Shown here: positions 1-64,000 of the stretch, piece by piece
Layout of the letters: each line of letters opens with the position of its first letter
How positions within the stretch are numbered: the stretch's first letter is position 1
Source: Thuidium tamariscinum
Lineage: Eukaryota > Streptophyta > Bryopsida > Hypnales > Thuidiaceae
NCBI GenBank assembly: GCA_947034885.2
Contig: OX344754.2
Location: 5,525,001 to 5,589,000 of the forward strand
Reading direction: 5' to 3'
Length of the DNA: 64,000 nt
The notes under the pieces: model-generated
Seen by the model: the letters and a program-made list of their open reading frames with translations, nothing else
The model's database searches: none
What the model was told of the DNA's origin: nothing
Translations under genes and position numbers: made by a program

Positions 1-41
1 CCATTTTAGAACCCGCTCCATTCAAGAGCCTCCTCCCATAG
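1..41. repeat. End fragment of an AGGTAG-family MITE
   Basis: The first 41 bases match, in reverse complement, the left end of the element at 50795 (shared block CCATTTTAGAACCCGCTCCA). Only the terminal part lies in the window. Confidence 0.5.
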
Positions 42-126
42 AGTGCAGGAGTTCAGGTGAATCCCAACTTTCCAGTTGCAAGGGGAACCAAGCTCAAGGA
101 GAAAGAAGGTGTAAGCTTACAAGCCT

Positions 127-743
127 ACGGTGGAAGCACCCAAAACCGTCCAAATAAGGAATTCAGCATAGTTGGAGGCATCTTTTTCTAAAAATGATAT
201 TTTCTAGTATTAGCGAGTGAAAATCATGAATATTAAAAAAGAAATTAGATTTTTCAGATGTTGTATGTAATTTCTCTTATTTTTCAAAGTGTTGGCTTCC
301 TAAACCACTAAAACCGTGCAATAGGTATACCCCAAACTAAACCTTATTAAAATCAACAGTGAGCTAATCATATATTTATATGTGCCCTTGAAATGCATCA
401 GCCAATTAGAATCAAGCATGTGGTGAATACATTAACCCCTAAACGACACTAGAGTCGTTTCTTGGTCGAAGAACAGGCGAGCCTTTTGCTGTACAGGATA
501 GAAATGCAAGCATTCATCTTCGGAATTAGGGGTGGAAAAGGAAGATCTTCTACAGTTCTTTGACTTCAAATGCGCACTTTTGGATTTTTTAATTCCAATG
601 ATTCCCACGGTTTCACAAAAGATGGTTCGTTGGATGCCCCCCCCCCCCTGCGTCGTTTAAGGGTTAAGGGAACTCTACCTACGCAATTGGGTGAGTCTAC
701 AGTCCACTACAAGGGATACGTTCAGGAATATGTATTTTTCCCT
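127..743. mobile_element. TA-flanked MITE carrying a nested TTAA MITE
   Basis: Ends resemble GGTGGAAGCACCC and its inverse, with TA at 125-126 and 744-745. It is homologous to copies at 810-1173 and 49492-49875. Removing the nested 228-bp element and one TTAA leaves 385 bp, matching the 384-bp copy at 49492. The copies at 127 and 810 are in direct tandem orientation. Confidence 0.7.
436..663. mobile_element. TTAA-flanked MITE (CCCYTAAACGAC ends), 228 bp
   Basis: Begins CCCCTAAACGAC and ends GTCGTTTAAGGG, with TTAA at 432-435 and 664-667. Homologous host copies at 810 and 49492 are unoccupied at this point and carry a single TTAA, which supports TTAA as a true target duplication. A close relative lies at about 50523-50744. 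It is non-coding and contains a C-run near 638-648. Confidence 0.75.
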
Positions 744-809
744 TATGACAAATAGATTGCCACTAGTTAGTCCTATTGGCTTTGATGAATTTTAAAAAAA
801 GTTCAGGTA

Positions 810-1173
810 TGGTAGAAGCACCCAAAATCATCCAAATAAGGAATTTAGCATAGTTGGAGGCAACTTTTTCTAAAAACAATATCTTTTTAGTATTAGTGAG
901 TGAAAGTCATGAATATTAAAAATATATATATATATTTGGATGTTGTATGTAATTTCTATGATTTTTCAAAGAGTTGGCTTCCTAGATCATTGAAACTATT
1001 CTATAGATGCCCCAAAATCTATACCCTGCTAAAATCAGCAGTGAGGTCTTTAATTTACGTCAATGAATTAGAGTCAAGCATTTGGCAAACACATTAATTG
1101 AAGTCTAGGGATGGTTTTGGATGAGTCTAGGGTCCAATGCAAGGTACAAGTGCGATATTGGGTGTTTCTCCTT
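810..1173. mobile_element. TA-flanked MITE, second tandem copy
   Basis: Left end TGGTAGAAGCACCC and right end GGGTGTTTCTCCTT are imperfect inverted repeats flanked by TA at 808-809 and 1174-1175. It shows the uninterrupted form of the element at 127-743. An (AT)n run lies near 920-935. Confidence 0.65.
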
Positions 1174-1175
1174 TA

Positions 1176-4100
1176 TGAAGGCAAATGTGAGGAATAGAGA
1201 GAGTATTTGAAATTTTACTTTTCTAAGATAGTATGAATTTGTTACAAATTTTTGAAGTGTGTTGCTCAATTGGTCTATAGACTACCCCAAACTATACCCC
1301 AATCTTAGCAAAAATTATATTTATAATGGTCATCTTATTCAACTAAAGTTGTAAGTCACATATTTCTTAACATGGCCACAACATGAAGGCCTTAGAAAAG
1401 TTACTTCATGTAATGAATTTACACTAAAAAGGTGGAAGTTTCTACTGCAATCATTAATTACTTCATCATCATTCAATATATTGAGTGTAGCAACTAACTC
1501 AACCTAATGTAGTCTAGATTTCATTTATTGAAAAAAGCATGTCATAGGTTGATGCAAGATTGAAATGGTCATTCCAATATTCAATTCCATCAAGAAATTT
1601 TCCAAATCTATATTATACTCTAATATTTATTGCAATTCAATTGTGAAAATATGGATGGCATAAACTAGATAAATGATTTAGAAAAAGACCTACATGCTCA
1701 ATTTAACTATGGGTGGGTTTTCTAACAATTATTTTCCTAATCAACATGGTTTGTATTTTCACTAGTGTTTTCAACTACCAAAAAAAGAACAAATTATCTT
1801 CAATCAATAATTGATTAAATTCAACAAACTCAAATTCATGTTGAAGTCAAATGTCTTAGACTAGGTTGGAAAGGCAAGAAATCACAAATTAAATTAATCA
1901 ATTGTAAAATAGGAAATAGTTTTTTACAATTATTTGACAAAGTGAAAAATTTAGAGAAAAATTGCCATTGCAATAAATGCTAGAGTGTTATATTAACTAA
2001 GAATCAACTTGCTCAATATACTCTAATTTACTTATCTATTGATAATTGGAGCTCAACTTCTAATATAGATCTTAGTTGGTTGTATCATCAAGATAGTTAT
2101 GTGTAAATATTTCTCTCTATAAAATTTGTAAGCTTTTTGGATTGACAATCAATTTCAAGGGACTTTCTAATTTTTCCAAGAGTTATAAAAAGTTTGCACA
2201 AGCTTTTCAACACTACTTATTAATATTAAACTTGAACAAATTTTTATTTTAAGAAATGACAAAATTATTAACAATGGACAATGAATTTCTTTTAAGAAAT
2301 GTCTCAATATCATAAGTGTGTCATTAAAGCAGCAACCTCAAAAAACTTTGAATAATGATAACCATAAAAAGAAATTTGAATTTTTTTTCATAACATATAC
2401 TTTTTTACACTTTCTTGATGAAAACTTAGAAGTTTTGTTTATTCTTCATATATGATCATGTGGCCTACACAAGCTTTCAATAATTTCTATGCTTCTTTAG
2501 CATGGGCAATCTAAATTTGAAGATTGATCTATCTTTTGTTAACATAATTTAGAAGTGCTTTCCAAATCATTCAAATAATACAATTATTTTATTTTCATAA
2601 AATTTTCAATTATAATCTTTATTGTGAAAATAGACTTAAAAAAACACTTTTTTTCTATAAACCTTGAACACATCTCTTGAATTTCATGAGTTTAGGATCT
2701 ATAAAACCTTGAAGTTGATTCCAAAAAGGATATTTGTAATATCCAAAGTTTACACTCACAATTTTTAGTAATTAAATATTTAATTATTTTTTATTGTATT
2801 AAAAATAGTACACGCTAGTCAAAATTGCAAAAAGAATTTTGATAGGAATTAAAAGTGTAAGTTTTCACTTATACCATGAAAAGATTTTAGAATCAAGTTA
2901 CAAAAAATAAAGAGTGTAGTAAAGGCATTCTTACATTGTACTATAAAGTATTTTTTTTTGTAATTAGCTATTGCATCTACAAGATGTACTATTTGTAAAT
3001 GGGAGTGCATACTTTGGAGTTGAAATAAATAATGTTTGAAGCTTCAAGGAAAGTAACAAACTTTGTTAGTTGTTACTAAGATTAATATATATATATATAA
3101 ATAATGCCTTATGATTTTGAATAAGACAAACGTGTTATACTTGGGATTCTTTAAAAATAATGATTAGTTATATAATACTACCTTCATCCCCAAATGATCT
3201 TCCTAATAGATAAAATGTTTCATATAAAGGCTAAAAATAACATTTTAAAGACCTATTTTGCATTGTAAGTAGAGTTTGGTGTAATTTTAAAGCCCTAGAA
3301 ACTTTGAGTTCTCAAAGCCCTTTTCAAAGTTTAATTTGGAAGTATTGAAAAGAGGAATCTTGTGGGCATTTTCAAATAGCACTAATGGGCATTTAATTGT
3401 TGATTGTGAGGTTTTCATTTTAAAGGTACTGAGTATGGGCCAAAGTTTACATGTGGCCATCTTTTTTGCCTCCCCAAAGTTTCATTTCCTTCAATGAGAC
3501 AATACTCAAAGAGATGCAAAAAAATAAAAAAAAATAATGTTGGTTGACATCTCCAATCATTTTATTTGTCTTTTGATTGATAATTGTATAATTGAGGGAG
3601 AACCATTGCTTAGAGCTATCTTGCTGGTCCTAAACAAATTGAAAGCAAAAATTAACCAATATAGAACACCACAAGCAGATTACAACAAGAAGATTATTTT
3701 GGGATGACAAATTTAAGGCCAATAGGAAGAAAATAGCTTTTTTGAAATTGCATAGTAATTGTATATTTGTAATTCATTAATTTTAACAACTTATTCAACA
3801 TTATAAATTTAACATTAGGTTTCTAGATGTATAGATTTCTTTGTTGTCAACTATTGTACTTAATACTATACTGAACGGTTAGGGTTGACAAACCTTTTTC
3901 CTTAACATAGGTTTTAAGACTTTTTGGAAAGTTGTTTTTTCAAACAAGCTTTTTGTATAAAAAAGAACAAATCTTTCTATTTTTCTAATAATTGTTGTAT
4001 AACAACTCCTAACTTTAGTTTTATCTCTAGCAAGGAATGATGACCTTGAGGCACGAGGATATCATCTAGCTTCTACAACTAGGGATGAACCAATTTTATA

Positions 4101-4304
4101 TTATCCCTTGGAAGGAGCACAATATACATGTTCATAACATTTTTGACCAACCAAAACCATTTTCCCTCAGATATTCTCCTAAAATATTGGGGAGAGCCAA
4201 TAAATTGGGAAGTTGGAATGCAGAGCAACCTCTGCTCCTCATCAAAAAAGTTGGGGCAAATTGTTTTAGTGGTATTTTGACATCAAAGGTCACATTTTTG
4301 ACTA
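1176..4304. other. AT-rich intergenic DNA, nothing recognised
   Basis: No convincing exon, RNA gene or bounded repeat was seen. A short (AT)n microsatellite lies near 3087-3101. Open frames are short and show no family motifs. Confidence 0.5.
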
Positions 4305-4306
4305 TA

Positions 4307-4579
4307 AGGTGGGTACACCCAAAAGTACCCTGTTCCTAAAAGCGCCATCTACAGTGCACATACATTTCCGAAATCAGTCATGTTCACAGACTGTAGATGG
4401 CGCTTTCAGAAACTGACTTTGACCGTTAATAACTTTTGCATACGGTATCCAAATCCTGCGTTCTTTGGTGCGTTGGAACATGCTTTCACTTGCCAACAAG
4501 ACTACATAAAAATTTGAACTCATTAATAGCAGGAAGTAGGCTCAGTATGAGAAAGTGGCGCTTTTGGGTGTACCTACCT
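4307..4579. mobile_element. TA-flanked MITE with internal hairpin, 273 bp
   Basis: Starts AGGTGGGTACACCCAAAAG and ends with the near-perfect inverse CTTTTGGGTGTACCTACCT, flanked by TA at 4305-4306 and 4580-4581. Inside, AAAGCGCCATCTACAGT near 4338 is inverted as ACTGTAGATGGCGCTTT near 4390, so the left half is itself a hairpin. Terminal AGGTRG resembles the other TA elements of this window, not the usual Stowaway end. Confidence 0.75.
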
Positions 4580-4789
4580 TACAGGTCATTTCAGTGTCAT
4601 TTTATCTATGCTGGGTTGGTACGAAGGTATGAAGGGCACCAAATTAATTTAATTGTATTTCAATGCACCATCATGGCACCATATTTACATGCCTTGAAGT
4701 TCTTGATGCTGCTTTTTATGTGAACAGAAGGCCCCAGCATTGGTTATGAGTTTAAAACTGTTATGTTCAACTGTGTAGAATTCTAAGGA

Positions 4790-5270
4790 TGCTTCACGCC
4801 CCTTTTCTCTTTGACACTTACGAACTCCTCGTGACATCGTGCCACCTCAGCCGAACACACAGGAATAGAGTATCCACGTCATCATCCCCCGGACCTCAAT
4901 CCGGTCGTCAAGCGAGAGTTTGCATCTCATCAGCTCCTGGGCGATTCAAGAGGGCGTTTTCTCGTATGTTCTCTAACCAAAGCTTCGTAACTTATTATTA
5001 TCTCTGTTTCTCTGGCGTCAGAGTTTGCGCTCTGCAGAGCAGTACATCACATCCACGATCCGGAGTGCGGACATTTATTTTCGCCAGAACGCCAAACTAA
5101 TCACGCTCCCTGCACTTCCCCTCTACTTCCTCATTCTTTTGAGCCGCTCTTGGCTTCGTTCCATGCTCCGTAGTGGAAGTTCAAGACGGTTATTGTTGCA
5201 GCCTTTTTTTATTGAATCTAAGGAGATAACGTTGGAGAACACTGCGAGTTCCGTTTGAGCCTGGCACGAT
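4790..5270 (+). promoter_or_regulatory. GC-richer probable promoter and 5' leader region of HMT
   Basis: Sequence here is CpG- and CT-richer than the surrounding AT-rich DNA, with CT-rich stretches around 5100-5150. It lies just upstream of the repeated leader and the HMT gene. No convincing TATA box or start point could be fixed. The open frames here show no recognisable protein, so I treat them as chance. Confidence 0.35.
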
Positions 5271-5272
5271 TT

Positions 5273-6556
5273 AAATTGGTAAAGGTTTGATTGATAGCCG
5301 CCGTGCATTTTTTGGAGACATTGTTGGAGTTTAATGCTTGGAATGCTCTCTGCTCGTTTTGCTGGTGTTATATTGTTGGGAAGGAGGATGGAGGTTGTGT
5401 TCCATTTTGCTTTATTCCATCCACGGTTTTAAAGCATTATTGAAGTTCTTGAAAAAAAATTAGTTTCACTGTTTTGATCAAAGCCGTCACAGCCGCCGCG
5501 TTGTTACGGCGCTTCGGAGCGCTGGATGCTAAGTTATTTGCATTTGGATTATCGTAGATCTTTATTTGTGTCCTTGTCTGTAGCCTGGGCTAGTGAGAAG
5601 CCAGATAAGAGTACCTCATGCTGATGCTCTGTGTGCTACGTAGTTGCGTGTGAAATTCGGATTGAGAGAAATCATTAACAGTTCCATAGAGAAATTCTTT
5701 TTACTCAGATTATATTCCTTAATGTAATTGATACCAGGCCGTTTAAAGAGTTAAATTTGAGTTTGCTAATAATTGAAAAATCCGGGCGAGATGTAAAGGT
5801 TGATGACCGCCGTGCATGTTTTCAAGAAATTGTTGCACTTTAGTGTATTTTCTCAGGCTGTATCGCTGGAATGCTCTCTGCCCGTATTTGCATTATCAAT
5901 AAAAAGGAAAATAGAGGTGGGGTTTATGTTGTTAAAGGGTCTAAACAAGTACTGAAGTTATTGAGTCGATTTTTGTAGTTGTGATCTAAGCCGTCACAGC
6001 CGCATTTCGCATCATCTGATTGTTGGATTTTATGCGCATTCGGGAGTTTGTAGATCTTTAGTGTCTCCCTCTGTAATCTGAGCTAGAGATGTTTTGAAGA
6101 GTACCTCAAAGAGATGCTCACTGCGTGCTTTGTATTTATGTATTGACAGTACCATAGACAAACGCTCTCTATCAGGGGGAGAATTGTTAATGAAGAGGAT
6201 GGAGGTTATCTTCCATGCCCTAAGACTTTAAATTTATATTGAATGTTTTGGAGAGATTTTTGGACTCGGTTGATTTGTAGCTTTGGTCAAAGTCGCCGCA
6301 GCCGCATTGTTATGCTGTTCGATGCTTCTTGCTCTCGGAGTTTTGTAGGTCTTTAGTGTCTGTTTTCATAACCTGAGCTGTAGAGAAGCCGTCTAAGAGT
6401 ACCTCAAACATATATTCTTTGCTCGCTGTGCGCTTTATAATTTACGCGTGAAATTCAATTGAGAGAAATCATTCACAGTAATTTAGATGGACACTCTTTA
6501 TCCTGATTGAATTTTCTTAAAACAACTGATGTCATCCTGTTTTTGGAGGTTCAATT
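5273..6556 (+). repeat. Three diverged tandem copies in the HMT 5' region
   Basis: A unit containing AAGCCGTCACAGCCG, then TGTAGATCTTTA, GAGTACCTCA and GAGAGAAATCATT, occurs three times. Anchors of the first motif are at 5481, 5988 and 6290, giving spacings of about 507 and 302 bp. Copies 1 and 2 also share GCCGCCGTGCAT and GGAATGCTCTCTGC at their starts; the second junction lacks about 200 bp of the unit. Copies are clearly diverged, so the duplication is old. All lie upstream of the coding region and end at the proposed 5'UTR intron. No long open frame is conserved among them. Confidence 0.75.
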
Positions 6557-6559
6557 GAG

Positions 6560-6705
6560 GTATGTTTGCGTAGGCCGCCATTTTATCTAGTCTGCTGAGA
6601 AAATGAGATGTGACAAGTTTATGTACATGTGCAACTTTATTTTTGACATATATATGTTTTCTGTTTGGAGATTTGCAGTCGAACTCATGATATTAATCTC
6701 TGCAG
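6560..6705 (+). other. Probable 5'UTR intron of HMT
   Basis: A donor GAG|GTATGT at 6560 and an acceptor TTAATCTCTGCAG|GG ending at 6705 bracket 146 bp of AT-rich sequence just upstream of the HMT start codon. Spliced, this leaves a 35-nt leader segment before ATG 6741. The splice signals are visible; use of this intron is inferred. Confidence 0.5.
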
Positions 6706-6740
6706 GGCAATCAGAAGGTTTGCGAGGAGAACAGGCAAGC

Positions 6741-9513
6741 ATGGGACGCACGATGGACGTACGGGAAGAGAAATCTCAAGAGCCAGAAGCATCCAATGTT
6801 GTGACAGAGCTTTTGAAACAGGCAGGAGGATACGCAGCGACTGACGGAGGCTTTGCTACCCAGTTAGAACGTCATGGTGCAGATATTAACGATCCATTAT
6901 GGAGCGCCCTGTGCCTTATCACTATGCCCGGTCTCATCCGCACGGTAATTAATTGATTGTCTTCTGACATTTTCCGGTTTGTTTGGTTCGGCTGAGACTT
7001 GGAAGTAAACTGGAAATCATAAGAATTTATGTATAGATCTATGTTACTCTCATTTCGTGAGAAAACATTCAATTTATTCTATAGAATTATGTTACTCTCA
7101 ATTTGTGAGCAAACAGTGACATAGTGACCTACTTGTCAATATCCATCTCCTAGAGTGTGAAGGCTCTGTACGCTCTAGGAACATACAAGACTTGATGTCT
7201 TCAATCCTTCGCACGGAGTTGCAGTGTTATTTGCCTTCAAACGAGTACGCGATCTTCTTATGTCCTCTGTCATGGTGTTGTGGCTATTAGGTGCATAGGG
7301 AGTACCTGGAAGCAGGAGCTGCTATTATATCGACAGCTTCTTATCAGGTAACTGTTCGATAACCATCTAGGCCTCTTCCGTAGCAGCATGCGATGCGTTT
7401 CTTTGTGCAATACTTCTAGTTGCCAATAATTAAGTTGAATTGATTTTCAGTATTGAAGATGTATTATGTTATCCCGAACTATGCAGCTATGAACATGCTG
7501 GTAACCCTGCACAACTATTTTGTTTGATTGACAGGCTACAATTGAGGGGTTTCAAAGTCGAGGCCTGTCAATTGAAGAGGCTGAGGATTTGCTTCAGAAG
7601 AGTGTCCGTATCGCTCGCGAAGAGCGCGACAGGTTCTGGAAAGAATTTCAAAACCAAGTGCTTGCAGGAACTGCTAGAGCAGGTTCCCGCCAGCGTGCCC
7701 TTGTTGCCGCATCTGTTGGTAGTTATGGAGCGTATTTAGCTGACGGATCTGAGTACAGGTATGCTACTGTTATCTCAGTATTTTCGGATGTAGGTGAAAT
7801 TTGGAATTAACTATGGATATTGATTGATGCATGTTGCATCTCTCACGGAATGACCTAGAGTTAAGATTGAAACTCCCTTGAGCTTGGAATCTTAGAGAGT
7901 ATTCACTATGGTCAATATGTTGACGCTGCCGTTGCTTGATTTTGTATGCTGGCTTCTTCGTAACACATGTGGATTGTATGCAGTGGAGACTATGGCCCAT
8001 CCATGACCGTTGAAAAGTTGAAAGATTTCCATCGTCGGCGTCTGGTGGTGCTTGCGGATGCAGGACCCGATCTATTGGCCCTAGAAACCATCCCCTGCAA
8101 GTTGGAAACGCAGGTTAGTTCTACCGAGTAGACAGAATATTGACAAAATCTGACCGGAGGTGGCCTTCGTTGGAATACGTGTTGTGTTACTGGAATTTGT
8201 TTTGTAGGCCATCTTATGATATGAAAAATGCACTTACTTTTCATTCTTAATCTGAAAGTTATCAGAATTATGCATCAGTGTAAATCGCTGATATGTTTGA
8301 AAGAAACCTTCAAAGATCCTTTTAACTGTGTGTTGTGCCTGCTTTATTGTTGATTGATTGTTCTTAGAAAGTCGTCGAGAAACCTGATGATCATTAGTGG
8401 AAGTGCATCGGTGTTTCTCACTTTTGGTTTATTATGCAGGCTCTAGTCGAGTTATTGAATGAAGAAAACTTGCGAACTCCTGCTTGGATATCATTTAATT
8501 CAAAGGATGGTGTCAATGTTGTCAAGGGAGATTCACTTACCGACTGTGTTTCCTTAGTAGACAAGTGCGCCAAAGTAGTAGCAGTTGGTATCAACTGCAC
8601 GCCTCCTCGTTTCATACTCGACCTCATCTGTGCGGCGCGTGAGGTAACAAATCATTATCTACAGACCTTTTCATTGCTGTAATTGTAGAACAGCACGAGT
8701 CCTTAAGCGTCCACAAAAATGTTGCTGTGTATGTATATTGTCAATTTAGCACATATTCATATTCATGTGCGGTACTTACAATATTCTCAGAAGATTTTCT
8801 GACGATCATTAATTGGTGGTATCTACGCAGGTGACAAACAAGCCCATAGTGGTCTATCCGAATAGTGGAGAGCACTATGATGCTGTCATTAAGCAGTGGG
8901 TAGTAAGTCTCCCCTTTATTTTTGATGAAATGCCTACTATCTCCAGCAGTCGCAAAGTTTAGATTTGTTCATTAAACTTTTGACAAAAACGAGAGAAGGG
9001 GCTGTTTTCGACACTTTAGAGTCGAATGCATTGTCGAAAACAGCACCCTTTCATTGGTACTGTAACCTCCACTTATTTGGTGATTCAAACAATTATTCAG
9101 GTTGACACTGAATGGTATTGAAGTCTGGTCATCAGACTTTGAATCTTGTTTGTAGAAGGTCGTTATTTGTGCAATTGATCAGTTGAACTTCATCATTAGA
9201 AATTTTTAATGGCTATTTCTGTCCTGATCCAAATCGTTGACATTATATGTGACTAAATTTCCATGGCTGGGTGAAATTCGTTTGTTGTACGTAATTCAAC
9301 GTTTCAGGCATCTAACAGTTCCCTGGTGTTCGTTTTCTTCACTATTTGTAGGAGTCCACCGGAATCAGCGATACCGATTTCGTTTCATATGTACATGAGT
9401 GGCGAAAAGCAGGAGCTCAGCTTATAGGTGGATGTTGCCGGACTACACCCAATACTATAGGAGCCATCTCGAGAAGCTTACATGAACACAATCACGAACA
9501 TGTTACCAAGTGA
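6741..9513 (+). CDS. HMT: Homocysteine S-methyltransferase, seven coding exons, 350 aa
   Basis: Transfers a methyl group from S-methylmethionine to homocysteine, giving methionine (S-methylmethionine cycle, probably cytosolic; no clear targeting peptide seen). Coding exons: 6741-6944, 7291-7347, 7535-7758, 7984-8113, 8440-8643, 8831-8902, 9352-9513. All introns are GT-AG, phases agree, and the sum is 1053 nt including TGA. Family motifs run in order: DGGFATQLE near residue 33, NDPLWSA, EYLEAGA, ASVGSYGAYLADGSEY near 145-161, FHRRRL, ETIP, VGINC with the first zinc cysteine at about residue 258, VVYPNSGE, and GGCCRTTP with the cysteine pair at about 325-326. All three zinc ligands are present. 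Length is slightly above Arabidopsis HMT1 because of an N-terminal extension and a His/Asn-rich tail. The ATG at 6741 is chosen because it follows a probable 5'UTR splice acceptor at 6705; an in-frame ATG at 6603 would lie inside that intron. Which HMT paralogue this is cannot be told. Confidence 0.95.
9001..9044. other. Short hairpin inside HMT intron 6
   Basis: GCTGTTTTCGACA at 9001-9013 pairs with TGTCGAAAACAGC at 9032-9044, a 13-bp perfect stem. Flanking GGG and CCC at 8998 and about 9046 nearly extend it. It lies in the intron between exons 6 and 7. It may be a tiny MITE remnant; no target duplication was seen. Confidence 0.5.
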
Positions 9514-10512
9514 TCTGCATGCTGAGCAAGTGCATCTCCTGCTGGTATGCCACTACACCTCGTACATAGGCCGCTGAAGTTTGGTTGAAGACAAATTGCT
9601 GAGTGGCCATTTATTTCTACCATTTTTACCTGATTTAGCGGGGCTTGAAGCCTTCATTTTGGACCACATACCCTAGAAACTCACTGACTGATAAATGCCG
9701 AGTTTTGACAATAGAATGCTAGTTTATTATTCTTCCAGAAAGTTCCTCATTCCGACTCAAACCTCAACCTTGTTTTTTTGATACTAGAGTTTGTATGAAC
9801 GTTATGGTCAGAAGTGAAGCTGGTTCCTGCCGTTGAGAGATACTCCAGCCTTGCATATTAGCTCAGATAATGAGGGTGCCTTCTTATACTTTCATTTTCT
9901 TTTCCTGTATTTTTGGCACAAATCGAACTTTGTTTAATTGCCGAAGTGTACTCAAACCTCTCTAACTGCACAATTTCTATATTCCGAGAATCTGTTATGT
10001 CCTGCAACTTCTAATTGAACGAGTTCCACAAGTTCTGAACACGTGGACGTGCACTTGTGTTCCCCCCAGGTGGATAGCAGTTAACTTAGGAAAGGATTGA
10101 GTGTAAGTGAGCTTTACAGACAAGCTCTGGAAGTCATTCTTTTCGTATTTATGCATTTTGAGCATGCCTTACGTGGCAGGACGTCTACTGTACCTGAAAT
10201 GTGGGGGACTGAGGGCCTTCAGCCACTTGGCACTTGTTGGCACAAGCTCCTGAGCTGAAGGATTTGATTATTCTAATGTGACGGTTCCCTCGTGTGCTGG
10301 AGCATTGACATTGGTGTGCTCCTTTACAAACTAATCTTGAAATGCTCGATTTGTAGATTCTGGGTGCATTCTATCAAATCTTTAGTGCCTTGTACAGTGA
10401 TTATCTAACTATCTAAGGTGATAGATGATAGACTTTGAATGCTCAATTCTGGGTGTAACAGCAGTTGATTTCTTCTGATTCCTAGTGAGGATAAAACTTT
10501 GCTTACTTTATT
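9514..10512. other. HMT 3' flank, probable 3'UTR then intergenic
   Basis: The stretch after the HMT stop is moderately AT-rich with no further recognisable exon. The 3'UTR must start here, but I could not fix a poly(A) site. Nothing else recognised. Confidence 0.4.
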
Positions 10513-10516
10513 TTAA

Positions 10517-11086
10517 CCCCTAAACGCTGGGCGGGTAACCGTGCCCAACAGCGGGCAGTGAACACAGTAGAGTTGAGCACAGACCAGGGAGAAGACCACC
10601 TCACCCCACCCCACCTGGCCACCTCATAATTAAAAAAAAAGTCAATGCAGCACAACTCAGAAGAAGGAAGTCTGCAATTGAAATTAATAGTGGGCAGCTT
10701 AGTTTAGATATCATGTTCAAAGAATCTGTGAGTCTCAATAAATCTGAGTTCACTAACTGAGGCTAATTTTTGCACCTCATAATGGCATATGAGTTTAACC
10801 CTTGAATGATGCTGTGGATGTTTGGCGTCCACTTTCATCTTTGGTATTAGGGGTGGAAAGGGAAGATCTTCTACAGTACTTTGACTTCCAATGCATATAT
10901 TTGGCTTTTTCAAAATAGGTGACGTCATACGGTATCAAAATGCATGGTTTCTATGGCCACTGGTATGTCCTTCAAGGGTTAAGTTCACTAGAAAAAAATT
11001 TGGATGAAAAATGTTCTTTTTCTTGTTTGCTAGATTGATTTAATGTCATTCATCGACCAAGAAGTGGCATTTGTGTCGTTTGAGGG
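10517..11086. mobile_element. TTAA-flanked element interrupted by a second TTAA MITE
   Basis: Begins CCCCTAAACG and ends GTGTCGTTTGAGGG between TTAA at 10513-10516 and 11087-11090. The right ~50 bp is the inverse of the left end of the element at 436 (shared GACCAAGAA/TTCTTGGTC block). It contains the nested element at 10799-10978. Confidence 0.65.
10799..10978 (-). mobile_element. Nested TTAA MITE (CCCTTGAAGGA type), 180 bp
   Basis: CCCTTGAATGATG at the left and CATACCAG/TCCTTCAAGGG at the right are inverted, with TTAA at 10795-10798 and 10979-10982. Read on the minus strand it matches copies at 31896, 50304, 62554 and 63631, sharing ACCGTG..AATCATGCATTTTGAT and GAAGTCAAAG..GTAGAAGATC blocks. 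Confidence 0.75.
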
Positions 11087-11773
11087 TTAAGGAAGTGCTA
11101 TGGTGGATAGTCACACAGAGGTTCTAGGAGGCCAAATTTTGGAAAATAGCCATTTTAAGAAATCTCTTAAATGCATCTTTGTGGAAAAAAAATTAATTTT
11201 AAATTCCTTGAAACAAAATTTCATTGCCAGCTAAGAGCTCCAATCAAATGAAATGTCATGCCACGACTTAACAAGAAACATAAGAATTCTGCCTTAGTAT
11301 CTTGTGTAAAATCAATCTCTCCCCATCTTTGGCTATAGACCTTAAAATTGGACCTTAAAATTGGAAATAGGGCAAACTAACTTGCACGCGAGCTAGCTTG
11401 ACATTTCCCTTTTTTTAGAATTCAAGCCCAACAATCAATAAAGCTATGATCATTTTTTTTAAACGCAATGTGATCAATCTTAGAGCTTCGCACACTAAGT
11501 GAAAATCTTGTACACTTGAAGTAAAATTCCTGAAGGTAGACAAAATAAAGTCGTTGCCCTTAAATCTAGAATACCAAAAGCCAAAAGACGTAAAGGCCAA
11601 ATAGTGCAACGGAAACATGAGAATGAGAGTAAGAATGGTTGAAACATTCTAAAAATTTCTTGTGAGGCATCTTTAGAAAAATATTCAAAAATTCCATCAA
11701 CCTTAATCTAAAACAATCCAAAATCCTAATCCACCAAATTCTACCCATTATGTGAGGCACCTTCCCACCTTTT

Positions 11774-11999
11774 CATCAAATTAAAAAACCCTAGTATCAA
11801 CAACGCCACAATATGCATAGAAATCCAAATCTAAAGATCACTAGCAAGGCTTCAAAAGTTCAATAGCCATCAACTCCAATAATTTTTATCAAATTAAGAA
11901 ACCCTACTATTAGCAATGCCACAATTTGCACGGAAATCCAAATCTAAAGATCACTAGCAAGGCTTCAGAAGACTAGTAGCCATCAACCCCAACAATAGC
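11774..11999. repeat. Tandem duplication, 113-bp unit, two copies
   Basis: ATCAAATTAA at 11775 and 11888 begin two copies sharing ATCCAAATCTAAAGATCACT and AGCAAGGCTTCA. Identity is high by eye. No open frame is conserved. The surrounding 11091-12368 shows nothing else recognisable. Confidence 0.7.
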
Positions 12000-12370
12000 A
12001 AAACAAATTGTTGGATGTTGGATTTGAGTTGTGTTTTAGGGTTTGAAATTGAGTGTGATCAACTAGCATGTTTTGTGAAATTTGTGATTTGGCTAAAACA
12101 ACCCAAAGTGTGTACTGAAGAGAAAAAACAAGTAGAAGTTTACATATTTGCACACTTGGATCATAAAACAATGTGAGGTTGAGATCACACATACAAAAGA
12201 ATTGAAGTGAAGCACCCCAACTCCAAGCTAAGGATGTCTAACCAAACCACGACACCATACTCCCTATAGAATCATCTTCAGCTCCTTTGAAAGGCTACAA
12301 TAAGAGGAAGAAGACGAACGTTGGTCATTTGACTAGCGTGAATAAGTGTCTATTGGGAATAGTCCTATTA

Positions 12371-12793
12371 AGGTAGAACCACCTATATCCAATCACTTAA
12401 GCAATTCTAGAACAGATCATGAGGAATATGAGGCTATGCAAATTTTTCCCATATAGCAAGATAAGAAAGATGGGGATTTCAAATTTTTCATATTTTTATT
12501 CCCAAAACTGAAATTACTATGATTTTTAGAAGCCAAAAAGTACTTTGAACCCATAGCCAATGTCTAGAGTCTTCTAATTCAGATCATAGCCAAGACTCCT
12601 TTCCCAATCGGTACTTTCCACACACTTTATGACACTTTGGGACATGTGTCATGACTTTATTAGTCCCAACCTTGAAAATGGGGGAAAAGTACATTGTAAT
12701 TTTTGATTGTAAATCTCTTCTAGCCTTGGTTGGAAATAGCCATTTCCAATAGGTTGAGTATGGATCCTTGATCATGAATAGGTGGTTCTACCT
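12371..12793 (-). mobile_element. TA-flanked MITE, 423 bp
   Basis: Ends AGGTAGAACCACCTAT and ATAGGTGGTTCTACCT are near-perfect inverted repeats, with TA at 12369-12370 and 12794-12795. The copy at 49878-50300 has the same length in the opposite orientation; further copies are at 26197 and 61251. Non-coding. Confidence 0.8.
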
Positions 12794-12795
12794 TA

Positions 12796-15768
12796 TTTAA
12801 GCCATGTAGGCTTAGTTAGCGAGTGCTATCTTTGGTGCCTCCTTTTGAAGGTAAACTCTGATATGAACTTGTAACTAATAAATAGTGACCTATACCTCTT
12901 AATATGTGTAATTCTTGAGTAGTCAGTCACCCTATTGAATTAGGATATATTGCAAAAAGTGGTTCAAGAGATTGATTGTTGTATAATTGTTGATCTGGGT
13001 TCAATTCCTATTGACTTGCATCTTATTAAGTCGTGGGCGCTATCCTAATATTGAGCTAGGGTGTGGTTGAATTTTTTAAATCATATTTATATTTACATTT
13101 TGGTATTTTTCATTTTATTGTGTGTATATCAATAAAGATATAGACATAGATAAAGATGTTAAAATGAACACCATTGATGTGAACATATATTTTTATGGAG
13201 GATCAAGTGGTAGAAGTTGATGGTTTTTTATTTTGCATTTGGTGAGGATGATATGCATAAGGTATTCTATTGCATTTTGGTGAATTCTTTGGAGTGTTTT
13301 GTTTATGGAATTGATTTTAATTTGTAGATTTTGATCTTCATGTAGTAATTTTTTGTATCTTGAGTATATAGCTCCTCTAACACCAGCAATAATTGTTAGA
13401 GGTGGTGCTACATTCTATCCTTGGTGTTTGATATTGGTTAGTAGTGTATTGTATTTTGTTTCTTTGTGTGATGATATTTGGTGAAAATCTATCATAGCAA
13501 TATGTAAATTCAATAAATTATATAACTAGATTAGATTGAAGGAGAATTGGAGGTGGACTATTATATAGGTGATTTAGAACTAATAGTATATCTAGTTTTT
13601 GTTTTGCTTCACAATTATAGTTATGTATTGGATCTATACAATGGTAGGTTAGTAACCAAAGGGGTACTATATTTTCTTGTAGTTTATTGTTTTTTCCTGC
13701 ATTGATGAGATTAAAGCAAAGGCTATAATACTTTACATTGTTGTGGAGAGAGATTACCAATACATGCTTGTGTATGCTCTATAGGTTTTCAAGCATAAAC
13801 AAGAAAAAAAAACATAGAATGATCAACAATGAGTGATCGACAATTAACAAATCCAATCAATGGTGAGTGATTGAATATCAATAAAAGCAATCAATAGTCA
13901 AGGAGGGTTTATTTTTATTTTTGAAATTGCATTGATGGCTAGTTCTTACTATTGGGGAGGGGAATTTGGGTAGGAGTGCTCTTCATCTTCTTAGGGGATA
14001 GTTGAATTTTATAGTTTCAATTGATGAACCTATTGGAAGATGGATTGGACTTGTATATATCTTTAGTTCAATACTGAGTGGAAAATCTATTTGTGCATGT
14101 AAAATTTGATGAGATGAGTGTTGGTCGAATAGAAATTGTTTGTTGTGATATATTATGGCATAAGAGTAATCCAATTTGAAAATATTAAGCTTGAATGATG
14201 TTTGTATTGATTTCCAATTTGGTTTAATTGTCTATGTATATCAATCATTAAATTTGAGAGAATTGCTTGGGTAGTTGTAAAGATATTAATTGAATCTACT
14301 TGGTAAAGTATCCAAAACACTTCTTTAAGAAAATAAAAATTTGAAACTAATTCTTTAGATTTATACATACATAAAAAAACTTTGATTCATTCCATTATTA
14401 TTAATGAGATGAAAATTATGAGAAGTTTAGGTTTGCAGGTAGGTATAGACTTTTTGAAAACCATACCTACCTACAAACTTACCTTGGGAATTTTGGGCTT
14501 AAATAACATTAATCCATGAGCACCCTAGGGGCGAGAATATTGACTCCAAATTTTGAAAGATGTCCTCATTTGACTATAATAATCTTGTCAATGGTGCGGT
14601 CAAAGAATGCGTCCCTTACCATATACCTATGGGCATGTCTCTACTACCAATTGGTACATGAAATGAGTATAAAAGGGTTTGGATTTCAATGATTATGGAA
14701 TGGGCATTTAAAAGTTAAAGAAATTTAAACATTTTTTTTATAGCACATTTTTACAGAATAATGCATTATTGTAGTTTCTTGTACCAATGTACCATGCATA
14801 CCTTGATGTTTTGAACTATCAATGCAAGTAGCAATAAAACTTAGAAAAGCACTTCATATCATAGTTGAATGTTCTACACTTGTATGGTGCAATATTATAA
14901 TTGATGTTGTTAACCCTATAAACATTGGAAACATAAATGAATAAGTCATTGAGGTCTACATATGAAGTATATTTTAACAATCACATTCAAAGGAAATTGG
15001 AGGTCAAAGATATTCTAAATGACACATTGATGTTTTGAGTATGTCATGCAAAATCCAAAGTTAATTTTAATTCAAGATTTTAGAATTTAGGGTTTAGGAT
15101 TTAGGGTTTATATTTGGTTTTATTCCTAGGAAACATATGGAGGAAAAACTTGAATTATCCTTTCATATGTTAATGCTACATTGGATATTTTAGAGCATCT
15201 GTTGCATGCCACTAGCCTTGCCAATGGATTTTCAAGATGGATGGAGCAGCCACATGAAATTTAATCCCTAGTAGCATTGTAGTTGGAGATATAGAGATGT
15301 AGGGCCTGTAGAATTGGCCTCAATCCTAACAAAATTTTAGTTTGTATACACTATATAGGACTTTCACAAAATCATAGCCCTTGTCGTTGTTGGATTCCAT
15401 GTTCTAACAAGTCAAAGGTCATTATAGTGATGACAATACCAATGTAGAAACTGTAATCACATTTGTAGATGATTTCAACCAAACCTCTCTCTTATCATCT
15501 TGAAGTCCCCCAGTTTTTTCCCTTGGTGTGCATGTGAAAAAAGCCCCCCTATTTTGTACTTGATTAATATATTTTTAACGTTACTCTTCCCTAATTTGGG
15601 ACTTTTCATTGCCTACAATAATTCAAAATTATTGATTTTATGATGTGTGGCAAATAAGTAGCTCCTATACATTTTCTAGGGATAAAACCAAAGATGAACA
15701 AGGGGGTCAGCTCACCTAAGTCCATTTGTAAATGAAGACATAAGAATTTTGAATTATTGGACAATTTT
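12796..15768. other. AT-rich intergenic DNA with repeat remnants and a short telomere-like tract
   Basis: Sequence near 14330-14500 matches part of the large TTAA elements (compare 26820-26960 and 34180-34350) without clear ends. At 15085-15111 about three degenerate TTTAGGG units occur, like plant telomere repeat or a telo-box. No gene was recognised. Confidence 0.45.
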
Positions 15769-16517
15769 ATTAATCAAGAGGTAAAGGATGTAGAAGATTT
15801 GGTACATTGTGAATAATGCCCTACAAGCTCATTAGTCACATTAGTTACAATATACAAAATCTTCTACAATTCTAGAGTGGAAGGAAATTAGTTTTTTACA
15901 ATTTGTATATATTTTTTTACAATATAAGATACCTAAGTGCAAATTTGTGGGAGCATTGTGGGAGTATTGGACAATTTCAGAATATTTTGCAATTTTTTTA
16001 TTGTCTTAACTTCCAATTCAAAAAATAATAAGAATTGCTATTGATATGTCCAATTTTATATGCTCATATGCTTGTTTAGGATTCATTGAAACTATTGGGG
16101 AGTTTTTGAAAAAAATTTGAATAGAAAAGGCAAATATTTTGGAAGATTTGTTGAATTGTGACTAATGTGACTAATGGGGGCATCAGTCATATTAGTCATA
16201 GTCAAGCAAATTTGTCACAACTTTTGTGTGGACCATTGAAATTTTCTTAAATTTTTTATATATGTTCTATATTATATAAGAGACCTACTTGCAAATTTGT
16301 TGGAGCATTGGACACTTTTAGAAATTTTTGCAATATTTTGGTTGTTTTAACTTCTAATTGAGAACTAAATAAAATTGGAGCTAACTTGTCAATTTCATAT
16401 GTTATCATGCCTTTTTAGGATTAGTTTCAACTTTTGGAAATGTCTTAGGCATTTTTTTTAATCAAGAGGTAGAATTGTCAAAGATATTGTATATTGTGAC
16501 TAATGTGACTAATGCTT
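15769..16517. repeat. Tandem repeat, unit about 345 bp, two copies plus a partial third
   Basis: Unit starts lie at about 15769, 16117 and 16459. Shared blocks are GTGCAAATTTGT/CTTGCAAATTTGT, GGAGCATTG, TTTTGCAAT and GACTAATGTGACTAATG, the last forming a small palindrome with CATTAGTCACATTAG. The third copy is cut at about 16517 by a CATTAG-family end. No coding potential seen. Confidence 0.7.
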
Positions 16518-16561
16518 GGAAGGAACTCGCAGTCTTCTAGAGGCTACAAATCTCCTCTAAT
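16518..16561. mobile_element. Right-end fragment of a CATTAG-family MITE
   Basis: GGAACTCGCAGTCTTCTAG followed by CAAATCTCCTCTAATG matches the right end of the elements at 21111 and 31054. The left part is missing. Confidence 0.5.
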
Positions 16562-16691
16562 GTGTAGCTTGCTTCTCTCTAGCATCTTTACTTTCTAAAT
16601 CTTCTTGTAAAGTACTTGGTGGTGCTTGTATAGGAGTAAGAGAAACATTAGCTTGGTAATCAAGATAATGACATTTACATTCTTTTCTCCT

Positions 16692-17468
16692 TTATATAGA
16701 CTCAAATAACCTTTTTGTTGGTTTAATGTTTCTTTTTGGTCTAAAAGAACTAGGTTGAAGACTTGGCTCTCTCAATACAGAAGTGACTTCAGCTTCCTCA
16801 ATAGATAAAGAATTTTCATTATTGTTATTGTGTAATGATAGTTGAAAAAAAGCTTCAACTACATCATTATGGAAAGGGCATAGTCTCTCCAAGTTTGGAA
16901 AACTATTTGAAATTGGTTGTAGATCAGATGTATATACACTAGAAGAAATCCCTGTTAATTTCAGCGCAACACATCAAGTAGATTGTGTTGAGGCCGCGTT
17001 GCTGAAAACGCGGAAAAAACACAAAAAAAACACAAAAAAACGTGTTTTCTGTGTTTTTCTGCGTTTTTTCTGCGTTTTCAGGGTTTTCCTGCGTTTCCAG
17101 CAACGCAGTCTCAACACAATCTACCTGACGTACTACGTTGAAATTAACAGGGATTTCAGTGTTTTTCTTCTAGTGATAAGTCTAAGGTTTGTTCAAGATA
17201 CATACCTTGATTATCAAGCGTACTGGATGAAATTGACTTCATGGTTGTAGAAGATCTTTTAAGTAAATCCAACTCCATCGAATTATTTTCATTGTACTTG
17301 TATGAACTTCACAGCAATTAGTGCCAGAATTTCTTGATGTGTCCAATTTGGGCAACGATCCTTCCTTGCACGCTTATTGTTGTTAACATTGCTAGGAAGG
17401 GGCATGGGTGTAGATCTTGTTGCGGTGACATGGATCGGCACAATCACTGGTGGTTTGTTGTGTTGCAT
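16692..17468 (-). pseudogene. Decayed gene piece with trihelix-like segment, interrupted by a MITE
   Basis: Reading down from ATG at 17468, 59 codons include KRARKDRCPNWTHQEILALI, which resembles the first helix of trihelix (Myb/SANT-like) DNA-binding domains; a stop follows at 17289 and the rest of that domain is absent. In the next frame an open stretch from about 17309 ends FRPKRNIKPTKRLFESI and stops at 16692. A CACTA-type MITE at 16937-17175 lies inside it; ignoring the MITE and one ATA copy, the stretch is open for about 125 codons. I infer one former transcription-factor-like gene now broken by a frameshift or lost intron, a missing domain part and the insertion. The family assignment is tentative. 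Confidence 0.4.
16937..17175. mobile_element. CACTA-type MITE, 239 bp
   Basis: Begins CACTAGAAGAAATCCCTG and ends with CTTCTAGTG, flanked by ATA at 16934-16936 and 17176-17178, the 3-bp duplication expected of CACTA (En/Spm) transposons. Long inverted arms include CCCTGTTAATTTCA and its inverse, plus TAGATTGTGTTGAG. The centre is rich in ACAAAAAAA and GCGTTTT runs. It has no coding capacity. Confidence 0.9.
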
Positions 17469-18352
17469 AGTGGCTAGTAGAATAGTACCTATATATATAA
17501 TAAATGAAAAATATTAGTGCAAATCTTCTATAAAGGTAGTGAGATTGTAGGGTATGCACTTAAGAATGTAGTGATTTTATCTGTAACCACAATGATGTCA
17601 ATGAAGACAACTCAAACTGAATACGGTAAGGACTTGAAACAATCATCCTTTTCTCTCCTTATAAAATCCTTTCTCATTGAAGCATTGGAATGTGTTTGTC
17701 TTGTGTGCAAATCAAAGACATTTTTTGAAAAGACAAGATAGCATTCAAGAAGACAACATTTCAAAATGATGAAATGAAAATGCGTTGGCATAAATAGGTA
17801 ATAAATTCTCTTGTAACAAATTTTTTATTGAAGGAACGTACTCTTTTCAAAAAGGGATTTTTAGATTGAAAGGACAAGGGAGACCAAAAGCATACCCACT
17901 GAAGAAGTTATAAGAACTAACTAACTACTACAATGTTGAAGTATGTCACATGAAATTGATGTTAAAAAACAACTAACCAGCTAGTGGCATTCCTGCAGGT
18001 CAAAGCGGCATGGTAGTAGGACGGATTGAAGAGTTGTAGGAGTCAACATTCAATTGGTTCTCCATCCCAAGGAATCAATACAATTATGCATTGAGTCCCA
18101 CCTCCAAAACAAACCAAATAGGAATTGAAATTTAGGAAAACATAAACAAGAAGAATGTAACCAACATGAAAATAAATTTATGAACATCATGTATTCAAAA
18201 GAATTTACATGCAACACAACAAATGACTTTTTCAAAGGAATGTTACAGAATAGAGAACATGCATATGAAAATGCAAGAAACGTACTTGTGGAACAACAAA
18301 GATTGTCTTCAAATCACAATTGATCACAAAGGAGAGGAGACCTCCATTTATT

Positions 18353-18766
18353 ACCTATATATCTTAACCGCTTTGTTCATCATGTTGCCAAAATAAGCCG
18401 GTTGCTCAAAAAGCCAATCCGTCAATTTTGCCCAAAATTGAGACACCGCTTTTTGGTAAAGGGGCTTTGCAGCAAAGATTAGAAAACAACGCATTTAAAG
18501 TCACGAAATTTCTAAAATCTACTTTTTGGTGCAATTATGCCACTACTAAAAACCTGTTGGTGCCCTCTAATTTTACTCCAAAACTTTTGCATCTTTTCAA
18601 TTAACACCACACTTACCACTCCTCTAGAAGGGACTCCACGTAGGTTCAGGAAATAACACCTCCAAGTGGTGTGAATATCCACGGTTGCATGCCTTGAAAC
18701 CACCACTCTTCCCAAATTTGTAACATCAAGTGAGAATGTCCCTTCAAGGCCTCCCCAAAGCGGCAT
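18353..18766 (-). pseudogene. Two decayed coding fragments of an unidentified gene
   Basis: On the minus strand, 18766-18512 is open for 84 codons (…TTWRCYFLNLRGVPSRGVV… …SGIIAPKSRF). In another frame at about 18490-18353, MRCFLIFAAKPLYQKAVSQF… NMMNKAVKIYR is open. The two are out of frame with each other and lie upstream of the trihelix-like piece at 17468 on the same strand, so they may be parts of one former gene. I do not recognise the family with certainty; a host-type protein rather than a transposase is my guess. Confidence 0.3.
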
Positions 18767-20397
18767 TGCTAGTCATACAGGGAGAAATTATCTAGGATTA
18801 GTACAAATGGTTAGTAAACTCAACAAAAATACTTCCAAATATACTAAAACTCCAACAAAACACATCAAATGTTAGCAAAACCTGAAGGGACGACAAAGTC
18901 CTTCAAAGTTTTAGTAAAGACACAAAATAGGAGCTTGAAATGCTCTAAAATACACATGTTTTAGCAACTTGGGTCAAACTTGGCCAAATATTGAAATAAA
19001 TGGACAAACATGGAGGCATGCCAAAAAAAAGGTTATAAGGAGTGTTTCAAGAGAGAATCAGGTGCCGACATATACTCCTCTAAGGGCACCCACCTCTTTT
19101 CATTTTCCTGTGGTAATCTTATCACTTAAGATTTTCATCCTAATCTAACCATTATTGACTTTTTACACTAATCCATTTTTTAACTTCTGGAGATTAATTT
19201 CAAATTACAACTAAATTGCACTATTGGTTTTAAAAGGCCATTTTTTATTTGTAGGATCCCTCAACCCCTTTTTCTTATGCTAAAAACTCAATGAATCTTA
19301 GCGCTAAATTAATTACTAAAAAGGTTAAAAATCCAACTTTGGGAGTTTGACTTTTTTAAGAAAAGTAACTAGCTTAGGGTCTTCAGTAGGTACAATGGAG
19401 TAAAAATAGACCTAACTTAAACCTCAATCATTTCAATTCCATGGGCATCCAGAATGCCGGTCAAACTCTACCGTAATCTTTAATTTTGCTAGTTCGGGGA
19501 GAATCTTGTTACTTTGGATACTTTTGGCTATTGAAATGTTCTAAAATTTGTTGAAGAGTCTTATTAATATAAAATAATCTACTTTTATTTTAGTGATATT
19601 CTACCACAACCAAGGTAATTTTTAGGAATTTTTCGTTACAGGTTAAAGCGGTTGACCGTCTAGTGAGGCATCTTCTAGATATCAAAAAATTATGAAACTT
19701 TTTGAGGGACCTCCTTTGAAATCCCACTAAAGATGTGTAAGCTCAATCTAGATTCTACACAATTATCAAAGGAGAATAAAATCTCGTGCCATCCTTCAAT
19801 TACTAGGGTTCAGAGAATCTCTCATATGGAGAGTCTCGGCAAAGTGATTTTGTTGTTGAATTCCTAATGCAATTTCAACCTAGAATCACCGTCCTTCATC
19901 CGTAGATTCTTTTCATTGATTTGTCGCCATATTTTTTAACCTACAAGTAAACAATTGGGATTTCTCCAAAAAGTGAAAATTGATTGGAAATTTGAAACCT
20001 ATCCGTGAAATGAGGCTCTAGGAATGTCACCAAGTTTTCTCAGACTTATTTTAGCCAACTTCATCACATGTACGGTAGGTAGAGCTATTTTAGATAAATT
20101 TACCAAAGATAAATTTTATTTGGATTTTGGTGGTTTCTAACCTATTTACAAGTAGGACTTCAATCCAATTAGATTAAAAAAAACACTCAAAATATGACCA
20201 AATATTATATTGGACATATAACATACCTATTTTGGTTTTACACTCTTTTGAGAGCTTTTTGTTCTATTTTTCACACTATATTTTGCAAAATATCGAAAAA
20301 TAAGAACAGTGAAGTCCATGTGACAACTTGGGGGCTCACACATGTGAACAAACATCTTGACAAAGTTGATTGATGGTTGTGAAATGAATATTGAAAG
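18767..20397. other. AT-rich intergenic DNA, nothing recognised
   Basis: No exon, RNA gene or clear element ends were found on either strand. Confidence 0.45.
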
Positions 20398-21109
20398 TTT
20401 GTCATTGCAAGAGACACTAGTTTTATTTTCCATCACAATGTGGGTTTCTATTCTGTTGTCCACTATAATTTTTGGGACACAAGTCCAATGAACATGAAAT
20501 TCTCATCGAACATGTATAATTTTATGGTAAGTATAACCCTTATTTTTCATAAATTAAAAATTAATCATTTTGTATTTCAAAATCATTTTTGTTGAGCTGT
20601 CACAAGTTGCAGTTTACAATTACCACTACATTATGAGTGCCCAAATTTAATGATTTGTAGACAAAGCTTTCATGTTCTATTTGTATAGGTATAAAACATA
20701 TATCTTCCAAATGAAATCTGAAAATACATTATTTTATATCCTCCACATGAGTACAAATATTTGAACATTGGAGATGGATCTAAGATCATTCTTTGGTGAA
20801 ATCTCATCAACATCAAGTCTTCCCAAATATCCAATTTTTAATTTTCTTAAGAATTGATTTTTCTACTTTTTATATACTAAAATGTACAAATAATAATTTT
20901 CATGAGATTTTGCACTATTCTAGTTCTCCTAATTGGAGTTTTTTTTTATGTTTTCCCTTCCTCGGATACTTTTTTTAAAGGTGTATACATGAAACATATT
21001 TTTTATTTTTTATTTTTAAAAAATTTCTAATTTTAAAGTATTCTTGAAGAAAAAAAAGAATATTATAAAAATGCTATAGAAAACATGCAGTGTTTCTTAC
21101 AATGACCCC
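20398..21109. mobile_element. TIR element, GGGTCATTG type, about 712 bp
   Basis: The left end TGTCATTGCAAGAGACACT and the right end AGTGTTTCTTACAATGACCC are imperfect inverted repeats. The body matches 43011-43737 along its length, including CAAGTCCAATGAACATGAAA and GGTGTATACATGAAACATAT, at perhaps 80 percent by eye. Part also matches the arms of the foldback at 22487. Non-coding. A CATTAG MITE abuts it at 21111. Confidence 0.65.
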
Positions 21110-21110
21110 A

Positions 21111-21373
21111 CATTAGATGAAATATAAGGCCTCCAAAGGGCTATTTTAGGTCTATTCCTAAAACAGTCTGCGATACAGTTGGCTGGTGTTAGGCTAGTAT
21201 TTACCGAAAAAGAATTGATGGTAAAATGCAAAAAGAAGTCCAAAAAAATTTCAAAAAAATTTCAAAAAAATTAATGACATTGTATAGTCACGACCACATC
21301 AGATTCTTGTGATTTTGCATTCCCAGACTGTGGGAACTCAGAGTCTCTTGGAGGCCTCAAATTTCATCTAATG
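21111..21373. mobile_element. CATTAG-family MITE, 263 bp
   Basis: Starts CATTAGATGAAAT and ends ATTTCATCTAATG. Inside are the family blocks TGGGAACTCAGAG and CACGACCACATC. It lies directly beside the element ending at 21109. Confidence 0.75.
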
Positions 21374-21378
21374 CTATA

Positions 21379-21588
21379 CATTAGATGATATTTGAGGGCA
21401 TTGGAAGACTACTCTTTCCCAGACTACAAGAACGCAGTTTCAACTGCAAGAACAGAAATCCTACATGGTCAAGATACTACCACGTAATTTATTTATTTAT
21501 TTTTGGGTTAATTTTGGCTTGATAGCAACCAACGACATCTAGAACTGACCCTAAATGGCCCTCCAGTGCCTTCAAATGTCATCTAATG
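21379..21588. mobile_element. CATTAG-family MITE, second adjacent copy, 210 bp
   Basis: Starts CATTAGATGATATTTGAGGG, ends CAAATGTCATCTAATG, and follows the first copy after only five bases. It holds GGTCAAGATACTACCACGTA, the family's conserved centre. Confidence 0.75.
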
Positions 21589-22486
21589 ACTCATATGTAA
21601 GACAACATTGTCAAAGCTACCTCTGTGAATAGTGTTCTTATCTTGACTTGCTATTTCCCTCATCGCTATTCTTTTAGCATTCAATAGATTGAATCAAAAA
21701 TTGTATAATGTTCTTCTTGGTCTAAGTAGTTCTTTCACTTTATGAACAATCTTCAATAGTCTTTCAAAGGTTTGGGATCCACTCAATATTAAGTGGTGAA
21801 TGCAAATTAACATGTCTGTGGCAACAAATTTGGATTAGCATATTAATAGAGTTAATGTTCTAATCTATTGATAGAAGAAGTGTTAGATCGTTTTGTATAT
21901 AAGTAGCAGCTCCTACAATTTACTTGAATTGCATGGATTGTTCTTAGAAGTTAGAATGCACCTTACCTCATCCATCAATTATCTTTGTTGGTAGCTTTAC
22001 CAAATGTTGTTTTGCTTACTAGTCAATCGCTTTCATATCTAGCCATTGTGAGGCAAATAATTCTCAAATGACAAATGTTACTTGTCCATTATTGATATAA
22101 ATTTAAACTTTAGGCATACATCCTTAAAACCAAAGATAAATTGCATGCTAGAGGATTATCTGCAACTTACTAAAATTGTACAACACTATATTCTCTACAA
22201 TTTAGTACTATTTAACTTTAAAAAAATAAAAAAATTCTTACATCACAACCTTTACTTGCCTTTCAATTGAATGAGTCCTAAGGCAACAGAGCCAATGCAT
22301 CTACTTGCACTTTAAACGAATGCATGATATTCCTTCAAAATCACCTATCAAACACATTGTAGCTACTTGTAGGGTCTTTCGTCAAAAGAAACATACAACA
22401 ATTTACTTACAAATAGAAAAGTTGGCTATTGAGTGCACCAAATTCAAATTCCAGACGTACTTTCTAATCTAAAGGATAGAAGTCAA
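21589..22486. other. AT-rich intergenic DNA, nothing recognised
   Basis: No gene or bounded element was seen. Confidence 0.45.
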
Positions 22487-23844
22487 GGGTGATTGCACAA
22501 AACACCTGGCAGTTTGATTGCGTTTTGATTTTGAAGCGCTATAACTTTTGATGTATGAATCCAATGCCAAAACCAAAAAACATATTTCTAAAGATCTTGA
22601 CAAAAATTGTATTCCTTATTTTTCGGAAATTTTAAAAAATAATTTTATATTTAAAAGTTAATTTTGTTAATTTGTCACACTTTGACATAGTGGGGTTTTT
22701 AGTACTATTGAGCGGTGAAAATTAAATTTTTTAGATAAAATTTATATGGTATATTTTATTAGTAGATAGACATGTTCTTACCAAAGGAAATCTAAAAATA
22801 CATTATTTTGTATCCTCCACATTTGTGCAAACAAGCCTTCTTTGCGTGTGCAATTCCAAACATTAGAAATGGTTTTGACCTCATTTTTTTAGTCAAATAG
22901 CATCACCAAAAAGTCTTCCCAAATGGATGATTTTTACTTTTGTTGAAAATTGTTTTTCCTATTTTCTACAAATTAAAACATTAAAGTATGTATTTTCTTA
23001 TTTTCTAGAACAAAACTCTATGTCCAAAAAATGTCCTAGAAAATACATGCTTTAACGTTTTAATTTGTTAAAAATAGGAAAAACAATTTTCAACAAAAGT
23101 AAAAATTGTCCATTTGGGAAGGCTTTTTGGTGATGCTATTTGACTAAAAAAATGCAGTCAAAACCATTTTTAATGTTTGGAATTGCACGCGCAAAGAAGG
23201 CCTCATTAGAAGAAATTTGAGGGCATTAGGAGACTGTGGGTTCCCGGACTGCGGGAACGCAATTTCTGCCCTAGGAACTTGAATCCTACGTGGTCGAGAT
23301 ACTGCCACGTAATAATAATTTATTTTTTTTCAATTTTTTTTTGGACTTATTTTCATATTTCAGGACCCCCAAATTTTTATTTTTATTTTTATTTTTATAT
23401 TTTTTGATAAAAGTCGGCTTGACAGGGGTCTGCGGCATTGGGAGCCGTTTTGGGAACAGACCTGAAACGGCCCTGTAATGCTCAGATTTCATCTAATGGT
23501 TTGCACAAATGTGGAGGATACAAAATAATGTATTTTTAGATTTCCTTTGGTAAGAACACGTCTACCTACTAGGAAAATATACCAGAGAAATTTCAGCTAA
23601 AAAAATTAGTTTTAACCGCTCAATAGTACTAAAAGTCCCACTATGTCAAAGTGTGACAAATTAACAAAATTAACTTTTAAATATAAAATTATTTTTTAAA
23701 ATTTCTGAAAAATAAGGAATACAATTTTTGTCAAGATCTTTAGAAATATATTTTTTGGTTTTGGCATTGGATTCATACATTGAAAGTTATAGTGTTCCAA
23801 AATCAGAATGCAACCAAACTGCCAAGTGTTTCGTGCAATCACCC
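22487..23844. mobile_element. Foldback element with long inverted arms, interrupted by a MITE
   Basis: GGGTGATTGCACAAAACACC at the left is inverted as GTGTTTCGTGCAATCACCC at the right, with TCAA directly flanking both ends (22483-22486 and 23845-23848). Arms run about 22487-23010 and 23020-23844; the right arm is split by a CATTAG MITE at 23204-23498. Arm similarity is high but imperfect. Ends resemble the GGGTCATTG elements at 20398 and 43011, so these form one group. No coding capacity. Confidence 0.8.
23204..23498. mobile_element. CATTAG-family MITE inside the foldback, 295 bp
   Basis: Starts CATTAGAAGAAATTTGAGGG and ends GATTTCATCTAATG. It contains CCCGGACTGCGGGAACGCA, GGTCGAGATACTGCCACGTA and a (TTTTTA)n run near 23370-23400. 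Compared with the intact left arm of the host foldback, the junctions show no clear target duplication. Confidence 0.8.
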
Positions 23845-23979
23845 TCAAGAAAACAGCCTTTATCAAGAACATCTTCCCTCATCAAGTGATATAAGTTCTT
23901 GTAGCTCTCTTTTTTCTATCCTTCAATAAGTATGGTATTATGGTGTATTATAGCACCTTAGAGCATGCCACTTGCCTAA

Positions 23980-24575
23980 CAAATTTTTTTTTATTTTTTA
24001 AAACAAATGGCGAACCATTGCATTAAAAAGAACCAAGTACAAGCAACCAAGCCCAAAGGCTGGACAAAAACAACAACACCCAGGACCACAAACAAATAGA
24101 GAGCCAAAACTACTAGGGAAAGATGCACAAGGGAAGGCCCTCATTGATTTAGTGAATGGAATCTCCTTCCTTGTAGGCAAGGATAGGGTGTAACCAAATG
24201 CTATAGAACTGTTGCCAAATATCATCCGCAGAACGGGGTTAAGAGTGCGCTGCTCGTTGAATTTTGAGGAGGGTAGCTCGGCCATAGTCTAAAAGGGCGT
24301 TCCATAGAGTGGATTGAAGTAGTTGAGTGGGCCATCTTTCTTGGGCAAATACTAAGTGATTTCTAGAAATTCAACATAGCCAAAGAGCTTCTTCACAAAG
24401 TAAAGTCCAAATAATACGAACTTTGCGAAATTTCTTAGACAAGGAAGAACCAAAGATGCATTGGATGACATTGAGTCTATCCAAGGGACTTTGAGGAGGG
24501 GAGGAACCTCGAAGATGATGCACAATAGATTGCACGTAGTCCCAAATATCTTGCTGGCAAAATTTGAGTTACGAA
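23980..24575 (-). mobile_element. 5'-truncated LINE 3' end (reverse-transcriptase zf-RVT tail)
   Basis: On the minus strand, from about 24563, an open frame reads …IWDYVQSIVHHLRG… VRIIWTLLCEEALWL, then after a TGA at 24371-24373 ISRNHLVFAQERWP… LWNALLDYGRATLLK. This order (WTLL..EALW, RNxLVF, LWxALLDYGR) is typical of the C-terminal zf-RVT region of plant LINEs. The 3' end runs into an A-rich tail at about 23983-24000 on the plus strand as T-rich sequence. The 5' part is missing, so the copy is dead. Confidence 0.65.
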
Positions 24576-24579
24576 ATGC

Positions 24580-26160
24580 AAAACGAAGCTGAAGGGAGTC
24601 ACCCCATCCGGCTGGCTCGTTGGTTTGTTAACAGGCGAGGCATGCATCACTTGCCACGCAGGAGGAGAGGTGTAATCACTTGGCCCGAGCTTTGGAAAGG
24701 TCTCATTTCCTGTTGTGGAGGCTGCCTCCCGGCTGGCATAATGACCCTGACTTGCAAGCCGACGTTGACTTGCAAGCCCTCCCGCTGAACAAGTCATCCA
24801 TTTTGCCAAATGGGTGGGGCAGTTTTGCAGGCGCTGATGAACAAGTCATCCATTATGCTACACGAGTGAGCATGCTCTTAGCACAGAGGCGGTCGCAAGG
24901 GAAGGAGGTCGGAGGTCGGAGATTCGGAGGGAAGGCGGTGGCAGTACGAAGAACGGACCCCCTCATCCCCCATCCATTCAAAGGCGGGGCAATATAATGG
25001 GATCAATTCGCCCTGGCCAACGCAACGCACTCTCCTTTTCGCAATAAATTCGATCCTTTCCGTCCGCCCCTCCTACTGTAGATGAATCTCGCCTCAGATT
25101 CCGTATCACTTATTACAACGTCAGTGTGAATCAGCGGGATGATTCTACAGTACTGGGCCCCAGTCCCATGCGTTTCGATCTAATCTACGGAGTACAGTAC
25201 AGTATTTCTGTGCGTTCCTTTCTAGTTCAGATTCTGCAGCCAGCACCACGACCGCAGAATCATCTGATCACCCTACTGTGCGGTAATGGGCACACCGTGA
25301 AGCCGGCTTCAGATGGATCCAGATTCTCCTTCTCTTTCTTTAGGGTCGACATGGAAGCCGGGATTCAATAAGTTACGTCGAGCGAGATGGCGAGTTTGCA
25401 GCACCACGATCGCAGAATCATCAGATCAACCAAGTGGGCGCTGGGCAGTGGCACGCAGGGACTGAAGCCGGCGTCAGTGGGATCAGATTCTCTTTCTTTG
25501 GGCTCCACATTCAAGCCTGGATTCCATCTAAAGTAGATTCTACAGTGGAGAGGGCGAGTTGGATCCAGATTCAACTGCACCCACACTGTTGCAGGGCTGT
25601 ACTACGGGACAGGAAAGAGAACTTCTTATCAATAATAGGCCGTGGATTCAATTCTGGGGCTCTCCACTCCGACAGGCAGGGCCGGGGAGGAATCTGAAGT
25701 TCCACAGATTATTGTATTTTATTTCAGTTTTATTGATTTTGTGGGGATTGTTTTAGTTTGTGAAATGGGTGTGTCAGACTGTCAGTGGCGAGTTGTGTAC
25801 TGCAGCTTATTTCGGTGAATGTCACTCACAAGTCGCAACCGATCGATGGCAAAGGCGGTGGGTTCGGGAGGTGGAGAGGTGCAGGGAAACTGTGCAGCAA
25901 GGGATCGGAAGGTTCCGGGATTTTACACGTGAGTTTCGTCGTTGGTCATGTTGCACCAGTGTTTTTTAATTTTTTTTGTTTCGATTTAGGGCGTTCCTGG
26001 AGCTCCTCAGTTTTTTGCCAGAACAGATCATGTTGCTTTTCTGTCGGAGAGTTTGTCCCTTGAATCATGCCGACACTATCTCAAGTAGCAGCCACCATAG
26101 CCATCAATTTAACCCGGAAATGCCCGAGGCTTGTTTTGAGCTTCTTGGAATTTGCTCTAG
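24580..26160 (+). other. GC-rich island of unknown function with internal duplications
   Basis: This is the most GC- and CpG-rich stretch besides the HMT leader. Near 24990 GGGCAATATAATGGG could be a TATA-like element. A ~158-bp unit starting CAGCACCACGA is duplicated at about 25239 and 25397; smaller repeats lie near 24750-24850. A possible 61-bp intron (GTGAGT at 25929, TTTAG ending 25989) is short for a plant. Open frames are short, overlap and show no recognised domain. It may be the promoter and leader of a gene or a non-coding transcript; the strand is a guess. Confidence 0.35.
25239..25556. repeat. Tandem duplication, unit about 158 bp, two copies
   Basis: Both copies begin CAGCACCACGA(C/T)CGCAGAA, then share TGAAGCCGGC, GATCCAGATTCTC/GATCAGATTCTC and CTCTTTCTTT, and end near GCGAG. 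Divergence is moderate. Confidence 0.7.
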
Positions 26161-26196
26161 AATGAACAAAATTGTACCTAATTTTGCTTAATTGTA

Positions 26197-26568
26197 TGGT
26201 AGAAGTACCTACAAGTGATAAAATAAGCACATTTGAATATTATCTAGGGTAGTGCAAGGCAAAGTAAATATTTTCAGAGTTGCACTGACAAAAATAATGG
26301 AGATTACAAAAAAATTGGTAATTTTATCTCTTGAATTGAAATTAATATGAATTTTGGAAGGCAAAAGTTGGGCTTGACCTATGACCAACATCTAAAGCCA
26401 TCCAATTTCAATCATTCAAGAATACTTTCCTACTAATTACTTCCTACATTTATGCTCACTTGTGTGTCATTAACTTGTTGGTCCAAACTTTGGAAAAGTA
26501 CAAAGACACACATTCCATGGAAAAAACGAAAATTCATTTGAATCTTCTTTGGAATAGGGTACCCTATT
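26197..26568. mobile_element. Diverged copy of the 423-bp TA-flanked MITE
   Basis: Left end TGGTAGAAGTACCTA after TA at 26195-26196; the body matches 12371-12793 (GAATTTTGGAAGGCAAAAG region). The right end is degraded near GAATAGGGTACCCTATTT. Confidence 0.5.
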
Positions 26569-26577
26569 TGTTGTTAA

Positions 26578-27523
26578 CCCCTAAAGCCCTAAACTATGTT
26601 TTTTTGGCAACATAGCAATTTCAAGCAGCTCACTACGAATGAAGTTTTTATTTTTTTCTTTGAAATTTTCACACAACATGTGTCCAAGGAGTAGCTTCAA
26701 GGCCCAACAATTTTCATAACTTTTGACTACATGATTAAAAAGTTATGACATGATATGTTGTTTTGTTTGAACTATGGGTAGTTTGAGCAACAAAAAAGAC
26801 TTCTTCAAAAATTTATTTTTTCTAAGAATTAAAATTTGAAACTGGTTTATTAGATTTTTATCTATGTGGAAAGCTTTGAATCATTCCATTTCAATACATG
26901 AGTCAAAGGTTATAAGGAATTCTAGTTTGGGGTAGTTCATGGGTAGTTATAGAATCTTTACTCTACAAAAAAGTTTGAAATTATTTATTTAATTCAATTT
27001 TTAATATTTTTGAAAAAAAATTAAAACATTGGGTGGAGATTGTTTATACAATATTTTAACCATTGGAATTGACATTTTTCATTTTTATAGATAAATTGTT
27101 CACAATTTAGTATTTTCAAGCATTTTCTACTTCTTTCTACTAACTATTTTTTCCTATATGTTATACAATTCCAAATGATTTGAAATATTTTTAGCATATA
27201 TCTAACTTGCATTTCAAATTGAATACAAAGAGTAACTATCATTTTGAGTATTTTTTTATACAAATGTGACCTTGTGAAGTATAGCTACCCGGGTTTTTGC
27301 AGGGATAAAAAAAGGATTTTTGCTAGTTCAAATGTAAAAATCTTGCAATCTATATAGTGAAAATTTTTTAAATTTTTTCCACATCTTTTCAAACCACTTA
27401 ACTATAAGATCCTGAGGTTAAATATGTCAAAAAAAATGTATTTTTCCAAAAAAATTGCACTTGTATTAGAAATCGCAGTTTTGGAGTCATCTTAGTGGAA
27501 ACATAGTCAAAAAACTTTAGGGG
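26578..27523. mobile_element. Large TTAA-flanked element, 946 bp
   Basis: Begins CCCCTAAAGCCC and ends CTTTAGGGG between TTAA at 26574-26577 and 27524-27527. The left ~400 bp matches the left arm of the element at 33661 (CAAGGAGTAGCTTCAAGGCC block); the right half differs, so it is not a foldback. No open frame suggests a transposase. Confidence 0.7.
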
Positions 27524-27527
27524 TTAA

Positions 27528-29637
27528 TGGAGGGGGGGTCAACCTCTACTATATCTATATAAATTCAAACCAACAAGTTAGAAATTGCATAAGAAAAGAA
27601 AACACAATATTATCACTTATGGAGTGAAAGATTGCAATGTTTGACCATGAGGGTGTTAAAATTGCAAAAGTGATGTGAATTCTTTCTATCCTCTTTTTCC
27701 CAAGTCAAATCTCAAAAGTTGATGACCAAAAAAATCTGAGATTTACAAGGCCTAACATACACAACTCCAATCAATTTGTCGCTTCTCAAAATCTATTCTA
27801 GAATTTTTGTAAATGAATTTTTTATGTGATTTTCTTCCCAAGATCTATTGTATTTGAGGCTTATTTTCAAAAACTTTCAACACTACCAAAAATCACTAGT
27901 AAAAAATCTGCCTAGTTTTGTTGTTTTGGTCACGTTGATGAACAACAAATTTCTATTAATCAAGATTGCAATGAGTATCCTTGCACAAAATCTTGAATAG
28001 AAAAATCTCTATCATTCATTTTCCAAATCAGATTTTGACACTAAATTAGACGTCTAAAATAACTTTCCAAAAATACTAAATACTAAAAATAGAAATTTTG
28101 TTAGATTTTATTTAACTTCAAAGTTTTACAAACACCAAATTTTGGTGCCTTCGGCATTTCAAGGTTAAGGGTTTTGAACATAATTTCTATCTATAGATAT
28201 CCAACAAGTCATTGGACCCTATTAATAGGAGCAAAATAATTTCAATGTACTTTTAAATGTGTTATTTGGACATTGTGAGTGTAAGTTGTGAATTTTTTTT
28301 AAACCAATTATGAATGCACCTAATATCAATACCAGGGTTTGATATTCAAATGTAATACATCATTGTAATTACATCAATCCACTTTCCAAGATTTTTCAAG
28401 ATTGAAGAGGAGATGGATATGGGTACAGTGAGGGTTATAGGTGTTGCTACCTTATACATTATGATAGGTTGTTTGTTTGTTTGTTTGTTTTGTTTGTTAC
28501 ATTGAGATCTTAAAAACTATATGTCTCCTAGTCGCATTCTTGGTATCGTTAGAAATTCCATAATATTGTTCACTAGTTCAATGACCCCCTAAAGTGAAGG
28601 TATAATCCCCTCTTAGATATATAGAGGGAATTAAGTTATAATTTGCACAATTTAATTGGCTGGCTTGCTAGATCTACAATTCCAACCCATTCATTGGCCT
28701 ATTCATTCCTCCCACCTATATACTTTACAAACTTTCTTTGTTGGGGGGCTCCTACTTCCTACTCAAGCAAAAAAGGGCCCCCATGGCATAAGAGAAAATG
28801 TGAGGCCTTTGGAGGGCTGCTCCACAACCCTTAGAAGACCCCAAACTTCAATTTTTTTTAGCTTAACAAATCTTTTTTCCCCTATTCTCGCTCACCTTCT
28901 ATCGAGATGTCGGACAATTGTCAAGGGCTCCAAATCCAAGTTTAAGTGTTCAATAATCAAAATTATAGTATTCTGATGGAATTTTTTAAGCTCTTGGAAA
29001 CTTTAAACTTGGATGTTATTTAAGATCCATCCAAGTTGTGGAATACGAAGTGGATGTCAGTGAAGTATGTTCTCCATATTGCCATGAAGAGTTGTTGATG
29101 AGAATATATGTGGAAGACTTTCTTCGTGGGTAATTGATGAGGAAGAAAGGTGAAGAAGCTATTTTTATAGAGAAAGCCATTGTCCATCATGAATCTCAAA
29201 GAATATGGGATATTTTCAAGGTGAAAGCTTGGCCGCTCATAGTTATGAGAAAATGCAGAAAATGTCCCAAAAATGAATTTTAGGTCTACCTCATTTAGGC
29301 ACAATAGATCAACTTTTTTGGAAAAACTTAGAACTACAAAAAGTTGGAAAAACAAACTAACTTTTATCTCCAAAAATAGGTTTGAAGTTTCCACACTAGA
29401 CACATAAGTTATATTGATTTTGTCTATTTTGTATTCAACCTAATTGTGTTAGAAAATGCTACAACCTTCTCTCTCATATAGAACTTTGACAATTGTTTTT
29501 TTTTATCAATATAAGTTAGCCCTTATTTGCTTTGTACTTTTCATTGCAATCTTAATCATCCATCATTTATAAAATTTATGTCTTCCAAATTTGACAACTA
29601 GTACATTTGTCATTTCACATATTCTAGTTTAAAGATT
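27528..29637. other. Intergenic DNA, no recognised gene
   Basis: Holds a (TTTG)n tract at about 28466-28498. An open frame of 127 codons on the minus strand at 29020-29403 is Phe/Leu-rich and matches no family I know, so I do not call it a gene. Confidence 0.4.
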
Positions 29638-31042
29638 TGTACAGTAGGGTACCAATCAAAATGGCGTTTTCGCATCCGTAGTGAGAAAAATTTCGGTACT
29701 GCCAACTTTGGAAGCGTCCTGCAAGCTCAAAAATTGATATTTTACCACGAAATTTTTACCACAGCATAATCTTTAAGTTAACTATATGTGTGCCAAATTT
29801 CAAGTCCAAAAAATTCACCAAAAGAAAGTTATTTAAAGTCTACCAACATGGGTAGTGGTGAGAAACATTTCACTACTTTCAACTTTGACACCTTCCTAAG
29901 GATTGCGTTCTTTTTCTTTTGCCATGAAATTTTTGTCATGAAACAATATGTTTTTTTTAATATGTATAAAAAATTTCAAGGTAAAAGAATTTTCTTTTAA
30001 GAAGATATTTGAAATCTCCCAACAAGTGTAGTTTTGAGAAAATTTTCACAATTTTCAACTTTGACACCCTCCCAAGGGCTGAAAAATTGGTTTCTTACCA
30101 TGAATTTTTTTTTGTGAAGTTACATCTATGTTGATAATATGTGCTCCAAATTTCAAGTTCAAATGAATTACCAAAAAAAAGATATACATAATCTCCCAAC
30201 ATGCGTAGTTGTGAGAAAATTTTCACTATTGCTAACTTTGACACCCTCCCAAGGGCTGAAAATTTGTCTATTTAACATGAATTTTTTTGAATAAGATCAA
30301 CTTTATGTTGATAATATATGTTCCAAATTTCAAGTTCAAAACACTTACCCAAAAAAAGATATTCAAAATCTCTCAACATGTGTAGTTGTGAGGTTGAGTT
30401 TTTAGATTCGTGTCAAACTTTGCTCCACAAAAAAACACTATACTAAGGGCTCAAAAACTCCTCCTCACAACTACAATTGTTGGGAGACTTTGTATATCTT
30501 TTTTTTGGTAATTCATTTGAACTTGAAATTTGGAGCACATATTATCAACATAGATGTAACTTCACAAAAAAAAATTCATGGTAAGAAACCAATTTTTCAG
30601 CCCTTGGGAGGGTGTCAAAGTTGAAAATTGTGAAAATTTTCTCAAAACTACACTTGTTGGGAGATTTCAAATATCTTCTTAAAAGAAAATTCTTTTACCT
30701 TGAAATTTTTTATACATATTAAAAAAAAACATATTGTTTCATGACAAAAATTTCATGGCAAAAGAAAAAGAACGCAATCCTTAGGAAGGTGTCAAAGTTG
30801 AAAGTAGTGAAATGTTTCTCACCACTACCCATGTTGGTAGACTTTAAATAACTTTCTTTTGGTGAATCTTTTGGACTTGAAATTTGGCACACATATAGTT
30901 AACTTAAAGATTATGCTGTGGTAAAAATTTCGTGGTAAAATATCAATTTTTGAGCTCGCGGGAGGCTTCCAAAGTTGGCAGTACCGAAATTTTTCTCACT
31001 ACGGATGCGAAAACGCCATTTTGATTGGTACCCTACTGTACA
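29638..31042. mobile_element. 1.4-kb foldback with near-identical ~577-bp arms
   Basis: TGTACAGTAGGGTACCAATC at the left is exactly inverted at 31042. Arms run about 29638-30213 and 30463-31042 with only scattered differences by eye, around a ~250-bp spacer. The left arm and spacer are built from about four diverged ~177-bp tandem units, each with GAGAAA..TTTCA.. and CAACTTTGACACC blocks (near 29681, 29860, 30035, 30211). No coding function is apparent; the transcript would form a very long hairpin. Confidence 0.85.
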
Positions 31043-31053
31043 ATATTTGAAAA

Positions 31054-31340
31054 CATTAGAGGATTTTTGACGCCATTGGAAGATTGCAAGTTCCCGGACT
31101 GCGGGAAGGCAGTTTTTGTCGTGTGAATAGAAATCCTATGTGGTCGAGAGAGTGCCACGTCATAAATTTTTATTTTTTTAGAAAAAAAAATTGGGGGGCT
31201 TTTTTTCATATTTTAGGACCCCAAATTTTTTTTTTTTTTTTTTGGGTAAATACTAGCCTCACAACGGCCAACAGTTACAGGAACAGTTTTAGGGAACAAT
31301 CTCGAAACGGCCCTTTGGAGGCCTCAAATCCCCTCTAATG
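31054..31340. mobile_element. CATTAG-family MITE, 287 bp
   Basis: Starts CATTAGAGGATTTTTGACG and ends CAAATCCCCTCTAATG. The centre holds CCCGGACTGCGGGAAGGCAG and GGTCGAGAGAGTGCCACGT. It lies 11 bases after the large foldback. Confidence 0.75.
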
Positions 31341-31895
31341 CATTGTAATAGTTGCCACCTAATAAAAATAAGAAATAGAACCCACAATATATATCCCACA
31401 CTCCTATAGTATTTACCTCTCTATTTTTTTTCTTTAGCATTAATAAGTATATTGCCAATTTATAAAGAAGTATATTAAAACAAGGACTTTGATTAAACAA
31501 ACCAAATCTATTTATACATTGCCGTTATTATTTGAGACATGTTAGAGACTCAGAGCCAACTCCAACTACATTTCACAAAGTTCACATGATTTGACCTCTT
31601 AATTCTAACATATTCCATAGCCCCCTTACCATTGTTTTAATAGATTTGTTTGTCACTCTGGAGCAGCCTTGTATTGGCCCCAAATTTTCTCTCATGGCTT
31701 GGTTATCAATGCTATGCCATCAATGAGGTTGGATATACAGACTTTGTTTTGTAGCATTTTGATTTGTATTGAGAAAGTTATTGAACTTTGAAGTTTTTAT
31801 GAATTAAAAAATTAGAAAATTAATTTGAATTTGAATTTGAATGCAGCAACAACACAAGTTACACTAGTATAGTATGATATTTTCATTGAAATTAA
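31341..31895. other. Intergenic DNA, nothing recognised
   Basis: AT-rich, no gene or bounded repeat seen. Confidence 0.4.
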
Positions 31896-32112
31896 CCCTT
31901 AAAAGGATGGATTGGTGATTGTAGAAATCATCCATTTTGATATTGTAAGAATCATTGGTCTTAAAAAATCCAAAAGCACTCATTAGAAGTCAAACTATTG
32001 TAAGAAAATTTCCCTTTTGATACAAAATTCTAAAGATGAATAGTTGCACTTATATCTACATAGATTCTTTATCATCCATTGGACTCAAAACATCATCCTC
32101 AACAATTAAAGG
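31896..32112 (+). mobile_element. TTAA MITE (CCCTTGAAGGA type)
   Basis: Begins CCCTTAAAAGGATGGATTGG after TTAA at 31892-31895 and has the family blocks AATCATCCATTTTGAT and AGAAGTCAAA. The right end AATTAAAGG is followed by a degraded TTTA. Confidence 0.65.
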
Positions 32113-33656
32113 TTTATAATATTGGTACAATTTTGGATTTGGCTTATCAAATGTATTTGTAATCTAGGATTGAAAAATGTTAAAAATTAGGCTTTTTACG
32201 GTTGACTTTGGGATTCTTCTAGGCTTTCTTATTTATGTTATTCAATATTTTGGAGGAATTCTACCTATACAATCCAAGCATCCATTACAACAATGGCAAT
32301 TTTATTCAATGAGAAAATTAATCAAATGGGAAACAAAATAAAATTTAGAGGCACAAAAACCTGCACAACATACTTCTATTCCTCCTAGTGCACACTATAT
32401 GGCAACTAGCACTATATACCTTGAAAACCAAACACAAGCACTCCATTGTTTTAGTTTGTACAATATTATAACAATGGATGAGAATATTTGCACAATGCAT
32501 ATGTATTAGCATAGTTCCTTCATATAGAAAAAATGTTGTAGCAAAGTTTTCATTAGTTAGTGACAAAGTCCCAACTGAACTCCTACACATTAGCACAAAG
32601 TTCCAACAAAATTTTACCAAGGTTCTTGCACATTAGATATAAAATTTCTTAACAATCTACCTCCCTTGAACTTCAACATTGTAGACTTACAAGCAACAAA
32701 CTTTCCCTCTTCAATACCTAAGTTACAAGGAATATGTATTGAAGAAATGAAAGTATTCACAACAAACTAAAAGTTGAACAACATTTACAAGAGAAAAGCA
32801 ATTTAAAATACTTCATGTACTTGCAATCTCCATTGGCACAAGTTCAGCCACAAAAGAATATGGAAAAGAATATTGCATGGGAAGCAAGAATATAGTTGGA
32901 ATATGTTTTCAAACTTGTACTTGATTTGAAATATGAGCTTTGCAACCTTTTTACTCACATTGCACTACAAACAAGTTTTACACCACCAATGTACAACACT
33001 ACCGCTCCAAATAAAGTGCCCAATGTTTGATAAATTGTTCAATTAGCCTCACTACTAACGTTCCATCATTGACATGGGCTTGGGTACAATCAAGTAGGAA
33101 TACCTAAAACTATTCACTTAAGTTGACGTGTATAGATGGATTCAAAATTACTATGAAGTGCTATGTTTCACTTATAGAAAAATGAAAATCGTAAATTTTA
33201 AATTATAAAAAATACTCTTTGGAAAACTTTTGTATTTTTAAAGGATTTTCAAAGTAAAATTTTTAAGTGATTAATAGGTGCATGCTTAAGCACCTTCAAA
33301 AAGATCCAAAATCATTCACTTTAAAGGCTTTGTTCCTTTTCAACCATATTGTGACATGTAGAAAGTAAGAAACATCCTACATGGACATTTTAATGCCTAA
33401 AGGATTTTAGGTCTCAAATTACTTTCTAAGAAGAGTTAAACTTTATTAGCTATATCAAGCCAGTTTATATGTGAAAATATTTTCTTCTAAATTGTTAATC
33501 GTTTATTGCAGTTAATTAAGAGTGATTTTGGAAATATCTCTTGGACAATCAAAGATTGGAAATCAAGTCCTATTATCTTGCAACATAGGAGGTAAAGGTT
33601 ATTGAAATTTTTCTATATATTCCAAATGTTTGTCTTTAATTTCTCTGCATTTGGAC
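32113..33656. other. Intergenic DNA, nothing recognised
   Basis: No recognisable exon or element ends on either strand. Confidence 0.4.
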
Positions 33657-33660
33657 ATAA

Positions 33661-34662
33661 CCCATAAAAGACCAAGCTGCATTTTTTGGCAACATAGTGA
33701 TTTTTGGTAGCTCACTACGAGTGGAGTTTTTATTTATTTTCTATGAAATTTTCGCAAAACATGCACCCAAGGAGTAGCTTTAAGGCCCAACAATTTTCAT
33801 AACTTTTGACTACATTTGAGTTATTTGTAAAGTCCCCTCCACTTTGGGCATGACTTTTTTTGAAGTTGAGAAGGCAACTATAGTTGAAGTGTCAAACTTT
33901 TTTGCAAGATACTTATGTCACACGACTTCAAAAGTGGGGACCAAACTTTTTTAGGCACCATTTTGATGGAAAAATAAGTTTCATACCCACTTTTATTTCA
34001 ACTTTTTAACTCAACCGGCTTTTTCACAAAACTTATGGGTTTAAACCCCAGTTTAGGGTACTTTACGAATAACTCAATTGTTAAAAAGTTATTGCATGAT
34101 ATGTGATTTTTCTTGATCTTTGGGCAGCTAGGGCAATTCAAAAAAATTCTTTAAAACTTACTTTTAAAAAAAATAAAAATTGAAATTGGTTCTTTAGAAT
34201 TATATGTACACTGAAAGTTTTAAATCAATCCATTTGGATTCATAATGTGAAAGTTATGACGAGTTTTGGTTTGTGGATAGGTAAGGTTTTCAAAGACTCC
34301 ATAGATATCCACAAACTAAAACTCCTCATAACTTTCACTTTATTAATCCAAATGGATTGATTTAAAGCTTTATGCGTACATATAATTTTAAGGAATCAAT
34401 TTCAATTTTTTATTTTTTCAAAAATTGATTTTTAAAGAAGTTTTTTGAGTTGTCCTAGTTGCCTAAAAATCAAAGAAAATCACATATCATGCAATAACTT
34501 TTTAACAATGTAGTCAAAAGTTATGAAAATTGTTGGGCCTTAAAGCTACTCCTTTGGTGCATATTGTGTGCAAATTTTAAAAAATAAAATAAAAACTCCC
34601 ACTTGTAGTGAGATGCCCCAAATTGCTATGTTGCCAAAAAATGTAGCTCGGCCCTTTAGGGG
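33661..34662. mobile_element. TTAA foldback element with a 260-bp insertion
   Basis: CCCATAAAAGACCAAGCTGC at the left is inverted as GTAGCTCGGCCCTTTAGGGG at the right. The left flank ATAA is a worn TTAA; the right TTAA is 34663-34666. The arms meet near 34295, where AACTCCTCATAACTTTCAC pairs with its inverse. The left arm carries the TIR element at 33817-34076; without it the arms align. Related, less complete copies lie near 44640-45655 and 58480-58715. Confidence 0.75.
33817..34076. mobile_element. Small TIR element inserted in the foldback arm, 260 bp
   Basis: TGAGTTATTTGTAAAG at the left is inverted as CTTTACGAATAACTCA at the right. ATT at 33814-33816 is repeated at 34077-34079. The opposite arm of the host foldback keeps the uninterrupted site (AACAATGTAGTC), proving an insertion with a 3-bp duplication. 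The superfamily is not certain. Confidence 0.8.
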
Positions 34663-34666
34663 TTAA

Positions 34667-37600
34667 AATGAAAAACAATTTCCTCATTGCTCAAGAAATC
34701 ATCAAAAAATGATTAGTATATTGCTTCATCTATAACATTGATTCATATATATATGAGTGTTATTTCTTTCTTTTCCTTGATATGTTATGTGAATATTTTC
34801 AAAAGTCTACCAATGAATATTATTTGGATGAAGTGCATTTTTCACAACATTCACTCATTATCTATTTAATGGATGGTTGAGCACGTGGAGTTTAAAATTC
34901 TATATAATTTCTTCCCTACTACAATCTGATTAATGCATTTAGAAATCAAGTAATGTGCATTGTATTATATTAAGTTCATTATTAATCAATGCAAAAGCCT
35001 TCTCACAATTTGTTAGAGCATCAACACTGTAAAACAAAAGAATAAGTTTAGTGGATTCACATTAGAGGAGATTTGAGGAATTAGAAGGCCGTTTCAAGCT
35101 TATTGCCTTTATTATTCTTGAAGCACCCAATGGTCACAAAATGGAACCAATGTATGTCAATACAAAAAAATCTCAAATCTTTGATCACCTTCGTGTCAAT
35201 GTATTTTTGTCACTTCTTGTTCTATGTTCTAGATGTGAATTTTATCTTTAAAAAATGATATTTTGGAAACCTCTTACCAATTAATGAAATGAAGATAATA
35301 AAGATTTAGTTTTCACTCCAATCAAAAATTTGAAACATTTTTAAGATTCAATATTTTATTCCAATTTGGACTTTGGGCTTATAAATATGGTTGGTTTGTC
35401 TTGAATTTTTAATTTTCTAAAGACATTCTTAATTTATTAATTTTCTTGGTTACTTTGGTTTATAGTACATACCAATGCTAAAAATTTAGAATTTTAAGCA
35501 TATTTTGTATTTGATATGAATTTTTTTCAATTTTTCTTTAAAAAATTAATTTTGAATTCTTGCAAAAGATTGAAATTTTATGACACAAAGAAGACATGTG
35601 ATTTCATTGTTGATTTAAGAAAGATGCATCCATATTTAGTTGCAAAATGACTTGAAAAAGAGTGAAGGATTGTGTGCTCTAAATTTATAATCATGGACTT
35701 GTGATTTTATTGTCAAGGGCACCCTTGTCCTTGCCCTTTTCCTATGAAATCTATTCCAAAAATTTCCCTTCAAAATGACATTTCACTGTAGATTTTGTCA
35801 TTTTTCAAGATGGAGAATATGAACAATTTGTTTTCCCTTTCCATCTTCTACAAAATGTAAATAAGATAATTGACATGTATAATTTAAAATTTGAATAAAA
35901 GTTATGTACAATCCAATAATTTCAAACTTTGATCATTTTACAAACCCAAAGACAATAGAAAAAACAAAACTATGGTTCCATGGGTCCCTAAGTTTAGATG
36001 GAAATTACCAATGGATGATTCTAGGTTGTCAACTCTATGAATTCAAAAGCAAGGAATTCATTGAAAGCTTTGAATTTGAAACTTATAAACATAGATGTAT
36101 GGTTACTATCGAATATTTTTTTTAAATTTGGTTTCTTCTTTCTTAGAAATGACTTGGATTTTTTTAAATCCTTTTTATACATGCCTTTCACAATATTTTA
36201 AACACCAAGGATATAAAAAGGGCCTTGAAAAAGCCAAATGTATATTAAATTTAATGCTTGATTACTAATGAATGAAATTGTTGGATACAAATTTGAGCAA
36301 GAGTTTGTTCCTTGATGACAACAATGCCCTCATGTGTAGAGAAATACTCTCACACATTTATCAACCCTTAATCCCTAAAATCCATTGTCATATTGGGGAA
36401 CAAAATGGATATTTAGCAAGCTCGTATGGTTTCAATATCCATCATGATTTTTTGAATTTTTTTGGAAAGATAGAAATATATAGTAGCTTACTAGAAATAT
36501 ACTTTTTATTATTTCAATTTGTACCCGGGAAGAAAAGTTACACTACAACAAGGCCTTTTCAATTTTAGTTTGGTACACACACCTCAACACAAAAACACTT
36601 TAAAATAAAAAAATTTGGTTAGAATTTTGTTTCTTATGTATTATAATTATATTTACATAGGAAGCTTTTACCTATTCCATTTCGACTCGTCATGTGAAAG
36701 TATGTACAATCTTGCTTTTGGAATAACCAAAGCATCTTTTTTTAAATAATTTGTAGGATTCATTTTTAAATTCAACTTTTACAATTTTATAAATAAATTT
36801 TTTTAGAAGGTTGAGTTCTACAGTTAGATTAATCTCACCATTGAAATTAGTATATTTTAATTTCATCTTAGAGCTATAAACAATTTATTTTTTCCTTCAA
36901 TCTTGAACCTACTTCTACTTCACAACTTGTTATTGAGTAGAAATTAAGTGTATCTTTTAAGGATAAACTTCAAAAGTGAAAGTTTAAAATCAATAGTGCA
37001 AAATTTTTTAAGTTGATATGATTCAAAGCCAAAAAATTGTAGTTGAAATGCAAATATTTTGCAACCTATGTGGTTAAAGTTTGTGACACATATTTTTACA
37101 CCACTTTAGTGCAAGATCCTATAATTTGCAAAAATATTTAAGTTTTTTGCACTTTGCAATAGAAATGGCAATTTTGAATGTTTTTTTTTAAAAAGGACCT
37201 TCGAATTTTAAGTTAAAGGACATATTTGTTCTTTGTTTTTGTTTCTTAGAAAAGAGCCTAAGGAATCTACTATATAGTTTCTAGGGGCAAGCAAATAAGA
37301 GAAGCACTTGCAAGAAATGTCTCTACCTAAAGTGGCACTCTAAACTCAACCATTCTCTCTTAGGCAACTTTGTAAAGAAGTGTCCCCTATTTGAGCACTT
37401 GTTGATCTTAAGCAATTTATTGGAAAAAATGAAGATTTCAAAGCAATTCATTTAATTTTCATTCAATGCTTGAAGGGAGGGGAAATAGACAATAGTTTTT
37501 GAAGACAATAATTCATAATAGGTCCCTCAATTCTTGATAGATTCCCTAAATAGAAGGCCTAAGGAATACCAAATGTCCTCTTAAAAGGTCCCTCTCACCC

Positions 37601-38815
37601 AAATTTTAAAATTTTCATATTCCCCTCCCCCTCTTGTAATTTGTATAAACCAATTTAATTGACAAATAATATGGGACAATTCATCATGTATCCAATATTC
37701 GTATATGGTATGGTATCCATATCCATATCTAGTATTGATTACATATTTGTATATGATATTGTATCCATCTAATATTCATTTCGTATCTGTCTTTATATTC
37801 ATATTTGGATGGCTCAGATTAAATCTCACAAGATCAATGGCTTGTGATTTTTTTGAGAAATCAACGATGATTTCAAGGGTAAGCATTTCTTTTAAAACAA
37901 TCAATGGCATGTAAATTTTTTCTTTTGGAGGGGGGACAATTAATTGACCAGGAGTGTGCAACCACTTTTTGGTACATTGTGTGGTGTGTAAGCCATGATT
38001 CCGGTTCATTTGCTTATGCTTTTCTTTAACACACACTTAGCATTTTTTGTTGAATTTGTGAATTTATTTGATTTTGTTTACTGGATTGTGGTTGACTACA
38101 ATTAGGAATCCTCTGTCTGGCTGAGAGAGGAGAATCGAAGAGAATAGAATGTGCCTCTTATAATAGTGTGGGTTATGAAATTAGAAGGGGTCATGAATTC
38201 ACGATGCAGGAAAGGGGGCTGAATATGCACCACTGTTTGTTTTTTGTTTTTGTTTTTTGTTTTTTTGTGTTTTTGTTTTGTCTGTTTGTTAGTTTTTGTT
38301 GCACCACTTTTCTCATGGGTGTGCGCTGTAAGTTACACATAACATTCAGTAAGGTAAGAGGCTCAAAAAGCAATCATTTAAGCACTGATGTGCCTTTTTC
38401 ATGTATCTCCTGAGATGGAAATATTTTTAGTTTATTTTTCAGTCAAAGAGAAATAGATGAGGAATCTAACACAAGTCGTTTCATTTTTTTTTTAAGCATT
38501 ATTGAATTAGTTATGAATTTTCAAACACAATCTCATATAGGTCCAGATTGGTGATCATAGGCCCTTGGAAATCCATCCATGCATAGTTTGAAAAAAAACC
38601 AGGGCTTGTTCAAAAAACTAGGATTGCAACATGTATTAAGCAATAGAAATGGTTTCTAAAAGCATCCCTTTCTAAATTTGAAATGAATGCTTGAATTAAT
38701 CATTATTTTAGATTTTTTAATACTTCTAAGAAGATAGTTGAACAATGAATTCTTATTTTGAATTAAATTAGTAAACACTTAGCCACTTAGTTAGAAATGA
38801 ATCCAATGTGGCTCT
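34667..38815. other. Long AT-rich intergenic stretch with repeat remnants
   Basis: A left end of a CATTAG MITE is visible near 35062-35090. Near 37030-37190 sequence resembles the right half of the large TTAA element at 26578. T/TG-rich simple sequence lies near 38237-38280. Open frames at 35904 and 36272 have no recognisable motifs. No gene is called. Confidence 0.4.
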
Positions 38816-39143
38816 TAAGAGCATCTCCAACGCAGCTCAAAATATGACTCAAACTGGATATTTCGTCGGATCAGCCAACCATCTCTACCCCACCACACGC
38901 AAAATAGGACTCAAAATATGGCCGGGCATGGCCAAATTTACTAGGGAGACGGGAAAATTTTGAGATTAAGCCAAGGTCCGAAAGGAAGTTTGACTATACT
39001 TTTGACCCTAATATCAAGGTACATACCCTTACTGACCATCCAATTTCAATTTTTTAAAAATAAAATGCTTACAAGCAATTTCATGTACAAAAAAAACATC
39101 TCTTGTATCAAAAAAAGATGAAAAATGAAATCTATCTTGGCTT

Positions 39144-39317
39144 GAGTTTTCCATGAGAAATAGAGCTCATTATATCCTCTTGAAGTGGAGCGAGGTGTCC
39201 CAATCTATGTGGGACAAAAGAGAGTTTTAAGTTCATACTCTCTTTTGTCCCACATGGATTGGAACACCTCCCTACACCTCAAGAGGATATAGTAAGCTCC
39301 ACTTCCCATGGAAACTC
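39144..39317. repeat. Extended hairpin, about 174 bp
   Basis: GAGTTTTCCATGAGAAATAG at the left pairs with the end GGAAACTC, and the stem runs on through ATATCCTCTTGAAG and GTGGGACAAAAGAGAG to a short loop near 39222-39236. Mismatches are few. It lies inside the PIF-like element. The arm contains GTGTCCCAATCTATGTGGGA, related to the next hairpin and to 40122-40710. Confidence 0.8.
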
Positions 39318-39373
39318 ATGCCTTCCTACTTCCACTTCATATGGATGTAGGAAAAAGTGAGTTTGCAATGGGT

Positions 39374-39441
39374 CAAGGCTCCTTATATCCCCATGGGGTG
39401 GAGGGAAGTGCCCCAACCCATGTGGGATATAAGGAGCCTTG
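39374..39441. repeat. Short perfect-stem hairpin
   Basis: CAAGGCTCCTTATATCCC pairs with GGGATATAAGGAGCCTTG; the middle holds GGTGGAGGGAAGTGCCCCAA and CCCATGTGGG. The size is in the range of a miRNA precursor, but no expression evidence is available. Confidence 0.8.
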
Positions 39442-40121
39442 TTCTAATGCATTTTCAACTTATTTTGAGATCTCCTCAAGCAAGGAGAGTGAGATCTCAA
39501 AGAATTTTAAAAAAAAATGTTCTTTGGCTTCAAATTTAAGGCAAAATAAACTGAAAACTTGATTAAAAAAAATCTCTTTTATAGGGTTGCTTGCACTGTT
39601 CAGCAGTGGGGTAGATGACTAAGACCTAGCCCGGCCAGAGTTGGAGAGCCTTCAAAAAGAACCTGATTATGAGTCAAATTATGGGCCATGCGGTAGGGAT
39701 GTCCTAAATCGTCCATTGAAGAAGTAAAAACAAATCTTATCAAGGTTTATTGTAATCTACAATTCATTTTCCCACAATTCAAGTGTCCATTTCACAGCCT
39801 CTACTAGATGGTTGAAAATGCTCGCTCAGTTTTAGAGCCCTCTCCTACAGCATTTAGAGAGACTACCTTTTTCTCTCCATAGTCCTCATCCACTAAGTTC
39901 ATCCACGAATAATTATTGTGAGCTTCAGTACTAGGAAAGTGCAATACATTTACGGTGAGTTTTATTTTATTAGTTATTTCTAAGACCAAATATAGAAATA
40001 GTATATAGTTGAAAAGATAGATGGTTTTCTCAAAATCTTTAAATCCATAGAATATTAAATTATTGTATACTTTTGCCAATAATCCATCAATAGCTTACAT
40101 TAAATGTTTATTGTAGAATAG

Positions 40122-40710
40122 AAACTCTATATATGCACATGGAGTGGAAGTAGAACAATCCATGTGGGGGATTGTAACTTAGAAGAAGTAGTTTTTGAAA
40201 TGCTCATATTGAAGTCTAATGAAAGTAAGAATTGTGTTAAAACTAGAATTTCAAACCTCATTTACACATAGTAGAATAACTTATTGCAAAAACTTTCAAC
40301 TAAAAAAAGTTGCTAATTCAAATTAAGTTTCATCTCCAAAAATTTGTTTGAGATTTCAAGCCTCCACTCAAAAGCTATGGACAAATTTCAGAGGTAGTTG
40401 GAAGGAGATTTTTCTTACATTTTCAAATATCCTCTCTAAAATTTTTCCATAACTTTTGAGTGGAGGCTTGAAATCTCAAACGAATTTATGAAAATGAAAC
40501 TAAATTTGAATTAGCAACTTTTTTTAGTTCAAAGTTTTTTGCAATAAGTTATTCTATTATGTATAAATGAGGTCTAAAATTCTAGTTTTAACAAGATTCT
40601 TACTTTCATTAGACTTCACTATGAGCGGTTGAAAAACTACTACTTTTTAATTTAAATATCCCACATGGGTTGTTCTACCTCCTACCATCCTATCTGTATA
40701 TATAGAACTT
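40122..40710. mobile_element. Foldback element, about 589 bp
   Basis: Arms about 40122-40395 and 40437-40710 are inverted: AACAATCCATGTGGG with CCCACATGGGTTGTT, AATAACTTATTGCAAAAA with its inverse, and GGCTTGAAATCTCAAACG near the centre. No clear flanking duplication was seen. The outer arm shares a motif with the hairpins at 39144 and 39374. Confidence 0.75.
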
Positions 40711-43010
40711 TTTTTTCCTTCATGAATCTACCACAAACAAAAAGCTCATGGTTTAAAGCAAGGAAAAGGGTGAGTTCTACAATCCCTAAGAAATATTTGC
40801 ACAATATTTCTATCCTAAACCTTGAAGAACAAATGTTTGTCTAAATATTGTAATTAACTACTAAATTTCACAATTTCTGATACTACTCTTTGCATATACT
40901 ACTGACAAAACTTGTGTAAAATGTCAGTAGTGTTTGTAGTTATTGATGCAGGTGTGGAATATAGCACACCATTTTGTTCGGGGGAAGGCAATGCCAGTGA
41001 CTACTACAAAATGTTATGCAATACAATGGTGTGTTGAGAACTGAAAGAATTACATGCAGAGGGGGATCTAATATTGTCTTCATCATTTTAGGGGTTGTCA
41101 CACCTTCTCCTTGAATCTAAATTCTCTCAAGAATAGAGTTAATTGTAAAGGAAACTCGGGTTTGAAACCCGGGTGTCAAAGGAAGGCATAACTGAGAACA
41201 ATAGAACACAAACATGGCATCAAGGACCTCAGTTTTGGTCTTCTGTTTTTCCCAAGCTCCATCTCCTAGCCCGGTAATCCACCCACTTTATGATTAACTC
41301 TAATGAGAAGTCCAAGAGTGATTAGAGGAGCCCATTAAAAGTCTTCTTCCATGAAGAAGGTGTGACATCCCTTCAAGGTCGTGTGGAGAATGAGAATGGA
41401 GGATGGAGAATAGACAATAATTTCCAAATTAACAATAAAACCTTTGTAGCAAAGGTTCTCAAAATGTAGTGGAAAGATAAACAATCATTCTAAAAATATA
41501 AGAAAAAGAGATATGATTGTTCCTAAAATACAACTTGCAAGGAAGTGTAGAGGGGTGAAACTTTAGAAAGTTAGATGAAAGCTTCCACAAAGAAATTTTT
41601 TTCATGCCCATTTTTCATCTCCGAAAGAGAAGAATGGTCATTCTCCATATTAAAATAATGGACTTCCGTAAGCAAAAGAAAGCCAATGAAAGAGTGTCAT
41701 TTCTCTACTCTTTGAAGATGGAGAATGGGATGAAGAAGGTGTAACAATTCCTAAAAATTATAGGAGACTAAGGAGCTTCATTGATAATGAACCATGCAAG
41801 AGCATTGCTATCATGGTTCAATATACCTTCCTACAACTCCACTCTCTTGGCCTAGGAAGCCAAAACAATCCCTAATGTAGATTATTTGACTAAGTTTCAA
41901 GGGCCAAATGCCACAAGTTTTGTTGTTCTTCCCTAAACTTCTAGTGCAATGTTGTTGTTTTGGTTTTTTGACCAATGGTTATGTGGCCTTTCTTTCAAGA
42001 AAGTTTGGAATTTCCTAGCTCCTTGATTTTAAAGACTTAAATTGAAAGAGGCAATATTTGAGTATGCAATTTTGATTATGAAATTTTTGTATATGTTGGC
42101 TTTATAAGATAGATGAAATGAGATTTTTGAAACATTGTGGTAATGGTATGCAAGGCCATTATTGTTGTTTGGCATTTTTTAACACATTTTTCCTTTTTCT
42201 TTCTATAGACTTGGAGCTGACCATTTTTTGGGGAGGAATTAATCATTTAAATGCATAAGAAAAAAATTGCTCTAGTATCTTTAGTGAATTTTTGGAAGAG
42301 TGTGGAGTTGATTGTTTTTTTAATTTCTTATTAAAACTAGAGTTACTTACAGCGAATCATCACTATATAATTTAGTTCCAAAAAACTCAAATATCACCAT
42401 TCTAGGGCATAGATCATCAATGACTAATGTACCATTATTGTTTGGAGTACCAATTGGCTCGGCCTACATTGGAGGGTTGCTCTTCTATAGTGCATGCCAC
42501 TTCCACTAGACACACCAACCAACCATTGTTGTGGGGCCTAAAAATCGACCAAATAAACAATTTAGCATAGTTCCTACAGTTATATTGAAAAACTTTTGTG
42601 GGCTCTTGTTAGTAGTCCAAATTAAGGGGATTTTAATTGAGTGCATTTTTTGGACACCAATGAATAAGAACATCCAAAGTGTTGAAAATAGGTTTTCCTA
42701 AAACCAACTTCAGACTCTTACCAATAGTTGAAGTACATTTTGGATACAGATATGTGGAGGGCAATTTAAAAAGAGGTTGATAATTGGGTGTAGATACCAT
42801 AATAATGTGGTAGCCTAAAAGTATCTTATAGATGTCAAATAATACATCAATTGAATTTTTTTTTTAATTTCCTTATTCGAGCACTAGAAAAAATGGTCTT
42901 GGAACATTAAGCTTCAATATTGTAGCTACTTAACCAAATTAAAACCACCTTTCTACTAATGAAAGAGGACAAAGTCAATAAAGTTGTACAAAATAAATTT
43001 AATCAAATAT
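40711..43010. other. Intergenic DNA, no recognised gene
   Basis: TTGTCACACCTTCT near 41095 recurs inverted near 41732-41747 and once between, so a repeat of unknown type may lie here. No coding region was recognised. Confidence 0.35.
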
Positions 43011-43737
43011 GGGTCATTGTAAGAAACACCATCCTATTTCTCATCACATCATGAGTCACTTTTCTTTTGTCTACTATAACTTTTGAAGCTCAAGTCCAAT
43101 GAACATGAAATTTTTATTCAAGATGTCTAACTTTATAGTAATTATATCCCTTATTTTTCATAAATTAAAAAAAAACTCTATATTTAAAAATCATTTTTAT
43201 TGAGCTATCTCAAAGAGTAGGTTACAATTTTCACTACATTATGAGCGCCCAAATTTAATGATTTGAAGACAAAACTTTCATGGTCTATTTGTATAGATGT
43301 GAAACCTATAAGTTTTGAATAAATCTAAAAATATGTTATTTTATGTCTTCCGCATGAGTACAAATTTTTTCCTTGTTGCACACAATTTTTGAATGTTGAT
43401 GATGGTTCTAAGATCATTCTTTTGGTCAAATCTCATCAACATCAACTCTCCTCAAATGGAAAATTTTTAGTTTTGAAAAAAAATTGATTTTCCTATTTTT
43501 TTACAAATTAAAATGTGGAAGTACCAATTTTCATGAGATTTTGCACTTTTTTGGTTTTCCAATTTAGAGATTTTTCCTATGCTTTTCCTTTCTAGAGTAC
43601 CTTCTTATTAAAGGTGTATACATGAAACATATTTTTCATTTAAAAAAAAATTTCTTTTCTAATTTTAAAATACTCCCAGAAAAAAAAATACTACTGAAAA
43701 CGCTACACTTCTAGCACAGTGTTTCTTGCAACGACCC
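43011..43737. mobile_element. TIR element, GGGTCATTG type, 727 bp
   Basis: GGGTCATTGTAAGAAACACC at the left is inverted as GTGTTTCTTGCAACGACCC at the right. It is a sister copy of 20398-21109 in the same orientation. Non-coding. Confidence 0.75.
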
Positions 43738-46141
43738 ATCTGTCCAAATTATTTGCTTTAACAAATGGTTGGTTGACCATTTAGAAGCCACTCTTTTGCT
43801 TGAAGTATTCTCTTAGAGTTAAATTATACTTGTATTAGATGTTTTAGGGGTCTTCAAAAGATTTTGAGTTCTTGGACTATGGAAACTTTGAGAACACTAC
43901 CACGTAAGCAAGACGCGGTCAAGAGAATGTTGTATTAGATAATGGGAATCAATTTTTTATTTTAAAATTATTTTTATTTTTATTTTAAAATTTAATTTAA
44001 TTTTTTAAAATATTTTAATAACTCTTGAACTTCTGAAAAAAGTAATTTTAAATTTATTAGAATATAAAAACATAGAGTCATTATAGTTGAACTTCTCAAA
44101 TTGGATAGGAACAATGGAGAGTAATTATTAGCAATATATACAGTATATAGAGAAGACTAAGTGTCAATTGTCAATTACGTCAACATGCTCATGTAACACA
44201 CTAATTGTATGTGATTTTCACCAAAAATGCTCCAAAACTACCATTTCTAATATAGGTACCAAAGTGTTTTTTTTAAAATTTGAACACATGTAACTATAGG
44301 ATCTAGTTGTATGTTGGTTAGAAAAGATGTGTGAGAAATTTCAAAAATTTTCACCATGAAGATTGCAAGAAATTAGTGTTTGAACTTATAAATTAATTTT
44401 TTTTCCCTATAAAAAACAAAGCAACTACAATTCACAAGGGCACATTATTTTACATGAAAAGATGCCCATGTTGGTGGCACTTCTTTGGATTCATCCTTCA
44501 AAGCAAGTTGGTAACATGCTTGAAATCTTTGAAATCATTTGGAAGTAAATAGTTTATAAGAAAATAATAATAAGTAGAAAGAATAGATAATGACTCAAAA
44601 TACTAAATTTTACATAATTTAGTTATAGAATTAGAAAAAAAATGCCAATCCCAATGGTTGTAATGTTTTAATGAACAATCTACAAATTTATTTTTTATTT
44701 TTTTCACAAAATATTGAAAATTGAGTTAAATAAAGGTCTTCAAATTTTATTTTAGAATAGGATAATCGCATGGACAATCATAACTTTCTACAAACTAAAG
44801 CTACTTGTAACTTTCATGTGAATAGTCAAAATGGGATGATTAACCTTGGAGCGCTCCAACGTCCAAATTCTAGACAATGTACAAATTGAAATCCAGATTT
44901 CTTTATCATTATAGCATGGATGAAAGTCATGAGAATTTTTAGAGATACTTTACAAAGTTGTGGTCCTATCCAAGGGTTGGATTTGGTGTCACTAGAACAC
45001 CTATTTTTCTAAAATTACAAATGTGGAAGTATGTCAAGTAGTTGGCTTGGGTTAATTCTAGTTCAAACTTGGAATTGAAAAAATTAGGTTATAGAATCAA
45101 AGAACGTAAAAATTCCACATAAATCACTATGTCAAGAGAACTTCATTTTAAATCCTTTCCAACAAAATTTACTCAAAAATATTGGTGATAGCATTGACAA
45201 ATTTAACTGTACAGATAGAATCTAAACTCAAACTCTACAACTTTTCTTTGCATCTCAATTCCAAAATATACTTTCAAATATCTCTTTATAATGATTTTTC
45301 TAAAATCATCAATTTTGAAGATGAGTCTTGATGCTTAGGGATTAAAAGCTTCCCCCCTATATATATATATATATACATAAGTCTAAAAAAAATTCCAATT
45401 TTTATTTTTGAAAAAATGTTTTTTCTAGATCTTCCCAGATTATCAATGTGGTAGAAAAAAACTACATATTATACAATAATTTCTTCTTGATCATCAAGTC
45501 AAAAGTTATGAAAATTTTTTGGCCTTAAAGATGTTGCTTGTCCACATGTTGTGCAAAAATTTCAAAGAAAATAAATAAAAACTCAATGTGTAGTGAATTA
45601 CCCAAAATTTCTATATTGCCAAAAAATGTAGCTTGGTCCTTTAGGCTTTGATGTAGCAAATTTATGCACATATGGACTATGCAAATAAATAATACACTAC
45701 AATCATTTATGGAAGCAAGGAATTTGCATTATGAGAGGTTTGACTATAGTTCATAGCATAAGGAATACTTTTAGGGAATGACCCTAAAACAATCTCCTAG
45801 AGACATCTAATGTTTATATTTTTCCATTGAACTTCTATTATTGTCATGATTTCTATGAATTTTGTGAACTCTTCAATTCCAAGCTTATATTTAATGATGA
45901 ATGATCCTATTCATGCTATACCAATCTATAAGAGGTCCATTATAGTCATGTCAAAAGTGAATTATGGCACTACATTTAACCATAGAAGAATGTTGCAAAC
46001 CGAAATGGTCCAAAAGATGACTTCACTCTTCATTGTAAAAAGAATAGAATACCCATAAACTCATTGATTAACATCAAGTACAAAGCTATTGGTGAACAAG
46101 TCGTAGGGGGGGGCAAAGAATGCTACCACATGACTATTAAT
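43738..46141. other. Intergenic DNA with CATTAG and TTAA-element remnants
   Basis: A worn CATTAG-family piece lies near 43832-43940 (ACTACCACGTAAG). From about 44640 to 45655 the sequence resembles the large TTAA elements, ending CCAAAAAATGTAGCTTGGTC. An (AT)n tract is near 45358-45374. Confidence 0.45.
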
Positions 46142-46144
46142 AGA

Positions 46145-46467
46145 CACTATAAGAGATCCGTGTTTTAGGTGACAAGTCCTAATTTTTTTATAACGAATTT
46201 TAGGTGATGTCAATGTTGACAACCCAAAAAATTTATGTCAATAAAAATGTCCAAGGTAACATCAATGTTGACAGTCCAATGTTTTTATGTCAATAAAAAT
46301 GCCCAAGGTAACATCAATGTTGACAGTCCAATGTTTTTATGTTAACATTGATGTTACATTGGACATTTTTGTTGACACAAAAATTTTGGGTTGTCAACAT
46401 TGACATCACCTAAAATCTGTCATAATAAATTAGGGCTCATCACCAAAAATGCCGGTTTCTTATAGTG
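46145..46467. mobile_element. CACTA-type MITE with internal tandem unit, 323 bp
   Basis: Begins CACTATAAGAGATCC and ends TTTCTTATAGTG, with AGA at 46142-46144 and 46468-46470. Arms of over 100 bp include TTTTAGGTGATGTCAATGTT and its inverse. A ~52-bp unit with AACATCAATGTTGACAGTCC is repeated twice in the left part. Confidence 0.9.
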
Positions 46468-46470
46468 AGA

Positions 46471-49400
46471 ATGTGGAGCTTAGAGTGTAGTGTATTTGTT
46501 TATTGAGCCTAAACCTTCTTTTAAAGATGATTCTTCAATACATAGATACTCACAAGGTGTAAATAGGTATATTATAATATAAGACACCTTATAGATTATG
46601 TGATACATACCAATAATGTAGGTATCCTATAGCCACTAAAGGTTGTCTATGTTCAATAGTCTTGGTCTACATTTATAAACTAGCTTTACTTTGGAAGTGC
46701 AAGTAATAGTTTAGAAAGTGACTTAGTGACAATAATAGTTCTTTTTGTAGTTTTTGTAGTATGGATTCATCAATGAATACAACCACTTTGGGATAAGGTT
46801 TTGGATCCCAATGTTGTGGTGTTTCAAGGACAATTTTGTAGCCATTTCAGGTGAGTAAGATGACCACTATAAATGTATTTTTTGTTGCTTTCAGAGCTAC
46901 CGAGTGACACATGTGTAATACAAAAAAACACTCTCCAAAAAATCACAACAAAATCATATTTGATGCTTGAATGCAGTGTTTTACTTTTGGTAGGATTTAC
47001 TCTTCTAGGTGATAATTTTTCCCTCCTTTCAATCCAATGACCATCCTTTGGGTGCTACATCAAATTATATTCCTTCTTCCTTTTATTTCTTAACATCCTT
47101 TTCAAAAACCAACCAACCATAACAAAGTTATATCAATGGATTTCAATTTCTTATACATTCTCTCACACTTTTCTCAAGTCTAAAAATACCCTACTTTTTT
47201 CCAACCACCTCAAGTCAAGGGAGTACAGAAAAGAGTACAATCAGTTAGAAACTGTCCCCAATTGTAATAAGTTGGTTACCGGATTCTCCATGTCCCTTGA
47301 ATCTATAAACCACTACCAGCAAATTTCCTGTTCACTTTGTGGGCGGGTTCTGATTTGCAATGAAGTCGTATACCTCACGAGTTTGACTGCATAATAAGAT
47401 TACAACTGTTTCATCCAACATCCAATTTTCATCCCAAATAGTCATCCGGTTTTGTTGATTTTGTTTACATCGTGCAATGTCCTTGTCACAGGGGATTGCC
47501 CTACAGACAATCCCTACTAAGGTAGTCTACTCTTGAAGCTATATTTTAAGGGCTGATTGCATTTGGGGGAAAGCTAAATTCGTGGAAATTACTTCTAATA
47601 AATTGTTGTAGGAAGAAAAATGAAATTGGCATCTATGTCAAGTTGTTTCATATTTTTCTAAACTTTTTTGGAACTAGTTACAAATCTTCGAAGTTGAAAC
47701 ATTGTGGTCACAAAAAGTGACCACCTACTAAAATGTGCACTCTAAGTACATTGAAAAAAGTAAAATGTACCTTTTTGGTCACTTTTAGAGCACCCTACTG
47801 CAACTTTGTAAGGATGTTGGGACACCAAAGTGGTCCAATGGATGACTTTGTTGATAATTGTAGAAAAAGAGAGTGCACCTACTGGTCCAACAATCAAAGA
47901 ATTTTGATGACTACCTTGATCATGAGGGCCACATCCTTACTTGGTTAACTTTTCCCACTCCTTGATTCAGCATCCATCTTTATACAGGTGAACATGGCCA
48001 TGCAATTATTTTCTCTGTCTGGGTTCAAAATTATTGCACCCTGGTCAGAGTCAATTGTGAATCACTACAAGCACTTTTTTTTTCCTCACACAAAATCTTC
48101 AGCATAGGTACAGAATACTTTCTTCCTACAACACACTGCTGACCCACACTTAATTTTCACAAACTTGTGTAGAAATTCAGTGAGATGCAGGGCTTTTTTT
48201 TTCATATTCGAAGAAGTGCCATAGTGGCAATATAAAATGTTATAGTGGTGCTCCAAATTGCAATATTCATCCACTTATTGGATGTATAATAAGATTTTCA
48301 TCCAATCAAACGATTTCATCTAATATTTTTTTTAATTTCAAAGTTGTCTGGCGATTTCATCCAAGTTTTTTGGCATATTTTGTAGTATTTTTAGACAAAT
48401 TATTTTTTTGGGTGCAATCTAGCACTAGAAAGCAAAAAAAAGAAAAAGCCCTTGGTGGGATGTAGTCATTCCCAAATTGAGAATTTTAACTAGCATTTTG
48501 GTGCCTCTGTGACGATTGCTGAGGTGAATGGACCGCCTCTCTCAGTCCCTCGAGGAAATGCAGAAATTTTTTAATGCTCCATGCATGATAAAATTTGCAA
48601 AATTTGAATTCATATTTGCAATGAAAGACCCCAAATTAGCTAGGAAGGGTGTATATGGTATAGTACAAAATAGGGGGCTTTTGTTTTTAATTGCACCCTT
48701 CAAATGACTTTGAGGAGTTGGATGAGGGGGCTAGTTCACCTAGACCATGGCTACTTGTTGGCTTGTGTTAATTTGCAAGTTCAAGTTAAGTCGTGAATTT
48801 AGAATTGTAGTCTAAGAACAAAAAAAATCCAAAAGGGACTTGTTTCCTTGGCCGATTGTATTGTTTTCATCTATCAATGGGAATTGTCCACATGTTTCAA
48901 AAAAATTGTGTAGTAAGAGGCAGGTGTTGGAAGTTAAATGTTCGATGATGTCTTTCAGAGCATCTCTTGCAACCTTCCGAATATCTCAACCTCTTTCATT
49001 GAGATCTATCCAATTTAGAGGAGATGGCCATTTGTATCCCCAATAGTACAACTCACTAGAAAATACTTTCAAACAATTACAAGTCACATAACTTGTAAAA
49101 GCAAAAAGTAAGCTATCGTATATTATAATGACTTGCTAGTCTGAAAAATATATAGCTTGTAGATGAATTATTGATCCCTTCAAATATGGCTAATTTGATT
49201 GGCCAAAGTGAAGGTAGAGGTTGACACATGCTAAAATTGATTATATATCATTCAAAAACTTAGAAGAGTTGGGGTGTTTAGAGGGTTGTAGGAGATGCTT
49301 TGAAAGTAGCCCTAGAACATGGTGAAGCAAATCAATGGAGGAGATTCCTCTAACATAGAAGATTAATAGTACATACTACAAAACCTTTAGAAGGTAGTTA

Positions 49401-49489
49401 TGGACTAGGTAACCTTCAAGCCATTGGGAAGCGTCAAGAGGGTTCTGGGACCTAACTAGCTCCATTCCTAGATGGAAATTTTTGTAAGT
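46471..49489. other. Intergenic DNA with two repeat remnants
   Basis: About 47600-47810 matches part of the 50795/51768 element pair (AAGTTGTTTCATATTTTT, GTGACCAC). About 48520-48690 matches 62800-62995 (GACCCCAAATTAGCTAG and AAAATAGGGGGCTTTT). No gene was recognised. Confidence 0.45.
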
Positions 49490-49491
49490 TA

Positions 49492-49875
49492 CAGTGGAAG
49501 CACCCAAACCATCCAAATAAAGAATTTAGCATAGTTGGAGAGAGATTTTCCTAAAACTGATATTTTTTTAGTATTAGCAAGTGAAAATCATGAATATTCA
49601 AAAAAAGAAATAGAATTTTCAGACATTGTACGTGATTTCTATGTTTTTTTGTAGTGATGGCTCTCTAGACACTGAAAGTGTGCAATAGGTGCACCCAAAA
49701 CTGAACCCTACGAAAATCAGCACTCATCCAACCAGATTTTCCTATGTATCCTTCAATTGTGTCAGCAAATTACAATCACATATGTGGCAAATACATTAAC
49801 TGCACTCTAGGGACATATTTGAGTAACTCTACAGTCCAGTGCAAGGTTCATGGACGGGAATGGGCGCTTCTCCTT
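49492..49875. mobile_element. TA-flanked MITE, 384 bp, copy of 127-743 and 810-1173
   Basis: Left AGTGGAAGCACCCA and right GGGCGCTTCTCCTT are inverted; TA at 49490-49491 and 49876-49877. It keeps the empty TTAA site that is filled in the copy at 127. Its right TA is the target of the next element. Confidence 0.7.
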
Positions 49876-49877
49876 TA

Positions 49878-50300
49878 AGATAGAACCACCCATTCTCAAT
49901 CAAGGACCCATACCCAACTTATAGGATTTGGCTATTTCCAACCAAGGCTAGAAGAGATTTACAATCAAAGCTTGGAATGTATTTTTCTCCCATTTTCAAG
50001 GTTGGGACTAATAAGGTCATGATACATGTCTCAAAGTGTTATAAAGTGTGTGGGAAGTACTGATTGGGAAAGTAGTCTCGGCTATGATTTGAATTAGAAG
50101 ACTCTAGACATTGGCTATGGATTCAAAACACTTTTTGGCTTCTAAAAATCATAGTAATTTCAATTTTGGGAATAAAGTTATGAAAAATTTGCAATCCACA
50201 TCTTTCTTATCTTGCTACATGGAAAAAAATTGCATAGCCTCATATTCCTCATGATCTATTCTAGAATTGCTTAAGTGATCAAGTAGAGGTGGTTCTCCCT
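49878..50300 (+). mobile_element. TA-flanked MITE, 423 bp
   Basis: Left AGATAGAACCACCCA, right AGGTGGTTCTCCCT, TA on both sides. Same length as 12371-12793. The copy at 810-1173 shows the unoccupied flank (CTCCTTTATG). Confidence 0.75.
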
Positions 50301-50303
50301 TAA

Positions 50304-50518
50304 CCCTTGAACGATAGACTGGTGACCGTGGAAATCATGCATTTTGATTCCGTGTGACATCATCTACTTTAGAAAAGCCAAATATATTCATTAGAAGTCA
50401 AAGCCCTGTAGAAGATTTCCCCTTTCCACCCCTAAAACCGAGGACCAATAGTTGCACTTCCATTCTACAAGGGAAGATTCTCTCTCATTCTACGGATGCA
50501 AAACTTCCTCTTCAACGT
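50304..50518 (+). mobile_element. TTAA MITE (CCCTTGAAGGA type)
   Basis: Begins CCCTTGAACGATAG after TTAA at 50300-50303; family blocks ACCGTGGAAATCATGCATT and GAAGTCAAAG are clear. The right end runs into the next element at a shared TTAA (50519-50522). Confidence 0.75.
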
Positions 50519-50522
50519 TTAA

Positions 50523-50744
50523 ACCCTAAACCACGTTGGAGTCGTTTCTTGGTCGATGAACAGGCGAGCCTTTTGCTGTACAGGACAGAAATGCAAGCAT
50601 TCATCCTTGGAATTAGGGGTGGAAAAGGAAGATCTTCTACAGTTCTTTGACTTCAAACGTGCACTTTTGGATTTTTTAATTCCAATGATTCCCACGGTTT
50701 CACAAAACATGGTTTTCTAGATGACCCTCCGCGTCGTTTAAGGG
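50523..50744. mobile_element. TTAA MITE, close relative of 436-663
   Basis: Begins ACCCTAAACCACG, ends GCGTCGTTTAAGGG before TTAA at 50745-50748. Long near-identical blocks with 436-663 include GGTGGAAAAGGAAGATCTTC and CCCACGGTTTCACAAAA, indicating recent common origin. Confidence 0.75.
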
Positions 50745-50794
50745 TTAAGGGTTAATTGTTGCCTTTACGGAAAAATAATGTGTGGTTACATTTA

Positions 50795-51121
50795 AGGTAG
50801 AAGGCTCTGAAATGGAGCGGGTTCTAAAATGGTGCTCTACCTTAAATGTACAGCACTTGTACATGTTGCTTTTTCATAGTCTTCAACAGTGTACAGACGG
50901 TGTACATTTTAGCTAGGGCACCATTTTAGAGCCCTATGCCTTTTCAACTTCAAAATTGGATAACTAATTCTACAAATCTCAGAAAAATATGAAACGACTT
51001 GGGTTAGATGTCAATTCTACTTGTTTTTCAAGAAAAATTTACTGAAAAGTATTTCTAGAAATTTTACCTCTCTGAAATTCTGTTTCAGCCCTTAGATGGT
51101 CCATTATAGGACCTCTTACCT
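50795..51121 (+). mobile_element. TA-flanked AGGTAG MITE, left copy of an inverted pair
   Basis: Starts AGGTAGAAGGCTCTG, ends GGACCTCTTACCT, with TA at 50793-50794 and 51122-51123. A hairpin at about 50787-50852 (TTTAAGGTAGA/TCTACCTTAAA) overlaps its left end. Confidence 0.65.
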
Positions 51122-51123
51122 TA

Positions 51124-51765
51124 TCCCGCTCGTGAATGAAACACGTTCAAGCAGACTGACACACACAGTCAGAGCTGGTTATGGGCTTCGGCATGTTGCT
51201 GTGGGGCCAGTCTACGAGAATGATGATGTGGAGACAGGGAGAGAGATAGGGCAAGAAAGATGCACCTGGCTGGCGGCCCCGTTCTCCGAGATTCCTACCG
51301 CGGTTGACAGATTCAGTCATCTGGAAGATTCAAGTCAGGCTTTAGTGGGGCAGAGTACTAACCTTACCAAGGCAAAGCCACGTACATTCATGCACTTCAC
51401 TTTAGAATCTCAACTGCAGAATTTCTACCTTACATGATCATGCTGGAGGTTGTGGCTTGTGAGCTGAACCTTCCCTCATTCATTTGTGTCCAATGGAAAA
51501 AATTAAAAAAATTGAACCTCACCTTTAGCAGGACATATCCTGGGAAGGACGCTGTTGCTGTTGTGGTGCCACCCCATGACTAAAAAACTACTCTGATTAT
51601 TGAACCATTGAACAAATAGGTGCATTTCTTGTTTTTACTGTTAACTCTGGAAGGACACTGAGAACATTTAGTTGTGTGGTCAATGGATGACAGAGAATCT
51701 TTCTGTATAGGATAGAAGTGTATTTATTGATCTTTGGCATTTTGTGGAGAATCTTGCACAACCAA
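51124..51765. other. GC-richer unique segment between two inverted MITE copies
   Basis: 51124-51480 is clearly GC-richer than its flanks and, with the end of the left MITE, holds an open frame of 113 codons (51096-51437, +) containing RAGYGLRHVAVGPVYENDD. I do not recognise it; a captured gene fragment is possible. From about 51690 to 51760 a reversed fragment of the CCCTTGAAGGA TTAA family is present. Confidence 0.35.
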
Positions 51766-51767
51766 TA

Positions 51768-52081
51768 AGGTAGGAGGTCCATAAAGCGACAGTCTAAGTG
51801 CTGAAGTTGAATTTTGGGGAGGGGAAACATCTTGAAATCTTTTTCAATAAAATTTCTTTGAAAGACAAGAGGAAATGACATCCAACCCAAGTTGTTTCAT
51901 ATTTTTTGGAGCTTCGTGGAATTAGTTATGAAAATTTGAAGTTGAAAGCCATAGGGCTCTAAAAGCGACCACTTCCTATAATGTTCATAGTTTGTACATT
52001 TTTGAATATTGCAGAAAGCAAAATGTACCTTTGAGCCATGTTTGGTTCTAAATGCCCTGTCAGAGTTCGAGCCTCCTACCT
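51768..52081 (-). mobile_element. TA-flanked AGGTAG MITE, right copy of an inverted pair
   Basis: Starts AGGTAGGAGGTCC, ends CGAGCCTCCTACCT, with TA at 51766-51767 and 52082-52083. Internal CATCCAACCCAAGTTGTTTC is the inverse of sequence in the copy at 50795, so the pair lies in opposite orientation. Confidence 0.65.
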
Positions 52082-52163
52082 TAGTTTGAAGAAACAAGGT
52101 AAATGGTACTACAAATGGTGATTCCTACAATGATTGGCTTGGTGTTGAGGGATTAACTCAATA

Positions 52164-52349
52164 CAATAGAACCTCTCTCACTCAATAAGGTTGGAACCAG
52201 TCTAAGATGTTAGATAAGAGAGGTCATTGCATTAGAAAAGGACGTGATCTACATACATGGTTCATACAACTAAATCGGTGACTAGCAATCAATGTTCTCT
52301 CATAGCACTTTGTTGCGTTAGAGAGGATTGAATTATGGAGGTGCTATTG
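52164..52349. mobile_element. Emigrant-like (pogo) MITE, 186 bp
   Basis: Begins CAATAGAACCTCTCT and ends GGAGGTGCTATTG with TA on both sides. This is close to the CAGTAAAACCTCTATAAATT terminus known from plant Emigrant/Lemi pogo elements. Confidence 0.75.
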
Positions 52350-52472
52350 TAGAAGGACATTGAAGATGTTTTGTATTCTTTTTGGATGGTCAACTAAGAT
52401 TCATGTATATTGAAGAATAGATGATTTTCATCCATATTTTGTGTGTATATGTGTGCAACTTCGTTGATGCTA

Positions 52473-52668
52473 TAGTAAAACCTCTCTAACTCACTAGGTC
52501 TGGGACTGGTTTGACAACAACTAACTATGAAAAATTATTGGCTTATAGAATGTTAGTATTAGTATTAGTCATAACCTTTGTAATGTGGGCCAATCCCAAA
52601 CTACGATGACAACATTGATTTACAAAGGTTTATTGGCTTATAGAGGGCCAAGTTAGGGAGGTTCTACT
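52473..52668. mobile_element. Emigrant-like (pogo) MITE, 196 bp
   Basis: Begins TAGTAAAACCTCTCTAACTC and ends GTTAGGGAGGTTCTACTA; TA precedes the left end. Same family as 52164-52349. Confidence 0.75.
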
Positions 52669-52669
52669 A

Positions 52670-55393
52670 AATAGCCACATCATGGAATTATGTTCAAGAT
52701 AGTTAAGTTGTTTTCTAATTTCACATGGGATTCACTTTAGGGGATGTTTTTCCATTTATTTTAGATTATGTGCAAAGTAGTCTTTGTTGGAGTGATGCAA
52801 CTATTTACATCTATACAAATGGATGAAATATACTAAATGGGAGTGTATCTTATATTATACTTCTCCAAAAAAATGTACATTCATCGCAAAAGAATGATAT
52901 TGTCCTTGATTTATCCCAAAATATATGATTTCATCCCAATTGAAAATAGAAAAATATTTTGTATATTATTTTGTCAAATTTTTGTATTTTTTTTAATTGA
53001 AATATTGCCCCCCAATTTTTTGTTAGTTTCACATGTGACGTATTCATTAGTTCAACTAGTAGCATGGCTACAAGACTTTTACATGTCATTTAATGTGGGT
53101 AGTGAAAAAAAAAACTTTATCAAATTAATCAAGATGTTTATGATTTAAATAATACTCCATACTTGAAAACCACGAGGTTCAAGGGCATTGTACTTGGATA
53201 TAATGTCCTTATATGGTAGTTTATCAAAATTGTTCATATTATTTTGTTCATTTTGCAAATCTAGAGGTGTAGAAATAAGGGCGACACTATGAGATATAAT
53301 ACTTTTTTGACTATCCAATAGATTGGTTACAAATCTACCTTGAAAACTTACAACACCAGTCTTTCAAATTGGAGTTTTCTTCTTCTCTTCTTTTGAATAG
53401 TGTACTACTTCATTACAAATTTTATATAGTTATGCCTTCAGTATTAAAATTGGTACCATTTTTAGTATTCAAGAAGAAATTTGATAATTATAGCAATCAT
53501 ATTGTAAAGTGGTGCCCCATGACCTATTGTCTGCTAGTATACTTTCTAGTAGACTACTAAAGAGGAAGAATGTATCTCTGAGTACTTCTTCAATGATATT
53601 TTTTCACTTTTAAACAATTATTACACACACAAAAATAGAGACATTTGTGAACATACAATATACTTATACAAAATAATGAAATTACATTGCCTCAAACTAA
53701 TTTTCCGACACTTGATACTATATAAATATATACTATTTACTACTACTATAAGATTGCACTACTTTTGAATTGTTGTAATTGGGACTTATGAACCTCTATA
53801 TATACAAATGAAAATACTTGTAAAAGTATTTGTTGGCTTTGAAGGCTTGTAAAGCATTTTTCTTGAAGTAAAGCAACCTAATTGTTAATCCTAGACTACC
53901 ACCAGAGTGACTCTATGGCATTTGAATGACAGTCCAAGGTCCTCAAAAGAGATTAAAAATAAACTGGAAGTAGTTTTTTCATCCACTTTTTTTGTTGACC
54001 TTTCATATTGAGTTACAAAGAGTACCCAATTGAATTTTGAGTCTAATTAGTGTTTGTTTTTATGTAGTTGAGAAGTAATTGAAAAAAAACGGATGGCAAA
54101 ATATGCTATTTTATTTTGAGAAGTTGTTGCTCTTTGCTCTAAATCTGAAATTTCTCAAAAAGAATGATATTTTATTGAGTTTGAGTCCAACTAACGAAAT
54201 GAAGGTCATCTACTCTGGTTTCTATTCCAATTGAAAATTCGGAAAAAAATTATAATATTAGATATTTTATCGTGGCTTGAACTTTGGATGTATTTTCAAT
54301 GTCTATTGTATTCTAATTGTAGAATGACAAGGAAATTGAGTTTACACCATGATGTTTGTCACTACAATGTATAGACATGGTGAAACTTTCTAGATTTTTT
54401 GAAATAATTTCTATTTTATATGGTTTTTTCTTCATTTTTTCTTCAAAAAGTCTCATAAAAATCAATTTTCTTCAAAAATACCTAAATTCTTTTTTAAGTA
54501 GAGAAGACATTTAATTTCATCTTTGAAAAAAAAAATATAAACTTTCATACATTTCCATTTTCAAAATGGCAACAAATTTTTTATCTCCATCCATCCATCT
54601 TTTTGACAAAAAAACACTTTTTAGTCATATCTAAGCACTTTTTCATCTGAATTTGGAGATTTCATCTATATTTTGAATAGAAATGAAGAAATTTTGGCAA
54701 AAAAAATTACTTTTTTCTATCAAAAAGTAGACATTTATGTTGGAATGGTACAATCTAACACCAAAAAGCCCCCCCCAAAAAGATTGAATGCAATTGGGGT
54801 TGAGCCTATCTAATATAAGTCTTTAATTCTCAAAGAATTGAGACATATTTTGGACACAAATTGTAAAAGATTGCCACTTTTTAAGACGATGAGGAGAAAC
54901 AATGAGATAAAGAGTTTTCTTTTTCAAAATTCAACCAAACAAATGTGTAGTAGATTACTATGGAATGTGTGGAAAATTTTCAAAAACTTTGACTTCATAG
55001 ATTGAAAGATTACAGTGTTTGAAGTTAGAAGGAAAAACAATTTTTTAATCTTGCTTGAAAGAAATAGCAATTGTAATTCCTTGAAAAGTGAGATTTTTAT
55101 AGTATAGTAGCTTTCTTTTCTAGCAATTTTGTCTTGTATTATGTAAGTTACATACTTGCCAAGTTTCAAAATTTTAGAAAGAATTTTGCATATGCTACTC
55201 GACTAGCTTGAAAATTTTAGGGCAACATAACTTTTGATCTTGCCTTTGATTGGAAAAACATTATATTATATTTAAGGGTGTGTATGTTCACATCTTGTAT
55301 CAAAATTTCAAGAATATTTGTTGAAAAATGATATCATATGCACCTATTTGAGATCAACTCCATATGTTCAATAGTCATTCAATCTTTTAGGGA
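52670..55393. other. AT-rich intergenic DNA, nothing recognised
   Basis: No exon or bounded repeat was found. Several short open frames are rich in Phe, Ile and Lys, as expected by chance in AT-rich DNA. Confidence 0.45.
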
Positions 55394-55397
55394 TTAA

Positions 55398-55621
55398 TTC
55401 TAGAAGGATGTCATCCACACCAAGTGTCCAATGGATGATAAAGAATTCTTCTATATAAGACAAGTATAGATGTTCATCTTTGGAATTTGATGTGACAAGG
55501 GGAGGTCTTGCACAATAGTTTGACCTCTTGTGAATGCTCTTAGATTGATTCAGTCTAAGCAAATGCTTCACATTGTACCAAAAAAAGATGATTTTGACTT
55601 TGACCAATCCGTCCTTTTGGA
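55398..55621 (-). mobile_element. TTAA MITE (CCCTTGAAGGA type), diverged
   Basis: Between TTAA at 55394-55397 and 55622-55625. Read on the minus strand it has the family blocks GGACGGATTGGTC and AGATGAACATC; ends are worn. Confidence 0.55.
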
Positions 55622-55625
55622 GTTA

Positions 55626-57868
55626 AAATGTAGACTTCACTTTGACAATAGTCACATGCAAGTATGTCATAGAATAATTTTTTCTTATATCAATTTGTAA
55701 AAATATGGATAATTTTAAAAATCGAATTGAATAACATTCTTTTTTTTTCTTCTTCTTTTGTAATGAAGGTTATTAATTTTCTAACTTTGACCCTAAAGGA
55801 TTGTATGTTTTAAAGTTCAAAAACTACTTCAAAATATTCATATCTAAAACAAGGATAAAATCTTCATTTACATTTATTCATTAACAAATCCAATTGAGGG
55901 ATCCTTTAATTAACTTATTAGAGTCAATCCTCTTAAAATTTCAAAGTAAGAAACTTCATAATTGCAAGATTATAATGTTTAGATTTTTAAAAAGTGTTTT
56001 CAACTCTTCCCAAATAATTAAGTTTCATCCCTTCATAGTATTTCCTCTAAAATGCATACAACCTACAACTTGTACAATTGTATCCCTCCATAGTGCATTG
56101 AAGAAATAAGATGAAAATAAATATAAAATATTCAACAAAAATATTTCAAGTTTGTATTTGAAAAATTGTAAGTAGAAAGAGGTAAAATATGATTAACAAT
56201 ACTAAACTATTAAGATTTTGATTACACAATTGGAATTTTTTAATTCCAAATTTCAATGTAAGAAACAAAAACAGTTTAGGTATTTTTTTTCCAAAATATT
56301 GAAAATTGAGTTCAGAATATAATTTCAAAGTTTATTTTTGAAAAGAGCGTGGAAAAGAGACATTGTAACTACTTGCAAACTAAATCTCATTTATTGATAC
56401 AAAATTACCAAAAGATTTTCAATTCTATCATACTACTAAAATCACAAGGACCTCTGTAATATCACATTTTCAAATTCTATATTATTACAATAATAAAATA
56501 TTCTGTGTAATGTGACATTTTCAAAATCTATATTATTACATTGACATTGATAGAATGGCATGTGCAATATCACATCTTACAAATTATCGAACTCTATGAT
56601 GTTACAAAAATACAATGGTTGTTCAAGAGAATTGGTATTCAAGTGGATTCATATAGTGACATTAGTGAGGTGGCATTTTGATTGTTTATTTTGGCTTCAA
56701 ACTTCATCCACATATTATATCTATACATACAAGAAATCAATAAAAGATAAAATTTTACTTTATTGTTGGTAGTCAATGAAAAAAAAATTCTTTTTTTTAC
56801 TTTAAATTATAAATTTTACAAATAAAAACTTTTATTTTAGTTTTCTTTAATGAATTATTACTTTTATTTTTTCATATTGATGAATTACTTTATTTTTTAT
56901 TATAAATGGGAACAACCCCAAGAAGAGGAAGCATTACAAATATATAATTCTTCTATTTTTATTTTTGTAAATTTTTTTATCACCTTCATTTAAATACATT
57001 AGACTCTAGCATAAATATTGTTAGTTGAATTCTTACATATAGAAAAATATGGAAGGCATCAATGCAAAGAAAAAATTATATCATAATACATTCCACCAAA
57101 AAACAATGAGTACAACAACTAGAATATTAGAAGATGAAACTTTAGAACAAACATATCAACAACCAATAAAAGAACCTAATGCAACAACGAAAGGGATGGA
57201 AGATGACACTTGCAACCAAGATCTAGCAAAGCACAAAACATTCACAGCAAATGCACCTTGCCTACCCTCAAAGTGTGATGCAACTCTCCATTCTTTTGTT
57301 AAGCAAAAGAAGATAGTAGCCAAAAATAATAGAGCCGAGGAGTATGCAAATCTTTTATTTAAATTAGATTTGTTTACATTTTAAAAATCATAAAAATAGA
57401 TTAGGTGAACATATTGTAATTTGTAGAGACTTTTCTAGATTTAGATAGAGGAATTTTCTTACTTGAACCTATTTAGAAGATATTCATATCATTATTTGAA
57501 ATATGCAACTCATACTTGATAAATCATTAAGGAAATAAACTAAAATTGAGGTCTATATATTATTGACCTATTTCATTATCTTCTATGATTATGTATTATT
57601 TATTAATAAATTTCTAAAACTTGTGAATATCTTCTAGAGTTAATTAGTCCTTTGTATTTCTAAGTTATTGTTGTGTAAAAAGTCTACATTCTTAAATTAG
57701 ATTGAAATTGTCAAATCTCCTTCTAAAAAATGTTACAATATTCAAAAGAATCATTTGGTTGTTTGAATGGTGACTATGCCTATAGACTAATATCTTCATT
57801 TTTGCTCCATAACCTATGAATTTTCCTCATCTTTATGTACATATAAAATTTTAAGTGTCAATCTAATA
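55626..57868. other. AT-rich intergenic DNA with one polar open frame
   Basis: 57049-57384 (+) is open for 111 codons (MEGINAKKKLYHNTF…), rich in Lys, Thr and Asn and less hydrophobic than chance frames nearby. No domain is recognised and no splice context is clear, so I do not call it a gene. Confidence 0.3.
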
Positions 57869-58144
57869 CATTAGAAGAAATCTAAGGGCATTACAGGGCC
57901 GTTTTGGGTCTATTCCCAAAACAACTGCCAATGCCACCGGCCATTGTCATGCTTGCTTTAATCAAAAAAAATTAAAAAAAAAAAATTGGGGTCCTGAAAT
58001 ATGAAAATAAGTCCAAAAAAATTTGAATTTTTTTAATTATGTGGTAGGGTCACGACCATGTAGGATTCAAGTTCACAAGGCAGAAACATCGTTTCCCTAG
58101 TTTTGAACCTGCAGTCTCCTAATGCCCTCAAATTTCATCTAATG
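57869..58144. mobile_element. CATTAG-family MITE, 276 bp
   Basis: CATTAGAAGAAATCTAAGGG at the left is inverted at the right as CCCTCAAATTTCATCTAATG. AATA occurs directly on both sides and may be a target duplication. This copy has good inverted repeats but a diverged centre. Confidence 0.8.
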
Positions 58145-58879
58145 AATATCCCATAGTTATTATAGAATTTTTAATTCAAATAGTGTTAAAATAATATAAA
58201 TATTGTTCAATACACACAACTATAGATTTAAAGCATTTATATAGTTGTATGATTGTCAATTCTAAAATAAATGAGTCATTATCACATTAGTTTGGGATTC
58301 TATATTATATCTTTTATAATGTCCCATTCAATGAACTTTGTTATTTTTAATCTTCTAATGGCTAGTATAAGTATAAAAAATCAAGTTCAAATCTTTATTT
58401 CAAAAAAAATGTGATTTTTTCTAAGTGACCTTTATTGCCCGAGTTTCAAGAGAAACATGTTATACAAAAGTTTTTTTTACTATGTAATAAAATGTTATGA
58501 AAATTGTTGCACCTTCAAGCTACTCCTTGATTTATTCAAATGCTAAATTCCTACCAATGACAATGTCTCATATATATGAACTTAAAAATACTATGAATGG
58601 AAGTTGTATGAGAATTTCAAAGGAAAAAAAATAGAAATCCCATTTGAAAATGGATAATAAAAAATGCTATGTTGTCAAAAAATGTTACTTAGTCATTTAG
58701 GAGTTAAAGTAGTACAAATATTTAATTTTAAAGAATAATATCTCTACTACAATAAACGCAAGACCATTGCCCCAAAATTGCATGATTAGATTTTAGCTTC
58801 ATTGCCTTTAAATTGCAATAATATTTATAGGAAGAAATTTTTGTACATTTTGTTTTTTGAAGGTAAATCTTTACTCATA

Positions 58880-59090
58880 AATGATGCAATGTATGTTTAG
58901 TGTCCAATGGATGACAAAAAATTCCTTCTATATAGGATAGAAGTCTAACTATTCATTTTTGGAACTTTGTGTAAAAAGATGAGGTCTTCTACAATTAATT
59001 GACTTTCAATGAGTGCTTTTGGATTTTCTTGAGTAGATGATTCACATTGTAGCAAAAACCAAATGATTTTTATAACGGTTGCTATTATGT
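58880..59090 (-). mobile_element. Worn TTAA MITE (CCCTTGAAGGA type)
   Basis: Shares CCAATGGATGACA, GGATAGAAGT and GAGGTCTTCTACAAT with the family in reverse orientation. Terminal TTAA sites are not clear. Confidence 0.5.
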
Positions 59091-59466
59091 GAGCGTAAAA
59101 GTGTGAGCCTATGACCCTAGAAGACTATACACCTATGATATAAGTATCTATATTATAATAAGTAATCTTCTATGTTAATAATGTATATATGCTATAAGTA
59201 CCTATATTATAGGTGTTTATGTTCTAAATACTTTCAATGGATGTATGATTTATACTTATATATATGCCCAAGGCTCACATGCTCATATACTAGCACCATT
59301 GTGATTTCCATGATCACTTGCCTATCCTTTAGGGCTCAATAGAATGTATAATAATCACACCAAATTTCCAGACATGCAAGCGTCTATATTTTGTGGAAAT
59401 GAAATTGAATTTTATTTATGTGTTGATTGGTAAATTTACTCTAATTGAAGAAATCATAAGGATTAA

Positions 59467-60448
59467 CCTCTAAACACCATAAGGTACCAAAAGTGTCCTC
59501 ATATAGTTTCAAGTCCAATTTAAAGTGTTGTAACTATTGCATACAATGTCTAAATTCAATAAAAAAAATTATTGAAGAATTTGCACTCTCTCTTCTAGTT
59601 TTTGTTGTAAGATTTTAAAATCAATCCAAGATAAAATGATATTTTGAAAGCCAATTGAAGTTTGCAATTTGAATTTGAATTCACCAAATTGCATTCGATG
59701 GTTGTAACTTTGGGCTTGTATTACCTTCATTCTATATTTGTTTTCAATAAAATTTGTTGGATTATACTTCCTATGAGGTCTAATATTGTGGTAAAATTTT
59801 CATATCAATCCAAATTGTTTTGAATGTTTGGGAGCAATTCAAAGTTCAAAATCTCAACATTTTTGGATTACAATGAACTTTGACCGCTTGTTTATTCTCC
59901 GTACAATGTTTGTTTCCAATGTATTTTATTCAAAAAGTTGTGCATACTAATCTAATTTGTATGGCTATAATTTCATAACAATCCAAGAAGTAACGAGTGA
60001 TTGAGAAGCATTTTAGTAGGAATTTCAGTCTTAGATGTGTTCATTGCAACTTTTTTTTGGCTAGTTTTTGATATTTCATATCCATTTTGAAAACACAAAG
60101 TCATTTAAAAGATGTTTTTTTTTCATTAGACATTGTGTTTGTATTTTGTTTTTGAAGCACTTTAAGGTTATAATTTTTTTTCATTTGAGTAGGTTTTAGA
60201 ATTCAAATTTCACCTCCAAATGTATTGCTTGAAAAATTCTAGCATCATTTTTCAACACTAAAACATTATAATCATGCAATCTATGTCTATGTGATCAAAT
60301 TACTCCAAATGTAATTCATGTGTCATCTACAATACATACACTACAATATTGTACAATTGAGATTTCTATACCTAAGCAACATTTAGTTTAATACCATTTT
60401 AAAAGCAATGATATCTTTGAACTCCAAAAGGCCTTGGGCTTTTAGGGG
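59467..60448. mobile_element. Large TTAA-flanked element, about 982 bp
   Basis: Begins CCTCTAAACACC after TTAA at 59463-59466 and ends GGGCTTTTAGGGG before TTAT at 60449-60452. Size and ends match the element at 26578; the body is diverged. No transposase frame. Confidence 0.5.
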
Positions 60449-60849
60449 TTATCACTTCCTAGTTATCAAGATCAAGTTTGCTTCCTCTAGTTATTAGAGG
60501 AATTAAAGTAGCTGATCAACTGATCCCTCTCCAATCACCCCCCTCTTGAAATTTTTGGACTTTGGATTGTTCTATTTATGAGCATATGAGTAGGAATAAT
60601 TCGTCAATTATGATGCATTATAAGCCATTGATTTCCTCTAGATTGCTTGCCTAGTCTATAGTTGAAATCAAATATACCTACATACAAAAATAGGTTTTAT
60701 TGTGTCTTGTTGATGAAAAAAATTGAAAGTAATTTTGTTTTTAGGCCAAAAAATGAAAAAAAATCAAGTCCATTTGAATCATATTTTCCCACATAGATCC
60801 CCCCCCCTAGCTAAGGGCTATGTTGAATTCCTAAACTTGTGAACATCGA

Positions 60850-61073
60850 CATGTATGTCCAACGTCCGATGGATGATAGAGAATCTTTGTATGTAGGACA
60901 AAAAGGCACTATTCATCCTCCAAATTTTGATTGAAAAGGGAAGACCTTGTACAATGCTTTGACTTCCTATGAGTGCTTTAAATTTGTTTTTTTAAATTAT
61001 TGATACCCATGATATCAAAATGGATGATTTCACAATTACCAAGGTCCATCCTTCAATTGAGAGGATACTAAAT
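60850..61073 (-). mobile_element. TTAA MITE (CCCTTGAAGGA type), worn
   Basis: Reversed family blocks CCGATGGATGATAGAGAAT, GAAGACCTTGTACAATG and ATCAAAATGGATGATTTC; right end CCATCCTTCAATTGAGAGG. TTAA flanks are not preserved. Confidence 0.6.
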
Positions 61074-61250
61074 CCTCCATACAAAGTGAGCCTAATAGAG
61101 TGGATTTACCTCAAGGAAATATGCAAGATTTTTTTTTCCACATAATTCTTTTTGTAAATTTTGAATTCAAATTTGCAATTAGAGACCCCTAGTCAGCTAA
61201 GTGAGGTATAGAACATACTCTAGACCATTGCACAAAATAGGAGGCCTTTA

Positions 61251-61628
61251 AAGTGGAGGTATCTATTCCCAACTGGGACCCATACCCAACTTGTAGAGTG
61301 CAATTATTTCCAACCAAGGCTAGAACATATTTTTAACCAAAGCTTGAAATGCATTTTTCTTCCATATTAAGCTTGTGTCCAATAAGATCATGATACATGT
61401 CCCAAATAAGTGAGTAAGAAAGTAGTGAGTAGTGAGTGGGAAAGTACTTGGTCTATGATTGGAACTCATTGGCTATTAGTCTATACAACTTTTTCGCTTC
61501 TAAAAAGCTTGCTAATTTCAATTTTCGGAATAAAATTCTCAAAAATTTGTGGTCTCTATGTTTCCTATCTTCCTACTTGACAAAAATTTCATTTGCCTCA
61601 TACTGCTTACAATTTGCCTAAAAATTGC
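61251..61628 (+). mobile_element. Diverged copy of the 423-bp TA-flanked MITE
   Basis: Body matches 49878-50300 (CCATACCCAACTT, CCAACCAAGGCTAGAA, ATGATACATGTC). The right end is cut at a TTAA that begins the next element. Confidence 0.6.
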
Positions 61629-61632
61629 TTAA

Positions 61633-61871
61633 TCCCTAAGCACCCAAGTTCCCCAAATATGGCCTCTCCATTTCAAAAAAATTGCATGTTTGACTATTAT
61701 AATCTTTTCAATAGTACCGTCAAAGGACATGTCTTTTTCCCCAACCTCAAGACTTGTCTCTACTACCAATCAGTACAGTCAAAGCATGTGGACCTCAATT
61801 TAGGAGACAATTTCATTGGAATGAGTTGAGAAAGGTCTCAAATTCAACAATTTGCTCTCGACACTTAGGGG
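61633..61871. mobile_element. TTAA-flanked MITE, 239 bp
   Basis: Begins TCCCTAAGCACC and ends GACACTTAGGGG between TTAA at 61629-61632 and 61872-61875. Part of the body resembles 14540-14670 (GACTATTATAATCTT, CTCTACTACCAAT). Confidence 0.65.
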
Positions 61872-61938
61872 TTAAGTGATCAACTATAGGTACCTCTGCC
61901 TTATATACTTTTACCCTAGAAAACCCCAAACTTACCTT

Positions 61939-62205
61939 TTTTGAATGGACCCACTTTGAATGGAGGATTTTGTGTCCTGCCCTCCATTGGTCGCAAATTG
62001 GTCGTAAGTTGTAAGCTACTCTCCCACGTTCATCAGCATGCCGCCCGTCGGATCCCAGAGCTCCATCTTCTTTGAATCTCTTTATTGGCCTCTCCACCAA
62101 AAGCTTGGAGTTTTGTAAGTTATCGAAGCGGCCCAAAGTGATTCCCCCTTTTGGCAGTACTACCTTCTGCGTACGCGGAGGCTGGTCCAATTTGTGGCCT
62201 CCCAT
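61939..62205 (-). CDS. Probable first coding exon of an unidentified gene
   Basis: On the minus strand an ATG at 62205 (GGGGGAATGGGAGG context, in-frame TGA three codons upstream) opens 89 codons that end at a strong splice donor, AAAAAAG|GTAAGT, near 61939. The segment is GC-rich, unlike the AT-rich chance frames around it. The peptide starts MGGHKLDQPPRTQKVVLPKG, continues GITLGRFDNLQNSKLLVERP and is basic and hydrophilic. ACGT-box-like GACGTGG lies upstream near 62340. I do not recognise the family. No following exon was found to the left, where a TTAA MITE lies about 65 bp away, so the gene may be broken or have a distant exon 2. Confidence 0.4.
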
Positions 62206-62553
62206 TCCCCCTCATGTCTATCAATCTTCCTACACAGTGGCCAAGAGATGGGTTTGCATGGGGAACATGGGGGGAATTTGTGCATGGATCTTCATGGTGA
62301 GGACGCTGACTAGTCTTGTCTGCTGAGGTTCAAACGGCCCACGTCATTTGCGGCCTACTTTTTCCTCGGAGCTTGTGCCAGTATGGTTCACGGCTGGGGA
62401 CAGAAGGGGTCTGAATCTAAATAAATTAAAAAAAATTAAAAAATTAAAAAACAAAAAACTTTGCCCTCATTTGTTCTCTTGGAATGAACTCCAAATTTCA
62501 AAAAAAAAATCTCAAGAAAAGAGGAAGAATGGCTTCCCTTGGCGGGATGTTAG

Positions 62554-62777
62554 CCCTTGAAGGACGGATTGGTAGCCGTGGAAATCATGTATTTTAATTT
62601 CGTGTATGACATCATGTAGTTTGAAAAAGCCTAATATATGCATTGGAAGTCAAAGAACTATTGAAGATCTTTCCTTTCCACTCCTAATACCAAAGATGAA
62701 AAGTTGCACTTCTGTCCAGTAAGAAAAGATTCTTTGTCATTCAAAAGACGCAGAACGTCCTCGATGGCATTTAAAGG
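62554..62777 (+). mobile_element. TTAA MITE (CCCTTGAAGGA type), 224 bp
   Basis: Begins CCCTTGAAGGACGGATTGG after TTAG (worn TTAA) and ends GCATTTAAAGG before TTAA at 62778-62781. Family blocks AGCCGTGGAAATCATG and TTGGAAGTCAAAG are well kept. Confidence 0.75.
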
Positions 62778-62781
62778 TTAA

Positions 62782-63046
62782 ACCCATCCCATGAAGTGAG
62801 ATCCTCGGGTTGGACTTACCCCAAGGGTAAATGCTGAATTTTTAAAATATTATGCACAATTTTATTTTTTAAATTGCACAATTTTTTCTTTGCAAATTCT
62901 GAATTCATATTTGCAATCAAAGACCCCAAATTAGCTAGCCTGCCTCAGAATGTACCTGAAAACACGGCACAAAAATAGGGGGCTTTTTTATTTTTATCCC
63001 AGGAAACATAGGTTTTACCCTGCTGGACCCACTTCATGGGACGGAT
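62782..63046. mobile_element. TTAA-flanked element, ATCCCATGAAGTG ends, 265 bp
   Basis: ACCCATCCCATGAAGTG at the left is inverted as CACTTCATGGGACGGAT at the right; TTAA at 62778-62781 (shared with the previous element) and 63047-63050. Body fragments recur at about 48520-48690 and 61088-61250. Confidence 0.7.
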
Positions 63047-63050
63047 TTAA

Positions 63051-63627
63051 CGTCCTACCTTCCCTTGACCAAGCCCCCAAGTAAGAAAATTTTATCAGCC
63101 AGTCATGTTGATGGTCATAGTGTCTGGCCAAGTGCAGATTGACATTTGTCACTACTTCCAAATTCATGGTGAGCTCCCAAAAATGCTCTCTCCCATGCCG
63201 GCATCAGAGTCTACGCTAAGTTAACTTTTGTGGACATGCTTCCACCGCATTATTGATTGTTGTTTGGGTTCTACATATATCTTTCTTACAAGTGGCAGCA
63301 AGTTGTAGGGAATAATAAAATCATAGAAAGCAACAAAATCACACTAATTTATCCTCCTTCCAACATGTACAATTTTTTTCTTAATTTTTTAACAAATGGG
63401 ACAAGTCCAGTACATTAAAAATCATGTACAATTTGGTATAGCCTTTGCGATAAGGTGATAACCCCCCAAAAGTGGAAGGAAGGCCGAACCATGGTTTCTA
63501 GCTCTCGAATACATCTCATTTTGCAACTATTGTAGACACGAATAATTTTCTTTTCCATCCATCCTAAGGTCCCACTTGAAGGCATCCAAAGAACTTAGAA
63601 ACATCCTCAACAAGATTTATTCTTTAG
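63051..63627. other. Intergenic DNA with a possible LINE 3' tail
   Basis: Near 63372-63415, TTTTTTAACAAATGGGACAA followed by CCAGTACATTAAAAA resembles the 3' end of the LINE at 23990-24035 in the same orientation. No coding part was recognised, so the LINE assignment is weak. Confidence 0.3.
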
Positions 63628-63630
63628 TAA

Positions 63631-63851
63631 CCCTTGAAGGAGGGGTTGGTGACCGTTAAAATCATCCATTTTGCTATAGTGTGAATCATGTACTTAAGAA
63701 AATCTAAAGTATTCATTGGAAGTCGATCTATTGTAGAATGCCACACCTTTTCACACAAAATTTTGAAGATGAATAGTTGTACTTTTGTATGAGGTACAAG
63801 GATTCTCTTGTCATCCATAGAACAAATAACATCCACCACAATCTTTATGGG
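63631..63851 (+). mobile_element. TTAA MITE (CCCTTGAAGGA type)
   Basis: Begins CCCTTGAAGGAGGGGTTGG after GTAA (worn TTAA) and ends TTTATGGG before TTAA at 63852-63855. Internal blocks ATCATCCATTTTG and CATTGGAAGTCGA fit the family. Confidence 0.7.
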
Positions 63852-63855
63852 TTAA

Positions 63856-64000
63856 AGGATGGACTAATGACTATGAAAATCATCCATTTTGATACTATGG
63901 GAATTATTAGTTTAATCAAATCCAAAAGCACTTATTGGAAGTCAAAGTATTATAGAAGATCTCCCCTTTTGTACACAAATTCCAAGGAGGAGTACTTGCA
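63856..64000 (+). mobile_element. TTAA MITE, second tandem copy, runs off the window
   Basis: Starts AGGATGGACTAATGAC directly after the shared TTAA, lacking the usual CCCTTGA end, and keeps AATCATCCATTTTGAT and GGAAGTCAAAG. The right end lies beyond the window. Confidence 0.65.

Follow-up and report, generated by a model that had tools for sequence, protein, structure and literature searches.

The window analysed in this work, a 64,000-nucleotide stretch of moss genomic DNA, contains TTAA-bounded elements which are, with a probability of about 0.94, non-autonomous members of the piggyBac superfamily (MITEs and deletion derivatives) that would depend on a DDD transposase from 5-kb elements located elsewhere in the moss genome. 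The host, which had been predicted to be a plant, was recognised as a moss by the match of its LEAFY C-terminal exon to solved structures. Genes for LEAFY and for chlorophyll a/b proteins are present in the genome (363 Mb in 19 contigs for the genome-wide counts). The LEAFY exon scored 238 bits against 4bhk, with 100 of the 106 aligned residues identical as counted by eye on the alignment, and lower against 9fwy (173 bits) and 2vy1 (172 bits); we take 4bhk to be the Physcomitrium LFY and 2vy1 to be that of Arabidopsis. The LHCB protein was less telling, its top matches being two multi-domain chains of 9vfj, followed by 8htu and 7xqp (436 bits), which are presumably moss structures, with others near them (428 bits). 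At the places where 2vy1 carries H and R, the LEAFY exon has D and C, and we identify these places with the two positions that the available text of PMC4701952 names for specificity.

TTAA-bounded elements in the window

Eleven exact 12-mer ends, consisting of TTAA followed by CCCYTAAA or by CCCTTGAA, were counted in the window against 0.2 expected under a Markov null (20 simulations, maximum 1), and 24 against 3.6 expected under the same null when one mismatch was allowed. In the whole genome, TTAACCCYTAAA occurs 23,907 times and the reversed control pattern 367 times. Because each element has two ends and many ends are mutated, this motif count points to a number of elements of the order of ten thousand or more. 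The original prediction had listed eleven left ends, described as CCCYTAAA or CCCTTGAA and as bordered by TTAA. The motif is exact at six of them (432, 10513, 10795, 26574, 31892 and 50300), whereas the other five are off by one or two bases (ATAACCCATAAA at 33657, TTAAACCCTAAA at 50519, TTAACCTCTAAA at 59463, TTAATCCCTAAG at 61629 and TTAGCCCTTGAA at 62550); TTAA is kept at nine of the eleven and not at the other two. It is present at both claimed ends in four elements (432-667, 10513-11090, 10795-10982 and 26574-27527) and at the right end only in 33657-34666. For 31892, 59463 and 62550, the search for a right end revealed none whose inverted repeat was significant. All the window features described below are given on the + strand.

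MITE family 1 is represented by the copy at 432-667 (228 bp between the TTAAs). Its left end carries an AAACGAC...GTCGTTT inverted repeat with a layout like the AACGCC...GGCGTTT of the autonomous 5' ends described in the next section, and a poly-C run is found at 637-648, near the right end. A second window copy, 90% identical to the former, lies at 50519-50748 and abuts the 50300 element at TTAA. The genome search with this family gave 40 scored places among 2,416 candidates, the copies listed being 87-94% identical to the 432-667 query. Thirty copies were fetched, including two from the window itself, and L046 and L060, which were incomplete, were dropped. The expectation that the flanks would be TTAA was borne out, as TTAA is found at both sides in 28 of the 28 full-length copies obtained with this TTAA-containing query, and base conservation drops to background at the position next to TTAA. 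When the 18-base end CCCCTAAACGACGCTGGA was used as a query without TTAA, 20 exact copies were revealed genome-wide; TTAA precedes 17 of these 20 unselected ends and is not exact at the three others. The two unoccupied paralogous sites that had been proposed for this insertion are both real, with a single TTAA at each junction: they are located in the paralogous segments 808-1178 (TTAA at 1094-1097) and 49490-49880 (TTAA at 49796-49799), and the flanks of 432-667, once joined with one TTAA, align gap-free to 1066-1178 (71% over 113 bp) and to 49670-49846 (73% over 177 bp). Families 1 and 2 have internal sequence in common, 10834-10913 being 86% identical to 513-592.

The non-autonomous element at 10513-11090, whose left end resembles the autonomous 3' end and whose right end is weakly 5'-end-like, is interrupted by a nested MITE at 10795-10982 (188 bp with its TTAAs), which has CCCTTGAA ends, is related to family 2 and sits in a TTAA of its host element. 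In four of four paralogs that lack the nested MITE, the two pieces join with an overlap of exactly four bases, TTAA (one of them, L070, was aligned base by base), and this is the cleanest target-site evidence. Judged from their sequence, such empty paralogs could fit either never-occupied or precisely excised sites. The 954-bp element at 26574-27527, with ends CCCCTAAAG, belongs to the largest non-autonomous family met (10,622 first-look candidates), of which 32 of the first 40 places span TTAA to TTAA, query copy included. A 1,010-bp relative at 33657-34666 has long inverted repeats and carries ATAA in place of the left TTAA. Inside the ends of this family of about 950 bp (26574-27527, 33657-34666 and 45455-45645), a TTTTTTGGCAACATAG motif was observed.

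Three copies were assigned to MITE family 2: 31892-32110 (left end CCCTTAAA, putative right end), 50300-50522 (left end resembling the autonomous 3' ends, right end uncertain between 50522 and 50755) and 62550-62781 (left end TTAG, putative right end equalled by 343 of 500 shuffles). Two further elements are possible ones, a TTAA-bounded element at 61629-61875 with a degraded left end (26 of 500 shuffles as good) and a 990-bp element at 59463-60452 with weak ends (43 of 500). The right ends for 31892 and 62550 and the pairing 59463-60452 were unsupported in the shuffle test. TTAA elements were also seen to abut at a common TTAA and so to form small arrays, at 50300-50755 in the window and in the flanks of loci L037, L045, L054, L056 and L057. 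In the window, the profile of the autonomous 5' ends matches best at 28129-28168 (E 0.0029), where there is a TTAACCTTGAAA end which was absent from the first list. Long inverted repeats of 72-98% identity occur at 29637-31043, 40126-40706, 22835-23201 and 34077-34509; these are perhaps other foldback or nested elements. A search of Rfam gave no match.

Autonomous elements, transposase and ORF1

The genome had been expected to encode a piggyBac transposase, and the PF13843 profile indeed revealed 659 candidates; scores were obtained for 116 of them, each above the cut-off, with a best E of 5.7e-80, and the E-value for an element-encoded transposase was 4.9e-79. A moss transposase profile matched piggyBat (6.7e-50) and the 6x67 transposase (9.2e-39). 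Three D's, which we take to be the catalytic residues, are invariant in ten of ten aligned copies and line up with the D's of piggyBat and of the 6x67 transposase. Nine of these ten copies are 40-73% identical to the first. Given the diversity of the transposase lineages, we infer either a long residence of the family in this genome or more than one arrival. Stop codons are absent in 22 and present in eight of the first 30 transposase domains, and a C-terminal cysteine-rich motif was found in 12 of the 14 transposases scanned. No transposase remnant was detected in the 64-kb window by tblastn with 30 DDE domains and a long ORF. Relatives were also sought in viral contigs, where two pattern matches were obtained and neither was confirmed.

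Among the 116 scored transposases, six were followed to both ends of the element. With both TTAAs included, these elements measure 5,096 bp (L012), 4,954 bp (L005), 5,046 bp (L003), 5,024 bp (L001), 5,152 bp (L011) and 4,896 bp (L026), and TTAA|CCC is present at 12 of their 12 ends with the transposase gene inside. The transposase domain is stop-free in L012, L005 and L003 and contains one stop in each of L001, L011 and L026. The 5' end of L003 reads TTAACCCCTAAACGCCGGCAGCGCCAATTTGTGGCGTTTGGATGAAG, and the 3' ends resemble CCCNNNAACGCYGGGC, which is exact in L001, L011 and L012. Directly inside the 5' end, the AACGCC...GGCGTTT repeat is exact in four of the six elements, L011 and L026 having variants of it. 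Five more divergent elements were followed on the upstream side only, and a TTAACCC site fitting a putative 5' end was found in L006, L010 and L030. The autonomous elements can be assigned firmly to the piggyBac superfamily.

The 5,096-bp element is present in 11 copies on five contigs, with pairwise differences of 0-2 bases (mean 0.36) over 3,984 bp, and in 11 of 11 copies the TTAA is followed by a differing 3' flank. Reading was extended to the 5' end in three copies, which again have unlike flanks there and which are 0, 2 and 2 bases off the first copy over 5,096. Genome-wide, the 31-base 3' end has exactly 11 perfect matches. With a plant substitution rate of about 7e-9 per site and year, the mean of 0.36 differences over 3,984 bp would correspond to some thousands of years of divergence. 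The simplest reading of the 11 near-identical copies is a very recent transposition, and the elements may still move. Segmental duplication was considered as the source of these copies, and the unrelated flanks argue against it.

A second reading frame, ORF1, was found in six of the six full-length elements. It codes for 229-286 residues and is located upstream of the transposase frame, which it partly overlaps, at nt 674-1492 in the L012/L061 element and at equivalent places in L005, L003, L011, L001 and L026. Identity to the first element is 61-68% over the initial ~125 residues and 42-55% over a longer stretch, ORF1 being recognisable between elements with transposases as little as 34% identical. 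An ORF1 profile also finds the divergent L002 (6.8e-18, the locus holding part of the frame) and L006 (6.4e-5). In L025 the frame was detected by tblastn (1.4e-4) and missed by the profile (1.3), the best reversed decoy reaching 1.2; in L030 it was seen by eye only, and in L010 it was not detected. Altogether, ORF1 is significant in eight of the 11 elements examined. With one ORF1 protein as query, 92 matches were obtained in the genome, 45 of which sit 1.4-3.4 kb upstream of one of the 116 listed transposases and on the same strand (0.07 expected), and none lies on the opposite strand within 5 kb of a listed transposase. The other 47 matches may flank unscored transposases (543 candidates) or be relics. 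Comparison of ORF1 with Pfam, NCBIfam and solved structures gave nothing credible, the lowest E-values being 0.21 for PDB and 0.02 for NCBIfam, the latter match lying far below its cut-off. A splice-donor-like GGTGAG is present at the junction of ORF1 and transposase in five of six elements, and the ORF1 frame stops before this junction motif in three of six (L012, L005 and L001). From the sequence, ORF1 could either stand as a protein of its own or form the first transposase exon.

Relation of the MITEs to the autonomous elements

The MITEs had been predicted to have their ends in common with transposase-encoding elements. Profiles of the nhmmer type were built from the six 5' and the six 3' autonomous ends and run on the window, with the reversed window as decoy. 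The prediction held clearly for 10513 (E 1.2e-6) and 50300 (6.8e-5), several other ends being weak. Further matches were recorded at 28168 (0.003, beginning at model position 8), 432 (0.02) and 11090 (0.054), and weaker ones at 667 (0.059), 50748 (0.074), 61875 (0.12) and 34666 (0.27); all of these are TTAA-bounded ends, and the best decoy had an E of 2.7. In another test, 24 window ends were aligned with nine sampled element ends, with 300 shuffles each; no shuffle was as good for 10513, 31892 and 50300 only, and 1-13 of 300 were as good for eleven others. This test gave no support for 667R, 10795F, 10982R, 26574F, 59463F and others. The ends of family 1 (432-667) resemble autonomous ends weakly and over the terminal ~17-34 bases only (E 0.02; 12 of 300 shuffles did as well), and those of the 26574 family show no significant match (60 and 11 of 300). 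Two MITE lineages are thus tied by sequence to the sampled autonomous elements. Family 1 is connected with them through a short segment and a common arrangement of inverted repeats; for the 26574 family, the connection consists only of TTAA and the terminal motif with its CCC. On these ends, mobilisation of the MITEs by autonomous elements is probable for some families and may also hold for the others.

In the mechanism that we propose, the DDD transposase of a 5-kb element located elsewhere in the genome would bind an element at its ends, which start with CCC, and at the inverted repeats directly internal to these, and would excise it at the TTAA boundaries. The excised element would then be joined into another TTAA, leaving one TTAA per side, and the short relatives, the MITEs, would use the transposase in trans.

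Other superfamilies could produce similar elements. Tourist MITEs prefer TWA targets, and PIF/Harbinger (Tourist-like) elements with a 3-bp TTA or TAA duplication could by chance read as TTAA-bounded in a genome where Harbinger-type DDE_Tnp_4 (PF13359) genes are common (150 scored of 331 candidates). This origin is nevertheless very improbable, since TTAA is kept as a unit at both sides in 28 of 28 copies, the overlap at four of four empty sites is of four bases, TTAA, and not a 3-bp TWA duplication, and some of the window ends match those of piggyBac elements. Six Harbinger loci contained one TTAACCC in 20.9 kb, a weak control as no Harbinger TIR pair was found within their 1.5-kb flanks. The PF13359 matches also include a group with identical scores, which suggests near-identical copies. 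A Tc1/mariner-type element with a TA duplication and ends A-CCC...GGG-T, inserting only into TTAA, could look the same, the outer T and A of the palindromic TTAA being indistinguishable from element bases by sequence alone. We regard it as highly unlikely too, since such an element would have to prefer TTAA strictly and to be served by a mariner enzyme with ends of this kind, and it is PF13843 that is encoded in the elements found to carry them. As CCCTAAA, the plant telomere unit, resembles CCCYTAAA, the motif might also represent scattered telomere-like repeats rather than transposon ends. Tandem CCCTAAA, however, does not contain TTAACCCYTAAA, and the sites delimit families whose length is defined, which have TTAA on either side as well as empty paralogs, so that a telomeric source is scarcely conceivable and is refuted for the families tested. 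The piggyBac-like character given to these elements in the original prediction is supported: neither a predominance of duplications unrelated to TTAA nor ends in common with a transposase of another superfamily were seen, the latter comparison being thin (six Harbinger-type loci with 1.5-kb flanks).

A different alternative keeps the piggyBac origin and denies present mobilisation only: the MITEs would be genuine piggyBac MITEs that have become relics, and the transposase-encoding elements would be other subfamilies which no longer move the window families. It deserves serious consideration, at rather less than even odds. The divergence of family 1 from the query indicates that this family is not young, and the reach of its ends into the sampled autonomous elements is limited to the terminal bases given above. 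On the other side, only six of the 116 scored transposases were traced to both ends, so that a closer partner may exist, and the 10513 and 50300 ends match the sampled ends well.

The moss elements among known piggyBac systems

The moss elements share with T. ni piggyBac (6x67) and piggyBat (9c0f) the PF13843 domain, the three D's, the cysteine-rich C-terminus, the TTAA target and the CCC/GGG ends. They differ from both by their moss host and by the extra conserved upstream frame ORF1, and they are 4.9-5.2 kb long whereas the original element has 2,472 bp, or about 2.5 kb (accessible part of PMC10813416). The piggyBac-like elements and CMITEs of corals, as described in the available portion of PMC2872659, also combine a TTAA duplication with CCC-starting ends and MITEs that have their ends in common with a transposase-encoding element; the left TIR of coral AmiPB2, printed there as CCCTTTAACGCCC, can be compared with the start of the moss L001 3' end, CCCTTTAACGCCG. 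The CMITEs differ by their animal host, their length of about 100 bp and their estimated copy number, up to some hundreds per family (PMC2872659, same portion). With the plant MITE superfamilies (Mutator, hAT, CACTA, Tc1/mariner and PIF/Harbinger; excerpted text of PMC12550479), the moss MITEs share a short length, TIRs and a high copy number.

The piggyBac type has been reported chiefly from animals, fungi and protists; in land plants it is not unheard of, and hardly any description exists. In the main text, as far as available, of a MITE survey of 207 plant genomes including four bryophytes, 'piggyBac' and 'TTAA' are both absent (PMC12550479), and 'piggyBac' is likewise absent from the available text of a Physcomitrium transposon paper (PMC7466625). 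A C-fern repeat table obtained by repeat masking lists 1,230 PiggyBac hits (0.00%), and the one passage naming piggyBac gives no element, transposase or target site (PMC6890710). Elsewhere, piggyBac is mentioned in passing as isolated from 'insects, fungi and plants' (available text of PMC10813416), and PiggyBac is placed among the plant superfamilies by general classification (excerpt of PMC10794571). In another moss paper (PMC10619864) the term proved to be the word 'piggybacking'. No description of native piggyBac elements in a moss was found among the matches listed from the open-licence literature, nor one of intact, abundant and native piggyBac elements in a land plant. The new parts are the moss host with its large numbers, the very recent copies and ORF1.

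By a small margin, we favour the broader view that mosses host a long-lived, diversified and still-moving two-frame piggyBac lineage, in which ORF1 (~230-290 aa, an unnamed protein or an N-terminal exon) travels with the transposase and which has seeded about ten thousand or more TTAA-bounded MITEs. If true, no native piggyBac radiation would have been documented this well in a land plant before, and nature would provide a seamless transposase already adapted to plants. Since its insertion and exit leave no scars, piggyBac is widely employed in genome engineering; in plants it has been used as an animal-derived import (a title cited in PMC12732532; available part of PMC10794571). The moss copies, identical within two bases, point to a native plant piggyBac system, which could reveal the MITEs fed by such an enzyme. 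Elements of the kind described here may be misfiled in surveys that assign plant MITEs to the five usual superfamilies. The entry of piggyBac into land plants, by vertical descent or by transfer, becomes testable, and ORF1 raises the question of the role of a second piggyBac component.
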